Below are positions 1-50,601 of a stretch of DNA of 50,601 nucleotides, one piece after another. The notes under the pieces were generated by a model. The model saw only the letters and a program-made list of their open reading frames with translations. It did not search any database and was not told the DNA's origin. The DNA is from Paracoccaceae bacterium (GTDB taxonomy: Bacteria; Pseudomonadota; Alphaproteobacteria; Rhodobacterales; Rhodobacteraceae). Within the stretch, counting starts at the first letter, position 1. Every line of letters begins with the position of its first letter. The position numbers and the translations under genes were made by a program. Location: contig JAFIEF010000020.1 of the NCBI GenBank assembly GCA_020832655.1, forward strand, positions 1 to 50,601, in the 5' to 3' direction.

Positions 1-54
1 AATGCCTTAGCCTGCAAATTCAGCCAGAATCCCGGCCCCAAGTGTTAAAGTTGG

Positions 55-270
55 GTGATCTGCTTCCTGGCCCTTGTGTTGTATCGCGTCATGCGCATGC
101 GCCTGAAAGCCAAGGGCCACAGCGCAAGCCCGCGTACTGCCCTCGATCTGCTCGAGCGCATTCAACGCCACACAACCAGCATCGGCAAACGAACGCTGGA
201 TGGGCTTTCGACAATCACCCCGGAACAATTGGAACTCTTCGACACCCTGGAACTGCCAAAACCCGCCTGA
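55..270 (+). pseudogene. IS1634-type transposase, C-terminal remnant
   Basis: The 71-residue reading frame resembles the extreme C-terminus of IS1634/IS4-group transposases: a hydrophobic FLALVLYRVMRMRLKAKG stretch, then an ALDLLERIQRH segment and an ending with TPEQLELFDTLELPKP. A full transposase would be several hundred residues long, so the catalytic DDE region is missing. The frame is interrupted by a TAA at 46-48, and bases 1-54 do not continue the family, so the element was cut just before position 55. No inverted repeat could be assigned. It is a decayed mobile-element end with no expected activity. The assignment rests on recalled family similarity. Confidence 0.6.
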
Positions 271-291
271 TACCCGTTCGGTAGTCACACA

Positions 292-308
292 ATGGCGAAT
301 CTCGCCAT
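292..308. terminator. Small perfect hairpin between the IS remnant and the DUF427 gene
   Basis: ATGGCGA and TCGCCAT form a 7-bp perfect stem with a 3-base loop. No U-run follows on either strand. It lies in the 98-bp gap between the transposase remnant and the convergent DUF427 gene, so it may be part of the old IS end or a weak bidirectional terminator. Confidence 0.25.
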
Positions 309-368
309 AACAATATCAATCACTTAACCGTTTTGCTGTTGAACTTCTGGGCGCAAGGGCCAGAGGTG

Positions 369-707
369 TCAGACCCGCTCGACCGTGACCTTGCTTGCAT
401 CAAAGGCCAGATAGCCCTTGACCCGCGCCGCAGCCTCGGTGGGCACGGTCAGGCTGTAGGCGGCATTGGTGATCAGCCCTTCGGGGCTGGAGACATGAAA
501 GAACACCCCGTTGCCGCGATCATCACAGACCAGCTGGCGATCAGATTCTTCCAGCACCGCACCCGCAATGTCTTCGCGCGGGAAATAGATGACAAAGGGG
601 AAATTGCGCTGGACCAGTTCCAGCGCGCGCGCGCTTTCGCCGATCACCGACCCATTTGCGCGCACCACCCAGGTGCCTTCAGCGGGGTATATCTGGATAG
701 CTTTCAT
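369..707 (-). CDS. DUF427 domain-containing protein
   Basis: A protein of 112 residues that matches the DUF427 family along its whole length: an opening MKAIQIYPAEGTWVVRANG, the motif IGESARALEL, the segment YFPREDIAGAVLEE, and a closing GYLAFDASKVTVERV. The family is common in proteobacteria and actinobacteria and has no established biochemical role. The start is placed at 707 because the sequence GAAGGGA lies about nine bases upstream of this ATG; another ATG two codons earlier (713) would put the same Shine-Dalgarno too close. It sits alone between the IS remnant and the aminopeptidase, both facing or following it, so context gives no clue to function. Confidence 0.85.
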   Translation of the reverse strand: MKAIQIYPAEGTWVVRANGSVIGESARALELVQRNFPFVIYFPREDIAGAVLEESDRQLVCDDRGNGVFFHVSSPEGLITNAAYSLTVPTEAAARVKGYLAFDASKVTVERV

Positions 708-797
708 CGTCATCTGTCCCTTCACATCTGTCTTGGGGCACCTTGTCGCAGCCCGATGATGGATTGGCAATGCGCCAGTTGCTTGTCATGTCGCTCC

Positions 798-2618
798 TCA
801 TGCGTCCCCCAGCGGGGCGCAGGCCGTATCAAGCCATTTGCGGGCGGCGGCTGACAATTGCGTTGCCAGAAGGGTCTGCACCCTGGCATGATAGGCGTCA
901 ATCCAGTCTCGCTCGGCAGTGCTCAGCATTTCGGCAAGGATAAGCCGTCGGTCAATCGGGGCAAGGGTCAGGGTCTCGAACTCCAGCCAGTCGCGCGCAT
1001 CACCGCCTTCGGGCACCTTGCCCTTATGCACCACAATCAGGTTTTCCAGACGGATGCCGAACTGCCCCTCGCGGTAATATCCCGGTTCATTGGACAGGAT
1101 CATCCCTTCGGCCAACGCCACCTGACTGATCCGCGACAGGCGCTGCGGCCCTTCATGCACCGACAGGAAGCTGCCCACCCCGTGGCCGGTGCCGTGGTCA
1201 TAATCCAGCCCCGCCAGCCACAAGGGATAGCGCGCCAGCGCATCCAGATGCGCGCCTGCCACCCCGCGCGGAAAGCGCGCGCGCGATATCGCGATCATAC
1301 CTTGCAGCACGCGGGTAAAGCACTGCGCCGCAAGCTCGGCCACCGGGCCGATGGCGACGGTGCGGGTGATGTCGGTGGTGCCGTCCAGATATTGCCCGCC
1401 TGAATCCACCAGCATCAGATCGCCGGGGATCAGCCGACGATTGCTGTCCTCGGTCACGCGGTAATGCACGATCGCCCCGTTGGGGCCAGAGCCTGAAATC
1501 GTGTCAAAACTCAGATCCTGCAATGCCCCTGTGGCCATGCGACAGGCTTCCAGATGCCGCGCAATGTCGATCTCGGTCAGCACATGGTCAGGGTCATCCG
1601 CCAGCTTCTGTGCCTGCCCATCCAGCCAGCAAAGAAACTCGACCATCGCTGCCCCGTCGCGCAGATGCGCCGCGCGCGCGCCGGATAATTCGGCCTCGTT
1701 CTTGCACGCCTTGGGCAGAAGGCAGGGATCTTGCTGCCATGCGAGTTCTGCCCCCGCCTCTGACAGGATATCCGACACCCGCAAGGGTGCGGTCGTCTTG
1801 TCCAGCCGCACTGGCCCGGACAAGGTGCGCAAGGCAGGTTCGAAGGCCTCTGGCGGGCGCAGATGCACGCTATCGGGCAGGCACAGCCTCGCGCATTTCT
1901 CGGGCGGGGCAAACAGATCCACCCGCCCGTCATCATGCATGATGGCAAAGCCCTGCATCACCGGCAGGCGCGGCAGATCGGCCCCACGTATATTCAAAAG
2001 CCAGCAGATGCTGTCGGGCTGGGTCAGCACGGCAGCCCCGTGACCGGCCTTGCGCAACGCCGCACCGATCCGTTGGCATTTGCTGGCGGCGGACTCTCCC
2101 GCATGCTCTGGCGGATAGGCATAGGCGGGCGCGGCAGGGGGCGCGGGCCGGTCAGTCCAGAGCGGGTTGATCTGATTGGCCACCCGCGTCAGACGGATTT
2201 CCGTGCCCTCAAGGCCGCGCTCCAGCGTCTCGATCTCCTCAAGGGTGTGCAGCCAGGGGTCAAAGCCGATCACGGCGTCTGCGGGCGCGTGTTCGCGCAG
2301 CCAGTCGGCGGGCTTGACCTCTGGCCAGTTGACCGGGGTGAAATCATCCGAACATTGCAGCCGTGCCTGCACGCGGTAGCGGCCATCGACGAACAGCCCC
2401 GCGCAATCGGGCAGCACGATGCAGAACCCCGCCGAGCCGGTGAAACCCGTCAGCCATGCCAGAGCTTCATCGCAGGCCGCGACATATTCACCCTGATGCG
2501 CATCGGCGCGCGGGACAAGATAGCCAGTCAGCCCCAGCGCATGCAGCGCATCGCGCAGCGCGCGCAGCCTTGGCGGGCCATCTTCGGGGCGGGTGGTGGC
2601 GGTATAGGTTTGAAACAT
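798..2618 (-). CDS. M24B Xaa-Pro aminopeptidase (aminopeptidase P family)
   Basis: A cytoplasmic metallopeptidase of 606 residues predicted to remove N-terminal residues that precede proline. It has the three-part architecture of the long aminopeptidase P group: two creatinase-like N-terminal domains, then the pita-bread catalytic domain, then a short C-terminal extension. The five metal ligands are visible: two Asp in MLVDSGGQYLDGTTDITRT, His in HGTGHGVGSFLSVHEGP, Glu in LSNEPGYY, and Glu in RLENLIVV. The open frame extends upstream to 2822, but the ATG at 2618 (protein MFQTYTATTR) has an AGGGTCAG sequence just upstream and gives the family length. The upstream extension overlaps the divergent promoter of the next gene and looks non-coding. 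Confidence 0.92.
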   Translation of the reverse strand: MFQTYTATTRPEDGPPRLRALRDALHALGLTGYLVPRADAHQGEYVAACDEALAWLTGFTGSAGFCIVLPDCAGLFVDGRYRVQARLQCSDDFTPVNWPEVKPADWLREHAPADAVIGFDPWLHTLEEIETLERGLEGTEIRLTRVANQINPLWTDRPAPPAAPAYAYPPEHAGESAASKCQRIGAALRKAGHGAAVLTQPDSICWLLNIRGADLPRLPVMQGFAIMHDDGRVDLFAPPEKCARLCLPDSVHLRPPEAFEPALRTLSGPVRLDKTTAPLRVSDILSEAGAELAWQQDPCLLPKACKNEAELSGARAAHLRDGAAMVEFLCWLDGQAQKLADDPDHVLTEIDIARHLEACRMATGALQDLSFDTISGSGPNGAIVHYRVTEDSNRRLIPGDLMLVDSGGQYLDGTTDITRTVAIGPVAELAAQCFTRVLQGMIAISRARFPRGVAGAHLDALARYPLWLAGLDYDHGTGHGVGSFLSVHEGPQRLSRISQVALAEGMILSNEPGYYREGQFGIRLENLIVVHKGKVPEGGDARDWLEFETLTLAPIDRRLILAEMLSTAERDWIDAYHARVQTLLATQLSAAARKWLDTACAPLGDA

Positions 2619-2746
2619 GCCTGACCCTAGCTGAAGCACACAGGAAAGCACCATAGCCCAGCACGCAGACCCGCGCCATCCGGTTCCCGCGCTTGACACA
2701 GCCCCGCCAGCGCCGTCATGCTGTCGGTGATTAGGGACCGATACAT

Positions 2747-3499
2747 ATGCAGAAATCCAATTGGTATTATGCCGAGGGCCAGCAGCGTCATGGCCCGCTG
2801 GACGCCGGGCAGATGGCGGCACTGGTCAAGGATCGCATCATCCGGCCGGACACGATGGTCTGGCAGGAAGGGATGGCGAACTGGGCCTTGGCGCGCGATC
2901 ATTTCGACTTTGCCTCTGGCACCACCCCGCCGCCCTTGCCGCAGGCCGGGCAGAGCCGTGTGCCGGTGGTGCGCCGCATGCGCAGCGAAAGCGCCAGCGC
3001 CGGGCACCGTGATGGGCAGGCAGAGGTAGCGCTGCACCCCGCCCCGCCGCGAAGTTTTTCTCAGGCGGTTTCGGTCAGCCTGACCAGGTATTTTACCTTT
3101 TCAGGCCGCGCCAGCCGGTCAGAATTCTGGTATTTCTTCCTGTTCACGATACTGATCGGGTTGCTGGCCGGGTTTCTGGACGGGGTGCTGTTCGGTTATA
3201 GCTGGGATGACGAATTCAGCCCGCTTAGCAACTCTGTCTCGCTTGCGCTGCTGATCCCCAGCCTGTCAGTGGGCTGGCGGCGGCTGCATGACACGGGCCG
3301 TTCAGGCTGGTGGATTGGCGGGTTCTGGCTGGCGGTGATGGTGACGGGTGTGCTGATCGGGATTGGGGCGGTCAGCGGCAGCGCAGGAACAATGGGCATG
3401 CTGGGCGCCCTTTCGGGGCTTGGCGTGCTGGTCTATTTCATCGTGATGCTGGTGTTTCTGTGCAGCAAGGGCGACCCCGGCCCCAACCGTTTCGGCTGA
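2747..3499 (+). CDS. GYF_2 (DUF4339) and DUF805 membrane protein
   Basis: A fusion of two small modules in 250 residues. Residues 5-50 match the GYF_2/DUF4339 domain (WYYAEGQQRHGPLDAGQM, then a WQEGMANW motif), a probable protein-protein interaction module. Residues about 105-245 match DUF805, opening with FSGRASRSEFWYFF and containing about four hydrophobic membrane segments, with the typical WRRLHDTGRSGWW motif. A low-complexity linker rich in Pro and basic residues joins them. The ATG at 2747 is preceded by TAGGGAC nine bases upstream. It is divergent from the aminopeptidase. The function is unknown; the layout suggests a cytoplasmic GYF_2 domain tethered to the inner membrane. Confidence 0.85.
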   Translation: MQKSNWYYAEGQQRHGPLDAGQMAALVKDRIIRPDTMVWQEGMANWALARDHFDFASGTTPPPLPQAGQSRVPVVRRMRSESASAGHRDGQAEVALHPAPPRSFSQAVSVSLTRYFTFSGRASRSEFWYFFLFTILIGLLAGFLDGVLFGYSWDDEFSPLSNSVSLALLIPSLSVGWRRLHDTGRSGWWIGGFWLAVMVTGVLIGIGAVSGSAGTMGMLGALSGLGVLVYFIVMLVFLCSKGDPGPNRFG

Positions 3500-3586
3500 A
3501 CGCGGCTGGCTTGCCGGTTTCATTGACCTGCGCGCAGGGGCGGCATATCTTTCCAGCCCCGGCCCACATCCAAGGGACACCGCGCC

Positions 3587-5851
3587 ATGAGCCGCTTTGC
3601 CGCCCCGATTGCCGAGCAGATCTGGGATATGAAATACCGGCTGAAACAGGCCGATGGCACGCCCATCGACCACAGCGTCGAAGATACATGGCGCCGCATC
3701 GCCACCGCGCTGGCCAGTGTCGAGGATGACCCTTCGCTGTGGCAGGGCCGCTTCTATGCCGCGCTGGAGGATTTCAAGTTCCTGCCCGCAGGCCGCATCA
3801 CCGCAGGCGCCGGCACCGACCGCAATGTGACGCTGTTCAACTGTTTTGTCATGGGCACCATCCCCGACAGCATGGCGGGTATTTTCGAAATGCTGAAAGA
3901 GGCCGCGCTGACCATGCAGCAAGGCGGCGGGATCGGCTATGATTTCAGCACGCTGCGCCCCAAAGGCGCGCCGGTTGCAGGTGTGGCCGCCGATGCCTCT
4001 GGGCCGCTGTCCTTCATGGATGTGTGGGATGCAATGTGCCGCACCATCATGTCGGCAGGGTCACGCCGCGGCGCGATGATGGCAACCATGCGCTGCGACC
4101 ATCCCGACATCGCCGAATTCATCACCGCCAAGCACGATGCCGCGCGGCTGCGCATGTTCAACCTCTCGGTGCTGGTCAGCGATGATTTCATGGCCGCAGT
4201 GAAGGCCGATGCGCCCTGGGATCTGCAATTCGGGGGGCGGGTCTATCAGACCGTGCAGGCACGCGATCTGTGGAACCGGATCATGCGTGCGACCTATGAT
4301 TATGCAGAACCGGGTGTTATCTTCATCGACCGGATCAATCAGGCCAATAACCTGAATTACTGCGAAACCATCGCCGCGACCAATCCTTGTGGTGAACAGC
4401 CGCTGCCGCCCTATGGCGCCTGCCTGTTGGGGTCGATCAATCTGGCGCGGCTGGTGCGTGATCCTTTCACCGACCGCGCCGCGCTGGATGAGAGCACACT
4501 TGCCGAACTGGTCACGCTGGCGGTACGGATGATGGATAATGTCGTCGATCTCAGCCGCTTTCCCCTGCCCGCCCAGACGCAGGAGGCGCAGGCCAAGCGG
4601 CGCATCGGGCTGGGGGTGACGGGGCTGGCCGATGCGCTGATCCTGTGCCGGTTGCGCTATGGCTCTGACGCGGCGGTGGCGCGCACCGAAACCTGGATGC
4701 GTGCGATTGCGCGCGCGGCCTATCTGGCCAGCGTCGATCTGGCGCGCGAAAAGGGCGCTTTCCCGCTATTTGATGCCGATGCCTATCTGGCCTCTGGCAC
4801 CATGCAGGGGATGGAGCAGGACATTCGCGACGCGGTCGCCGAGCATGGCATCCGCAACGCGCTGCTGACCTCGGTCGCGCCAACCGGCACGATCAGCCTT
4901 TATGCCGGCAATGTCAGTTCGGGGATAGAGCCGGTCTTTGCCCATAGCTACACGCGCAAGGTGTTGCAGAAGGATGGCAGCCGCAACGATGAACGGGTCG
5001 AGGATTACGCCGTAGCATTATGGCGGCAGATCAAGGGCGATGCACCGCTGCCGGATTACTTCGTCGATGCGCAGGGGCTGGCCCCGCTCGATCATGTCAA
5101 GATGCAGGCAGCCGCGCAGAAATGGGTCGACAGTTCGATTTCCAAGACCATCAACTGCCCTGAAGATATCAGCTTTGCCGATTTCAAGGATATCTATCTG
5201 GTGGCGTGGGATATGGGGTGCAAGGGCTGCACCACCTATCGCCCGAATGCGGTGACCGGATCAGTGCTGTCGGTGTCGGACCAGTCCGAAAGCGTGCCGC
5301 AGGCTGATCAGGGCGCGGATGTGGTCTATCTGTCCACCCCCTATGACCGGCCAGAGGCGCTGGAGGGCCACACCTACAAGCTGAAATGGCCGGGTTCCGA
5401 ACATGCGATCTATGTCACCATCAATGACACGGTGATCAACGGCCATCGCCGCCCCTTCGAGATTTTCATCAATTCCAAGAATATGGAGCATTTCGCCTGG
5501 ACCGTGGCGCTGACGCGGATGATCTCGGCGGTGTTCCGGCGCGGGGGGGATGTGTCCTTCGTGGTCGAGGAGCTGAAAGCCGTGTTCGACCCACGCGGGG
5601 GGGCGTGGGTGCAGGGGCGGTATATCCCTTCGATCCTGGCCGCGATTGGCGGGGTGATCGAACAGCATCTGATCCGCATCGGCTTTATCGATGGCGAGGG
5701 GCTGGGGCTGAAAACCGACCCCGAAGCCGCGCGCATGGCAGTGGGCGACGCCCCGCGCGGGCGCGCCTGCCCGGCCTGCGGTGCCTATGAGCTGGTGATG
5801 ATCGAAGGCTGCATGACCTGCCGCGCCTGCGGCCATTCCAATTGCGGATAG
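3587..5851 (+). CDS. nrdJ: Adenosylcobalamin-dependent (class II) ribonucleoside-diphosphate reductase
   Basis: Reduces ribonucleotides to deoxyribonucleotides using a thiyl radical generated from adenosylcobalamin, so it works with or without oxygen. In the 754-residue protein the first redox cysteine is C86 in LFNCFVMG, and the active-site loop is NPCGEQ, with N266, C268 and E270. C279 lies in YGACLLGSINL. A TSCPD-type domain follows the barrel (about residues 590-700), and the last 30 residues form a cysteine-rich tail with CPAC, CMTC and CGHSNC, expected to relay electrons and bind zinc. The ATG at 3587 follows CAAGGGACAC. The gap upstream is only 87 bp, with no room for a full cobalamin riboswitch. 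No class I nrdAB genes are in the window. Confidence 0.95.
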   Translation: MSRFAAPIAEQIWDMKYRLKQADGTPIDHSVEDTWRRIATALASVEDDPSLWQGRFYAALEDFKFLPAGRITAGAGTDRNVTLFNCFVMGTIPDSMAGIFEMLKEAALTMQQGGGIGYDFSTLRPKGAPVAGVAADASGPLSFMDVWDAMCRTIMSAGSRRGAMMATMRCDHPDIAEFITAKHDAARLRMFNLSVLVSDDFMAAVKADAPWDLQFGGRVYQTVQARDLWNRIMRATYDYAEPGVIFIDRINQANNLNYCETIAATNPCGEQPLPPYGACLLGSINLARLVRDPFTDRAALDESTLAELVTLAVRMMDNVVDLSRFPLPAQTQEAQAKRRIGLGVTGLADALILCRLRYGSDAAVARTETWMRAIARAAYLASVDLAREKGAFPLFDADAYLASGTMQGMEQDIRDAVAEHGIRNALLTSVAPTGTISLYAGNVSSGIEPVFAHSYTRKVLQKDGSRNDERVEDYAVALWRQIKGDAPLPDYFVDAQGLAPLDHVKMQAAAQKWVDSSISKTINCPEDISFADFKDIYLVAWDMGCKGCTTYRPNAVTGSVLSVSDQSESVPQADQGADVVYLSTPYDRPEALEGHTYKLKWPGSEHAIYVTINDTVINGHRRPFEIFINSKNMEHFAWTVALTRMISAVFRRGGDVSFVVEELKAVFDPRGGAWVQGRYIPSILAAIGGVIEQHLIRIGFIDGEGLGLKTDPEAARMAVGDAPRGRACPACGAYELVMIEGCMTCRACGHSNCG

Positions 5852-5925
5852 GCGCACTGCGCCATCCTGTCGCTTTTGCATCGCACTGATCCGGCCTATA
5901 TATGCAGAAAATAAAAGAGGTCGAT

Positions 5926-6348
5926 ATGCTCAGATTTCTGCCTGTGCTGGTTGCACTGCTGCTGATTGCCCCGCCTGCCCCTGCGCAGCAAGTCTATGCG
6001 GCCCAACCTACTGCGCAGCAACTGGAAGCGACGCCTGCCTTGCTGGTCGATATCCGCCGCCCCGAGGAATGGGTGCAGACCGGGGTTCTGCCAAATGCCG
6101 TGCTGCTGACCTATGAGCATTTCAACACGCCCGAAGAGTTCCTTGCCGCGCTGGCCCCGCATATGCAGCCCGGCCAGCCGGTTGCCCTGATCTGCCGCAC
6201 CGGCAACCGCACCAGCCGCGCCGCCCGCGCCCTGGCCGAACGGATGGATGTGCCGGTGATCGATGTGATGGGCGGCATGTTCCGCCTGATGGGCGCGGGC
6301 TATGCCCCAAAACGCCCCACCCGCGCGCAGGGCTGCACCATCTGTTAG
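5926..6348 (+). CDS. Exported rhodanese-like domain protein
   Basis: A small single-domain rhodanese of 140 residues with an N-terminal signal peptide (hydrophobic LPVLVALLLIAPPAPA, probable cleavage after APA at residue 20). The active-site loop is CRTGNRTS with the catalytic C90, which can carry a persulfide. The protein ends in CTIC, so a second thiol pair is present. An in-frame ATG exists at 5902, but AAAAGAGG lies at the right distance before the ATG at 5926. It follows nrdJ by 74 bp on the same strand. The exact substrate is unknown; periplasmic thiol or sulfur transfer is an inference from the fold and signal peptide. Confidence 0.85.
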   Translation: MLRFLPVLVALLLIAPPAPAQQVYAAQPTAQQLEATPALLVDIRRPEEWVQTGVLPNAVLLTYEHFNTPEEFLAALAPHMQPGQPVALICRTGNRTSRAARALAERMDVPVIDVMGGMFRLMGAGYAPKRPTRAQGCTIC

Positions 6349-6417
6349 GGCACAGCCCCGAAAAACCAGTCATCGGAATTTGACCTGCATCCGGGTTGAT
6401 TTCTGCCGCCGGTCTGT

Positions 6418-6429
6418 GTTAGCGCAAAC
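6418..6429. promoter_or_regulatory. Possible LacI-family (CceR-like) operator upstream of GAPDH
   Basis: GTTAGCGCAAAC is a 12-bp palindrome with a single mismatched pair, preceded by TG, 30 bp before the GAPDH start codon. Its shape resembles LacI-family operators and what I recall of the CceR site controlling central carbon genes in Rhodobacter. Seen: the palindrome and its position. Inferred: the regulator. Confidence 0.35.
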
Positions 6430-6459
6430 GCGACGCTGACATCATGACAGGAGAGGCCC

Positions 6460-7458
6460 ATGACCACCCGGCTTGCCATCAATGGATTCGGCCGTATCGG
6501 CCGACTTGTTCTGCGCGCCTTGATCGAACAGAATCGCAGCGATCTGGAAATCGTGGCGATCAATGATCTTGGCCCGGTGGAAAGCAACGCGCATCTGCTG
6601 CGCTTTGATTCGGTGCATGGGCGCTTTCCCGGCGATATCACGGTCGCAGGCGACAGCATCGATGCCGGGCGCGGGCCGATCCGCGTCACGGCGGAACGCG
6701 ACCCGGCCAATCTGCCCTGGGATGATGTCGATATCGTGCTGGAATGCACCGGTATCTTCAAGGATGCCGACAAGGCGCGCGGGTATCTGGCCCGCGCAGG
6801 CAAGGTGCTGGTCTCGGCCCCGTCGAAAGGGGCGGATGCGACCATCGTCTATGGCGTCAATCATGACACACTGAAGGGCGAATACCAGATCGTGTCGAAC
6901 GGGTCATGCACCACCAATTGTCTGGCCCCTGTGGCCAAGGTGCTGCATGACGCGGTGGGCATAACGCGCGGCTTCATGACCACGATCCACGCCTATACCG
7001 GCGATCAGCCGACGCTGGACCGCATGCATGGCGACATGTATCGCGCCCGCGCTGCGGCAATGAGCATGATCCCCACCTCGACCGGGGCGGCACGCGCCGT
7101 TGGGCTGGTGCTGCCCGAACTTGCGGGCAAGCTTGACGGGGTGGCTATTCGCGTGCCCACGCCCAATGTCTCTGCCGTGGATCTGACCTTTGAAGCGGCA
7201 CAGGATGTCACTGTGGATCAGATCAATGCCGCGATCATCGCCGCATCCGAAGGGCCGTTGAAGGGCATTCTGGGTGTGACCGACCAACCCAATGTCAGCA
7301 TGGATTTCAACCATGACCCGCGCTCGTCGATCTTCCATCTGGACCAGACCAAGGTTCTGGAAGGCCGCATGGTGCGCGTGCTGTCCTGGTATGACAATGA
7401 ATGGGGCTTTTCCAACCGGATGCTGGACACCGCCGCCGCAATGGCGCGGGCGGGCTGA
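6460..7458 (+). CDS. gap: Type I glyceraldehyde-3-phosphate dehydrogenase
   Basis: Catalyses the NAD-linked oxidation and phosphorylation of glyceraldehyde-3-phosphate in glycolysis, or the reverse reaction in gluconeogenesis. The protein is 332 residues, the family's usual length. The Rossmann motif is NGFGRIGR at 8-15. The catalytic cysteine is C150 in SNGSCTTN and its partner is H177 in TTIHAYT. The C-terminal signature [11 protein letters not shown] is intact. The start has a strong GGAGAGG eight bases upstream. A palindrome at 6418-6429 and a hairpin terminator at 7497-7513 suggest that it is transcribed alone. No other glycolytic or Calvin-cycle gene is adjacent, so this copy's direction of flux cannot be read from context. 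Confidence 0.96.
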
Positions 7459-7496
7459 CCTCGCCCGCCATCATCTGACCGCCGCAGACCCACGCG

Positions 7497-7516
7497 CCCG
7501 CCGATCCGGCGGGTGC
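7497..7516 (+). terminator. Hairpin terminator after GAPDH
   Basis: CCCGCCG, loop ATC, then CGGCGGG forms a 7-bp perfect stem 38 bp after the GAPDH stop. It is followed by TGCTTTC, so the U-run is poor. It lies between two convergent genes and may serve both. Confidence 0.5.
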
Positions 7517-7532
7517 TTTCATATGCGCCCTC

Positions 7533-8129
7533 TCAGCGCAACAGCATCCACAGCGCAACACCGGCAAGCATCACCCCGAATGCCGTGTTCATTGCCCGCG
7601 CATCCGCAGCGCTGCGAAACCGCCTTGCCAGCAGATCCCCGAACAGCGTCCATGCCGTGAAGGCGAGAGCATTGTTGAGGGTGAAGACAAGCGTGATCCA
7701 GACCACCAGCACCGGGTCAACCGGCCCCGAGGCGGGCAGGAACTGCGTGAACGTCAGCGCGATGATCACATAGGCCTTGGGATTCAACAGCAGCAGGATT
7801 GCCCCGTCCAGCGCAGTGGCCTGTCTGGCCTGCGCGGTGCCGGTCATGGCCCCGGCGCGCAGAAACCCCAGTGCCAGCCAGACCACATAGGCCGCACCGC
7901 CATAGCGCAGCAGATCAAACAGGACCGGCGTGACCCGTACCAGACCCGCAAACCCCAGGCCCAGCGCCGCTGTGGCAATCAAGGTGGCCAGATGATAGCC
8001 GGTCGTCGCCGGGACAGAGGCAAGCACGCCAAAGCGGCCCCCGATTGCGGCGAAGAACATGTTTCCGGGGCCGGGGCTGTAGGCAAGCGGAAACAGGAAC
8101 AGCAATAGCGCAAAAGTCAGTTCGATCAT
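7533..8129 (-). CDS. LysE/RhtB family amino-acid or metabolite exporter
   Basis: An inner-membrane protein of 198 residues with about six hydrophobic segments. The family signature near the N-terminus is intact: PLAYSPGPGNMFFAAIGGRFG. The segment LLLNPKAYVIIALTF is also typical of the LysE/RhtB superfamily. Members export amino acids such as lysine, homoserine or threonine; the substrate here cannot be assigned. The start at 8129 is chosen because AGGA lies seven bases upstream. The frame runs further back to 8330, but that would add about 67 hydrophilic residues not found in the family. It converges with GAPDH and is separated from gltB by its terminator. Confidence 0.88.
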   Translation of the reverse strand: MIELTFALLLFLFPLAYSPGPGNMFFAAIGGRFGVLASVPATTGYHLATLIATAALGLGFAGLVRVTPVLFDLLRYGGAAYVVWLALGFLRAGAMTGTAQARQATALDGAILLLLNPKAYVIIALTFTQFLPASGPVDPVLVVWITLVFTLNNALAFTAWTLFGDLLARRFRSAADARAMNTAFGVMLAGVALWMLLR

Positions 8130-8240
8130 GGGGGTATCCTGCATCTGGTTGCGCCACGTTGGCCTGAAGATGCGCCTTTTGCGACCCGGTTCCTGCGCAA
8201 TCCGCGCAGCCCTTGTCGCCCGCCCCAACTCTGCGCCCAA

Positions 8241-8272
8241 AGAAAAATGCGCCCGCCGATTCGGCGGGCGCA
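8241..8272 (-). terminator. Rho-independent terminator of the gltD-gltB operon
   Basis: Read on the minus strand, TGCGCCCGCCGA and its complement TCGGCGGGCGCA (8272-8261 and 8259-8248) form a stem of about 11-12 bp with a minimal loop, followed at once by TTTTTCTTT. It starts 30 bp after the gltB stop codon. This is the clearest intrinsic terminator on the minus strand in the window. Confidence 0.85.
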
Positions 8273-8301
8273 CAATGTCGCTGGGATAGGGTGTTCCCGG
8301 C

Positions 8302-11300
8302 TTATTCTGCCGGAACGGCCGCTGACTCATAACTCAGCGGATGCGGCAGATGCACCAGCATCTCTTTCGGGCAGATTTGCAGGAAATGATCCTTCTCTCG
8401 GTCCCAGTTGCGCAGGATCTCGGCCGCACGCTGGCTTTCGGTTTCCTGCGCATGGCGGGTGATCAGATCGTGCAACTGCTCTTCCCAATGCGCCACCGTC
8501 ACCGGGCACGTGATCAGCGTTTCGCGGTTGATCAGCGGTGCCGCCGCGCCCTCCGGGTCATAAAGATAGGCCATGCCCCCGGTCATGCCGGCGCCGAAAT
8601 TGGCCCCTATCCATCCAAGGATCACCGCGACCCCGCCGGTCATGTATTCGCAGCCGTTTGACCCGCAGCCCTCGATCACCACTTTCGCACCGGAATTACG
8701 CACGGCAAAGCGTTCCCCCGCGCGCCCTGCGGCGAACAGATAGCCATCGGTCGCGCCATAAAGCACGGTATTGCCGATGATGGTGTTGTCATGCGCAACC
8801 AGCGGCGAGGACATGCGCGGGCGCACAACAATCGTGCCGCCCGACAGCCCCTTGCCGACATAATCATTGGCATCGCCGAAGACTTCTATCTTCAGCCCCG
8901 GCGCGGCAAATGCCCCCAGCGACTGGCCCGCAGACCCCGCCAGCTTGACGGTCAGGTGATCGGGTTGCAGCTTGTTGCGCATGCCGAAGCGCTGCACGAT
9001 ATGGCTGGAAGCGCGCGTGCCCACGGTGCGGTGGGTATTTTCCACCGCATAGGAAAGCTGCATCTTCTCGCCATCTTCGAAGAAGCGATGCGCGTCGCGG
9101 ATAATCTCGGCGTCCAGCGTGTCGGGCACGGCATTGCGCGGCTTGTTGCGGTCATAGCGGATCTGGTCCGCGCCATCGACCGTCAGCAAAAGCGGGTTGA
9201 GGTCCAGATCATCCAGATGCGCCGAACCCCGGCTGACCTGCGCCAGCAGATCGGCCCGCCCGATCACCTCGTCAAGCGAGCGCGCACCGATGCTGGCCAG
9301 AATCTCGCGCACTTCCTGCGCATAGAAGGTGATCAGATTGACCACCTTGTCAGCATTGCCGGTGAATTTGGCGCGCAGGCTTTCATCCTGCGTGCATACC
9401 CCCACAGGGCAGGTGTTGGACTGGCATTGCCGCACCATGATACAGCCCATCGCAATCAACGCTGCGGTGCCGATGCCATATTCTTCAGCCCCCAGCATCG
9501 CCGCCATGACAATGTCGCGCCCTGTGCGCAATCCGCCATCGGTGCGCAGCGTCACGCGCTCGCGCAGCTTGTTCATGGCCAGCACCTGATGGCCCTCGCT
9601 CAGCCCCATTTCCCAGGGAAGGCCCGCATATTTGATGCTGGTCGCCGGGCTGGCCCCGGTGCCGCCATTATGGCCCGAAATCAGGATCACATCGGCCTTG
9701 GCCTTGGCCACACCGGCGGCAATCGTGCCCACGCCCGATTGCGCCACCAGCTTGACAGTGACTTTCACCCGCGGGTTGATCTGCTTCAGATCATAGATAA
9801 GCTGCGCCAGATCCTCGATCGAATAGATGTCATGATGCGGCGGCGGTGAAATCAGCGTCACACCCGGCGTCGAATGGCGCAGCCTGGCGATCAGCTTGGT
9901 GACCTTCATCCCCGGAAGCTGGCCGCCCTCGCCGGGTTTGGCGCCTTGCGCTACCTTGATTTCCAGCTCTTCGCAGGCATTGAGATATTCCGCCGTGACG
10001 CCGAAGCGGCCAGAAGCCACCTGCTTGATCTTGGCACAAGGGTTGTCGCCATTGGGCAGCGGATGGGCATGGGCCGGATCCTCGCCCCCTTCGCCGCTGT
10101 CTGATTTCGCGCCGATGCGGTTCATGGCGATGTTCAGCGTCATATGCGCCTCTGGCGACAGCGCGCCAAGGCTCATCCCCGGTGTGACGAAACGCTTGCG
10201 GATCGCGGTGATGCTTTCGACCTCTTCAATCGCGATCGGCTTGCCCAAAGGCTTGATGTCCAGCAGATCGCGCAGATGGATCGGCGGGTTGGCCTGCATC
10301 GCTGCGGAATACTGTTTCCACAGCGCATAGCTGGACTGGTTGCAGGCCTGTTGCAGCAAATGCATGGTGGTGGCTTCCCAGGCGTGCTTCTCGCCAGAGC
10401 GGCGCGCCTTGTAGAACCCGCCAATCGGCAGCACATCCTGCCCGCCGCGCCAGCCTTTCTGGTGGACTTCCAATAGCTTGGCCTGAATACCGCGCAACCC
10501 GATGCCGGAAATGCGGCTTTGCATGCCGGGGAAATATTCCGCACACAGCGCACGGCTAAGCCCGACAGCTTCGAAATTCAAACCCCCGCGATAGCTGGAG
10601 ATGACAGAAATCCCCATCTTCGACATGATCTTCAAAAGGCCCAGATCAATCGCCGCGCGGTAGCGGCGCATGGCGTCAATCAGGCTGCCTTCGATCAGGC
10701 CGCGCTTGATGCGGTCGGCAATGGTTTCCTGCGCCAGATAGGCATTGACCGTGGTCGCGCCGCTGCCGATCAGCACCGCGAAGTAATGCGGGTCGATGCA
10801 TTCGGCAGACCGCACATTCAGCGAACAGAAGGTGCGCAGCCCCTTGCGTGTCAGCCAGCTATGCACCGCGCTGGTGGCCAGGATCATCGGCATGGCGACC
10901 TTGTCCGTCCCCTGATGTTCATCGCTCAGCACCAGATGCCCGGCACCCGAACGCACGGCGTCCTCTGCCTCGGCGCGGATACGCTCCAGCCCGTCGCGCA
11001 GGGCATCATCGCCGCCGCCCATCGGGAAGGTGCAGTCGATATGCGCGACCTGATCGCCGAATTCGCGCACCATCTCGGCAAATTCGCCATTGGCGACAAA
11101 GGGGCTTTCCAGCACCAGAATTTCGGTCTGGCTGCTGTCTTCATCCAGCACGTTCTTCAGATTGCCGAAGCGCGTGTTCAGGCTCATGACCCGGTATTCG
11201 CGCAGACTGTCAATCGCCGGGTTGGTGACCTGGCTGAAATTCTGGCGGAAGAAATGCGACAGCGGGCGATAGACCTTGGACAGCACCGCTGCCGGGGTGT

Positions 11301-12846
11301 CATCGCCCATAGAGGCGATCATTTCCTTGCCATCCTCGGCCATCGGGGCCAGCACCTGCTCGATTTCCTCGATGGTGTAGCCCGCTGCGACCTGACGGCG
11401 GCGCAGCTCGCCGCCCTCCATATCCGCCGTTTCCGGCACATCGCGCAGCTTTTCGTTCAGATCGACGATCTTCGCGCACCACTTGCCGAAGGGCTGCGCA
11501 TTGGCCAGTTTGTCCTTGATCTCGGCGTCATGATAAAGCTTGCCCTCGGCCATATCGACCGCAATCATCTGCCCCGGCCCCAGCGCGCCCTTTTCGCGCA
11601 CTGCCAATTCATCAACCACGACCATGCCCGCTTCGGACCCGGCAATCAGCAGCCCGTCGCCAGTGACGACATAGCGCATGGGCCGCAACCCGTTGCGGTC
11701 CAGCCCCGCGCAGACCCAGCGGCCATCGGTCATGGCCAGCGCGGCAGGGCCGTCCCAGGGTTCCATCACGGAATTGCAATAGGAATACATGTCGCGCCAG
11801 GCCTGCGGCATCTCTACCGCCTGTTTCGACCAGGCTTCGGGCACCAGCATGGTCTTGGCCATCGGCGCATTGCGGCCTGCGCGCACCAGCACCTCGAACA
11901 CCGAATCCAGTGCCGCCGAGTCGGATGCGCCAGAGGCGACAATCGGCTTGATATCTTCAGCCATATCGCCAAAGGCCGCAGAGGCCATGCGGATCTCATG
12001 GCTTTTTAGCCAGTTCAGATTGCCTTTCAGCGTGTTGATCTCGCCATTATGGGCCAGCATGCGGAAAGGTTGCGCCAACCACCATTGCGGGAAGGTGTTG
12101 GTGGAATAGCGCTGGTGATAGATCGCAAAGGCCGATTCAAAACGCGCATCCTTCAGGTCAGGATAGAATTCGGCCACCTGTTCAGCCAGCATCATACCCT
12201 TGTAGATGATCGACCGGCAGGACAGCGAACAGATATAGAAGCCCGCAATCCCGGCTGCGGCGATGGCTTTTTCAATGCGGCGGCGAATGACATAGAGTTC
12301 GCGTTCAAAGGTTTCCTGATCGGTGCCCTTGATATTGCGGATCATGATCTGTTCGATCTCGGGGCGGGTGGCGTTGGCCTTTTCGCCCAGAACCGTCACA
12401 TTCACCGGCACATGCCGCCAGCCATAGATTGCGTAGCCCATGCGTAGCACTTCGGTTTCGACGATCGTGCGCGAACGTTCCTGCGCACCGAAATCGGTGC
12501 GCGGCAGGAACACCTGCCCGACCGCAATCAACTGGCCGGCATCGGGTTCGTGCCCGGTGCGGCGGATCGCGTCATGAAAGAACTTCGCCGGGATCTGCAC
12601 ATGAATCCCCGCCCCGTCGCCGGTCTTGCCATCGGCATCGACCGCGCCGCGATGCCAGATTGCTTTCAGCGCATTGATACCATGTTCCACCACCTTGCGC
12701 GACGGCGTGCCATCCAGCGACACCACCAGCCCCACCCCGCAGGATGAATGCTCATCTTCGGCCCGGTAAAGCCCGTGCTCGGCCATATAGGCACGCTTTG
12801 CTTCCTCGCGGGCGGCCCATTCAGCGTCAAATTTCGTCATCATCAT
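8302..12846 (-). CDS. gltB: Glutamate synthase [NADPH], large subunit
   Basis: Transfers the amide nitrogen of glutamine to 2-oxoglutarate, the second half of GS-GOGAT ammonium assimilation. The 1,514-residue protein has the usual order: a class II amidotransferase domain whose catalytic cysteine is C36 in HSSCGVGLV, exposed after removal of a propeptide; a central linker domain; the FMN-binding synthase barrel (about 830-1200), with the 3Fe-4S cluster cysteines in CIMVRQCQSNTCPVGVC; and a C-terminal GXGXG beta-helix. Three ATG codons lie in tandem at 12846, 12843 and 12840; the GGGAAG sequence upstream suits the second or third slightly better. It is 21 bp downstream of gltD and followed by a strong terminator. 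Confidence 0.97.
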   Translation of the reverse strand: MMMTKFDAEWAAREEAKRAYMAEHGLYRAEDEHSSCGVGLVVSLDGTPSRKVVEHGINALKAIWHRGAVDADGKTGDGAGIHVQIPAKFFHDAIRRTGHEPDAGQLIAVGQVFLPRTDFGAQERSRTIVETEVLRMGYAIYGWRHVPVNVTVLGEKANATRPEIEQIMIRNIKGTDQETFERELYVIRRRIEKAIAAAGIAGFYICSLSCRSIIYKGMMLAEQVAEFYPDLKDARFESAFAIYHQRYSTNTFPQWWLAQPFRMLAHNGEINTLKGNLNWLKSHEIRMASAAFGDMAEDIKPIVASGASDSAALDSVFEVLVRAGRNAPMAKTMLVPEAWSKQAVEMPQAWRDMYSYCNSVMEPWDGPAALAMTDGRWVCAGLDRNGLRPMRYVVTGDGLLIAGSEAGMVVVDELAVREKGALGPGQMIAVDMAEGKLYHDAEIKDKLANAQPFGKWCAKIVDLNEKLRDVPETADMEGGELRRRQVAAGYTIEEIEQVLAPMAEDGKEMIASMGDDTPAAVLSKVYRPLSHFFRQNFSQVTNPAIDSLREYRVMSLNTRFGNLKNVLDEDSSQTEILVLESPFVANGEFAEMVREFGDQVAHIDCTFPMGGGDDALRDGLERIRAEAEDAVRSGAGHLVLSDEHQGTDKVAMPMILATSAVHSWLTRKGLRTFCSLNVRSAECIDPHYFAVLIGSGATTVNAYLAQETIADRIKRGLIEGSLIDAMRRYRAAIDLGLLKIMSKMGISVISSYRGGLNFEAVGLSRALCAEYFPGMQSRISGIGLRGIQAKLLEVHQKGWRGGQDVLPIGGFYKARRSGEKHAWEATTMHLLQQACNQSSYALWKQYSAAMQANPPIHLRDLLDIKPLGKPIAIEEVESITAIRKRFVTPGMSLGALSPEAHMTLNIAMNRIGAKSDSGEGGEDPAHAHPLPNGDNPCAKIKQVASGRFGVTAEYLNACEELEIKVAQGAKPGEGGQLPGMKVTKLIARLRHSTPGVTLISPPPHHDIYSIEDLAQLIYDLKQINPRVKVTVKLVAQSGVGTIAAGVAKAKADVILISGHNGGTGASPATSIKYAGLPWEMGLSEGHQVLAMNKLRERVTLRTDGGLRTGRDIVMAAMLGAEEYGIGTAALIAMGCIMVRQCQSNTCPVGVCTQDESLRAKFTGNADKVVNLITFYAQEVREILASIGARSLDEVIGRADLLAQVSRGSAHLDDLDLNPLLLTVDGADQIRYDRNKPRNAVPDTLDAEIIRDAHRFFEDGEKMQLSYAVENTHRTVGTRASSHIVQRFGMRNKLQPDHLTVKLAGSAGQSLGAFAAPGLKIEVFGDANDYVGKGLSGGTIVVRPRMSSPLVAHDNTIIGNTVLYGATDGYLFAAGRAGERFAVRNSGAKVVIEGCGSNGCEYMTGGVAVILGWIGANFGAGMTGGMAYLYDPEGAAAPLINRETLITCPVTVAHWEEQLHDLITRHAQETESQRAAEILRNWDREKDHFLQICPKEMLVHLPHPLSYESAAVPAE

Positions 12847-12867
12847 CTTCCCTTTGCGAATGTGCCG

Positions 12868-14310
12868 TCACTCTGCCGCGACCTGCGCGGATTGTGACAG
12901 GTAGTCGAGGATAGCGTCTGCCGCCTCGCGCCCGTCGCGAATGGCCCACACCACCAGCGACGCGCCGCGCACGATATCGCCCACCGCCCAGACACCCGGC
13001 AGATCGGTCTCATGGGTGTTGAACCTGGCCTTGATGGTACCCCAGCGGGTCACCGTCAGTTCCGGCACATCCCACAGCGCAGGCAGGTCTTCGGGTTCAA
13101 AGCCCAGCGCCGTGATCGCCATATCGGCCTCTTCGGTATAGTCCGCGCCCTCGATCACCTCGGGGCTGCGCCGCCCCGTGGCGTCAGGCTGGCCAAGGCG
13201 CATCTTCTGCACCCGCACGCCGCTCAGCGCGCCATCATCGCCGGTGACAAAGCCCGCAGGCGCTGACAGCCAGACAAATTCGACACCTTCTTCTTCGGCA
13301 TTCTGGGTTTCGCGGCGTGAACCGGGCATGTTGTCGCGGTCGCGCCGATACAGGCATTTGACCGAGGTCGCGCCCTGCCGCACTGCGGTGCGCACGCAAT
13401 CCATCGCCGTGTCGCCCCCGCCGATCACCACCACGCGCTTGCCGCGCGCATCCAGATCGCCATTGTCAAACTCCGGCACCTCGTCGCCAAAGCTCTTGCG
13501 GTTGGAGGCGGTCAGATAGTCCAGCGCCTTCAGCACCCCCGGCGCGGTAGCGTTGGGCGCGTGCAGATCGCGTGCCTTATAGACGCCGGTTGCAATCAGC
13601 ACAGCGTCGTGCTTGCCGCGAATGGCATCAAAACTGATATCCTCGCCGACAGTGCAGTTCAGCACAAACTCGACCCCGCCGGCTTCCAGCTGGTCGATGC
13701 GCTGCATCACCACGGGCTTTTCCAGCTTGAAACCGGGAATGCCATAGGTCATCAGCCCGCCTGCGCGGTCATATCGGTCATAAACCGTGACCTGCACACC
13801 CGCGCGGCGCAGCACATCGGCCGCCGCCAGCCCGCCCGGTCCGGCCCCGATAATGCCCACCGATTCCGCGCGTTCGGCAGCAGGGGTGATCGGCTTGACC
13901 CAGCCTTCCTGCCAGGCGGTATCAGTGATGTATTTTTCCACTGCGCCAATGGTGACCGTGCCGTGACCGGCCTGTTCGATCACGCAATTTCCTTCACACA
14001 GTCGGTCCTGCGGGCAGATGCGACCGCAGATTTCGGGGAAGGTGTTGGTGGCCTGGCTAAGTTCATAGGCTTCCTGCAACCGGCCCTGCGCAGTCAGCAT
14101 CAACCAGTCGGGGATGTTGTTGTGCAGCGGGCAATGACTCTGGCAATAGGGCACGCCGCACTGGCTGCACCGTCCGGCCTGCTCGCCTGCCTTCTCGGCG
14201 GCGAATTCGCCATAGATTTCCTGAAAGTCCTCGGTCCGCAGATCGGGCGCGCGCTTTTGCGGCATTTCGCGGTCCACCGTCACGAATCGGAGCATCGGGC
14301 TTTTCGACAT
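12868..14310 (-). CDS. gltD: Glutamate synthase [NADPH], small subunit
   Basis: Oxidises NADPH and passes electrons to the large subunit. The N-terminal ferredoxin-like part carries two cysteine sets for 4Fe-4S clusters: CSQCGVPYCQSHCP and CGRICPQDRLCEGNC. Two Rossmann folds follow, with GAGPGGLAAAD for FAD and GGGDTAMDC for NADPH. The 480-residue length is normal. The start at 14310 (MSKSPMLRF) has a perfect AGGAGG seven bases upstream; the frame extends 12 codons further, but there is no ribosome binding site there. It is the first gene of the gltD-gltB pair, so electron-transfer and synthase subunits are co-transcribed from the AT-rich region that ends at 14518. Confidence 0.97.
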   Translation of the reverse strand: MSKSPMLRFVTVDREMPQKRAPDLRTEDFQEIYGEFAAEKAGEQAGRCSQCGVPYCQSHCPLHNNIPDWLMLTAQGRLQEAYELSQATNTFPEICGRICPQDRLCEGNCVIEQAGHGTVTIGAVEKYITDTAWQEGWVKPITPAAERAESVGIIGAGPGGLAAADVLRRAGVQVTVYDRYDRAGGLMTYGIPGFKLEKPVVMQRIDQLEAGGVEFVLNCTVGEDISFDAIRGKHDAVLIATGVYKARDLHAPNATAPGVLKALDYLTASNRKSFGDEVPEFDNGDLDARGKRVVVIGGGDTAMDCVRTAVRQGATSVKCLYRRDRDNMPGSRRETQNAEEEGVEFVWLSAPAGFVTGDDGALSGVRVQKMRLGQPDATGRRSPEVIEGADYTEEADMAITALGFEPEDLPALWDVPELTVTRWGTIKARFNTHETDLPGVWAVGDIVRGASLVVWAIRDGREAADAILDYLSQSAQVAAE

Positions 14311-14518
14311 GGCTGGTCCTCCTGCAATCAGCTTAGCCAGATACAACCAAGCGCGCTGAATGAAAAGTCAGAATGTATGACCTAAATTCTGGTTTTTTGC
14401 ATCAAAAGCCAAATGGGTAGTCCAAAATCACCAAATTTATGGCATAAATACTGACCTATATACGGAATTGCATCCCCCGGACAGCTTGGTAGTTTGCGCC
14501 AGAACCTTATGAGGCCAC
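14311..14518. promoter_or_regulatory. AT-rich divergent control region between gltD and uppP
   Basis: This 208-bp gap is clearly richer in A and T than its surroundings. It contains a perfect 15-base palindrome ATTTATGGCATAAAT at 14436-14450, an imperfect inverted repeat GAAT...ATTC at 14371-14389, and two direct copies of TGACCTA(A/T)AT (14379-14388 and 14453-14462) about 75 bp apart. These look like binding sites for one or more transcription factors acting on the gltD promoter, the uppP promoter, or both. No specific regulator could be named from sequence alone. Confidence 0.5.
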
Positions 14519-15322
14519 ATGACATTCTTTCATCTGTTTCTTCTGGCGATGATTCAGGGAATCACCGAATTTCTGCCGGTGTCATCCTCTGGCCATCTGA
14601 TCCTGCTGCCCGCGCTGACCGATCTGGACGATCAGGGGCTGGTGATCGATGTCGCAGTGCATGTCGGCACGCTGTTTGCCGTGTGCTGGTATTTCCGCGC
14701 CGATGTGATGCTGGCGCTGCGCGGGGTGCCGCACATGCTGCGCGGTGATATCAGCCACAAGGGCGGGTTTCTGGCCTTCGCGCTGACCATCGCCACCGTG
14801 CCAGTGGTCATCGCGGGGCTGATTTTCCATATCTTCGGCATCATGGAGATGTTGCGCAGCATCGCCGTGATCGGCTGGATGATGATCATTTTCGGCATTG
14901 TGCTGTATCTGACCGACCGGCTGGGCAAGCAGACCCGCGCCGCCAGCGAATGGACCGTCAAGCATGCGATCATCTTCGGGCTGTGGCAGGCGGTGGCGCT
15001 GATCCCCGGCACCTCGCGTTCGGGCATCGTGATTTCCGGCGCGCGCGCGCTGGGCTATGCGCGCCATGACGCCGCCAAGCTGTCGATGCTGATGTCGATC
15101 CCGACCATCATCGCCTCTGGGGCGCTGATGGGGGCCGATGTGGTGCGGCTGGCAGATTGGGACGCCGCGCTCAATGGCTTATATGCGGCAGTAATTTCCT
15201 TCTTTGCAGCCTGGGCGGCGCTTGTGTTCATGATGAAGCTTCTGCGCACAATCAGCTTCACCCCTTATGTGATCTATCGCTTGATCCTCGGATCAGTGCT
15301 GCTGGCGATCGCCTATAGCTGA
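14519..15322 (+). CDS. uppP: Undecaprenyl-diphosphatase (BacA/UppP)
   Basis: An inner-membrane phosphatase that recycles undecaprenyl diphosphate to the monophosphate carrier used for peptidoglycan and other cell-surface polymers. The protein is 267 residues with about eight hydrophobic segments. Both active-site signatures are intact: QGITEFLPVSSSGHL near residues 13-27, including the catalytic glutamate, and PGTSRSG near 165. The start is supported by TGAGG five bases before the ATG. Loss or overexpression of this family alters bacitracin sensitivity in other bacteria. It is divergent from gltD and convergent with ubiG, so it is probably transcribed alone. Confidence 0.96.
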   Translation: MTFFHLFLLAMIQGITEFLPVSSSGHLILLPALTDLDDQGLVIDVAVHVGTLFAVCWYFRADVMLALRGVPHMLRGDISHKGGFLAFALTIATVPVVIAGLIFHIFGIMEMLRSIAVIGWMMIIFGIVLYLTDRLGKQTRAASEWTVKHAIIFGLWQAVALIPGTSRSGIVISGARALGYARHDAAKLSMLMSIPTIIASGALMGADVVRLADWDAALNGLYAAVISFFAAWAALVFMMKLLRTISFTPYVIYRLILGSVLLAIAYS

Positions 15323-15324
15323 TG

Positions 15325-15347
15325 TTTCATCTTGCCAAAAATACTCA
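15325..15347. repeat. Short dispersed intergenic repeat, copy 1
   Basis: TTTCATCTTGCCAAAAATACTC lies between the convergent uppP and ubiG genes. A second copy, in inverted orientation and with one extra C, is found at 44296-44318. Both sit between convergent gene ends. Confidence 0.5.
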
Positions 15348-15352
15348 AAACT

Positions 15353-16090
15353 TCACCGCTTCACCGAAGCGGTGACATAGTTCACTGACAGATCACTGTC
15401 GGAAATCGACCATTCCCAGCGCAGCTTGTCGAAGACAAAACCCTTGCGGTCCACCGGGTCCAGCCCGGCATTCTGCAGCAGGTCATGAAGTTCATCAGGG
15501 GTGATGAATTTCGACCATTCATGCGTCCCCTTTGGCAGCCAGCGCATGACATATTCCGCCCCGATGATCGCCATGAGATAGCTTTTCGGATTACGGTTCA
15601 GGGTCGAGCAGATCATCAGCCCGCCCGGCTTCAGCAAGCTTTGGCAGGCGCTCAGATAGGCCAGCGGGTCCGCGACATGCTCGACCACCTCCATATTCAG
15701 CACCACATCAAAGGCTTCGCCCTGGGCGGCCAGCGCCTCTGCGGTGCTGTGGCGATAATCGATCTGCAAGCCTTGCTGCTCGGCATGAATGCGCGCCACG
15801 GGGATGTTGCGCTCGGCGGCATCGGCGCCCACGACATCGGCGCCAAGCCGCGCCATCGGTTCGGCCAGCAACCCGCCACCGCAGCCGATATCCAGCAGAC
15901 GCAGCCCTGCAAAGGGGCGCGCAGTGCTCAGGTCACGGTCAAATTCAGCCGCGATTTGATGCGTGATATAGTCCAGCCGGCAGGGGTTGAGCATGTGCAG
16001 CGGCTTGAACTTGCCATTCGGATCCCACCATTCGCTGGCCATCGCCTGAAATTTCGCCACCTCGGCGGGGTCAATCGTTGATGTTGTCAT
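15353..16090 (-). CDS. ubiG: Bifunctional ubiquinone O-methyltransferase
   Basis: Catalyses both SAM-dependent O-methylations in ubiquinone biosynthesis. The protein is 245 residues. It has the family opening [20 protein letters not shown], then the SAM-binding motif [19 protein letters not shown], and the post-motif [10 protein letters not shown]. The Shine-Dalgarno GGAGG lies four bases before the ATG. It converges with uppP and diverges from the proline iminopeptidase gene. It fits with the oxidase assembly and oxidase subunit genes elsewhere in the window as part of a respiratory lifestyle, but it is not in an operon with them. Confidence 0.95.
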
Positions 16091-16156
16091 CTGGCCTCCG
16101 GTATTTTGCGATGCAGGATATGGCAGGCAATGCCACCAAGGTATATAGTCCGTTTC

Positions 16157-17152
16157 ATGGACAAGTCTTCAGGACATGACAGCACAGGGGCGCAACTCTA
16201 CCCGCTGGCCGAGCCTTTCGACCAGCAGATGCTGGATGTGGGGCAGGGCCACCGCGTCTATGTCGAGCAATGCGGCCACCCCGACGGCATTCCGGTAATA
16301 GTGCTGCATGGCGGCCCAGGCGGCGGGTGCAGCCCGACCATGCGGCGCTTCTTTGACCCGTCAAGCTACCGCGCCGTGCTGTTCGATCAGCGCGGCTGCG
16401 GGCGCTCGAAACCTGCCGCCTGCGTGCAGGACAACACGACACAGCACCTGATCGCGGATATCGAACTGATCCGCCAGCATCTGGGGATTGACCGCTGGGT
16501 CGTGTTTGGCGGCAGTTGGGGGGCGACGCTGGCGCTGGCCTATGCCCAGGCCCATCCTGACCGCGCCGCCTATCTGGTGCTGCGCGGTGTGTTCACTGCC
16601 ACGCAGGCGGAACTCGACTGGTTCTATGGCGGGGGCGCGGGGCGCTTCTTTCCCGAATTATGGGACCAGTTCATCCGCCAGATCCCGCCCGATGAGCGCG
16701 GCGACCTGATCGGCGCCTATCACAAGCGCCTGTTCAATGGCGACGCCTATACCGAAGACCGCTTTGCGCGAAGCTGGACGCGCTGGGAAAATGCGCTGGC
16801 CTCGATCGAAAGCCGCGGAACAAGCGGCGCGGGCGACGCGCCTGCAAGCTATGCCCGCGCCTTTGCCCGGCTGGAAAACCACTATTTCAGAAATGGCTGC
16901 TTTCTGGGCGAGGATGGCGCGCTGCTGCGCGGCCTGAACCGGATGGCACAGATCCCCGGCACCATCGTGCAGGGCCGCTTCGACATGATCTGCCCTCCCA
17001 TGACCGCCTGGGCGCTGCATCAGCGCTGGGGGCGATCACGGCTGGAAATGGTGCCGGTGGCCGGTCATGCGCTGTCAGAGCCGGGGATCAGCGCGGAACT
17101 TCTGCGGGTGATGAACCATCTGCGCCATGAGGCGCACAGGCTGGGGCTGTAG
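16157..17152 (+). CDS. pip: Prolyl aminopeptidase (proline iminopeptidase, S33 family)
   Basis: A cytoplasmic alpha/beta hydrolase that releases N-terminal proline from peptides. The oxyanion-hole motif is [10 protein letters not shown]. The nucleophile elbow is [17 protein letters not shown], with the serine between the two glycine pairs. The Asp and His of the triad fit RFDMICPP and GHALSEPG near the C-terminus. The length of 331 residues is close to the family norm. The frame opens earlier at a TTG (16106), but the family normally starts at the MDKSSGHD methionine at 16157; the ribosome binding site there is weak. An in-frame ATG at 16130 is an alternative. It lies just before the promoter and leader of the rimP operon. 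Confidence 0.9.
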
Positions 17153-17203
17153 CGCGCCCAAAGCCCCCGCGAGCGGCATGCGCAGACGCGCATGCAATAG
17201 CGC

Positions 17204-17232
17204 TTGCGTTTGGCGCCCGAAGTTCCTATATG
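17204..17232 (+). promoter_or_regulatory. Predicted sigma-70-type promoter of the rimP-nusA-infB operon
   Basis: TTGCGT at 17204-17209 and TATATG at 17227-17232 are separated by exactly 17 bp. The expected transcription start is near 17240, just before the structured leader. It lies 52 bp after the end of pip and is the first plausible promoter for the long downstream operon. Confidence 0.6.
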
Positions 17233-17239
17233 CTGTCGC

Positions 17240-17303
17240 AACAGCGGTGCCTGGCTCGCAGGCTCCACCGGGAAAAGCAACGGGCCGCATGGCCCGTTTT
17301 TTT
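17240..17303 (+). ncRNA. Structured leader ending in an attenuator-like terminator, upstream of rimP
   Basis: The predicted transcript first forms a hairpin in which GGTG pairs with CACC and CCTG pairs with CAGG (17246-17253 with 17259-17269, one 3-base bulge). It then forms an intrinsic terminator CGGGCC-GCAT-GGCCCG (17281-17296) followed by seven T residues. The terminator lies only 24 bp before the rimP start codon. A terminator inside the 5-prime leader of an operon encoding the termination factor NusA suggests attenuation or autoregulation. rimP leaders with premature terminators are known in other proteobacteria. The alternative is a free-standing small RNA. Confidence 0.55.
17281..17303 (+). 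terminator. Intrinsic terminator before rimP
   Basis: A perfect 6-bp GC stem (7 bp counting the flanking A-T pair), a 4-base GCAT loop, and TTTTTTT directly after the stem. It is the clearest plus-strand terminator of the window, and it is placed before the operon rather than after one. Confidence 0.8.
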
Positions 17304-17326
17304 GTTTCAGGCCCAAAGGGGGCATC

Positions 17327-17926
17327 ATGAGTGACCTTATCGCCAAGACCGCGCTGGATCAGCGTCTGGCCGCGATTGTCACCCCGGTCATTGAAGGGCT
17401 GGGGTTCGAACTGGTCCGGCTGCGGCTGATGGCGGGCAAGACCCGCACGCTGCAAATCATGGCCGACCGCGCGCAGGGCGGCATCGAGGTCGAGGATTGC
17501 GCGGCGATTTCCACCGCTGTCTCGGCCGTGCTGGATGTCGAGGATCCGCTGGAAGATGCCTACACGCTGGAAGTCTCCAGCCCCGGCATTGACCGCCCGC
17601 TGACCCGGCTGAAGGATTTCGCCGCATGGGAAGGCTATGAGGCGCGGCTGGAAACCACCGAACTGATCGACGGGCGGCGGCGCTTCAAGGGCGTGCTTGC
17701 CGGGATCGAGGGCGAGGAAGTGCTGATCGAGATCGAGGAGCAGGGCGCGCCGATCACCATCGGGCTGCAATTCGACTGGCTGTCGGATGCCAAGCTGGTC
17801 CTGACCGACGATCTGATCGCGGAAATGCTGCGCGCGCGCAAGGCCAGCGGCGCAATTGACGAAAGCAAGTTTGACCAGATCGAACCGGAGGCCGCAGACA
17901 CGGCCACCGACCCAGAGGAGACCTGA
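17327..17926 (+). CDS. rimP: Ribosome maturation factor RimP
   Basis: Helps assembly of the 30S ribosomal subunit. The protein is 199 residues. It has the typical [21 protein letters not shown] opening segment and the conserved [11 protein letters not shown] motif near residues 82-92, followed by the SH3-like C-terminal domain. The ATG at 17327 follows AAAGGGGGC; the frame continues upstream through the leader terminator, but that part is not coding. A short acidic tail ends the protein. It is three bases upstream of nusA, the standard bacterial arrangement, so the two are co-transcribed and probably translationally linked. Confidence 0.94.
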
Positions 17927-17929
17927 GAC

Positions 17930-19570
17930 ATGGCAATCACATCTGCCAACCAGCTGGAACTGCTGCAAACCGCCGAAGCGGTCGCGCGCGAGAAGATGAT
18001 CGACCCCGAACTGGTGGTGCAGGCGATGGAAGACAGCCTCGCCCGCGCGGCCAAATCGCGCTACGGGGCGGATATGGACATTCGCGTCCATATCGACCGC
18101 AAGACCGGCGTGGCAAGCTTTACCCGCGTGCGCACGGTCGTGGCCGATGATGCGCTGGAAAATTACCATGCCGAACTGACGGTCGAGCAGGCCAGACCCT
18201 ATCTGGATGACCCAAAGATCGGCGATGAAATCATCGATCAGGTGCCGCCGGTGGAACTGGGCCGGATCGCCGCACAATCGGCCAAGCAGGTGATCCTGCA
18301 AAAGGTCCGCGAAGCCGAACGTGACCGCCAGTACGAGGAATTCAAGGACCGCGCGGGCACCATTATCAACGGTGTCGTCAAGCGCGAGGAATATGGCAAC
18401 ATCATCGTCGATGTTGGCCAGGGCGAGGCAGTGCTGCGCCGCAATGAGAAGATCGGTCGCGAAAGCTATCGCAATGGCGACCGCATCCGCTGCTATGTCA
18501 AGGATGTGCGCCGCGAAGCCCGCGGCCCGCAGATTTTCCTGTCGCGCACCGCACCGGAATTCATGGCCGAGCTGTTCAAGATGGAAGTGCCCGAAATCTA
18601 TGACGGCATCATAGAAATCAAGGCCGTGGCCCGCGACCCCGGCTCGCGCGCAAAGATCGGCGTGATCAGCCATGATTCGGGCATCGACCCGGTTGGTGCC
18701 TGCGTGGGTATGCGCGGCAGCCGCGTGCAGGCCGTGGTCAACGAGCTTCAGGGCGAGAAGATCGACATCATTCCCTGGACCGAGGATCAGGCCACCTTCC
18801 TTGTCAATGCGCTGCAACCCGCCGAAGTCAGCAAGGTTGTGATCGATGATGATGCGGGCAAGATCGAAGTGGTCGTGCCCGATGAGCAGCTTTCGCTGGC
18901 CATCGGGCGGCGCGGACAGAATGTCCGTCTGGCCAGCCAGTTGACGGGCCTGGATATCGACATCACCACCGAGACCGAGGATTCGGCACGCCGTCAGGCG
19001 GAATTCGCCGAACGCACAAGGCTGTTCATGGAAGAGCTTGATATCGACGAGATGATGGCGCAGCTTCTGGTCGCCGAGGAATTCAGCACGCTGGAAGAAG
19101 TGGGCTATGTCGATATCGATGAATTGCTGGCGATTGACGGCTTTGACGAGGACACGGCGCAGGAATTGCAGGCCCGCGCCCGCGACCGGCTGGATGCGAT
19201 TGCCGCTGCTGCGCTGGAAAACGCCCGCGCACTGGGCGCCGAGGACAGCCTGATCAGCTTTGACGGGCTGACCCCGCAAATGGTCGAGGCACTGGCCAAG
19301 GATGGCATCAAGACACTGGAAGACTTCGCCACCTGCGCCGACTGGGAACTGGCGGGCGGATGGACCACGGTGGACGGGCAGCGCATCAAGGATGAAGGGC
19401 TGCTGGAAACCTTTGACCTGAGCCTTGAAGAAGCGCAGAATCTGGTCATGACCGCGCGCGTCATGCTGGGCTGGGTCGATCCTGATGATCTGCACCCGGT
19501 CGCCGAAGGCGACGACGTCGAACTGGACGCCGAAGCCGCCCCCGAGGTAGAAGACGAGGCGCAGCGCTGA
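17930..19570 (+). CDS. nusA: Transcription termination/antitermination protein NusA
   Basis: Binds RNA polymerase and modulates pausing, termination and antitermination. The 546-residue protein has all parts: the RNA-polymerase-binding N-terminal domain (1-130), an S1 domain (about 135-200, GTIINGVVKREEYGNIIVDV), KH1 (SHDSGIDPVGACVGMRG), KH2 (DEQLSLAIGRRGQNVRLA), and a C-terminal section with helix-hairpin-helix-like repeats ending in an acidic tail. The extended C-terminus is typical of proteobacteria. The start follows GGAGACCTGAGAC. Because NusA acts on intrinsic terminators, the terminator placed in the leader of this operon is a plausible feedback site. Confidence 0.97.
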   Translation: MAITSANQLELLQTAEAVAREKMIDPELVVQAMEDSLARAAKSRYGADMDIRVHIDRKTGVASFTRVRTVVADDALENYHAELTVEQARPYLDDPKIGDEIIDQVPPVELGRIAAQSAKQVILQKVREAERDRQYEEFKDRAGTIINGVVKREEYGNIIVDVGQGEAVLRRNEKIGRESYRNGDRIRCYVKDVRREARGPQIFLSRTAPEFMAELFKMEVPEIYDGIIEIKAVARDPGSRAKIGVISHDSGIDPVGACVGMRGSRVQAVVNELQGEKIDIIPWTEDQATFLVNALQPAEVSKVVIDDDAGKIEVVVPDEQLSLAIGRRGQNVRLASQLTGLDIDITTETEDSARRQAEFAERTRLFMEELDIDEMMAQLLVAEEFSTLEEVGYVDIDELLAIDGFDEDTAQELQARARDRLDAIAAAALENARALGAEDSLISFDGLTPQMVEALAKDGIKTLEDFATCADWELAGGWTTVDGQRIKDEGLLETFDLSLEEAQNLVMTARVMLGWVDPDDLHPVAEGDDVELDAEAAPEVEDEAQR

Positions 19571-19587
19571 ATCAGAGGCAGCAAGGC

Positions 19588-20220
19588 ATGGCGCGTGGCG
19601 GCAAGGCCAGGGAACGGGACGGGCCGGAACGGCGCTGCATAGCCACCGGCCAGTCACAACCGGCCAGCGGGCTGATCCGATTCGTGGTCGACCCGCAAGG
19701 CCAGATCGTGCCGGACCTGCAAGGCAAGCTGCCGGGCCGGGGCATCTGGGTCGCCGCCGACCGCGACGCGCTGGCGCGCGCCGTGGCCAGGAAACTTTTT
19801 GCGCGCGCCGCCCGTGCGACGGTCAGCCTGCCCGAGGGGCTGGTCGATCTGACCGAGGCATTGCTGGCGCGGCGCGTGCTTGATCTGCTGTCGCTGGCGC
19901 GCAAGGCCGGGCTGGCCGTGGCAGGATACGAAAAATGCCGCGATCTGGCCCAACGCGGTGAAATGGCCGTGCTGATCCAGGCGCATGACGGGTCCGCGCG
20001 CGGCAAGACCAAACTGCGCCCACCAGAAGGCGCGAACACCCATATCAACTGCCTGAGCGCGCAGGAATTGGGTTTTGCATTCGGGCGGGAACATGTGATA
20101 CATGCCGCGCTTCGCTCTGGTGGATTGAGCGAAGCTGTTGTACAGGAAGCGGCAAGAGTGGCCGGACTGCGCAAGGAAATCGGCAGAAACGCTGCCGGAG
20201 AGGACAAGACGAACGCATGA
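19588..20220 (+). CDS. YlxR (DUF448) fused to an L7Ae-like RNA-binding domain
   Basis: A 210-residue protein combining two RNA-linked modules. Residues about 14-90 match YlxR/DUF448, including the conserved RRCIATGQ and [13 protein letters not shown] motifs. Residues about 97-190 resemble an L7Ae/L30e-like fold, with the segment [22 protein letters not shown]. In most Firmicutes these are two separate genes between nusA and infB; the fused form is usual in alphaproteobacteria. The role is uncertain: YlxR has been linked to RNA binding and transcription of some targets. It overlaps infB by four bases (ATGA), which implies translational coupling. Confidence 0.9.
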
Positions 20221-22736
20221 GCGATACTGACGGAAAGAAACCACTCGGATTGGGCGGCAAGGGCGGCCAGGTGAAGCAGAGCTTCAGCCACGGGCGCACC
20301 AAATCGGTTGTGGTCGAAAAGAAACGCAAGCGTGTCGTGGTCCCAAAGCCCGGCGCAGCGGGCGGCACATCTGGTGCCGCGCCTGCGTCATCGGGGCAGG
20401 GCAAATCCGCACCACGGCCTGATACCAGCCGCAGGCCCGCCGGTATCTCTGACGCCGAGATGGAGCGCCGCCTGAAGGCGCTTGCCGCCGCCAGGGCGCG
20501 CGAGGTGGAAGAATCCGCCGCACGCGAGGCCGACGAGCGCGCGCGCGAGGAAGAGCGCCAGCGCCGCCGGGACGAGGCCGAAGCCCGCGAACGCGAGGAA
20601 CGCGAGCGCGAAGCCGCGCTGCGCGCCAAGGAAGCCGAAGATGCCCGCGTAGCAGCCGAGGCCGAGGCCGCCAAGGCCCGCAAGGCCGAACCCGCCCCCG
20701 CCCCCGCTGCCAGCCCGGCAGAGCCAGCGCCCGCACCGGACCGTGCCCGCCCCGCTGCGGCGGACCCGCGCAAATCGGCCAAGCGCGCCGATGATGACCG
20801 CCAGAGCCGCAGCGCCAAGCCGCGCGAGGATGGCGGGCGCCGCTCGGGCAAGCTGACATTGAAGGACGCGCTTTCGGGCGATGGCGGGCGGCAACGCTCT
20901 ATGGCCGCGATCAAGCGCAAGCAGGAGCGCGCGCGCCAGAAGGCGATGGGCCAGTCGCAATCCCGCGAAAAGGTCGTGCGCGATGTGAAGCTGCCGGAAG
21001 CCATCGCGGTGCAGGAACTGGCCAACCGCATGGCCGAACGCGTGGCCGATGTGGTCAAGGCACTGATGAAAATGGGCGTCATGGCCACCATGAACCAGAC
21101 CATCGACGCTGATACCGCGGAACTGGTCATCGACGAGTTCGGCCATCGTGTGGTCCGGGTCTCTGACTCGGATGTCGAGCAGGTGATCGAACAGGTCGCT
21201 GACACGCCCGAAGATCTGAAATCGCGCCCGCCGATCATCACCATCATGGGCCATGTCGATCACGGCAAGACCAGCCTGCTGGACGCGATTCGCAATGCCA
21301 ATGTGGTCTCTGGCGAAGCTGGTGGCATCACCCAGCATATCGGCGCCTATCAGGTTACGACCGAAAGCGGCGCGGTGCTCAGCTTCCTTGATACACCGGG
21401 CCACGCGGCCTTTACCTCGATGCGCGCGCGGGGGGCGAATGTTACCGATATCGTGGTTCTGGTGGTGGCGGCGGATGACTCGGTCATGCCCCAGACGATC
21501 GAAGCCATCAACCACGCCAAGGCGGCCAAGGTGCCGATGATCGTGGCGATCAACAAATGCGACAAACCCGATGCCGACGCCAACAAGGTGCGCACCGAGT
21601 TGTTGCAACATGAAGTCGTGGTCGAGGCCATGTCCGGCGATGTGCAGGATGTCGAAGTGTCGGCCAAGACAGGCCAAGGGCTGGATGAGCTTCTGGAAGC
21701 CATTGCCCTGCAAGCAGAGATCCTTGAACTTCAGGCCAACCCGGACCGCGCCGCTATGGGCGCGGTGATCGAAGCGCAGCTTGATGTGGGTCGCGGCCCG
21801 GTTGCCACGGTTCTGGTCCAGAACGGCACGCTGCGCCAGGGCGATATCTTCGTGGTGGGTGAACAATGGGGCAAGGTGCGCGCGCTGATGAATGATCAGG
21901 GCGAACGCGTCAAGGAAGCCGGCCCCTCGGTCCCGGTCGAGGTTCTGGGCCTCAATGGCACCCCCGAAGCAGGCGATGTGCTGAACGTGGTCGACACTGA
22001 AGCACAGGCGCGCGAAATCGCCGAATACCGCGCCAAGGCGGCCAAGGACAAGCGCGCCGCAGCCGGTGCCGCAACCACGCTGGAACAGATGATGGCCAAG
22101 GCCAAGGCCGATCAGGATGTGGCCGAATTGCCGGTCCTGGTGAAGGCCGATGTGCAAGGCTCTGCCGAAGCCATCGTGCAGGCGCTGGAAAAGATCGGCA
22201 ATGACGAAGTCCGCGTGCGCGTGCTGCATTACGGTGTGGGCGCGATCAGCGACACTGATGTCGGTCTGGCCGAAGCCTCTGGCGCGTCGATCATCGGCTT
22301 CAATGTCCGCGCCAATGCCTCTGCGCGCAACTCTGCCAACCAGAAGGGCGTGGAACTGCGCTATTACTCGATCATCTATGACCTGGTCGATGACATCAAG
22401 GCCGCGGCCTCTGGCCTGCTATCGGCCGAAGTGCGCGAGAATTTCATCGGCTATGCCCAGATCCGCGAGGTGTTCAAGGTCTCTGGCGTGGGCAAGGTCG
22501 CGGGCTGTCTGGTCACCGAAGGGGTGGCACGGCGCTCGGCCGGGGTGCGTCTGCTGCGCGACAATGTCGTCATTCACGAAGGCACGCTCAAGACCCTCAA
22601 GCGCTTCAAGGACGAGGTCAAGGAAGTGCAGTCCGGTCAGGAATGCGGCATGGCGTTTGAAAACTATGACGATATCCGCCCCGGCGATGTCATCGAGATT
22701 TTCGAGCGCGAAGAGATCGAGCGCCAGCTTTCCTGA
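20217..22736 (+). CDS. infB: Translation initiation factor IF-2
   Basis: A GTPase that brings initiator tRNA to the 30S subunit and promotes subunit joining. In the 839-residue protein, residues 1-245 are a long charged region rich in Ala, Glu, Arg and Lys, expected to be mostly disordered or helical. An IF2-N domain follows ([17 protein letters not shown]). The GTPase domain starts near residue 340 with GHVDHGKT (345-352), DTPGHAAF and NKCDKP. Domains II, III and IV follow and end in the C-terminal beta-barrel that binds formyl-Met-tRNA. The start overlaps the ylxR stop. Base composition of the N-terminal region is extreme in GC, which is normal for this part of the gene. Confidence 0.97.
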
Positions 22737-22757
22737 ATGGCTGATCATGCGGTAACG

Positions 22758-22780
22758 CGCCTTGCCCCCTCGGGCAGGCG
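22758..22780 (+). terminator. Hairpin after infB
   Basis: CGCC-T-TGCCC, loop CCTC, GGGCA-GGCG forms nine base pairs with one bulged T, 21 bp after the infB stop. No U-run follows, so it may act as a weak terminator or as a 3-prime-end stabiliser of the operon mRNA. Confidence 0.35.
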
Positions 22781-22882
22781 GGCTATCTATGCCCTCATGA
22801 TCCAGATGCCCTTGGCCAAGCGCCCCGCCCGGTTGATGTCCGCGCCGCAACAGGTTACCCAAACCCCGTGCTGCAAGGTGGC

Positions 22883-23407
22883 ATGATGGCGGATGGTGGT
22901 GTGATGCAGCAGCAGGAATTCAGCCCCGATGCGGACGATCCGCGCGCCCTGCGCGATGCGCTGGGGCGCTTCGCCACCGGGGTTACGGTCGTCACCATCC
23001 AGTCCGACACCGGCCCGATGGGCTTTGTCGCCAACAGCTTTGCCGCCGTGTCGCTGGACCCGCCGCTGGTGCTGTGGTCGCCCGCCCGCGCCTCGCGCCG
23101 CTTCGCCCATTTCGCCCGCGCCCGCGATTTCGCCGTTCATGTGCTGCCGCACGACGCCCTGCCCTGGGTCGCGCGGTTTGGACGCGACGGTGCGGGCTTT
23201 GACGGGCTGGAACATGGCCATAACGCGCAGGGCGTGCCAGTGCTGCCCGCTGTTCTGGCGCGGTTCGACTGTCGCCAGCACGCCACCCATGATGGCGGCG
23301 ATCACCTGATCATAATCGGGCGCGTGCTGCGCGCGCAATGCTCCGACGGCGCGCCGCTGGTCTTCAGCCAGGGCCAGTATGGCGGGTTTGATGGCGGCAC
23401 GGCATAA
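22883..23407 (+). CDS. Flavin reductase family protein (FMN-binding)
   Basis: A 174-residue protein of the flavin reductase-like / split-barrel FMN-binding family. The conserved segments are LGRFATGVTVVT, GFVANSFAAVSLDPPLVLWS and a C-terminal GRV(L/I) strand near LIIIGRVLRA. Relatives supply reduced flavin to two-component monooxygenases, but no monooxygenase is adjacent, so the partner is unknown. Two ATG codons are adjacent at 22883 and 22886; the AAGGTGG upstream fits either. A GTG at 22868 opens the frame but has no site. It is 146 bp after infB and on the same strand, probably a separate transcript. Confidence 0.88.
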   Translation: MMADGGVMQQQEFSPDADDPRALRDALGRFATGVTVVTIQSDTGPMGFVANSFAAVSLDPPLVLWSPARASRRFAHFARARDFAVHVLPHDALPWVARFGRDGAGFDGLEHGHNAQGVPVLPAVLARFDCRQHATHDGGDHLIIIGRVLRAQCSDGAPLVFSQGQYGGFDGGTA

Positions 23408-23426
23408 CACGCCGCGTCATCAAGGG

Positions 23427-23453
23427 GTGACAGCCCTGTTGCGATATTATAAT
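23427..23453 (+). promoter_or_regulatory. Predicted promoter upstream of oxidase subunit IV
   Basis: A GTGACA box at 23427-23432 and a perfect TATAAT at 23448-23453 are separated by 15 bp. The spacing is short, but the minus-10 box is a consensus match in a high-GC genome. The start codon of the oxidase gene follows 32 bp downstream. Confidence 0.45.
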
Positions 23454-23485
23454 CAGAAACAAATTCGCGAATGGGAGTTGTCGCA

Positions 23486-23620
23486 ATGGCAAAGCACGAA
23501 CACGGCAAGATGGACATCACCGAACAGGAAAAGACCTTTGACGGCTTCATGAAATGGCTGATCTGGGGCACGGTGTTCTGCATTGTTGTGCTGATTTTCC
23601 TTGCCCTGACCGGCGCATGA
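23486..23620 (+). CDS. aa3-type cytochrome c oxidase subunit IV
   Basis: A very short gene (44 residues). The protein begins MAKHEHGKMDITEQEKTF, followed by a single membrane helix (WLIWGTVFCIVVLIFLALTG). This matches the small bacterial subunit IV (COX4_pro_2 family) seen in the aa3 oxidase structures of Rhodobacter and Paracoccus, where it lies at the edge of the complex and is not needed for activity. GGGAG lies eight bases upstream of the ATG. The main oxidase genes are not in the window; this stand-alone placement is common for the family. Confidence 0.9.
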   Translation: MAKHEHGKMDITEQEKTFDGFMKWLIWGTVFCIVVLIFLALTGA

Positions 23621-23670
23621 GCCGCGCATTTGCGCCTGACTGACCTGATCACGAAACCACAGGTGCGCAG

Positions 23671-24306
23671 ATGCTTTTTTTGAACAGACATGCTTCGCTT
23701 CAACGCTTTGCACTGGCAGCGTTGATGCTGGTGATGGCGGCCTATCTGGCCGCCTGCGCCGAGGCGCCACGCTGGGCCAGCGATGATGCCGTCATGGCCG
23801 CGCGCCATGTGCATGGCGGGGCGCCCGAACTTACCCTTGTCACGATCATGAACTACCGCTCCGGGCGAGGCGATCATGCGGGCCTGTTCATCAATGGCTC
23901 TGAGCGGGTGATCTATGACCCGTCCGGCAAATGGGAACTGGCCGAAATCCCCGAACGCAATGATCTGCATTTCGGCATGACATCGGTTGCGGGGGCGTCC
24001 TATTACCTGTCGCATGTGCGCGATACGCATTACGCAGTGGTCCAGCGGCTTCAGGTCTCGCCGGAAATTGCGCGGCAGGCCAAGCAGATTGCCCTGTTAA
24101 ACGGCCCGGTCGGGCCTGCGCGCTGCGCCGCGACGCTGTCGGCGCTGTTGCAACAATTGCCGGGGTTCGAAAGCATTGGCCGCACATGGTTCCCGCATAA
24201 TCTGATGAATGATTTCGCGCAGATCCCCGGCGTTCAGCGCTATGAACTGCATCACGACACCCCTGATCTGCTGGAAGAAATCTACCGCGTGCAACAGCCC
24301 TTATAG
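23671..24306 (+). CDS. Conserved lipoprotein with possible permuted papain-like fold
   Basis: A 211-residue protein with a basic N-terminus, a hydrophobic stretch and a lipobox LAAC, giving C29 as the lipidated residue. The mature part has the segment TLVTIMNYRSGRGDHAGLFI with H69 in a beta-strand-like context, and later ARCAATLSALLQQLPGF with C152 at the head of a helix. A histidine that precedes a cysteine is the order found in circularly permuted NlpC/P60-like (LRAT/YiiX-like) hydrolases. That assignment is inference from the order and context of two residues; I do not recognise a named family. It is 50 bp after oxidase subunit IV and may share its promoter. Possible roles include peptidase or acyl hydrolase activity in the periplasm. 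Confidence 0.75.
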   Translation: MLFLNRHASLQRFALAALMLVMAAYLAACAEAPRWASDDAVMAARHVHGGAPELTLVTIMNYRSGRGDHAGLFINGSERVIYDPSGKWELAEIPERNDLHFGMTSVAGASYYLSHVRDTHYAVVQRLQVSPEIARQAKQIALLNGPVGPARCAATLSALLQQLPGFESIGRTWFPHNLMNDFAQIPGVQRYELHHDTPDLLEEIYRVQQPL

Positions 24307-24309
24307 GGG

Positions 24310-24819
24310 TCAGCCGCAAAGGCTTGCGGGCACGATCAGCCGCGTCTGATGGCGGATGCGCGGCGCAATCCAGCGCAAGGCGCTGCGCGACAGCCCGATA
24401 CAGCCCGCTGTCGGATAACCCGGCCTGCGCCATTGGTGGATGAAGATCGCCGAACCCCGGCCGGGCAGGGCGCGCGGCCAGTTCCAGCCGGTCACGATAA
24501 CCAGATCATAAAGCGGGTCAGCCCGCCACAGCCTTTCATGGCTGGCGGCATAAGGCACACGCACCATCAGGTTGTAATCGGGGTCACGCGGGTCATCCGA
24601 CCACAGATCGCGCGGGCCAACAGGCAAGGCCCAGTCCGCAGGCCGCGCCATCCGGTCAGGGCGATACAGCACCCCCACCAGCCGATGCGCCCCCACGGGG
24701 GTTGCGCCATCGCCTTCGCGCTTGGCACGCGTCACGCCCCCGCGCCCGATACTGCAGGGAAACACATGCCCCAGAAAGCGCAGCCCCTGCCGCGTCAGCA
24801 CCATGTCGAACCGCGTCAT
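24310..24819 (-). CDS. L,D-transpeptidase family protein (YkuD domain)
   Basis: A 169-residue YkuD-type protein. The catalytic motif is HQWRRPGYPTAGCIGLS, with H128 and the nucleophile C140; the usual pattern is HX(14-17)[ST]XGC. Such enzymes form 3-3 crosslinks in peptidoglycan or attach lipoproteins to it. No clear signal peptide is present with this start, so export is uncertain; some short family members are annotated the same way. The start at 24819 was chosen because upstream codons translate low-complexity, GC-repeat sequence. The ribosome binding site is weak. It follows ribA on the same strand after a 91-bp gap filled with unusual G-rich repeats. Confidence 0.82.
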   Translation of the reverse strand: MTRFDMVLTRQGLRFLGHVFPCSIGRGGVTRAKREGDGATPVGAHRLVGVLYRPDRMARPADWALPVGPRDLWSDDPRDPDYNLMVRVPYAASHERLWRADPLYDLVIVTGWNWPRALPGRGSAIFIHQWRRPGYPTAGCIGLSRSALRWIAPRIRHQTRLIVPASLCG

Positions 24820-24847
24820 TGCCGCGCCCCGCCGCAGGGGCGTGCAA

Positions 24848-24862
24848 GGGTGGGTGGGTGGG
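24848..24862 (+). repeat. Perfect G-quadruplex motif between ribA and the L,D-transpeptidase gene
   Basis: GGGTGGGTGGGTGGG: four runs of three G with single-base loops, the most stable class of intramolecular parallel G-quadruplex. The G-rich strand is the template strand for the minus-strand genes; it lies 29 bp upstream of the L,D-transpeptidase start. Confidence 0.75.
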
Positions 24863-24871
24863 CATGGCCCT

Positions 24872-24909
24872 GCGGCGGGGCGCGGCGGCGGGGCGCGGCG
24901 GCGGGGCGG
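24872..24909. repeat. 13-bp GC-rich tandem repeat, about three copies
   Basis: The unit GCGGCGGGGCGCG starts at 24872, 24885 and 24898; the last copy is one base short. It is directly next to the ribA stop codon (24911-24913) and contains no A or T. Confidence 0.75.
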
Positions 24910-24910
24910 A

Positions 24911-25999
24911 TCACAGCAGATGCCCCGATTTCGCGGCCTTGGTCGCCAGATAGGCGCGGTTTTCATCGGTGGCGCCCACTTGCAGCGGCACGCGCTCGAC
25001 CACCTGAAGCCCGTGCTCATTCAGCATCGTCACCTTGCGCGGGTTGTTGGTCATCAGCCGCACCTGCGCGAACCCCATCTCGCGCAGCAGCGCCGCGCCG
25101 ATGCGGAAATCACGCTCATCATCCTCGAATCCCAACCGGTGATTGGCCTCGACCGTGTCAAAGCCCTGATCCTGCAACGAATAGGCGCGCATCTTGTTGG
25201 CAAGCCCGATGCCGCGCCCTTCCTGATTGAGATAAAGCAGCACCCCCGCCCCTTCCGCCCCCATCTGCGCCAGTGCGGCGCGCAGCTGCGGGCCGCAATC
25301 GCATTTCAGGCTGCCCAGAACATCGCCGGTGAAACAGGCCGAATGCAGCCGCGCCAGCACCGGCTGGGCGCGGTCGGGGCGGCCGATCTCTATGGCGTAA
25401 TGCTCCACCCCACCATCGCGCGGGCGAAAGATATGCACCCGCCCGGCCTGCGACGCCGCCATTGGCAGGCGCGCGCTGACCACCGGAGCAAGCGGGGTTT
25501 CGCGCGTCAATTGACTGCGCAGGCCCGCCAGCGGCAATTCGGTCAGCACCGCCCCTGCCAGCGCGGCGCGGCTTCCCACCGGCAGCACCAGCGCGGCGGG
25601 CAGAAGCTGCGCCGATTTCGTCAGCGCCAGCGCCGCGCGGTGCAGATCGGCGCTTCCATCGCGCGCAGTTTGCAGCGGGCCTTTCATCGGCACGCGCAGA
25701 TCATCGGCCGGATCGGCCAGCGCGCGCAGCCAGTCCACACTGGCGTCTTTCGGCACCATCACCCGCGCCAGATCGCCATCATAGGCGCGCGCCTTCAGCG
25801 TGTCGGCGCGGTGGCGCGTCAGTGCCAGCACCAGATCGCCGCCAAGCGCGTGCAGTTCGGCCAGACGTTCGGGCGTCAGCATTTCTGCGGCCAAGACCAG
25901 CGCGACGCGGCCCTGATCACCCAGCAGCACCGGCACGCCCAGCCGCAGATCGGCGCGGGCACGATTGATCAGTTCAACAATTGTCGGGCCAAGGGGCAT
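24911..25999 (-). CDS. ribA: GTP cyclohydrolase II with a vestigial N-terminal domain
   Basis: Catalyses the first step of riboflavin synthesis, opening the imidazole ring of GTP. In the 362-residue protein the catalytic half (about 186-362) is intact: zinc ligands C222, C233 and C235 in [16 protein letters not shown], and the motif NQEGRGIGL. The first 185 residues are in the position of DHBP synthase in RibBA fusions but lack its acidic and HxGHT active-site motifs, so this half is unlikely to be catalytic; the same is seen in related Rhodobacterales. The start at 25999 has GGAAAG upstream; the ATG at 26029 has none. No FMN riboswitch is apparent in the 165-bp divergent gap. Confidence 0.9.
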
Positions 26000-26164
26000 G
26001 GGCTGCTTTCCGGGGCTTGAACGCCCCATGATGTAGCCCAGCGCTGTAGGAATTGAAACATATCACCGCCATCCGACACGTCCGCGTGAGTCTGTTGTCA
26101 CAATCCTTGCGAGGCGCGCACCAGCGGCACATGTGAAGTCCCAGATATCACAGGAGGGTGAAAA

Positions 26165-26851
26165 ATGCCGAAGCTGAACAAGATCCTGCTGGTCGATGAT
26201 GATGACGATCTGCGCGAGGCGCTGTCCGAACAATTGGTCACCACAGATGAGTTTGACGTGTTCGAGGCCGCCAATGGTGCCGAAGCGATGGAGCAGGTAC
26301 GCGCGGGCCAGTTCGATCTGGCAATCCTTGATGTCGGCCTGCCCGACACCGATGGGCGCGAGCTGTGCAAGCGCATGCGCAAGGCGGGTTTCAAAGCGCC
26401 GGTGATCATGCTGACAGGCCATGATTCGGATGCCGATACCATTCTGGGGCTGGATTCAGGCGCCAATGACTACATCACCAAGCCGTTCAAGCTGCCGGTT
26501 CTGCTGGCCCGGCTGCGCGCGCAGTTGCGCCAGCATGAGCAGTCGGAAAATGCCATCTTCCAGCTTGGCCCCTATATGTTCAAGCCTGCCCAGAAGATGC
26601 TGATCGATGAAAATGAACGCAAGATCCGCCTGACCGAGAAGGAAACCAATATCCTGAAATTCCTCTATCGCGCGCCTGAAGGGGTCGTGCCGCGCGATGT
26701 GCTGCTGCACGAGGTCTGGGGCTATAATGCCGGTGTGACCACCCACACGCTGGAAACCCATATCTACCGGCTACGCCAGAAGATCGAACCGGATCCTTCG
26801 AATGTCAGCCTGCTGCTGACCGAATCGGGTGGCTATCGGCTGGCCTCCTGA
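26165..26851 (+). CDS. OmpR/PhoB-family response regulator (possibly CenR-like)
   Basis: A two-component response regulator of 228 residues. The receiver domain has the acidic pocket DDDDD at 11-15, phospho-acceptor D56 (AILDVGLPDTDG), T84 and K106. The C-terminal winged helix ends in VTTHTLETHIYRLRQKIE and GGYRLAS. No histidine kinase is adjacent, so it is an orphan regulator here. The sequence recalls CenR, an envelope-related regulator of alphaproteobacteria, but I cannot confirm this without alignment. The start follows GGAGGGTGAAAA. It diverges from ribA and is followed by a strong terminator and a candidate small RNA. Confidence 0.88.
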   Translation: MPKLNKILLVDDDDDLREALSEQLVTTDEFDVFEAANGAEAMEQVRAGQFDLAILDVGLPDTDGRELCKRMRKAGFKAPVIMLTGHDSDADTILGLDSGANDYITKPFKLPVLLARLRAQLRQHEQSENAIFQLGPYMFKPAQKMLIDENERKIRLTEKETNILKFLYRAPEGVVPRDVLLHEVWGYNAGVTTHTLETHIYRLRQKIEPDPSNVSLLLTESGGYRLAS

Positions 26852-26894
26852 TTTCCGTGATCCGGTCGCATTGTTGCCCGAATCAAACGCGATA

Positions 26895-27000
26895 AGGGAA
26901 TTATGAAGTGATTGTTCTTCATGTTCCTCCTCCTGGCGCCGGTTGACGGCGCGTTCCCTCCCTGTCGACTGGCCCGGGCCTTGCGCCCGGGCTTTTTCTT
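26895..27000 (+). ncRNA. Candidate small RNA with two exposed CCUCC motifs
   Basis: Downstream of the response regulator, three hairpins alternate with two single-stranded pyrimidine stretches. Hairpin 1: ATGAAG/CTTCAT (26903-26922). Free stretch CCTCCTCCT (26926-26934). Hairpin 2: GCGCCG/CGGCGC with a GTTGA loop (26936-26952). Free stretch CCCTCCC (26956-26962). Hairpin 3: an 8-bp terminator followed by TTTTTCTT. Small RNAs with exposed CCUCC motifs that mimic the anti-Shine-Dalgarno are known in alphaproteobacteria (the cuckoo/alpha-r14/CcsR group). The 5-prime end is a guess, and no clear promoter was found; it could also be processed from the regulator's 3-prime UTR. Confidence 0.45.
26972..26999 (+). 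terminator. Rho-independent terminator
   Basis: GCCCGGGC, loop CTTGC, GCCCGGGC, then TTTTTCTT: an 8-bp all-GC stem with a clear U-run. It ends the transcript of the response regulator and of the candidate small RNA. Confidence 0.85.
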
Positions 27001-27130
27001 GCAGCGCCCACAAGTGTCGCGCTATTGCCAAATATTTCCGAAAGCTGCTTTGGCTTATTTGCGGGTGGCCTCGGGCTGTGCGGCGCTGCATAGTTTTTCA
27101 AAACCCAGCCCTGCCCAGAACGGAGCCTCC

Positions 27131-27964
27131 ATGACCCCCAGCTATTACACCCCGAAGGGAGGCCATCCCGGTCAGGACCAGTTGCTGACCGACCGCGCGA
27201 TCTTCACCACCGCCTATGCCGTGATCCCCAAAGGCACGATGCGCGATATCGTCACCAGCTTCCTGCCCTTCTGGGAGGGCACGCGGCTTTGGGTTCTGGC
27301 ACGACCGCTTTCAGGCTTTGCCGAGACATTTTCGCATTACATCATGGAAGTGCAGCCCGGTGGCGGCTCTGACCTCCCCGAAAGCGACCCGCAGGCGCAA
27401 GGCGTGCTGTTCGTGGTCGAAGGCCGGGCAACCCTGTCGATTGACGGCCAGAGCCATAAGCTGACGCCGGGCGGCTATGCCTATCTGCCCGCAGGTCAGA
27501 AGTGGCGCTTGCACAATACCGGGCAGGACGTGTTGCGCTTTCACTGGATCCGCAAGGCCTGGCAGCCGGTCGAGGGGCTGGAGCGGCCCGACCCGCTTAT
27601 CCTGAACGAGGCCGATATTGCCCCCACCGCGATGCCGGGGACCAATGGCAAATGGGCCACCACCCGCTTCGTGGACCCTGCCGATCTGCGCCATGACATG
27701 CATGTCACCATTGTCACTTTCGAACCCGGCGGCGTGATCCCCTTCATGGAAACCCATGTCATGGAACACGGGCTTTACGTGCTGGAAGGCAAGGCGGTCT
27801 ACCGGCTGAACAATGACTGGGTCGAGGTCGAGGCGGGCGACTATATGTGGCTGCGCGCCTTCTGCCCGCAAGCCTGTTACGCGGGCGGGCCAGGGCGGTT
27901 TCGCTATCTGCTCTATAAGGATGTGAACCGCCATATGCCGCTGCACCCTATGGCGCCGCGATAG
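27131..27964 (+). CDS. (S)-ureidoglycine aminohydrolase (bicupin)
   Basis: A 277-residue bicupin that releases ammonia from (S)-ureidoglycine in the catabolism of allantoin. Two cupin cores are visible: VLFVVEGRATLSIDGQ at about 92-107 and HVMEHGLYVLEGKAV at 209-223. The manganese ligands known in this family are conserved as E207, H209, H213 and Q247. The start at 27131 has CGGAG six bases upstream; the longer frame from 26912 would run through the terminator and is not coding. No allantoinase, allantoate hydrolase or urate oxidase gene is nearby, so the rest of the pathway must be encoded elsewhere. Confidence 0.9.
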   Translation: MTPSYYTPKGGHPGQDQLLTDRAIFTTAYAVIPKGTMRDIVTSFLPFWEGTRLWVLARPLSGFAETFSHYIMEVQPGGGSDLPESDPQAQGVLFVVEGRATLSIDGQSHKLTPGGYAYLPAGQKWRLHNTGQDVLRFHWIRKAWQPVEGLERPDPLILNEADIAPTAMPGTNGKWATTRFVDPADLRHDMHVTIVTFEPGGVIPFMETHVMEHGLYVLEGKAVYRLNNDWVEVEAGDYMWLRAFCPQACYAGGPGRFRYLLYKDVNRHMPLHPMAPR

Positions 27965-28003
27965 CAGCCATATCCTTGCTGCGCGGAACAATTGCGCGCC
28001 GGG

Positions 28004-28537
28004 TCAGCCCCGTTCGGGCGGCCAGGGACGGGCCGCATCTGCCGCGATCCAGCCTTGCACCCAATCCGGCAGGGGCGGGCTTTGCGTGTCATGCCCCATA
28101 GCCTGCACCACGCACGAAGGTGGCACGATGCCGTTTGCACTGGTAAAGGCCGAACGGATCAGGATGTGATTGGCGCAGTCCGCGCCCTTCCACATCGCTT
28201 GCTCCATATAGATGAAACGCGCATCCCACCCGATCAGACGGCTGCGCAATTCAAATGCCTCGAAGGCGCGGATGCGGCGGCGGTAGCGGGTGGAATTCCC
28301 CGCCACCGTTATGCCCCAGCCATTGGCGCGCAGCACACCGATCAGCCCGCTGCGGCGCGCCATCGGCAGCCGCCCCAGATCATACAGCGTCAGCGTACGG
28401 CCATTGTTCAGTTCCATCCACGGGTCCAGATCCCAAGGCCAGCAGCGATGCTGCGAGACATGGCAGTCCAGCAGGCCCAGCCGCGGGGCGTTGCGGAATT
28501 TCACGCTTTCCTTGAGGAAACGAATTAACGGATACAT
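28004..28537 (-). CDS. Acyl-CoA thioesterase-like protein (hotdog fold)
   Basis: A protein of 177 residues resembling the 4HBT/thioesterase-like family found widely in proteobacteria (cf. acyl-CoA thioesterase-like proteins with an MELNNGRTLTLYDLGR segment). The central motif NNGRTLTLYDLGR corresponds to the hotdog-fold loop that packs against the acyl chain. A substrate cannot be assigned. The start at 28537 has AAAGGAG eight bases upstream; the open frame extends back to 28714 without support. It lies downstream of recQ on the same strand with a 64-bp gap and converges with the ureidoglycine aminohydrolase gene. Confidence 0.82.
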   Translation of the reverse strand: MYPLIRFLKESVKFRNAPRLGLLDCHVSQHRCWPWDLDPWMELNNGRTLTLYDLGRLPMARRSGLIGVLRANGWGITVAGNSTRYRRRIRAFEAFELRSRLIGWDARFIYMEQAMWKGADCANHILIRSAFTSANGIVPPSCVVQAMGHDTQSPPLPDWVQGWIAADAARPWPPERG

Positions 28538-28601
28538 GCGCGGCGCTCCTTTCGCGCAGCCCTGCCCGTCGGGGCGGCCAAGGTCAAGACAGGCCGTTGC
28601 G

Positions 28602-30662
28602 TCAGTCCGCCTGCACCAGTTCGACAATCGCTGTGCCAAAACGGTCGATGCGTGCCGCGTCCATGCCGCGAATGCGCGCAAGCTGGTCCGTGCCGGCGGG
28701 GCGTGCCTCGGCAATGGCGCGCAGGGTTGCCGGCGACAGGGTCAGCAATTTTCCCGTGCCATCTGCCCCGCGCTGCAAATCCTGCGCCAACGCTTGCAAC
28801 TGATCATACAGCGCCGCTGCCGGACGTCCCGCCAGCCTGCGCCGCGCCGGGTGCAGCTCGGGCGGGCTGGCCCCGGTAATGACGTGCAGAAAGGCGGTGC
28901 CGTAGCGTTCCAGCTTCACCGCCCCCACCCCGCTGATACGCGCCATTTCGTCCAGTGTCTGCGGGCGGCGCTGGGCCATCTCGATCAGGCTACGATCCGT
29001 GAACACAATATAGGCGGGCAGGCCCGCAGCTTCTGCCAGGGCGCGGCGCCTGGCCTTCAGCGCGGATAGCAGCGGCGCATCTTCATCGGACACCAGCGCC
29101 TTGGCCGCGGGGCGGCTTCCGGCCGCATTCAGCGTATCTTCGCGCAGATGAATCTGCGTCTCTCCGCGCAGGATCGGGCGCGCGGCTTCGGTCATGCGCA
29201 GCGCGCCGTGGCGTTCGGGGTCAGGCCGGATCAGGTCGCGCCCCATCATCTGGCGAAACACCGCCTGCCAGCGCGCGCGGCTCAATTCCTGCCCCACTGC
29301 GAAGGTGGGCAAGGCGTCATGACCGCGCGCGCGCACCTTGTCGGTGGCATTGCCGGTCAGGATATCGACCAGATGGCCCATGCCGAAGCTTTCGCCGGTG
29401 CGCAATATCGCCGACAGCGCCTTGCGCACCGGCGTCGTGGCGTCAAACAGCCGCGCCGGACGCGCGCACAGATCGCAATTGCCGCACGGCTTGATCACTT
29501 CGCCGAAATAGCTAAGCAACACCTGACGGCGGCATTGCGTGGCCTCGGCCAGCCCCAGCAGGGCATTGAGCCGCGCATGATCGGCGGATTTGCGTTCATT
29601 TGGGGCAAGGCTTTCGTCAATCTGCGCACGCCGCAGGCGAATGTCATCGGGGCCGAACAGCGTCAGCGTGTCAGCTGGCGCGCCATCGCGCCCGGCCCGG
29701 CCGATTTCCTGATAATAGGCTTCTACCGATTTGGGCAGATCGGCATGGGCGACCCAACGGATATCGGGCTTGTCCACCCCCATGCCGAAGGCGATGGTGG
29801 CGACCACGATCAGATCATCATCGCGCTGGAACAGCTCTTCGACCATGCGCCTTGTATGCGCATCCATCCCGCCATGATAGGCGCGCGCATTGTGACCCGC
29901 CTCGCACAACGCCTGCGCCAGGGTTTCGGTGCGCGCGCGGGTAGCGCAATAGACGATCCCCGCCTGCCCGCGCCGCGCCTCGGCGAAACCCAGTATCTGC
30001 TTGCGCGGCTGGTTCTTCACAGCGAAGTTCAGCGTGATGTTGGGCCGGTCAAACCCGTGCAGAAACACCTGCGGCTGGCCGGTGCCGAACAGCCGCTTGA
30101 TGATTTCGGCGCGGGTTTCGGCGTCGGCAGTGGCAGTAAACGCCGCCAGCGGCACGCCCAGCGCGCGGCGCAGATCACCGATGCGCAGATAATCGGGGCG
30201 GAAATCATGGCCCCACTGGCTGACGCAATGCGCCTCGTCCACCGCAATCAGACTGCAGCCCGCACGGCGCAGCATGTCGACCATTGCGCCCGAAGCCAGC
30301 CTTTCGGGCGCGACATACAGAAGCTTCAGCGCAGAGCGGTTCAGCGCGTCATGCACGGCATCGGTCTCGGCCTCGGTATTGCCCGAAGTCAGCGCGCCCG
30401 CACTGACGCCCACGGCTGTCAGTGCGCGCACCTGATCGCGCATCAGAGCAATCAGCGGCGAAACCACCAGTGTCAGCCCGTCGCGGCCAAGCGCGGGAAG
30501 CTGATAGCAAAGCGACTTGCCCCCACCCGTGGGCATGATGGCCAGCGTGTCCTGCCCTGCCTGCACGGCAGCCACAATTTCGGCCTGACCGGGGCGAAAG
30601 CTGTCGAAGCCAAAGACGCGCGCCAGCAAGTCCTGCGGATCAGGCGGGGTATCGGATGTCAT
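28602..30662 (-). CDS. recQ: ATP-dependent DNA helicase RecQ
   Basis: A 3-prime-to-5-prime helicase used in recombination and repair. The 686-residue protein has a Walker A motif MPTGGGKSLCYQ, a Walker B/DEAH box DEAHC, and the aromatic-rich loop after it. The zinc-binding RQC cysteines are in CRRQVLLSYFGE and CGNCDLCA. The C-terminus carries two HRDC-like segments, about 515-585 and 615-686, each ending in a helix-hairpin-like GVGAVKLERYG or GMDAARIDRFG. A TTG at 30680 could add six codons; the ATG at 30662 is chosen. Its start overlaps the end of yggT by a few bases, so translational coupling is likely. Confidence 0.94.
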   Translation of the reverse strand: MTSDTPPDPQDLLARVFGFDSFRPGQAEIVAAVQAGQDTLAIMPTGGGKSLCYQLPALGRDGLTLVVSPLIALMRDQVRALTAVGVSAGALTSGNTEAETDAVHDALNRSALKLLYVAPERLASGAMVDMLRRAGCSLIAVDEAHCVSQWGHDFRPDYLRIGDLRRALGVPLAAFTATADAETRAEIIKRLFGTGQPQVFLHGFDRPNITLNFAVKNQPRKQILGFAEARRGQAGIVYCATRARTETLAQALCEAGHNARAYHGGMDAHTRRMVEELFQRDDDLIVVATIAFGMGVDKPDIRWVAHADLPKSVEAYYQEIGRAGRDGAPADTLTLFGPDDIRLRRAQIDESLAPNERKSADHARLNALLGLAEATQCRRQVLLSYFGEVIKPCGNCDLCARPARLFDATTPVRKALSAILRTGESFGMGHLVDILTGNATDKVRARGHDALPTFAVGQELSRARWQAVFRQMMGRDLIRPDPERHGALRMTEAARPILRGETQIHLREDTLNAAGSRPAAKALVSDEDAPLLSALKARRRALAEAAGLPAYIVFTDRSLIEMAQRRPQTLDEMARISGVGAVKLERYGTAFLHVITGASPPELHPARRRLAGRPAAALYDQLQALAQDLQRGADGTGKLLTLSPATLRAIAEARPAGTDQLARIRGMDAARIDRFGTAIVELVQAD

Positions 30663-30672
30663 GATCGCAGCG

Positions 30673-30963
30673 TCAGACAAACATGCCCAAATTGTTGATC
30701 AGGATGATGCGCAACGCGATGATGATGATAAGCGCCACCAGCGGCGCCAGATCGATACCGCCCATATTGGGCAGGAACTGGCGGATGCGCTGATAGGCCG
30801 GTTCCAGCAAACGGTTCAGCCCGTCCCAGATCGACGCCACAAGCGGGTTGCGCAGGCTGATCACCTGAAAATTGATCAGCCAGCTTAGAATAATGTGCAC
30901 GATGATGATGAAATACAGCACATTCAGGACAAGCAGGATAATCTGGATAAGCGACAGCATCAT
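30673..30963 (-). CDS. YggT family inner-membrane protein
   Basis: A small membrane protein (96 residues) with two hydrophobic segments at residues 4-30 and 70-90, typical of the YggT family. The conserved linker WDGLNRLLEPAYQRIRQFLPNMGG includes the family pattern RxxxP. The function is not firmly known; relatives affect potassium handling or cell division and plastid nucleoid partition. AGAGG lies before tandem ATG codons at 30963 and 30960. It is immediately upstream of recQ on the same strand. Confidence 0.9.
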   Translation of the reverse strand: MMLSLIQIILLVLNVLYFIIIVHIILSWLINFQVISLRNPLVASIWDGLNRLLEPAYQRIRQFLPNMGGIDLAPLVALIIIIALRIILINNLGMFV

Positions 30964-31096
30964 GGGCCTCTTGGCTCGGGGTCTGGGGGGAAACTAGGGG
31001 TTGGCGCGGCCAAGAGCAACCATTTTGCCGCCCCCTGCTGGACAATCCCGCCCCTTTGACTAGGTAGGGGCAGGTTCACCGCACAAAGGCCAGCCG

Positions 31097-31870
31097 ATGC
31101 TTGTCACCCTGTCACCTGCGAAAAAGCTCAATTGGGCCGCCGCGCCATCGCCGCGCATGCTGACGACACCGCAGTTTCACGAAGATGCCACCCATCTGGC
31201 CGCGCTGGCGCTGGAGCAGGGCGCGGACGGGCTGAAAAAGCTGATGAAAATCAGCGACAAGCTGGCTGTGCTGAACCATGACCGTTTCGCAGCCTTCCAG
31301 CCCGACCCCGCGCCCGAAATGACGCGCCCCGCGGTTTTCGGCTTTGACGGCGACACCTATACCGGGCTTGATGCGCGCTCGCTTGACAGCGATGCGCTGA
31401 ATTGGGCTGGGTCGCATCTGCGTATCCTGTCGGGGCTGTATGGCGTGCTGCGCCCCTTTGACGCGCTGCAAGCCTATCGGCTGGAAATGGGCAGCCGACT
31501 GGGCGGGGCGCATGGGCGCTCGCTTTACGAGTACTGGGGCAGCAAGCTGGCCGAGGCGCTGAACGCCGATGCGCAGGCGGTGGGCGTCGACATTCTGGTC
31601 AATTGCGCATCAGAGGAATATTTCAGGGCGGTCGAGCGCTCCGCGCTGAAGCTGCGGGTGATCACCCCGGTTTTCATGGAAATCCGCGACGGGGCGGAAC
31701 CGAAGATCATCAGCTTCTTTGCCAAGAAGGCGCGCGGCGCGATGGCACGCTTCATCATGGAACACCGCCTGAGCGACCCGCGCGCGCTGACAGAGTTCGA
31801 CACCGCCGGGTATCATCATGACCCGGCGCAATCCACCCATGATCGTCCGGTCTTTCTGCGCGAAAGCTGA
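31097..31870 (+). CDS. yaaA: Peroxide stress protein YaaA (DUF328)
   Basis: The 257-residue sequence matches YaaA end to end, with the opening LVTLSPAKKLNW, the segment LSGLYGVLRPFDALQAYRLEMG, and the closing YHHDPAQSTHDRPVFLRES. In E. coli the protein lowers free intracellular iron during peroxide stress. The ATG at 31097 is preceded by AAAGG. It is flanked by convergent and divergent genes and is probably monocistronic. It ends 12 bp before the stop of the degenerate sugar dehydrogenase on the other strand. Confidence 0.93.
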   Translation: MLVTLSPAKKLNWAAAPSPRMLTTPQFHEDATHLAALALEQGADGLKKLMKISDKLAVLNHDRFAAFQPDPAPEMTRPAVFGFDGDTYTGLDARSLDSDALNWAGSHLRILSGLYGVLRPFDALQAYRLEMGSRLGGAHGRSLYEYWGSKLAEALNADAQAVGVDILVNCASEEYFRAVERSALKLRVITPVFMEIRDGAEPKIISFFAKKARGAMARFIMEHRLSDPRALTEFDTAGYHHDPAQSTHDRPVFLRES

Positions 31871-31881
31871 GAAGCGCAGCT

Positions 31882-33024
31882 TCACGCCGCCGAAGCGGCA
31901 GCTTCGGGGCGGGCGTAATGGTCGCGGGTGAACAGCTTGGCGCGGATATCGCCCAGTTCCGGGGCGGCGCGCTGGGTCACGACCATTTCGCAATCCTGTT
32001 TGAACTGCGCCAGCGCCGGGGCGTCGCCCAGCTGGATACGGGTGGGAATGCCTGCCGCTTCCAGCCTTTGCTTCAGCCGTTCCAGCGCGGCTGGCAAGGG
32101 TCCGGTCGGGCCGGGTTGGTAGATGCCCACAGCGCTGGGTTTGCGCGCCGTGATCTGGTGGGCAAGCGCGTCGCTGCGGGCAGTATGGGCCTGCTCCAGC
32201 CCCGACAATACCGGCAGGCGCGCGGGGTCCAGCTTCGCTTTCAGGCTTTGGGTGCTAAGCGGCAACATGCCATGCCCGAAACCGAAACAGGGGTTGTTGG
32301 CATGCGCCCCGATGCGCGGGTCAAGGCAGACGCCATCGATGATCTGGCGCGCATCCAGCCCGTGATGCAGCGCATAGCTGTCCAGCTCGTTGAAATAGCT
32401 GACGCGCGCGGCTTTCATCATGATCGACAGATGGCGCGTCAGTTCGGCTTCGGTCAGACCCATCTGGCGGGTCGGGATCGCTGCCCGCAGCGCCGCGCCT
32501 TGCAGCACATTCAGCACCCGCCGCCCCAGTGCGTGACGATCCCCCACGATCAGGAATTTGGGATAGAGATTGTCGCTGAGCATATGGCCTTCGCGGCAGA
32601 ATTCCGGGGCGTAGACGATCTTGGCACCTTTCAGTTCCACCCGCTTGGCCTCGCAATACCCCACCGGCACCGCCGAACGCACCACGATCGGGGCCATTGG
32701 CGCACGGCGCGCGACAAATTCAATGCGCGTATCCATCTCGACAAGGTTGAAATCGCCGCTTAGCGGATCGCGTGACAAGGGGGCCGAGATGAACACCATT
32801 TCGGCATCGGCAATGGCCTGGGCCGTGTCATGGACGGCGCGCAGATCCAGCCTGTGGCGGGTGCAGTAGTCGTCTAGCGCAGGGTCGTGCAGCCCGTATT
32901 CCCCGCGATTGATCGCCTCGATGCGGTCGGGAAGGGGGCCGGTCATCACAACCTGATGCAGCCGCGCCAGTGCCAGCGCATCCGCCATTGCCACACGCCC
33001 CAATCCGATAATTGCAATCTTCAT
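31882..33024 (-). CDS. Degenerate UDP-glucose dehydrogenase paralogue (probable pseudoenzyme)
   Basis: The 380-residue protein aligns almost without gaps to the neighbouring canonical enzyme, yet key residues are changed. The Rossmann motif GLGYVG is GLGRVA. By aligned number, catalytic C253 is M (GHML instead of GYCL), K197 is R, N201 is I, D257 is S and T118 is A. Outer structural motifs are kept, such as PEF(C)REG, DNLYP, GVCLDP and NNP(C)FGFG, and the frame is intact. That pattern indicates a maintained protein without dehydrogenase activity rather than a decaying gene. It is the last gene of the polysaccharide cluster, 112 bp after the canonical dehydrogenase. It might bind the active enzyme or a nucleotide sugar; both are inference. 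The start at 33024 has AAGG upstream. Confidence 0.85.
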   Translation of the reverse strand: MKIAIIGLGRVAMADALALARLHQVVMTGPLPDRIEAINRGEYGLHDPALDDYCTRHRLDLRAVHDTAQAIADAEMVFISAPLSRDPLSGDFNLVEMDTRIEFVARRAPMAPIVVRSAVPVGYCEAKRVELKGAKIVYAPEFCREGHMLSDNLYPKFLIVGDRHALGRRVLNVLQGAALRAAIPTRQMGLTEAELTRHLSIMMKAARVSYFNELDSYALHHGLDARQIIDGVCLDPRIGAHANNPCFGFGHGMLPLSTQSLKAKLDPARLPVLSGLEQAHTARSDALAHQITARKPSAVGIYQPGPTGPLPAALERLKQRLEAAGIPTRIQLGDAPALAQFKQDCEMVVTQRAAPELGDIRAKLFTRDHYARPEAAASAA

Positions 33025-33136
33025 TTTCAGATACCTTGTCTGTTGTTCTGCCCTGATGCCAAGCTGCCCGCAGAAAGCGGCAGCAATCGGCCCATTTGGT
33101 GCAATTTGTCTTCGATCCGGAATTGCTGCATGCGGA

Positions 33137-34303
33137 TCAGTCCGCCCCATAGATATCGCGTGTGAACACCTTGTCTGCATGCGGGCGCAACTGCTCGGTC
33201 CTGCGGTTGGCGACGATCATGTCGCAGCTTGCGGCGAAGCGGTCGAAATCCGGTTCCAGCCTGTGGCCCATGCAATCGCTGCCCTGCCAGGCCGGTTCAT
33301 GCACCACCATCTCGACCCCGCGCGCGGCAAGCTGGCGGATGATGTCCTGCATCGCGCTGGCGCGGAAATTGTCAGACCCCTGCTTCATAACCAGCCGGTA
33401 AATCCCCACCCGCCGGGGTGCATGGGCGGCAATTGCCTCTACCATCGCAGCCTTGCGCGCATCATTGCTGGCCAGCGTGGCCGAGACCAGCGCCTGCGGC
33501 ACATCATCGAAATTCGCGCGCAACTGCTTGCTGTCCTTGGGCAGACAATAGCCGCCATAGCCGAAGGACGGGTTGTTGTAGCTTTGCCCGATCAGCGGGT
33601 CCAGACACAGCCCGCCAATGATCTCTTCGGCATCCAGCCCCAGATCCATCGCCAGCGTATCAACCTCGTTGAACGCCGCCACGCGCGAGGCCAGATAGGT
33701 ATTGGCAAAAAGCTTGATCGCCTCGGCCTCGATCGGGTTGGTCAGCAGCACGGGCACATCCTCGACCAGCGCGGCGGCGCGCAGCAATTCGGCCACCGCC
33801 GCGCCGCGCGCACTGACCTCTCCCACCACAATACGCGAGGGGTAAAGATTGTCTTCCAGCGCGCGGCCTTCGCGCAGGAATTCGGGCGAAAACACAATGC
33901 GGTCCGTGCCGAATTCTGCACGGACCTGCCGGGTATAGCCCACGGGCACAGTTGACTTGATGATCATCGTCGCGCGATCATTCACGGCCAGAACCTGTGC
34001 AATCACCGCCTCTATGCTGGTGGTGTCAAAGGCGTTGGTGGCCGGGTCGTAATTGGTGGGGGTGGCGATGAAGACATAGTCGGCCCCGGCATAAGCCGCC
34101 TGTGGATCGGTGGTCGCGCGCAATGTCAGCCTGCCGCCATCCAGATGCTGCTGGCTTAGCGTGTCTTCAATCGGGGTGCGGCCTTCATTCAGCGCGGCCA
34201 CCCGCTGCGCGCAGATATCGACGGCGGTGACACTGTGCTGACGCGCCAGCAGGATGGCATTTGACAGGCCAACATAGCCCAGACCAGCTATCGCGATATT
34301 CAT
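33137..34303 (-). CDS. ugd: UDP-glucose 6-dehydrogenase
   Basis: Oxidises UDP-glucose to UDP-glucuronate with two NAD, supplying uronic acid for surface polysaccharides. The 388-residue protein has GLGYVG at 7-12, KSTVPVGY with T118, SPEFLREG with E141 and E145, AEAIKLFANTYLA with K197 and N201, and the active-site FGYGGYCLPKD with C253 and D257. The length equals E. coli Ugd. A GDP-mannose dehydrogenase (AlgD-type) is less likely because those are longer, but an exact substrate is not certain. AAGGAAGAG precedes the ATG at 34303. It lies 41 bp downstream of the export lipoprotein gene in the same minus-strand cluster. Confidence 0.9.
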   Translation of the reverse strand: MNIAIAGLGYVGLSNAILLARQHSVTAVDICAQRVAALNEGRTPIEDTLSQQHLDGGRLTLRATTDPQAAYAGADYVFIATPTNYDPATNAFDTTSIEAVIAQVLAVNDRATMIIKSTVPVGYTRQVRAEFGTDRIVFSPEFLREGRALEDNLYPSRIVVGEVSARGAAVAELLRAAALVEDVPVLLTNPIEAEAIKLFANTYLASRVAAFNEVDTLAMDLGLDAEEIIGGLCLDPLIGQSYNNPSFGYGGYCLPKDSKQLRANFDDVPQALVSATLASNDARKAAMVEAIAAHAPRRVGIYRLVMKQGSDNFRASAMQDIIRQLAARGVEMVVHEPAWQGSDCMGHRLEPDFDRFAASCDMIVANRRTEQLRPHADKVFTRDIYGAD

Positions 34304-34344
34304 TGTCGCTCTTCCTTCTGTCTTCAAAACGCTATTTTTCGATA

Positions 34345-35271
34345 TCACTCAAAACCGGCGGGGCGGGGATGAACCAACACGATATCGCCCTGCGCCAGCA
34401 CCATGCGCCCACCCACGGCCGGATCGCGCGCATCATCGGCGCGGAACTGATAGGCCGCGTCATCGCGGCGCAATTGCACCTCGCCCCCGCTGGCCCCGGC
34501 GCTGGCCAGAAGCTGCGCCAGCGTCACTTGTTGCTGTCCCAGATCGAACTGGCGGGGGGGGTACCCCGGAACATGCAGGCTGACGCCCTTGGGCTGCGGC
34601 TCGGGCCGGATGCGCGATGCCGCGCGCCCCACCTGCACCACATCGCCATCGCGCAGAACGGGCAGCGCTGCGCCGTGGCTCAGAAAGCCCTCCATATCGA
34701 CCGGAATTTCGCGCCCCGCGCGCAGGATCGTCACGCGGCGCTGGTTTGCGCCTTGTGCGAAACCGCCAGCGGCATTGATCGCGTCGATCACCGACAAGGG
34801 TTGCGTCGTCAGCGTCTGGCGGCTGGGGCGTGTCACATCGCCGATCACGCTGATCTGGCGGGCATTGTGTTCGATCACGCGCAGATCGATCTGGGGCTGG
34901 GGCAGATACTGGCGCAGGCGCTGCTTGATATCGGCACGGATGGTGGCGATATCGCGATCAGCGGCCAGGACACGGCCCAGAAACGGCACCTGGATCGCGC
35001 CGTCACTGTCCACCTGATAGCCTGCGGGCAGGGTCAGTTCAGGTGCATCGATGGCGTGGATTTGCAGCACATCGCCGCGCCCGACCAGATAGGCGGTGCC
35101 CGATTGCGCGGAAATCTGGTCAATATTGGCGGCGCTGACCGGGATTGCCATGCCGGTCGCAGCGTTGATGCTGCCGCCTTCGAACCCGGCCTGGCGCGAC
35201 ACCTCGGCGGTGTGGGTGGTGCAGCCGGCCACCAAGAACAGTGCGACGATGGCGGCGGATCTGGTTATCAT
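34345..35271 (-). CDS. Wza-like polysaccharide export lipoprotein (SLBB domains)
   Basis: A 308-residue lipoprotein with lipobox LVAGC (C17), an N-terminal polysaccharide-export domain (about 68-145, YLVGRGDVLQI...GAIQVPFLGRV), and SLBB-type repeats after it (GDVTRPSRQTLTTQPLSVIDAI and a second unit near 235-300). Family members form or extend the outer-membrane exit channel for exopolysaccharides. It lacks the C-terminal amphipathic helix of full-length Wza as far as can be seen, so it may need another porin. AAGGGA precedes the ATG at 35271. It is 16 bp downstream of the synthase gene. Confidence 0.88.
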   Translation of the reverse strand: MITRSAAIVALFLVAGCTTHTAEVSRQAGFEGGSINAATGMAIPVSAANIDQISAQSGTAYLVGRGDVLQIHAIDAPELTLPAGYQVDSDGAIQVPFLGRVLAADRDIATIRADIKQRLRQYLPQPQIDLRVIEHNARQISVIGDVTRPSRQTLTTQPLSVIDAINAAGGFAQGANQRRVTILRAGREIPVDMEGFLSHGAALPVLRDGDVVQVGRAASRIRPEPQPKGVSLHVPGYPPRQFDLGQQQVTLAQLLASAGASGGEVQLRRDDAAYQFRADDARDPAVGGRMVLAQGDIVLVHPRPAGFE

Positions 35272-35287
35272 GGCAAATCCCTTTCCC

Positions 35288-36844
35288 TTATCGGCCATAG
35301 ACCAGCTCGGCGGCGGTCGTATCGGCGGCAAAATCAAAACGGTTGGAAGCGGCGGTCACATTGGTCAGCATCACCACGACAGCGACAAACCCGGCCAGCG
35401 AGGCAGACAGCATCAGCTTGCTGTCAGCGCGCACCAGCGCCGCGCGGTCCACCGCCGCGCCGCCGGTATTCTGGCGGGTCCATTTCTGCACATTGGGGTT
35501 GTGGTTGACGAAGATCTTGATCGCGGCCCCGACAATCTGGCCATAATAGGTCAGCGCCGGAAAGATCGGGTGCCAGCGCCGTGCAATCAGCCCGGTCAGC
35601 CCCGAATGCACAGTTCGGGTGAAGGAAATCCACAGCAGGAAGATGATGAAGAAGACCGGGTCATGGATCAGCGCGGCCAGCCCGAAAAACACCACCCCCA
35701 TCAGCGGCGTCCACATCGACGCCTTCTGATCCAAGAGCGCAAGATAGGTGAACCAGCCCAGCTTGCGCGGCCCCAGCCGCAGCGCCTTGGCCCCGCCGCG
35801 CACCATATTGCCGAACCAGCGCTTCTGCAGCCCTATGGTGTCGGCCAGAAAGCCCTTGCCGGGCAGGGATTCAAGACAATAGATCACCTCGTCGGGGACA
35901 TAGGTAATGTCCCAGCCCGCCTCTATCACCCAGCGCCAGGTCGATTTGTCATCGCCCGTCAGCATCACGATGCGCCCCAGACGGGGGTGATGCAGCACAT
36001 CTTCCAGCAGATTGGCGGCAAAGTTCGGGTGCATCAGGATCTGGCTGCGAAACATCGACCAGCGCCCGGTCAGCACCAGCACCCGGCCCGACATCGCCAT
36101 CGACGACATGTAGACATGGCGCTGCGCCATGCGCAGCCGATACCATTCACGGTCCATCATCCCGCCTGCAACCAGCGGCGTGTTGTCCACGGTCAGCGCG
36201 CCGATATTGGGCTGGTGCAGCAAAATGGGTGCGGTGCGGCGGATCAGGCCGGGTTGCACCAGCGTGTCGCCATCCATCAGAATGCCGGGGCAATCAGGCG
36301 GCACGCCCAACTCGCGCAGCCGCGCCAACGCATCGGCCATTGCCGAACGCTTGCCGGTGCCGTCCTGGCGGGTAAAGGCCAGCCTGATCTGCCCCAGCGG
36401 GTCCGTGTTGCGGTGAACATGCGAAATCACCGCTTCATCCTGATCCGACGACACTGCCGCCACCACGGTTCCGCCGCCGCCATTGTCCAGAATATCGCGG
36501 AACAGATTGGCATAGACGGCGGCATTCATCGCATCGCCCATCTTCCAGCTTAGAATCACCACTGCGACATGGCGGTGCTGGACGCTGGCATCGGCCTCGG
36601 CGCGGCGGCGGATCATCGGGAATACCTTTCGCGTGAAGGCCCAGGCGCGCAGCATATGGAAGCCGCCCCAGGACCAGCGCCACAGCCCGATCAACCCCAG
36701 CGTTGCAATAAAGGCCGTATCCGTGGTTGATAGCGCGCGCGCCGGCACAAAGCTGAGCAGCACCAGCACCAGCGCCAGCCAGCCCAATCCGGTCAGCCAG
36801 ACTGACAGCCGCGAGGAATTGCGCAGATGCGGGCGGTCTGACAT
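35288..36844 (-). CDS. Processive GT2 polysaccharide synthase, Alg8-like
   Basis: A 518-residue inner-membrane glycosyltransferase. Two N-terminal membrane helices (about 13-35 and 44-62) precede a GT-A domain with DGD at 191-193, TGDD at 296-299 as the acidic catalytic motif, and QKRW at 340-343, the processive-synthase QxxRW motif. More membrane segments follow (about 365-410, 425-448 and 478-498). The TGDDKSTW segment and overall layout resemble the alginate polymerase Alg8, and the next gene upstream resembles Alg44. The polymer is unknown; the clustered UDP-glucose dehydrogenase suggests a uronic-acid-containing chain. The start follows GGGGGGA and lies 2 bp after the previous stop codon. 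Confidence 0.88.
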   Translation of the reverse strand: MSDRPHLRNSSRLSVWLTGLGWLALVLVLLSFVPARALSTTDTAFIATLGLIGLWRWSWGGFHMLRAWAFTRKVFPMIRRRAEADASVQHRHVAVVILSWKMGDAMNAAVYANLFRDILDNGGGGTVVAAVSSDQDEAVISHVHRNTDPLGQIRLAFTRQDGTGKRSAMADALARLRELGVPPDCPGILMDGDTLVQPGLIRRTAPILLHQPNIGALTVDNTPLVAGGMMDREWYRLRMAQRHVYMSSMAMSGRVLVLTGRWSMFRSQILMHPNFAANLLEDVLHHPRLGRIVMLTGDDKSTWRWVIEAGWDITYVPDEVIYCLESLPGKGFLADTIGLQKRWFGNMVRGGAKALRLGPRKLGWFTYLALLDQKASMWTPLMGVVFFGLAALIHDPVFFIIFLLWISFTRTVHSGLTGLIARRWHPIFPALTYYGQIVGAAIKIFVNHNPNVQKWTRQNTGGAAVDRAALVRADSKLMLSASLAGFVAVVVMLTNVTAASNRFDFAADTTAAELVYGR

Positions 36845-36846
36845 GC

Positions 36847-38412
36847 CTATCCCCCCAGAAAGCTGGTCAGCCAGCCCAGCGGGTCCAGCGTGCGCACAGT
36901 GACAGAACCGCTCATCCCGATCCCTGCATCCAGCGGGCGGGCGGGCATCACCTCGATCCGGGCATAGCGTTCAGCGGCGAAGATTGCGCTGCTTAACCCG
37001 GCAAAGCCCGCGCGCGCGACATCATAGCTGATGCGCGTCACCTGGCCTGAGATCTGCTGGCCATTGGCCAGACGGATATCGGCGCGGTCGCCTTCGCGGA
37101 TACGATGCGCCTGTTCAGCCAGGATCAGCGCATCAACACTGCGCGCCCCGCCCCCGGCCATAACGAATAGCGGTTGTGCCGGTTCGGCCCATTCGCCCGC
37201 GACGCGCGTGATCTGCGTGACCTCGCAATCACAAGGCGCAGTGACAGGAACGCCGATGCCCTGCGCTTCCATCCTTGCATAGGCCAGCGCGATCTCGTCG
37301 CGCAGATGCGCCAGACGCAGATCCAGCGTCTCGGGCGTTTGCGCCGCATGGCTGCGATGCCCGGTGGCCATGCCATGATCCTGCGCGGCCTCGAAAGCCT
37401 GAAGCCTGGTGTCTGCCGCTGCCAGATCATTCTCTGCCCCCAGCACCACGGCGCGCTGACGCGCGCGTGCCTGCTGGCGTTCCAATGTCGGCAGGCCGGT
37501 CGATTCCAGTGTCGCAAGCTGCGCGCGTTCCAGCGTCAGACGCTCGCGCGCGCGGCTTACCGCCGATGTCAGCCGCGCATGCTCGGATGTCCCAAGCTGC
37601 GCGTCCAGCGCCTGCTGGCCCTCCAGCAGGGTTTTTCGGGCGCGCAATTCGGCCTGCTCTGCCTCCAGCGCGCGCAGCCGGTCCTGAAGCGCCTCGGTCC
37701 GGGTGTCATGATCGGGCGGGCGCAGATAGCCCAGCACCTGACCCTTGGTAACATGCGCGCCCTCGCTGACATCGATCTGGCTGACCATGCCCGCCGCGGG
37801 TGCAGAGACACTGGCCGCCGCAGCCGTGACCGCCGCATAGCGCGATTTTACCGTGGTGAATGCCCCCAGCGCCATGTAGGCCGCAGCACCCAGCGCGGCA
37901 CAGGCCAGCGAGACCTGAAACCATGTGCGAAAGCCTAGCATGCGCTGCGTGGTCTCTTGCCGCTCGACGCGGGTTTCGCGCGCGTCATTCAGCAATTGCG
38001 TCAGCGACAATTCCTGCCGGGTGACAGCGTAATCGACAATCCGGTGCAGCAATTCCGCCTGCGCGCGGCCAAGATCGATGAACTGGTAGCGCAGCGCCTG
38101 CGCGTCGCCTGCATCAAGGCGGCACTGCACGGCCATCTGAATGCGGGTCACACCCTGACCGATCAGCAGTGCCACATCCAGCACCCGGCCCAGACCGGGG
38201 GCCAGAACACTGGGAATGGGTTGCGCCAGCGTGAAGCCATGCACATCCCAATGCGCAACGGGGTATTCCACCCCGTTCCAGACAATGCTCATCGGTTCGG
38301 AAACTGTGACAGGTCTGGCGCTTGTCAGGGCTTGTCGAGGCAGCATAGCCTGCCGCCCCGGCGCAGAATGCAGGTCTGCCTGACCCGACCCGTATAGCAC
38401 ATCCATCGTCAT
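36847..38412 (-). CDS. PilZ-like/HlyD-like membrane fusion protein, Alg44-like
   Basis: The 521-residue protein begins with a domain in the position of PilZ (about 33-135), then a membrane helix (about 163-187), a biotinyl-lipoyl-like strand pair (about 195-235), a long coiled coil (about 235-380), and the second barrel half ending in GMSGSVTVRTLDP. This is the Alg44 plan, in which cytoplasmic c-di-GMP binding activates the partner synthase. Here the c-di-GMP signature looks lost: the RxxxR position reads LTSAR and the DxSxxG position reads HWDVHG. It is the first gene of the minus-strand cluster. AGGA lies nine bases before the ATG at 38412; another ATG follows at 38406. Confidence 0.82.
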   Translation of the reverse strand: MTMDVLYGSGQADLHSAPGRQAMLPRQALTSARPVTVSEPMSIVWNGVEYPVAHWDVHGFTLAQPIPSVLAPGLGRVLDVALLIGQGVTRIQMAVQCRLDAGDAQALRYQFIDLGRAQAELLHRIVDYAVTRQELSLTQLLNDARETRVERQETTQRMLGFRTWFQVSLACAALGAAAYMALGAFTTVKSRYAAVTAAAASVSAPAAGMVSQIDVSEGAHVTKGQVLGYLRPPDHDTRTEALQDRLRALEAEQAELRARKTLLEGQQALDAQLGTSEHARLTSAVSRARERLTLERAQLATLESTGLPTLERQQARARQRAVVLGAENDLAAADTRLQAFEAAQDHGMATGHRSHAAQTPETLDLRLAHLRDEIALAYARMEAQGIGVPVTAPCDCEVTQITRVAGEWAEPAQPLFVMAGGGARSVDALILAEQAHRIREGDRADIRLANGQQISGQVTRISYDVARAGFAGLSSAIFAAERYARIEVMPARPLDAGIGMSGSVTVRTLDPLGWLTSFLGG

Positions 38413-38700
38413 CCGCGACTGTCCTGACCTCGGCGCTGCATCGAATACGCAGCAGGCTTGTTAACCTTGTCCGACAGGATTTCGCGCGGAATTATGGCAC
38501 CAATATGCAGCCTAGCGGACAAAACCAAGACAATCGCCTGATTGTTTCTGTTTGAGCAATCAATGCAGCCGGAAAATCCGAGGCGGCCTTGCCCCGCCCG
38601 CGCGGGTTTCTACCCTTGACCGGGGGGCGTTGAGGTCGCACAAAGACGCGATCACGCCCGCCCCTGTTACCTGTTTTCCTGTTCGGTTGTTGAACCCGCA
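38413..38700. other. Divergent intergenic region between the polysaccharide cluster and surf1
   Basis: 288 bp without a gene. It must hold the promoter for the five-gene minus-strand cluster and that of surf1. The part near 38470-38570 is richer in A and T than the surroundings. I could not identify a convincing consensus promoter, operator or structured RNA. Confidence 0.5.
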
Positions 38701-39381
38701 ATGCTTAGACAGATTATCCTTCCGGCCCTTTTCGGACTGCTTGGCACCGGCGTTCTGGTCAGCCTCGGGGTCTGGCAATTGTCGCGCGCGGCGGAAAAAT
38801 CCGCCCTGATCGCCGAGATGGAGGCGCGCATCTTTGCCGCGCCGGTGCCGCTGCCCGATACCCCGAACCCAGAGGCGGATCGCTACCTGCCCGTCACCCT
38901 GTCGGGCCGCTTCACGGATGAGCACAGCTTCGCAATGGCTGCCCAACGCGCGCAGGGGCCGGGGTTTCACCTGATCGCTGTGCTGGAAACCGAAACCGGC
39001 GCGCGCGTTCTGGTGGATCGTGGCTTTCTGCCCGAAGCCGCGCGCGGCGGGTTGGCGCCTGCCTCTGGCCCGGTCACGCTGGAAGGCAATCTGCACTGGC
39101 CGCGCGACGCCAATCGCCACACCCCGGATTTCGATGCAGGGCGCAATCTGTTCTTCGCCCGCAACGTGCCGGAACTTGCGCAGCATCTGAATACAGATGA
39201 GATTCTGGTCGTGCTGCGCCGCACCAGCGAAACCGCCCCCCCCGCCGCGCCGGTGCCAGTGAACGAGGTGCGCATCCCCGACAACCATATGGGCTATGCG
39301 ATACAGTGGTTTTTGATGGGCCTGGCCTGGGCGGGGATGACAGTCTTCCTGATCTGGCGTATCACGCGACAACGCGACTGA
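38701..39381 (+). CDS. SURF1 family cytochrome oxidase biogenesis protein
   Basis: A 226-residue SURF1 protein with one membrane helix at each end (about 4-24 and 200-219) and the conserved domain between them. Typical features are LGVWQLSRAAEKSALI after the first helix, VDRGFLPEAARGG in the middle, and NHMGYAIQWFLMGLAW before the second helix. SURF1 helps insert haem a into subunit I of aa3 cytochrome c oxidase. In many relatives it ends the ctaC-ctaB-ctaG-ctaE operon; here the upstream neighbour is the polysaccharide cluster instead. thrC follows after 14 bp. Confidence 0.93.
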   Translation: MLRQIILPALFGLLGTGVLVSLGVWQLSRAAEKSALIAEMEARIFAAPVPLPDTPNPEADRYLPVTLSGRFTDEHSFAMAAQRAQGPGFHLIAVLETETGARVLVDRGFLPEAARGGLAPASGPVTLEGNLHWPRDANRHTPDFDAGRNLFFARNVPELAQHLNTDEILVVLRRTSETAPPAAPVPVNEVRIPDNHMGYAIQWFLMGLAWAGMTVFLIWRITRQRD

Positions 39382-39395
39382 GGACCATATCCAAC

Positions 39396-40784
39396 ATGAA
39401 ATATATCTCAACCCGCGGCACCGCACCGGTGCTGGATTTCAGAGCCACCATGCTGACCGGGCTGGCCCGCGACGGGGGGCTGTATCTGCCCGAGCATGTC
39501 CCGCCCATGACACAGGCCGAAATCGCAGCGCTGGCGGGGCAAAGCTACGAGGATCTGGCCTATGCAGTCATGCGCCCCTTCATCGGCGCGGCTTTCGATG
39601 ATGACACGCTGCGCAAATTGATCGCGCGTGCCTATCAGGGCTTCGACCATCCGGCCCGCGCACCGATGAAGCAGCTTGCGCCCAATCATTTCCTGCTGGA
39701 GCTGTTCCACGGCCCGACACTGGCGTTCAAGGATTTCGCCATGCAGTTGATCGGCCAGTTCTTTCAGGAAGCGCTGGCGCGGTCGGGGCAGCGGGTGACG
39801 ATTGTCGGCGCGACCTCTGGCGATACCGGCTCGGCGGCGATCGAAGCGTTTCGCGGCCTGAAGAATGTCGATGTCTTCATCCTGTTCCCGCATGGGCGCG
39901 TGTCGGAAGTGCAGCGCCGCCAGATGACCACGCCCGATGACGCCAATGTTCATGCGCTGGCCATTGATGGCGATTTCGACACCTGTCAGGCGCTGGTCAA
40001 GGACATGTTCAATGATTTCGCCTTTCGCGATGCGGTCGCGCTGGCGGGCGTGAACAGCATCAACTGGGCGCGGGTGCTGGCGCAGGTGGTGTATTACTTC
40101 TCGGCCGGGGTCAGCCTTGGCGCGCCGCATCGCCCGGTCAGTTTCACTGTGCCCACCGGCAATTTCGGCGATATCTTCGCAGGCTATATCGCCCGCGCGA
40201 TGGGCTTGCCGATTGAAAAGCTGGTCGTGGCCACCAACCATAATGACATCCTGCACCGCGCGCTATCCTCGGGCGGCTATGTGACCGACGGCGTCAGGCC
40301 CTCGATCAGCCCGTCAATGGATATTCAGGTCAGTTCCAATTTCGAACGCGCGCTGTTTGACGCCTATGGGCGTGACGGCGCTGCCGTGGCGCAGCTGATG
40401 GATGAGTTGAAATCCACCGGCGGGTTCCAGATCAGCCAGGGCGCGCTGGAATATCTGCGCGAGGCTTTTGCCTCTGGCTGCGCATCCGAAGATCAGACGC
40501 GCGCCACCATCGCGCGTATTGCAGCAGACACGGGCGAGGTTCTGTGCCCGCATTCGGCGGTGGGGGTGCATGTTGCTGAAAGCCATCTGTCAGCGACGCC
40601 AATGATCACGCTGGCCACAGCCCATCCGGCGAAATTCCCCGATGCGGTGCAGGCCGCAACCGGCCAGCGCCCGCCCCTGCCTGCGCGCATGGCCGATCTC
40701 TTTGATCGCCCCGAACGCGTGACGCGGCTGGGCAATGACCTGACCGCGCTGCAGGCGCATATCCGCGGGAAGATCCCTGCATGA
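39396..40784 (+). CDS. thrC: Threonine synthase
   Basis: A PLP enzyme that converts O-phosphohomoserine into threonine. The protein is 462 residues, of the long (yeast/E. coli) class, with the lysine that binds PLP at K112 in PTLAFKDFAMQL. The motif GATSGDTGSAAIEAFRG binds the phosphate, and the phosphate-side NSINWARVLAQ is intact. The start at 39396 (MKYISTRG) has GAGGA eleven bases upstream; the frame extends into surf1 without support. It overlaps the M16 peptidase by four bases (ATGA), so they are translationally coupled in one operon with surf1 and the GNAT gene. Confidence 0.95.
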   Translation: MKYISTRGTAPVLDFRATMLTGLARDGGLYLPEHVPPMTQAEIAALAGQSYEDLAYAVMRPFIGAAFDDDTLRKLIARAYQGFDHPARAPMKQLAPNHFLLELFHGPTLAFKDFAMQLIGQFFQEALARSGQRVTIVGATSGDTGSAAIEAFRGLKNVDVFILFPHGRVSEVQRRQMTTPDDANVHALAIDGDFDTCQALVKDMFNDFAFRDAVALAGVNSINWARVLAQVVYYFSAGVSLGAPHRPVSFTVPTGNFGDIFAGYIARAMGLPIEKLVVATNHNDILHRALSSGGYVTDGVRPSISPSMDIQVSSNFERALFDAYGRDGAAVAQLMDELKSTGGFQISQGALEYLREAFASGCASEDQTRATIARIAADTGEVLCPHSAVGVHVAESHLSATPMITLATAHPAKFPDAVQAATGQRPPLPARMADLFDRPERVTRLGNDLTALQAHIRGKIPA

Positions 40785-42043
40785 GCGTGCAGGTCACCAC
40801 ATTGCCCAACGGGTTTCGCATTGTCACCGAACCCATGCCGGGGCTGGAATCGGCGGCTATCGGCCTTTGGGTCGAGGCTGGCGCGCGCCATGAACAACCC
40901 CATGAAAACGGCGTTGCGCATTTTCTGGAGCATATGGCCTTCAAGGGCACGGCACGGCGCAGCGCGCTTCAGATCGCCGAGGAAATCGAGGATGTGGGCG
41001 GCTATATCAATGCCTATACCTCGCGCGAGATGACGGCCTATTACGCCCGCGTGTTGCGCGCCGATGTCCCACTGGCGCTGGATGTGCTGGCCGATATCGT
41101 GCTCAACCCCGCCTTCCTGCCGCGCGAGATCGAAGTCGAACGCGGCGTGATCTTGCAGGAAATCGGCCAGACGCTGGACACCCCTGATGATGTGATCTTC
41201 GACTGGTTGCAGGAAGCGGCCTTTCCCGGCCAGCCGATTGGCCGCTCGATCCTGGGGCCAAGTGCTGTTGTCGCCGGGGTCACGCAGCTTGATCTGCGCC
41301 GCTTTGTCGCCACGCATTACGGGCCGGGGCAGTTGATCCTGTCGGCGGCAGGGGCGGTGGATCATGACGCGCTGGTGCGCATGGCAGAACCGCTTTTCGG
41401 GCATCTTGCGCCAAAACCCGCGCAGCACGCAGAGCCTGCACGCTTCCATAATGGTGAACGCCGCGAAACCCGCGCGCTGGAACAGGCACATTTCGCCTTC
41501 GCGCTGGAAGCGCCGGATTACCGCGCCTGGGATTTCTACATCTCGCAGGTCTTTGCCAATGCGCTGGGGGGCGGCATGTCCTCGCGGCTGTTCCAGCGCC
41601 TGCGCGAGGATCGCGGGCTGTGCTACACGGTCTTTGCCCAGTCGGGTGCATATTACGATACCGGGCTGATCACCATCTATGCCGGGACCGGGGCTGACGA
41701 GATCGGCGATTTGGCATGGCTCGTGATGGAAGAGCTGAAGCGCGCCAACGACGACATGTCCGAAGCAGAGGTCGCCCGCGCCCGCGCACAGATGAAGGCG
41801 GGGCTGCTGATGGGGCTGGAAAGCCCCTCGGCGCGCGCCGAACGTCTGGCCAAGCTTCTGTCGATCTGGGGGCGTGTGCCCGATCTGTCAGAAGCGATCG
41901 CGCGGATTGACTCGGTCACCGCCGCGCAGGTGCGCGCGCATGCCGAAAATCTTCTGGCGCACAGCCACACCGCACTGGCGCTTTACGGCCCCATCCAGCG
42001 CGCCCCGCGCCTGTCACAGCTTGGCCAAAGGCTTGCCGCCTGA
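40781..42043 (+). CDS. M16 family zinc peptidase (processing-peptidase-like)
   Basis: A 420-residue M16 metallopeptidase. The inverted zinc motif HxxEH is present in AHFLEHMAFKG (H47, E50, H51), and the distal glutamate lies in EIEVERGVILQEI. The second half contains the GGGMSSRLFQRLREDRGLCYTV segment typical of the beta subunit of the mitochondrial processing peptidase, to which alphaproteobacterial members are closely related. A bacterial substrate is unknown. The gene order thrC, M16 peptidase, GNAT is conserved in many alphaproteobacteria. It overlaps both neighbours. Confidence 0.93.
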   Translation: MSVQVTTLPNGFRIVTEPMPGLESAAIGLWVEAGARHEQPHENGVAHFLEHMAFKGTARRSALQIAEEIEDVGGYINAYTSREMTAYYARVLRADVPLALDVLADIVLNPAFLPREIEVERGVILQEIGQTLDTPDDVIFDWLQEAAFPGQPIGRSILGPSAVVAGVTQLDLRRFVATHYGPGQLILSAAGAVDHDALVRMAEPLFGHLAPKPAQHAEPARFHNGERRETRALEQAHFAFALEAPDYRAWDFYISQVFANALGGGMSSRLFQRLREDRGLCYTVFAQSGAYYDTGLITIYAGTGADEIGDLAWLVMEELKRANDDMSEAEVARARAQMKAGLLMGLESPSARAERLAKLLSIWGRVPDLSEAIARIDSVTAAQVRAHAENLLAHSHTALALYGPIQRAPRLSQLGQRLAA

Positions 42044-42627
42044 TGCTGGGGCTGCGCGGCAAGCTGCATCTGCATACCGAGCGGTTGGTATTGCGGCTGC
42101 CGCAGCATTCCGATTACCGCGCATGGTCCGAATTGCGCCGCCAGTCCCAGGGCTTTCTGACGCCCTGGGAACCGACATGGTCCGACGACCACCTGACCCG
42201 GCGGGCCTTCACCAACCGGGTCAGCTGGGCCGCGCGCTGCCAGCGTCAGGACATGGCGCTGCCGCTCTTCATCATCCGGCGCGAAGATGACGCGCTGGTG
42301 GGCGCAATCACGCTGGACAATATCCGCCGCGGCCCGGCGCAGGCGGGAACCCTGGGCTATTGGGTGGGCGCGCCCTATATCCGGCAGGGATACATGCGCG
42401 AAAGCATCGCGGCGCTGGTGCATCACGCCTTCACGGCGATGGATCTGTCGCGGATAGAGGCCGCCTGCCTGCCGGAAAACGCGGCCTCGCGCGGGGTGCT
42501 GGAACGGGCCGGGTTCAAATATGAAGGCGTGGCGCAAAGCTATCTGCAAATCAACGGGCGCTGGCGCAACCATGTGCTTTACGCCAATCTGCGCCATGAC
42601 CGGCGCGGGCGCACCGATGCAGGCTGA
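42043..42627 (+). CDS. GNAT family N-acetyltransferase, RimJ-like
   Basis: A 194-residue acetyltransferase of the RimJ/RimL group (GNAT fold). It has the opening LHTERLVLRLPQHSDY, the acetyl-CoA-binding region near GTLGYWVGAPYIRQGYMRESIAALV split here as GYWVGAPYIRQGYM, and the closing ENAASRGVLERAGF and NGRWRNHVLYA motifs. RimJ-type enzymes acetylate protein N-termini, such as ribosomal S5, but close relatives modify small molecules, so the substrate is open. Its ATG overlaps the M16 stop codon by one base. Confidence 0.88.
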   Translation: MLGLRGKLHLHTERLVLRLPQHSDYRAWSELRRQSQGFLTPWEPTWSDDHLTRRAFTNRVSWAARCQRQDMALPLFIIRREDDALVGAITLDNIRRGPAQAGTLGYWVGAPYIRQGYMRESIAALVHHAFTAMDLSRIEAACLPENAASRGVLERAGFKYEGVAQSYLQINGRWRNHVLYANLRHDRRGRTDAG

Positions 42628-42659
42628 ACCCCGCGCCGGATCGAAAGAAAGGGCATATC

Positions 42660-44075
42660 ATGCTGCATCCATGCGACACGGAATTTCTGGACGCCTTGGC
42701 GCAAGACCTGCCCCCCGGAACGCTGCGCGCGCCCGAGCCGCGCTATCTGGAAGAACCGCGCGGGCGCTGGCAGGGGGTGGCGGGGGCGGTGGCCTGCCCC
42801 GCCAGCACCGATCAGGTCGCAACCATCCTGCGCCATGCCTATGCCGCGCATGTGCCGGTCATCCCCTATGGCGGGGGCACCGGGCTGGTCGGCGGGCAGA
42901 TCGGTTCTGGCGACATCAAGCCGCTGGTTCTGTCGCTTGAACGCATGAGCGGCATCCGCGCCCTGCACGCAGATGAAAACGTGCTGGTGGCAGAAGCAGG
43001 CGCGATTCTGGCCGATGTGCAGGCGGCGGCGGCTGCGGCCGGGCGGCTGTTTCCGCTTTCGCTGGCCTCGGAAGGGTCAGCGCGGATCGGCGGGCTGCTG
43101 GCCTGCAATGCGGGCGGGGTCAATGTGCTGCGCTATGGCAATGCCCGCGATCTGGTGCTGGGGCTGGAAGCTGTGCTGCCTGACGGGCGCATCTGGCACG
43201 GGCTGAAGCGGCTGCGCAAGGACAATACCGGCTATGATCTGCGCCATCTGCTGATCGGGTCGGAAGGCACGCTGGGGGTGATCACCGCCGCCAGCCTGCG
43301 GCTGTTTGCCCCGCCTGCCGCCACCGGCACTGCGCTGATGGTGGTCGATAGCCCTGCTGCGGCGCTGGAATTGCTGGCGCGCGCGCAGGCGCGGCTGGGC
43401 GAGGGGATTTCAGCCTTTGAGCTGATCAGTGGCATGGGGCTGGAGTTTCTGGCCGCGACCATGCCGCATATCCGCCAGCCCTTTGACGCGCGCCCTGACT
43501 GGATGGTGCTGATCGATCTGGGCCTGCCTGAAGGGCTGGACCCGGCCCATGCGCTGGAAGCACTGTTCGCAGAGGCGCTGGAAGCGGGCCTTGTCAGGGA
43601 CGGGCTGATTGCCCAGAACCACGCCCAGCGCAGCGAATTCTGGACCTTGCGCGAGTCGATCCCCGAAGCCAACCGCCATATCGGCGCGGTTTCCAGCCAT
43701 GACATCTCGGTCCCATTGGGGGTAGTGCCGGAATTCATCGACCGCGCCGGCCCCGCACTGGCCGAAATCGGCCGCTTCCGCATCAACTGCTTTGGCCATC
43801 TGGGCGATGGCAATCTGCATTACAATGTCTTTCCCCTGCCGGGGCGCAGCCGCGCCGATCACGAAGACCAGCGCGACCGGATCAAGACCTGTGTGCATGA
43901 TCTGGTGCATGAAATGGGCGGATCGGTCAGCGCCGAGCATGGCATCGGGCGGCTGAAGACCGCGGATCTGATCCGCTATGGCGACCCGGTCAAGCTGGAG
44001 GCGATGCGCGCAATCAAAGCCGCGCTGGACCCGCATGGCATCATGAATCCCGGTGCCGTGCTGGCGATGGGCTGA
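42660..44075 (+). CDS. FAD-binding oxidase of the GlcD/D-2-hydroxyacid dehydrogenase group
   Basis: A 471-residue flavoprotein with the PCMH-type FAD domain first, then the FAD-linked oxidase C-terminal domain. The FAD loop reads VIPYGGGTGLVGGQ, with SEGSARIGGLLACNAGG and the pyrophosphate motif GSEGTLGVI later. The C-terminal CFGHLGDGNLHYN and EHGIGRLK motifs are typical of D-lactate, D-2-hydroxyglutarate and glycolate dehydrogenases. The exact substrate cannot be chosen. The ATG at 42660 has AAAGGG upstream. It follows the GNAT gene by 32 bp on the same strand. Confidence 0.88.
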   Translation: MLHPCDTEFLDALAQDLPPGTLRAPEPRYLEEPRGRWQGVAGAVACPASTDQVATILRHAYAAHVPVIPYGGGTGLVGGQIGSGDIKPLVLSLERMSGIRALHADENVLVAEAGAILADVQAAAAAAGRLFPLSLASEGSARIGGLLACNAGGVNVLRYGNARDLVLGLEAVLPDGRIWHGLKRLRKDNTGYDLRHLLIGSEGTLGVITAASLRLFAPPAATGTALMVVDSPAAALELLARAQARLGEGISAFELISGMGLEFLAATMPHIRQPFDARPDWMVLIDLGLPEGLDPAHALEALFAEALEAGLVRDGLIAQNHAQRSEFWTLRESIPEANRHIGAVSSHDISVPLGVVPEFIDRAGPALAEIGRFRINCFGHLGDGNLHYNVFPLPGRSRADHEDQRDRIKTCVHDLVHEMGGSVSAEHGIGRLKTADLIRYGDPVKLEAMRAIKAALDPHGIMNPGAVLAMG

Positions 44076-44265
44076 CGCATGTTGCTCATAAGTGGCTCCC
44101 GGTTCTGAGCGACTCGAACACGCGAAATCATGGGGATAGAGGGCGTGGCGCGAATGCAAGTAAACGCAAGCCCTCTGGGGTCCTTCCCGATCAAGTTGAC
44201 CAGTTGGCGGCGCCGCCGCTCGGGCAGAACCATGGCTGCATGTATTTGCACTATCGGAAGAGGAA

Positions 44266-44305
44266 GCGAGCCTGACGGCTCGCTGCCTTCGGCGAGAGTA
44301 TTTTT
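44266..44305 (+). terminator. Hairpin followed by a T-run between convergent FAD oxidase and dxs genes
   Basis: The 7-bp perfect stem at 44266-44283 is followed by a second weak hairpin CTCGC/GCGAG, then GTATTTTTGGG. The T-run begins 17 bp after the first stem, so the pair of hairpins may end transcription of the upstream operon. Confidence 0.4.
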
Positions 44306-44318
44306 GGGCAAGATGAAG
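44296..44318. repeat. Short dispersed intergenic repeat, copy 2
   Basis: GAGTATTTTTGGGCAAGATGAA is the reverse complement of the motif at 15325-15347, apart from one inserted base. It again lies between convergent genes. Confidence 0.5.
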
Positions 44319-44372
44319 TCAAGGCGTCGGGAAGGACAGGTTGGCGCAAACTGATCGGAAACGGGCCAAGGA

Positions 44373-46289
44373 TTACGCCCGCTTGCCCATCTGCGCCACG
44401 CCCAGAACTTCCAGCACCCTGGCTTCGATCTGCGGGGCGTTCATGGCGGCTGCGTCATACATGTCGCGCGGGCTGGCTTGGTCGATGAAGATATCGGGCA
44501 GCACCATAGAGCGGAATTTCAGCCCGTGATCAAACACGCCTTCATCGGCCAGAAGCTGCGCGACATGGCTACCAAATCCCCCCACGGCACCTTCCTCTAT
44601 GGTGATCAGCGCCTCATGGTCGCGGGCCAGTTGCACGATCAGCGCGCGATCCAGCGGCTTGGCAAAACGCGCATCGGCCACGCTGGGGGTGATGCCCCTG
44701 GCCGACAGGCTTTCGCAGGCTTTCAGAACCTCGCCCAGCCTTGTGCCGAAAGACAGGATCGCCACGCGGCTGCCCTGGCGGATCATGCGGCCCTTGCCGA
44801 TTTCCAGCGGCTGCCCGCGTTCGGGCATCTCCACCCCTTCGCCTTCACCGCGAGGAAAGCGAAAGGCGATGGGTCCATCATCATGCGCTGCGGCTGTGGC
44901 GACCATATGGACAAGCTCTGCTTCATCCGCCGCCGCCATCACCACAAAACCCGGCAGATTGGCCAGATAGGCAATGTCGAAACTGCCCGCATGGGTCGCG
45001 CCATCCGCCCCCACCAGCCCCGCGCGGTCAATTGCAAAGCGCACCGGCAGGCGCTGGATCGCGACATCATGCACCACCTGATCATAGCCGCGCTGCAAGA
45101 AGGTCGAATACATCGCGCAAAAGGGTTTCATCCCGCCTGCGGCCAGCCCGGCACAGAAGGTCACACCATGCTGTTCGGCAATCGCCACATCGAACATGCG
45201 TTTTGGGAAGTGTTTGGCAAACAGATCCAGCCCGGTGCCATCGGGCATGGCCGCCGTGATGGCGACGATCTTGTCATCGCGGCGCGCTTCATCAATCAGC
45301 GCATTGGCAAAGACCTTGGTATAGCTTGGTGCGTTCGAGGGCGCTTTTTTCTGCTCGCCCGTCACCAGATCGAATTTCGCGCGCGCATGGCCGCGATCCG
45401 CCGCGCCCTCGGCGGGGGCATAGCCCTTGCCCTTTTTCGTCACCACATGGATCAGCATCGGTTCATCCGCGCGGGCGCGCAGATTGCGCAGCACCCACAA
45501 AAGCTGGTCCAGATCATGCCCGTCAATCGGGCCAAGATAGTTGAAGCCCAGTTCTTCAAACAGCGTGCCGCCCACGGTGACATGTTTCAGCAGTTCCTTG
45601 GCGCGCTTTGCCCCTTCCTGCACCGGCGGGGGCAGAAGCGAGAGCGCGCTTTTCACCGCGTGTTTGATTTCCTGCATGGGACGGTCGGCATAAAGCCGCG
45701 ACAGGTAATTCGACATCGCGCCAGTGGGCGGCGCGATCGACATTTCATTGTCGTTCAGGATCACGAACATCCGCTTGCCCAGATGGCCGGCATTGTTGAG
45801 CGCCTCATAGGCCATGCCCGCACTGATCGCCCCGTCGCCAATGACCGCGATGGCATCGCCCAGCGCCGGGTCGGGCGCACCGCCCAGTTCGCGCGCCATG
45901 GTGAAGCCCAAAGCCGCCGAGATAGAGGTAGAGCTATGCGCCGCGCCAAACGGGTCATAGGGGGATTCACTGCGCTTGGTGAAGCCCGACAAGCCGTCTT
46001 TCTGGCGCAGGGTGCGGATGCGGTCGCGCCGCCCGGTCAGGATCTTGTGGGGATAGCATTGATGCGACACATCCCAGATCAGCCGGTCGCGCGGGGTGTC
46101 GAACACGGCATGGATGGCCACGGTCAGTTCCACCACGCCCAAGCCCGCGCCCAGATGCCCGCCGGTTTCCGACACCGCCGCGATGGTTTCCGCGCGCAGC
46201 TCATCGGCCAGCTGGCGCAATTCGCGGTCGCTGAGGGTTTTCATATCGGCGGGCGAGGAAATCCTGTCCAGAAGCGGGGTTGGTGGCAT
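44373..46289 (-). CDS. dxs: 1-deoxy-D-xylulose-5-phosphate synthase
   Basis: Condenses pyruvate and glyceraldehyde-3-phosphate with thiamine diphosphate, the entry step of the MEP isoprenoid pathway. The 638-residue protein has H45 in [12 protein letters not shown], the thiamine-binding motif starting [19 protein letters not shown] and ending with the N of ILNDNEMSI, and the transketolase-type central and C-terminal domains. The start at 46289 has AAAGGA upstream; the frame runs back into ispA but is not coding there. It is the last gene in the HDAC-xseB-ispA-dxs minus-strand run. Confidence 0.96.
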
Positions 46290-46326
46290 GGCGGTTCCTT
46301 TCCCAAGGCTGGCAGGGGCGCTGGCG

Positions 46327-47202
46327 TCAGTTCTGACGTGCGATAGCGAATTGCGCCGCCTGCCGCAATAGATCGGCCTTTGACCCGTAGGGGTCAAGGG
46401 CGGCCTCGGCCTGTTGCACCAGTTCGCGCGCCCGCGCGCGCGCGCCATCCAGCCCCAGCAGCGAAACAAAGGTGGCCTTGCCCGCGCCTTCATCCTTTTG
46501 CACGCGCTTGCCGGTCAGCGCCGGGTCGCCCTGCACATCAAGAATGTCATCGGCGATCTGAAAGGCCAGCCCAAGCGCCTGCGCATAAGCTGCCAGCGGG
46601 GCTGGGTCGGCATGGGCCATGCGCGCGCCTGCACAGGCCGCCCATGTGATCAGGGCACCAGTCTTGCCCGCCTGCAATGCCGTGATCTGCGCCAGCGTCA
46701 GCGGCGCGGGCGCGGTTTCGGCGGCGATATCCTGCGCCTGCCCCAGCACCATCCCGCCCGCGCCCGCCGCCTGCGCAAGGCTGCCAATCAGCGCAAGCCG
46801 GGCCTGCGCGTCGGGCGCGGGCCTGGGCTGGGCCAGCAGATCGAAGGCCAGGCTTTGCAACGCGTCCCCGGCCAGAATCGCGGTGGCCTGATCCCATTTC
46901 ACATGCACTGTGGGCTGGCCGCGGCGCAGATCATCATCATCCATTGCGGGCAGGTCATCATGGATCAGCGAATAGGCATGGATCGCCTCTATCGCCGCCG
47001 CCGCGTTCAGTGCCTGCGCGTCTGTCAGATCATGCAGCCGCGCCGTCGCCAGCACCAGAAAGCCGCGAAACCCCTTGCCGCCCTGCGCGGCATAGGCCAT
47101 CGCATCGCGGATCGTGCTGTCGGGCTGCGCGGCAATCGCCCCTTGCAGCCGCGCCTCGACCAGGGCGTTGGCGCGCGCCAACGCAACGGAAAACGCGCTC
47201 AT
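46327..47202 (-). CDS. ispA: Farnesyl diphosphate synthase (polyprenyl synthetase)
   Basis: Builds farnesyl diphosphate by sequential addition of IPP, feeding quinone, undecaprenyl and carotenoid synthesis. The 291-residue protein carries the first aspartate-rich motif [15 protein letters not shown] (D82 to D91) and the second DDILD, and the GGKGFR motif for IPP binding. The residues before the first motif (HAYSLI) match short-chain bacterial enzymes, so a C15 product is favoured over C20. Its ATG overlaps the xseB stop codon by four bases, and it is 37 bp upstream of dxs. Confidence 0.93.
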
Positions 47203-47447
47203 GCCGAGAAAGGCTCGGTCCCGGCAGGGGTGCCGTTTTCCGACAGGCGTATCGCCTCGACCCGCATCTGTGCGGCATTCAGCCGATCTTCGCATTGCTT
47301 CTTCAGCGCCGCACCGCGTTCATAAAGCGCAATCGAGTCCTCCAGCGGCACATCGCCGCGTTCCAGCCGGGTGACAATCTCTTCCAGCGCGCGCAGGGCT
47401 TCTTCGAAGCTGAAGTCCTCCAGCGGTTTTTCGGCCTGTTCCGACAT
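47199..47447 (-). CDS. xseB: Exodeoxyribonuclease VII small subunit
   Basis: An 82-residue protein typical of Xse[21 protein letters not shown] at the start and [20 protein letters not shown] in the middle, a coiled-coil region that binds the large catalytic subunit. The large subunit XseA is not in the window. The acidic, Ser-rich last 15 residues are beyond the conserved core. It overlaps ispA by four bases and is 2 bp downstream of the histone-deacetylase-like gene, which fits one operon. Confidence 0.94.
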
Positions 47448-47449
47448 GG

Positions 47450-48379
47450 TTACTGCTCCATCAATACGGCAAGATGCACCGCGACCGACCGCGCCAGCGC
47501 GTCCAGATCATAGCCGCCTTCCAGACACGAGACGACACGCCCCTGACAATGCCGCGCGGCAATGTCACACAGCGCGCCGGTGACCCATGCGAAATCATCC
47601 TCGACCAGCGCAATCTGGGCCAGCGGGTCATCGCGATGGGCATCAAACCCGGCCGAGATCAGCAGCAATTCAGGCGCGAAACGGTCAAGCTGGGGCAGCA
47701 CCAGATCCTCGTATATCCGGCGAAACTTTGACCCATCCGTGCCCGCTGCCAGCGGCACATTGATGATATTGCCATGCGCGCCGCGTTCATCGGCCTTGCC
47801 GGTGCCGGGCCAGAGCGGCATCTGATGGCTAGAGATGAACAGCGTGCGTGCCTCATCCCACAACAGATCCTGCGTGCCATTGCCGTGATGGACATCGAAA
47901 TCCACCACAGCCACGCGCGACAAGCCATGCGCCTCCAGCGCGTGGCGGGCGGCAATGGCGACGGTGCCGAACAGGCAAAACCCCATCGGCGTGGCGGTTT
48001 CGGCGTGGTGCCCCGGCGGGCGCATGGCGACAAAGGCGTTTGTCGCATGACCACGCATCACCAGATCAACCCCCAGACATGCCCCGCCAGCCGCGCGCAG
48101 CGCCGCATTCCAGGAACCGGGCGCGACATGGGTGTCGGCATCAAGCTGGTAGATCCCGGCAGCGGGCACGGCCATGCGGATGCGTTCCAGATAGGTTTCC
48201 GGGTGGCAGCGCAGAAGCTGTGCTTCCTCTGCCAGCGGCGCATCATGGCGCGCAAGGGCTGCAAATTCGGGGGCTTGCAGCGCCGCGGTGATCGCATCGA
48301 TCCGGGCGATTTGCTCGGGATGGCCGGGTGGCGTCTGGTGCGATTTGGCGTCAGGATGTGTGATATAGGCGGTTGTCAT
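47450..48379 (-). CDS. Histone deacetylase family protein (acetoin-utilisation/HDAC-like)
   Basis: A 309-residue zinc amidohydrolase of the HDAC superfamily. Active-site signatures are MRPPGHHAE with the catalytic His pair, [17 protein letters not shown] with zinc-ligand Asp and His, and the later [11 protein letters not shown] with the third ligand. Bacterial members act on acetylated polyamines, small amides or acetylated lysine; the substrate is unknown. It is the first gene of the xseB-ispA-dxs run, an order shared with many Rhodobacterales. No clear regulatory signal was found in the 136-bp divergent gap before the AMP nucleosidase gene. Confidence 0.92.
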
Positions 48380-48515
48380 GGCGCGAAGCTAAACGATAGG
48401 CGCGGTCGGGGGAAGGGTGATTTTCCGGCGCAAAACCCGCGCTTGCCCTGTCGAAGTGCCAGTGTCACTACTGGCCAAAGCCGCCGCGCATGGATCACGC
48501 TCAGGAGTTGCAAGA

Positions 48516-49982
48516 ATGCCGACACTTCAAACCCCGCCAGAGCATCCCCATCGTGACTTCAGCGATGCCGAGAGCGCAGTGACCCATCTGAAGCAACTTT
48601 ATTCCGAAGCGGTCGAATTTCTGTCTCAGGGTTTCGGGCAGGTCACGCGCACCGGCGAACAGGGCGTGCGCTATCGCGCCTTCTACCCCGAGATTCGCCT
48701 TGTCACCACGCGCTTTGACGCGGTCGACAGTCGCCTTAGCTTTGGCCATGTCACCGAGCCGGGCAGCTATGCCACCACCATAACCCGACCCGATCTGTTT
48801 CACAGCTATCTGCGCCAGCAGATCGAGTTGTTGCTGCGCACCCATGACGCGCCGGTCAGCGTCGGGCCGTCAAGCACCCCGATTCCCGTGCATTTCGCGC
48901 TGGCCGCAACTGCGGCCGAAGCTGTGCCTGGAAACGAGAGCACGGCCCTGTCACTGCGCGATGTCTTCGATGTGCCCGATCTGGCCACCACCAATGATGA
49001 CATCGTCAATGGCGAGCGGGTGGTGAACACTGACGGCTCGCGCCCGCTGGCGCTGTTTACCGCGCAACGGGTGGATTATTCGCTGGCACGGCTGGCACAT
49101 TACACGGCCACTGACCCCGCGCATTTCCAGAACCATGTGCTGTTCACCAACTACCAGTTCTATGTCGATGAGTTCGAAAGCTTCGCCCGCGCAGGGCTGC
49201 GCGACCCGGAGAGCGGCTATACTGCGCTGGTGCTTCCCGGAAATGTTGAGATCACCGACCCCGATGCCATCGCGCCCATGCTGGAGCGCGCGCCGCAAAT
49301 GCCCGCCTATCACCTGAAACGCGAAAATGGGGCGGGGATCACGCTGGTCAATATCGGTGTCGGCCCGTCCAACGCCAAGACCGCGACGGATCATATCGCC
49401 GTGCTGCGCCCGCATGCGTGGTTGATGGTCGGCCATTGCGCGGGGCTGCGCCACAGCCAGCGGCTGGGCGATTTCGTGCTGGCCCATGCCTATCTGCGTG
49501 AAGACAATGTGCTGGATGCCGATCTGCCGGTCTGGGTGCCGATCCCCGCGCTGGCCGAGATTCAGATCGCGCTGCAGGATGCGGTGGCAGAGGTCACGCA
49601 GCTTGAAGGCTATGCGCTGAAACAGATTATGCGCACTGGCACAGTGGCCACGATCGACAATCGCAACTGGGAATTGCGCGACCAGTCCGGCCCGGTGCAG
49701 CGCCTGTCGCAATCGCGCGCGATTGCGCTGGATATGGAAAGCGCGACCATCGCTGCCAATGGTTTCCGCTTTCGCGTGCCCTATGGCACGCTGCTTTGCG
49801 TGTCCGACAAGCCCTTGCATGGTGAACTGAAACTGCCCGGCATGGCGTCGGATTTTTACCGCACTCAGGTCACGCGCCATCTGAAGATCGGTATCCACGC
49901 GATGGAGCTTTTGCGCGACATGCCGCTGGAGCGTATCCACAGCCGGAAACTGCGCAGCTTCAGCGAAACTGCGTTCCTGTAG
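48516..49982 (+). CDS. amn: AMP nucleosidase
   Basis: Hydrolyses AMP to adenine and ribose-5-phosphate, helping to set adenylate levels. The 488-residue protein has the N-terminal Amn-specific domain (VRYRAFYPEIRLVTTRFD, TITRPDLFHSYLRQQIELL) and a C-terminal nucleoside-phosphorylase-type catalytic domain, with VNIGVGPSNAKTATDHIAVL and DMESATIAANGFRFRVPYG. The length is normal. The ATG at 48516 has AGGAG eight bases upstream; the longer frame from 48417 is unsupported. It diverges from the HDAC-like gene and lies upstream of the HU gene after 150 bp. Confidence 0.95.
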   Translation: MPTLQTPPEHPHRDFSDAESAVTHLKQLYSEAVEFLSQGFGQVTRTGEQGVRYRAFYPEIRLVTTRFDAVDSRLSFGHVTEPGSYATTITRPDLFHSYLRQQIELLLRTHDAPVSVGPSSTPIPVHFALAATAAEAVPGNESTALSLRDVFDVPDLATTNDDIVNGERVVNTDGSRPLALFTAQRVDYSLARLAHYTATDPAHFQNHVLFTNYQFYVDEFESFARAGLRDPESGYTALVLPGNVEITDPDAIAPMLERAPQMPAYHLKRENGAGITLVNIGVGPSNAKTATDHIAVLRPHAWLMVGHCAGLRHSQRLGDFVLAHAYLREDNVLDADLPVWVPIPALAEIQIALQDAVAEVTQLEGYALKQIMRTGTVATIDNRNWELRDQSGPVQRLSQSRAIALDMESATIAANGFRFRVPYGTLLCVSDKPLHGELKLPGMASDFYRTQVTRHLKIGIHAMELLRDMPLERIHSRKLRSFSETAFL

Positions 49983-50132
49983 CCGGTTTTTGCTGGGATT
50001 TTGTCGAAAACCGCGTCGATTGAGGCCGATCACCGATTGTAAAGCGGCGTATCTTGGCGTTAGATGCGCCCCGTGATCAAAAGACCCCGACGACCAACGC
50101 GCGCGGGACACCACCAATATGGAGAGCGACAG

Positions 50133-50423
50133 ATGACCACCAAACCGATGACCAAGACCCAGCTTGTCGCGGCGCTTGCCGAGGAAATGGGCGCTGACAA
50201 GAAAACCGCCACCGCCGCGCTTGATGCTGTCTCTGCCATCGTCCTGCGCGAAGTGGCCGCTGGCGGGGCCGTCACCCTGCCCAATATCGGCAAAGTCATG
50301 TGCCGCGCGCGCCCCGAACGTCAGGTGCGCAACCCCGCAACCGGCGAAACCATGACCAAGCCCGCCGACAAGGCGGTGAAGGTCACCATCGCCAAGGCAC
50401 TGAAAGACGCGGTCAACAGCTAA
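50133..50423 (+). CDS. HU/IHF-type DNA-binding protein
   Basis: A basic 96-residue nucleoid protein. The dimerisation helices are KTQLVAALAEEMGADKKTA and ALDAVSAIVLREVAAGG; the beta-arm region keeps the family RNPATGE motif with a shortened approach (LPNIGKVMCRARPERQ), and the C-terminal helix is KVTIAKALKDAVNS. It could be HU or a closely related HU-like protein; IHF subunits are less likely. GGAGAG lies seven bases before the ATG at 50133, and the frame back to 50064 is unsupported. A very strong hairpin follows 16 bp after the stop. Confidence 0.92.
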   Translation: MTTKPMTKTQLVAALAEEMGADKKTATAALDAVSAIVLREVAAGGAVTLPNIGKVMCRARPERQVRNPATGETMTKPADKAVKVTIAKALKDAVNS

Positions 50424-50438
50424 TTCCCGTCAACAGCA

Positions 50439-50485
50439 CCAAGCCCCAGGCGGCGGCCCATAGCGTGCCGCCGCCTGGGGCTTGG
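50439..50485 (+). terminator. Exceptionally stable 19-bp hairpin after the HU gene
   Basis: CCAAGCCCCAGGCGGCGGC (50439-50457) pairs perfectly with 50467-50485 across a 9-base loop. No U-run follows. It may terminate or protect the HU mRNA 3-prime end; a mobile REP-like origin is also possible. Confidence 0.65.
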
Positions 50486-50491
50486 ATGCGC

Positions 50492-50515
50492 AAACCCGCC
50501 GGAATGCGCGGGTTT
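50492..50515. terminator. Second hairpin downstream of the HU gene
   Basis: AAACCCGC and GCGGGTTT form an 8-bp perfect stem with an 8-base loop, six bases after the large hairpin. The TTT at the end of the stem is part of the pairing, so it could end transcription from the plus strand. Confidence 0.4.
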
Positions 50516-50567
50516 CCCGTGCAATCGCGGCATTTTGCTGCGCGCACTAGAGACATTGGCGATCAAG

Positions 50568-50596
50568 TTGACGCATACCCTGCGTGCCGGAGATAT
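50568..50596 (+). promoter_or_regulatory. Possible promoter at the right edge
   Basis: TTGACG at 50568-50573 is followed after 17 bp by AGATAT. The minus-35 box is good and the minus-10 box is poor. The gene it would serve lies outside the window. Confidence 0.25.
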
Positions 50597-50601
50597 CTCG
50601 C

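Follow-up and report, generated by a model that had tools for sequence, protein, structure and literature searches.

A catalytically dead UDP-glucose dehydrogenase paralogue as a candidate partner subunit of the adjoining enzyme in a bacterial polysaccharide operon

UDP-glucose dehydrogenases (UGDs) are dimers whose two active sites influence each other, and alginate-type operons combine Alg8 and Alg44 with an NDP-sugar dehydrogenase. The structures closest to the proteins described here are those of the short-type UGDs from Klebsiella (PDB entries 3plr, 3phl, 3pid and 3pjg) and Streptococcus pyogenes (1dli and 1dlj). According to published work, cited here and below by PMC number, Lys320 of the S. 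pyogenes enzyme (position 307 in the present numbering) binds the diphosphate and Arg327 binds NAD, and the equivalents of Tyr10 and Asp29 act in thioester hydrolysis and at the NAD ribose, respectively (PMC4794789). In the same enzyme, 3.1 Å separate Arg244 (position 237) of one subunit from the glucose held by its partner (PMC4794789), and Arg260 of human UGDH, also at position 237, reaches across the dimer likewise (PMC3184952). Human T244 (position 221), in a helix packing on the neighbouring subunit, and I255 (position 232) are interface residues (PMC12493151); the human numbering is offset by 23 over residues 185-261, by alignment.

Dead paralogues that partner an active enzyme have been described in other pathways. 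The trypanosome AdoMetDC prozyme activates its partner by relief of autoinhibition, with structures shown (PMC5201418), and in trypanosomatid deoxyhypusine synthase an impaired active subunit joins a dead paralogue in a heterotetramer, with 3000-fold activation found by experiment (PMC3663545). The locus described here resembles both in its pairing of an enzyme with a dead paralogue. It differs from the first in that the heterodimer is proposed from sequence, with an arginine acting in trans, and from the second in the enzyme concerned. Searches of a paper library with few subscription journals gave no description of a catalytically dead partner of a UGD, and nothing specific to such an operon in Rhodobacter relatives was found among the matches listed. 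A non-catalytic protein considered as a precedent was set aside, since it is of the haloacid-dehalogenase type and not a UGD (PMC12632274).

The window, i.e. the whole stretch of 50,601 nucleotides from a Paracoccaceae bacterium that was analysed, contains five minus-strand genes close together, in the order HlyD-type, GT2, Poly_export, UGD and PAR, the last being a catalytically dead UGD paralogue. The features are as follows.

36847-38412, minus strand: HlyD-type membrane-fusion protein, 521 aa, PilZ domain not detected; presumably Alg44-like
35288-36844, minus strand: GT2 polysaccharide synthase (Pfam Glyco_tranf_2_3), which we take to be Alg8-like
34345-35337, minus strand: polysaccharide export protein (Poly_export, SLBB)
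33137-34303, minus strand: the 388-aa UDP-glucose 6-dehydrogenase (UGD); catalytic residues acting within its own subunit are intact, the trans-acting Arg237 is Leu
33593-33595, minus strand: codon of UGD Leu237, a position with Arg in 101/101 unpaired UGDs
31882-33024, minus strand: the 380-aa UGD paralogue PAR, catalytically dead by residue comparison and UGD-like by predicted model and fold match
32440-33024, minus strand: Rossmann domain of PAR (residues 1-195), with 13 residues that are invariant in PAR and specific to it; stand-alone copies elsewhere retain this part
32281-32406, minus strand: PAR residues 207-248, putative retained dimer face and DPRIG loop, 209/240 UGD-conserved cells kept
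32314-32316, minus strand: codon of PAR Arg237, equivalent to S. pyogenes Arg244 and human Arg260

As in alginate-type operons, a GT2 synthase, an HlyD-type protein and a dehydrogenase are united in the window; unlike in those operons, the dehydrogenase belongs to the short type (388 aa) and is accompanied by a dead twin. No Rfam element reached gathering scores in 30800-38800, a promoter and terminator scan of 31600-38900 gave nothing above shuffled sequences, and a sequence search at E 0.001 retrieved no solved structure related to the GT2 synthase. The end of PAR lies 11 bases from a convergent YaaA gene (31097-31870, plus strand), and no terminator-like site was reported between them.

The two adjacent proteins had been read from the sequence as aligning with nearly identical numbering, and this was borne out by an alignment that is gap-free before residue 303, with identity at 136/385 positions (35%). 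The window UGD was matched over its full length by the Klebsiella UGD (E 5.5e-136); it scored 489 bits against the NCBIfam equivalog, below the cut-off of 757, and 314.5 against TIGR03026, above the cut-off of 189.8. The sequence-only reading had credited this upstream protein with every catalytic residue, which holds for all residues acting within their own subunit but not for the arginine that acts across the dimer, which is Leu237 in UGD and is kept by PAR. All six changes that had been named for PAR were present (G12A, T118A, K197R, N201I, C253M and D257S), and further losses comprise Y10R, D29G, T83L and the Lys307/Arg314 loop, plus two C-terminal deletions. Throughout the ten full-length PARs found, Cys253, Asp257, Asn201 and Thr118 are absent (0/10 each), Lys307, the residue of UDP-diphosphate binding, is deleted (10/10), and the NAD site has A12 and G29 in 10/10 and Arg314 in 0/10. 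PAR thus lacks the catalytic and NAD-binding residues of a working UGD, the exception being Lys197, present in 4/10.

The fold of PAR is nevertheless predicted to be that of a full UGD, in agreement with the earlier suggestion that structural motifs are retained. The Klebsiella UGD matched PAR over residues 1-371 (E 3.8e-66), and Pfam detected the N and central domains above cut-off but not the C domain. The AlphaFold model of PAR (mean pLDDT 87.6, pTM 0.82) found its best PDB matches in the four Klebsiella UGD entries, with TM-scores by query length of 0.80-0.88, and a three-domain fold of the UGD superfamily is accordingly the predicted one. PAR shares with the short-type UGDs the fold, the domain order, the dimer-face sequence and the DPRIG loop, and differs from them in the absence of Cys253, Asp257, Asn201, Thr118, Lys307 and the NAD aspartate Asp29.

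Next, co-occurring pairs were searched for in related genomes, and a UGD-PAR pair was found in 10 genomes of two genera: 5/37 of the window's genus, the window counted, and 5/18 of a second genus. In 10/10 cases the full-length PAR lies directly downstream of a UGD. No other full-length PAR was found in samples of 394 family and 390 order genomes, which are draws from larger groups and for which scoring covered the best 4-5 candidates of each genome (8 in the N-domain search of the family). The tblastn matches used were those spanning at least 300 query residues, and the proteins compared were those of at most 420 aa. The separation of PAR from other matches was wide in the order sample, where the four PARs reached 606 bits or more, against 378 for the match that followed. 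Plasmids were considered as carriers and rejected: 465 plasmid records matched, every best place had less than 60% identity, and the 15 listed had at most 38.9%, so that, as far as seen among the matches listed, these are matches at the level of UGD.

Ten PARs, the ten UGDs adjoining them and 101 unpaired UGDs were then compared column by column. The unpaired set is a subset of the family UGDs (41 from fetched loci and 60 from the match list), and "unpaired" was assigned by genome search, meaning that the genome gave no PAR-level match or had its PAR beside another UGD. Eight of the ten paired UGDs are intact; those of two genomes of the second genus, G430 and G437, lack Cys253, Asn201 and Asp257. 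Four columns, Leu214, Tyr217, Arg237 and Lys357, combined at least 95% conservation in the unpaired UGDs with presence in 10/10 PARs and in at most 6/8 intact paired UGDs. They were found in 100, 98, 101 and 96 of the unpaired UGDs and in 2, 0, 6 and 0 of the intact paired ones, respectively (Fisher p 9.5e-8, 4e-10, 0.005 and 3e-9, uncorrected for relatedness), and several of the changes in paired UGDs may each have arisen just once, on a single branch. The two losses of Arg237, to Leu in the window and to Asn in G431, fall in different genera. Four genomes (G030, G430, G437 and G444) have an unpaired UGD elsewhere in addition to the pair; in the two of these UGDs that were compared, Leu214, Tyr217 and Arg237 were kept in both and Lys357 in that of G030 only.

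In the PAR model, residues 214, 217 and 220 belong to a helix spanning 190-220 and residue 221 lies just past it; judging by the helix register, 214 and 217 would be turned towards the partner subunit. Lys357 lies outside 207-248. At position 232, Val or Ile is present in 101/101 unpaired UGDs and Leu in 8/8 intact paired ones, with Val in five, Ile in three and Leu in two of the PARs. Counted by blocks, PAR kept 87% of the UGD-conserved cells in 207-248, compared with 59% in 1-160, 52% in 161-206, 30% in 249-298 and 36% in 299-388, a pattern that argues for retention of the dimer face in particular. The corresponding values for the intact paired UGDs were 97% (1-160), 91% (161-206), 84% (207-248), 82% (249-298) and 76% (299-388), which suggests that their N-terminal part is best kept and that they are relaxed from 207 onward, not at the interface alone. 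Columns kept in 10/10 PARs and changed in UGD clustered weakly in 207-248 when the first 41 unpaired UGDs were used (4 inside, 1 outside, p 0.04); the same count with 101 unpaired UGDs gave 3 inside and 1 outside. This block pattern would fit the prediction of a heterodimer with one active site and, in part, also the drift of a UGD from a side lineage.

Taken together, the residue patterns, the adjacency to UGD in 10/10 cases and the purifying selection described below suggest that PAR is a non-catalytic, prozyme-like partner subunit of the adjoining UGD, to which we give a probability of roughly 0.6. UGD and PAR would pair through the retained face of the central domain, and Arg237 of PAR would enter the single active site, that of UGD, which in the window has no arginine of its own. 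The pocket of PAR would perform no oxidation and probably hold no UDP-glucose, because the diphosphate lysine is gone. By completing or activating UGD, PAR would control how much UDP-glucuronate is available for polysaccharide synthesis, and its N-domain, without the NAD aspartate, would probably receive a second, regulatory ligand or target. As in known prozymes, PAR is a paralogue of the enzyme that it would serve and has lost the catalytic residues. The regulatory subunit proposed from the sequence would best be a subunit of UGD itself. If so, sugar-nucleotide metabolism in bacteria would have a prozyme of its own, and one gene could set the flow of UDP-glucuronate into extracellular polysaccharide. 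It would also be a natural one-site pair with the lent arginine mainly in the other gene, and would allow cooperation to be tested subunit by subunit.

Several findings stand against a simple heterodimer of this kind, among them the relaxation of the paired UGDs beyond the interface. Arg237 is present in 6/8 intact paired UGDs, so that not every pair can depend on its lending by PAR. In two genomes, G430 and G437, both members of the pair are dead, the UGD having C253F, N201A, D257V/I, K307G and R367A, and the PARs there still have Arg237 and Tyr217, so that catalysis in trans is not the sole reason for their retention there. A further one is the occurrence of PAR N-domains on their own, without a paired UGD.

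Within the window's genus, G011, G016, G034 and G032 each have a short, stand-alone copy of PAR, and none of these genomes has a close GT2 synthase. Their positions are as follows.

L064 8316-9155, L065 1403-2155, L067 7843-8760 and L069 1-396: shortened PAR genes, central dimerisation domain missing (degenerate in G016), no operon in these genomes

The product in G011 (279 aa) matches PAR over about its first 200 residues; that in G016 (250 aa) matches over 245, the last ~50 poorly, and a degenerate stretch of the central domain remains, as in recent decay. In G034 (305 aa) the central domain is missing, and G032, cut by the end of its contig, has the form common to G034. The neighbours of the shortened genes differ among three loci, as judged by eye. 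A search with the N-domain gave at least 345 bits in 8/37 genomes of the genus, the next match being at 154, and in the family sample G000 and G257 alone passed E 1e-58.

These copies bear on a second reading, in which PAR is a regulator acting through its remodelled N-domain, a putative binder of a non-NAD nucleotide or a protein, and pairing with UGD is of secondary weight or, in some lineages, gone. The substitutions D29G and G12A strip the domain of NAD-type features. Sixteen PAR-invariant columns occur in at most 5% of the unpaired UGDs, and 13 of them lie in residues 1-195, among them A12, D15, T28-G29-P30, L83, E96, R100, P112, R116 and A118; across three stand-alone copies without operon or paired UGD, 39/39 of such N-domain residues were kept. 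For G034 compared with G032, whose truncated form is the same, dN/dS was 0.30 over 121 codons. Pairwise values for the stand-alone N-domain were 0.09-0.24 in 17/18 pairs, the remaining one being saturated, but these latter values may reflect the time before truncation, and the copy in G016 looks like recent decay. The N-domain may thus have a ligand of its own and seems useful by itself at least in G034 and G032, and this therefore limits the view of PAR as mere dimer filler. As a full account of PAR, however, the second reading appears unlikely, since all ten full-length PARs adjoin a UGD and have kept the dimer face.

The gene neighbourhood was considered with regard to the other role that had been proposed, a nucleotide-sugar sensor for the polysaccharide synthase. 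In the window's genus, the 5/37 genomes with PAR are the same 5/37, the window counted, that have a close GT2 synthase (at least 86% identity), and all five share the gene order HlyD, GT2, export, UGD, PAR; G005 also gave a GT2 match, with relatives at 32% only. In the second genus the whole operon is present in G257, and G444 has the part present on its contig; the contig end in G440 falls inside UGD. GT2 synthase and export genes thus precede the pair in 7/10 cases, which would suit such a sensor, as would E141, N243, N244, F247 and R367, kept in 10/10 PARs. On the other hand, PAR has lost Lys307 by deletion and also Arg314 in 10/10, and the missing diphosphate-binding lysine makes a UDP-sugar sensor less likely. 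No close relative of the window's GT2 synthase was found in three genomes with the pair: in G431, UGD and PAR follow an HlyD-type gene and no GT2 match was obtained genome-wide at E 1e-40, and in G430 and G437 the pair stands without the other operon genes nearby. The sensor role is disfavoured on these grounds and improbable. The HlyD-type gene before the pair in G431 (L116 8129-10516, G431:C2) encodes 795 aa, compared with 521 aa in the window. HlyD, GT2 and export genes are also present in G434 (L196 13846-17877, G434:C230; genome 80% complete), with no UGD or PAR match in 20 kb.

A heterodimer could also be inhibitory, with PAR acting structurally or as a competitor to lower the activity of UGD. 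The sequence evidence for it is the same as for an activating partner, and a dimer with PAR would have at most one active site; however, two intact UGDs from different genera no longer have an arginine of their own, which speaks for reliance on a partner instead, and we regard inhibition as about as improbable as the sensor.

Selection on PAR was estimated from pairwise dN/dS (Nei-Gojobori), a rough measure here, as many of the pairs are close to saturation at synonymous sites. The values were 0.14-0.46 for PAR (19 pairs at ≥55% identity) and 0.07-0.41 for the paired UGDs under the same identity limit, and those of the closest pair, G430/G437, were 0.17 and 0.14, respectively. Neutral evolution of PAR does not agree with these values, and a search for orthologues carrying the catalytic Cys and Lys revealed none with Cys253; Lys is present at position 197 in 4/10. 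The proposed selection for a non-catalytic role is therefore supported by both the dN/dS values and the loss of Cys253, Asp257, Asn201 and Thr118 in 10/10. A decaying duplicate, which the lost catalytic residues and the shortened copies in G011, G016, G034 and G032 might suggest, is ruled out for the full-length copies by ten open frames in two genera, their dN/dS and the PAR-specific invariant residues, and is hardly credible for PAR as a whole.

For the doubly dead pairs (L114 3113-10840, G430:C6, and L115 1432-9192, G437:C33), dN/dS between the two genomes was 0.14-0.17. Beside these pairs lies an HlyD-type protein of an RND-type efflux pair (Pfam); the other neighbours are presumably a TetR-like gene on one side and the AcrB-like gene of the efflux pair. 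More tentatively, the whole may be viewed as a two-gene UGD with half-of-sites behaviour fixed, in which one subunit would do the chemistry while the dead twin would lend the substrate-binding arginine across the interface and contribute a new regulatory N-domain, also set free as a protein by itself. In G430 and G437, on this view, both twins have lost catalysis and now stand between the TetR-like and RND-type genes.

In favour of the partner-subunit reading, separate trees for PAR and for the paired UGDs agree on the pairs G013+G018, G030+G035, G431+G444 and G430+G437; against it, they place G000 differently. In a large quick tree PAR fell within the clade of paired UGDs, close to the dead ones from G430 and G437, whereas in a smaller, more careful tree PAR and the paired UGDs each formed one clade (paired UGDs, support 85/93); we suspect long-branch attraction behind this conflict. 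Elsewhere in the family, six loci with a distant GT2 relative (35-39% identical) were read in other genera; in five of them it adjoins a dehydrogenase of the UGD superfamily, G182 being the exception, and these dehydrogenases are 438 aa long.
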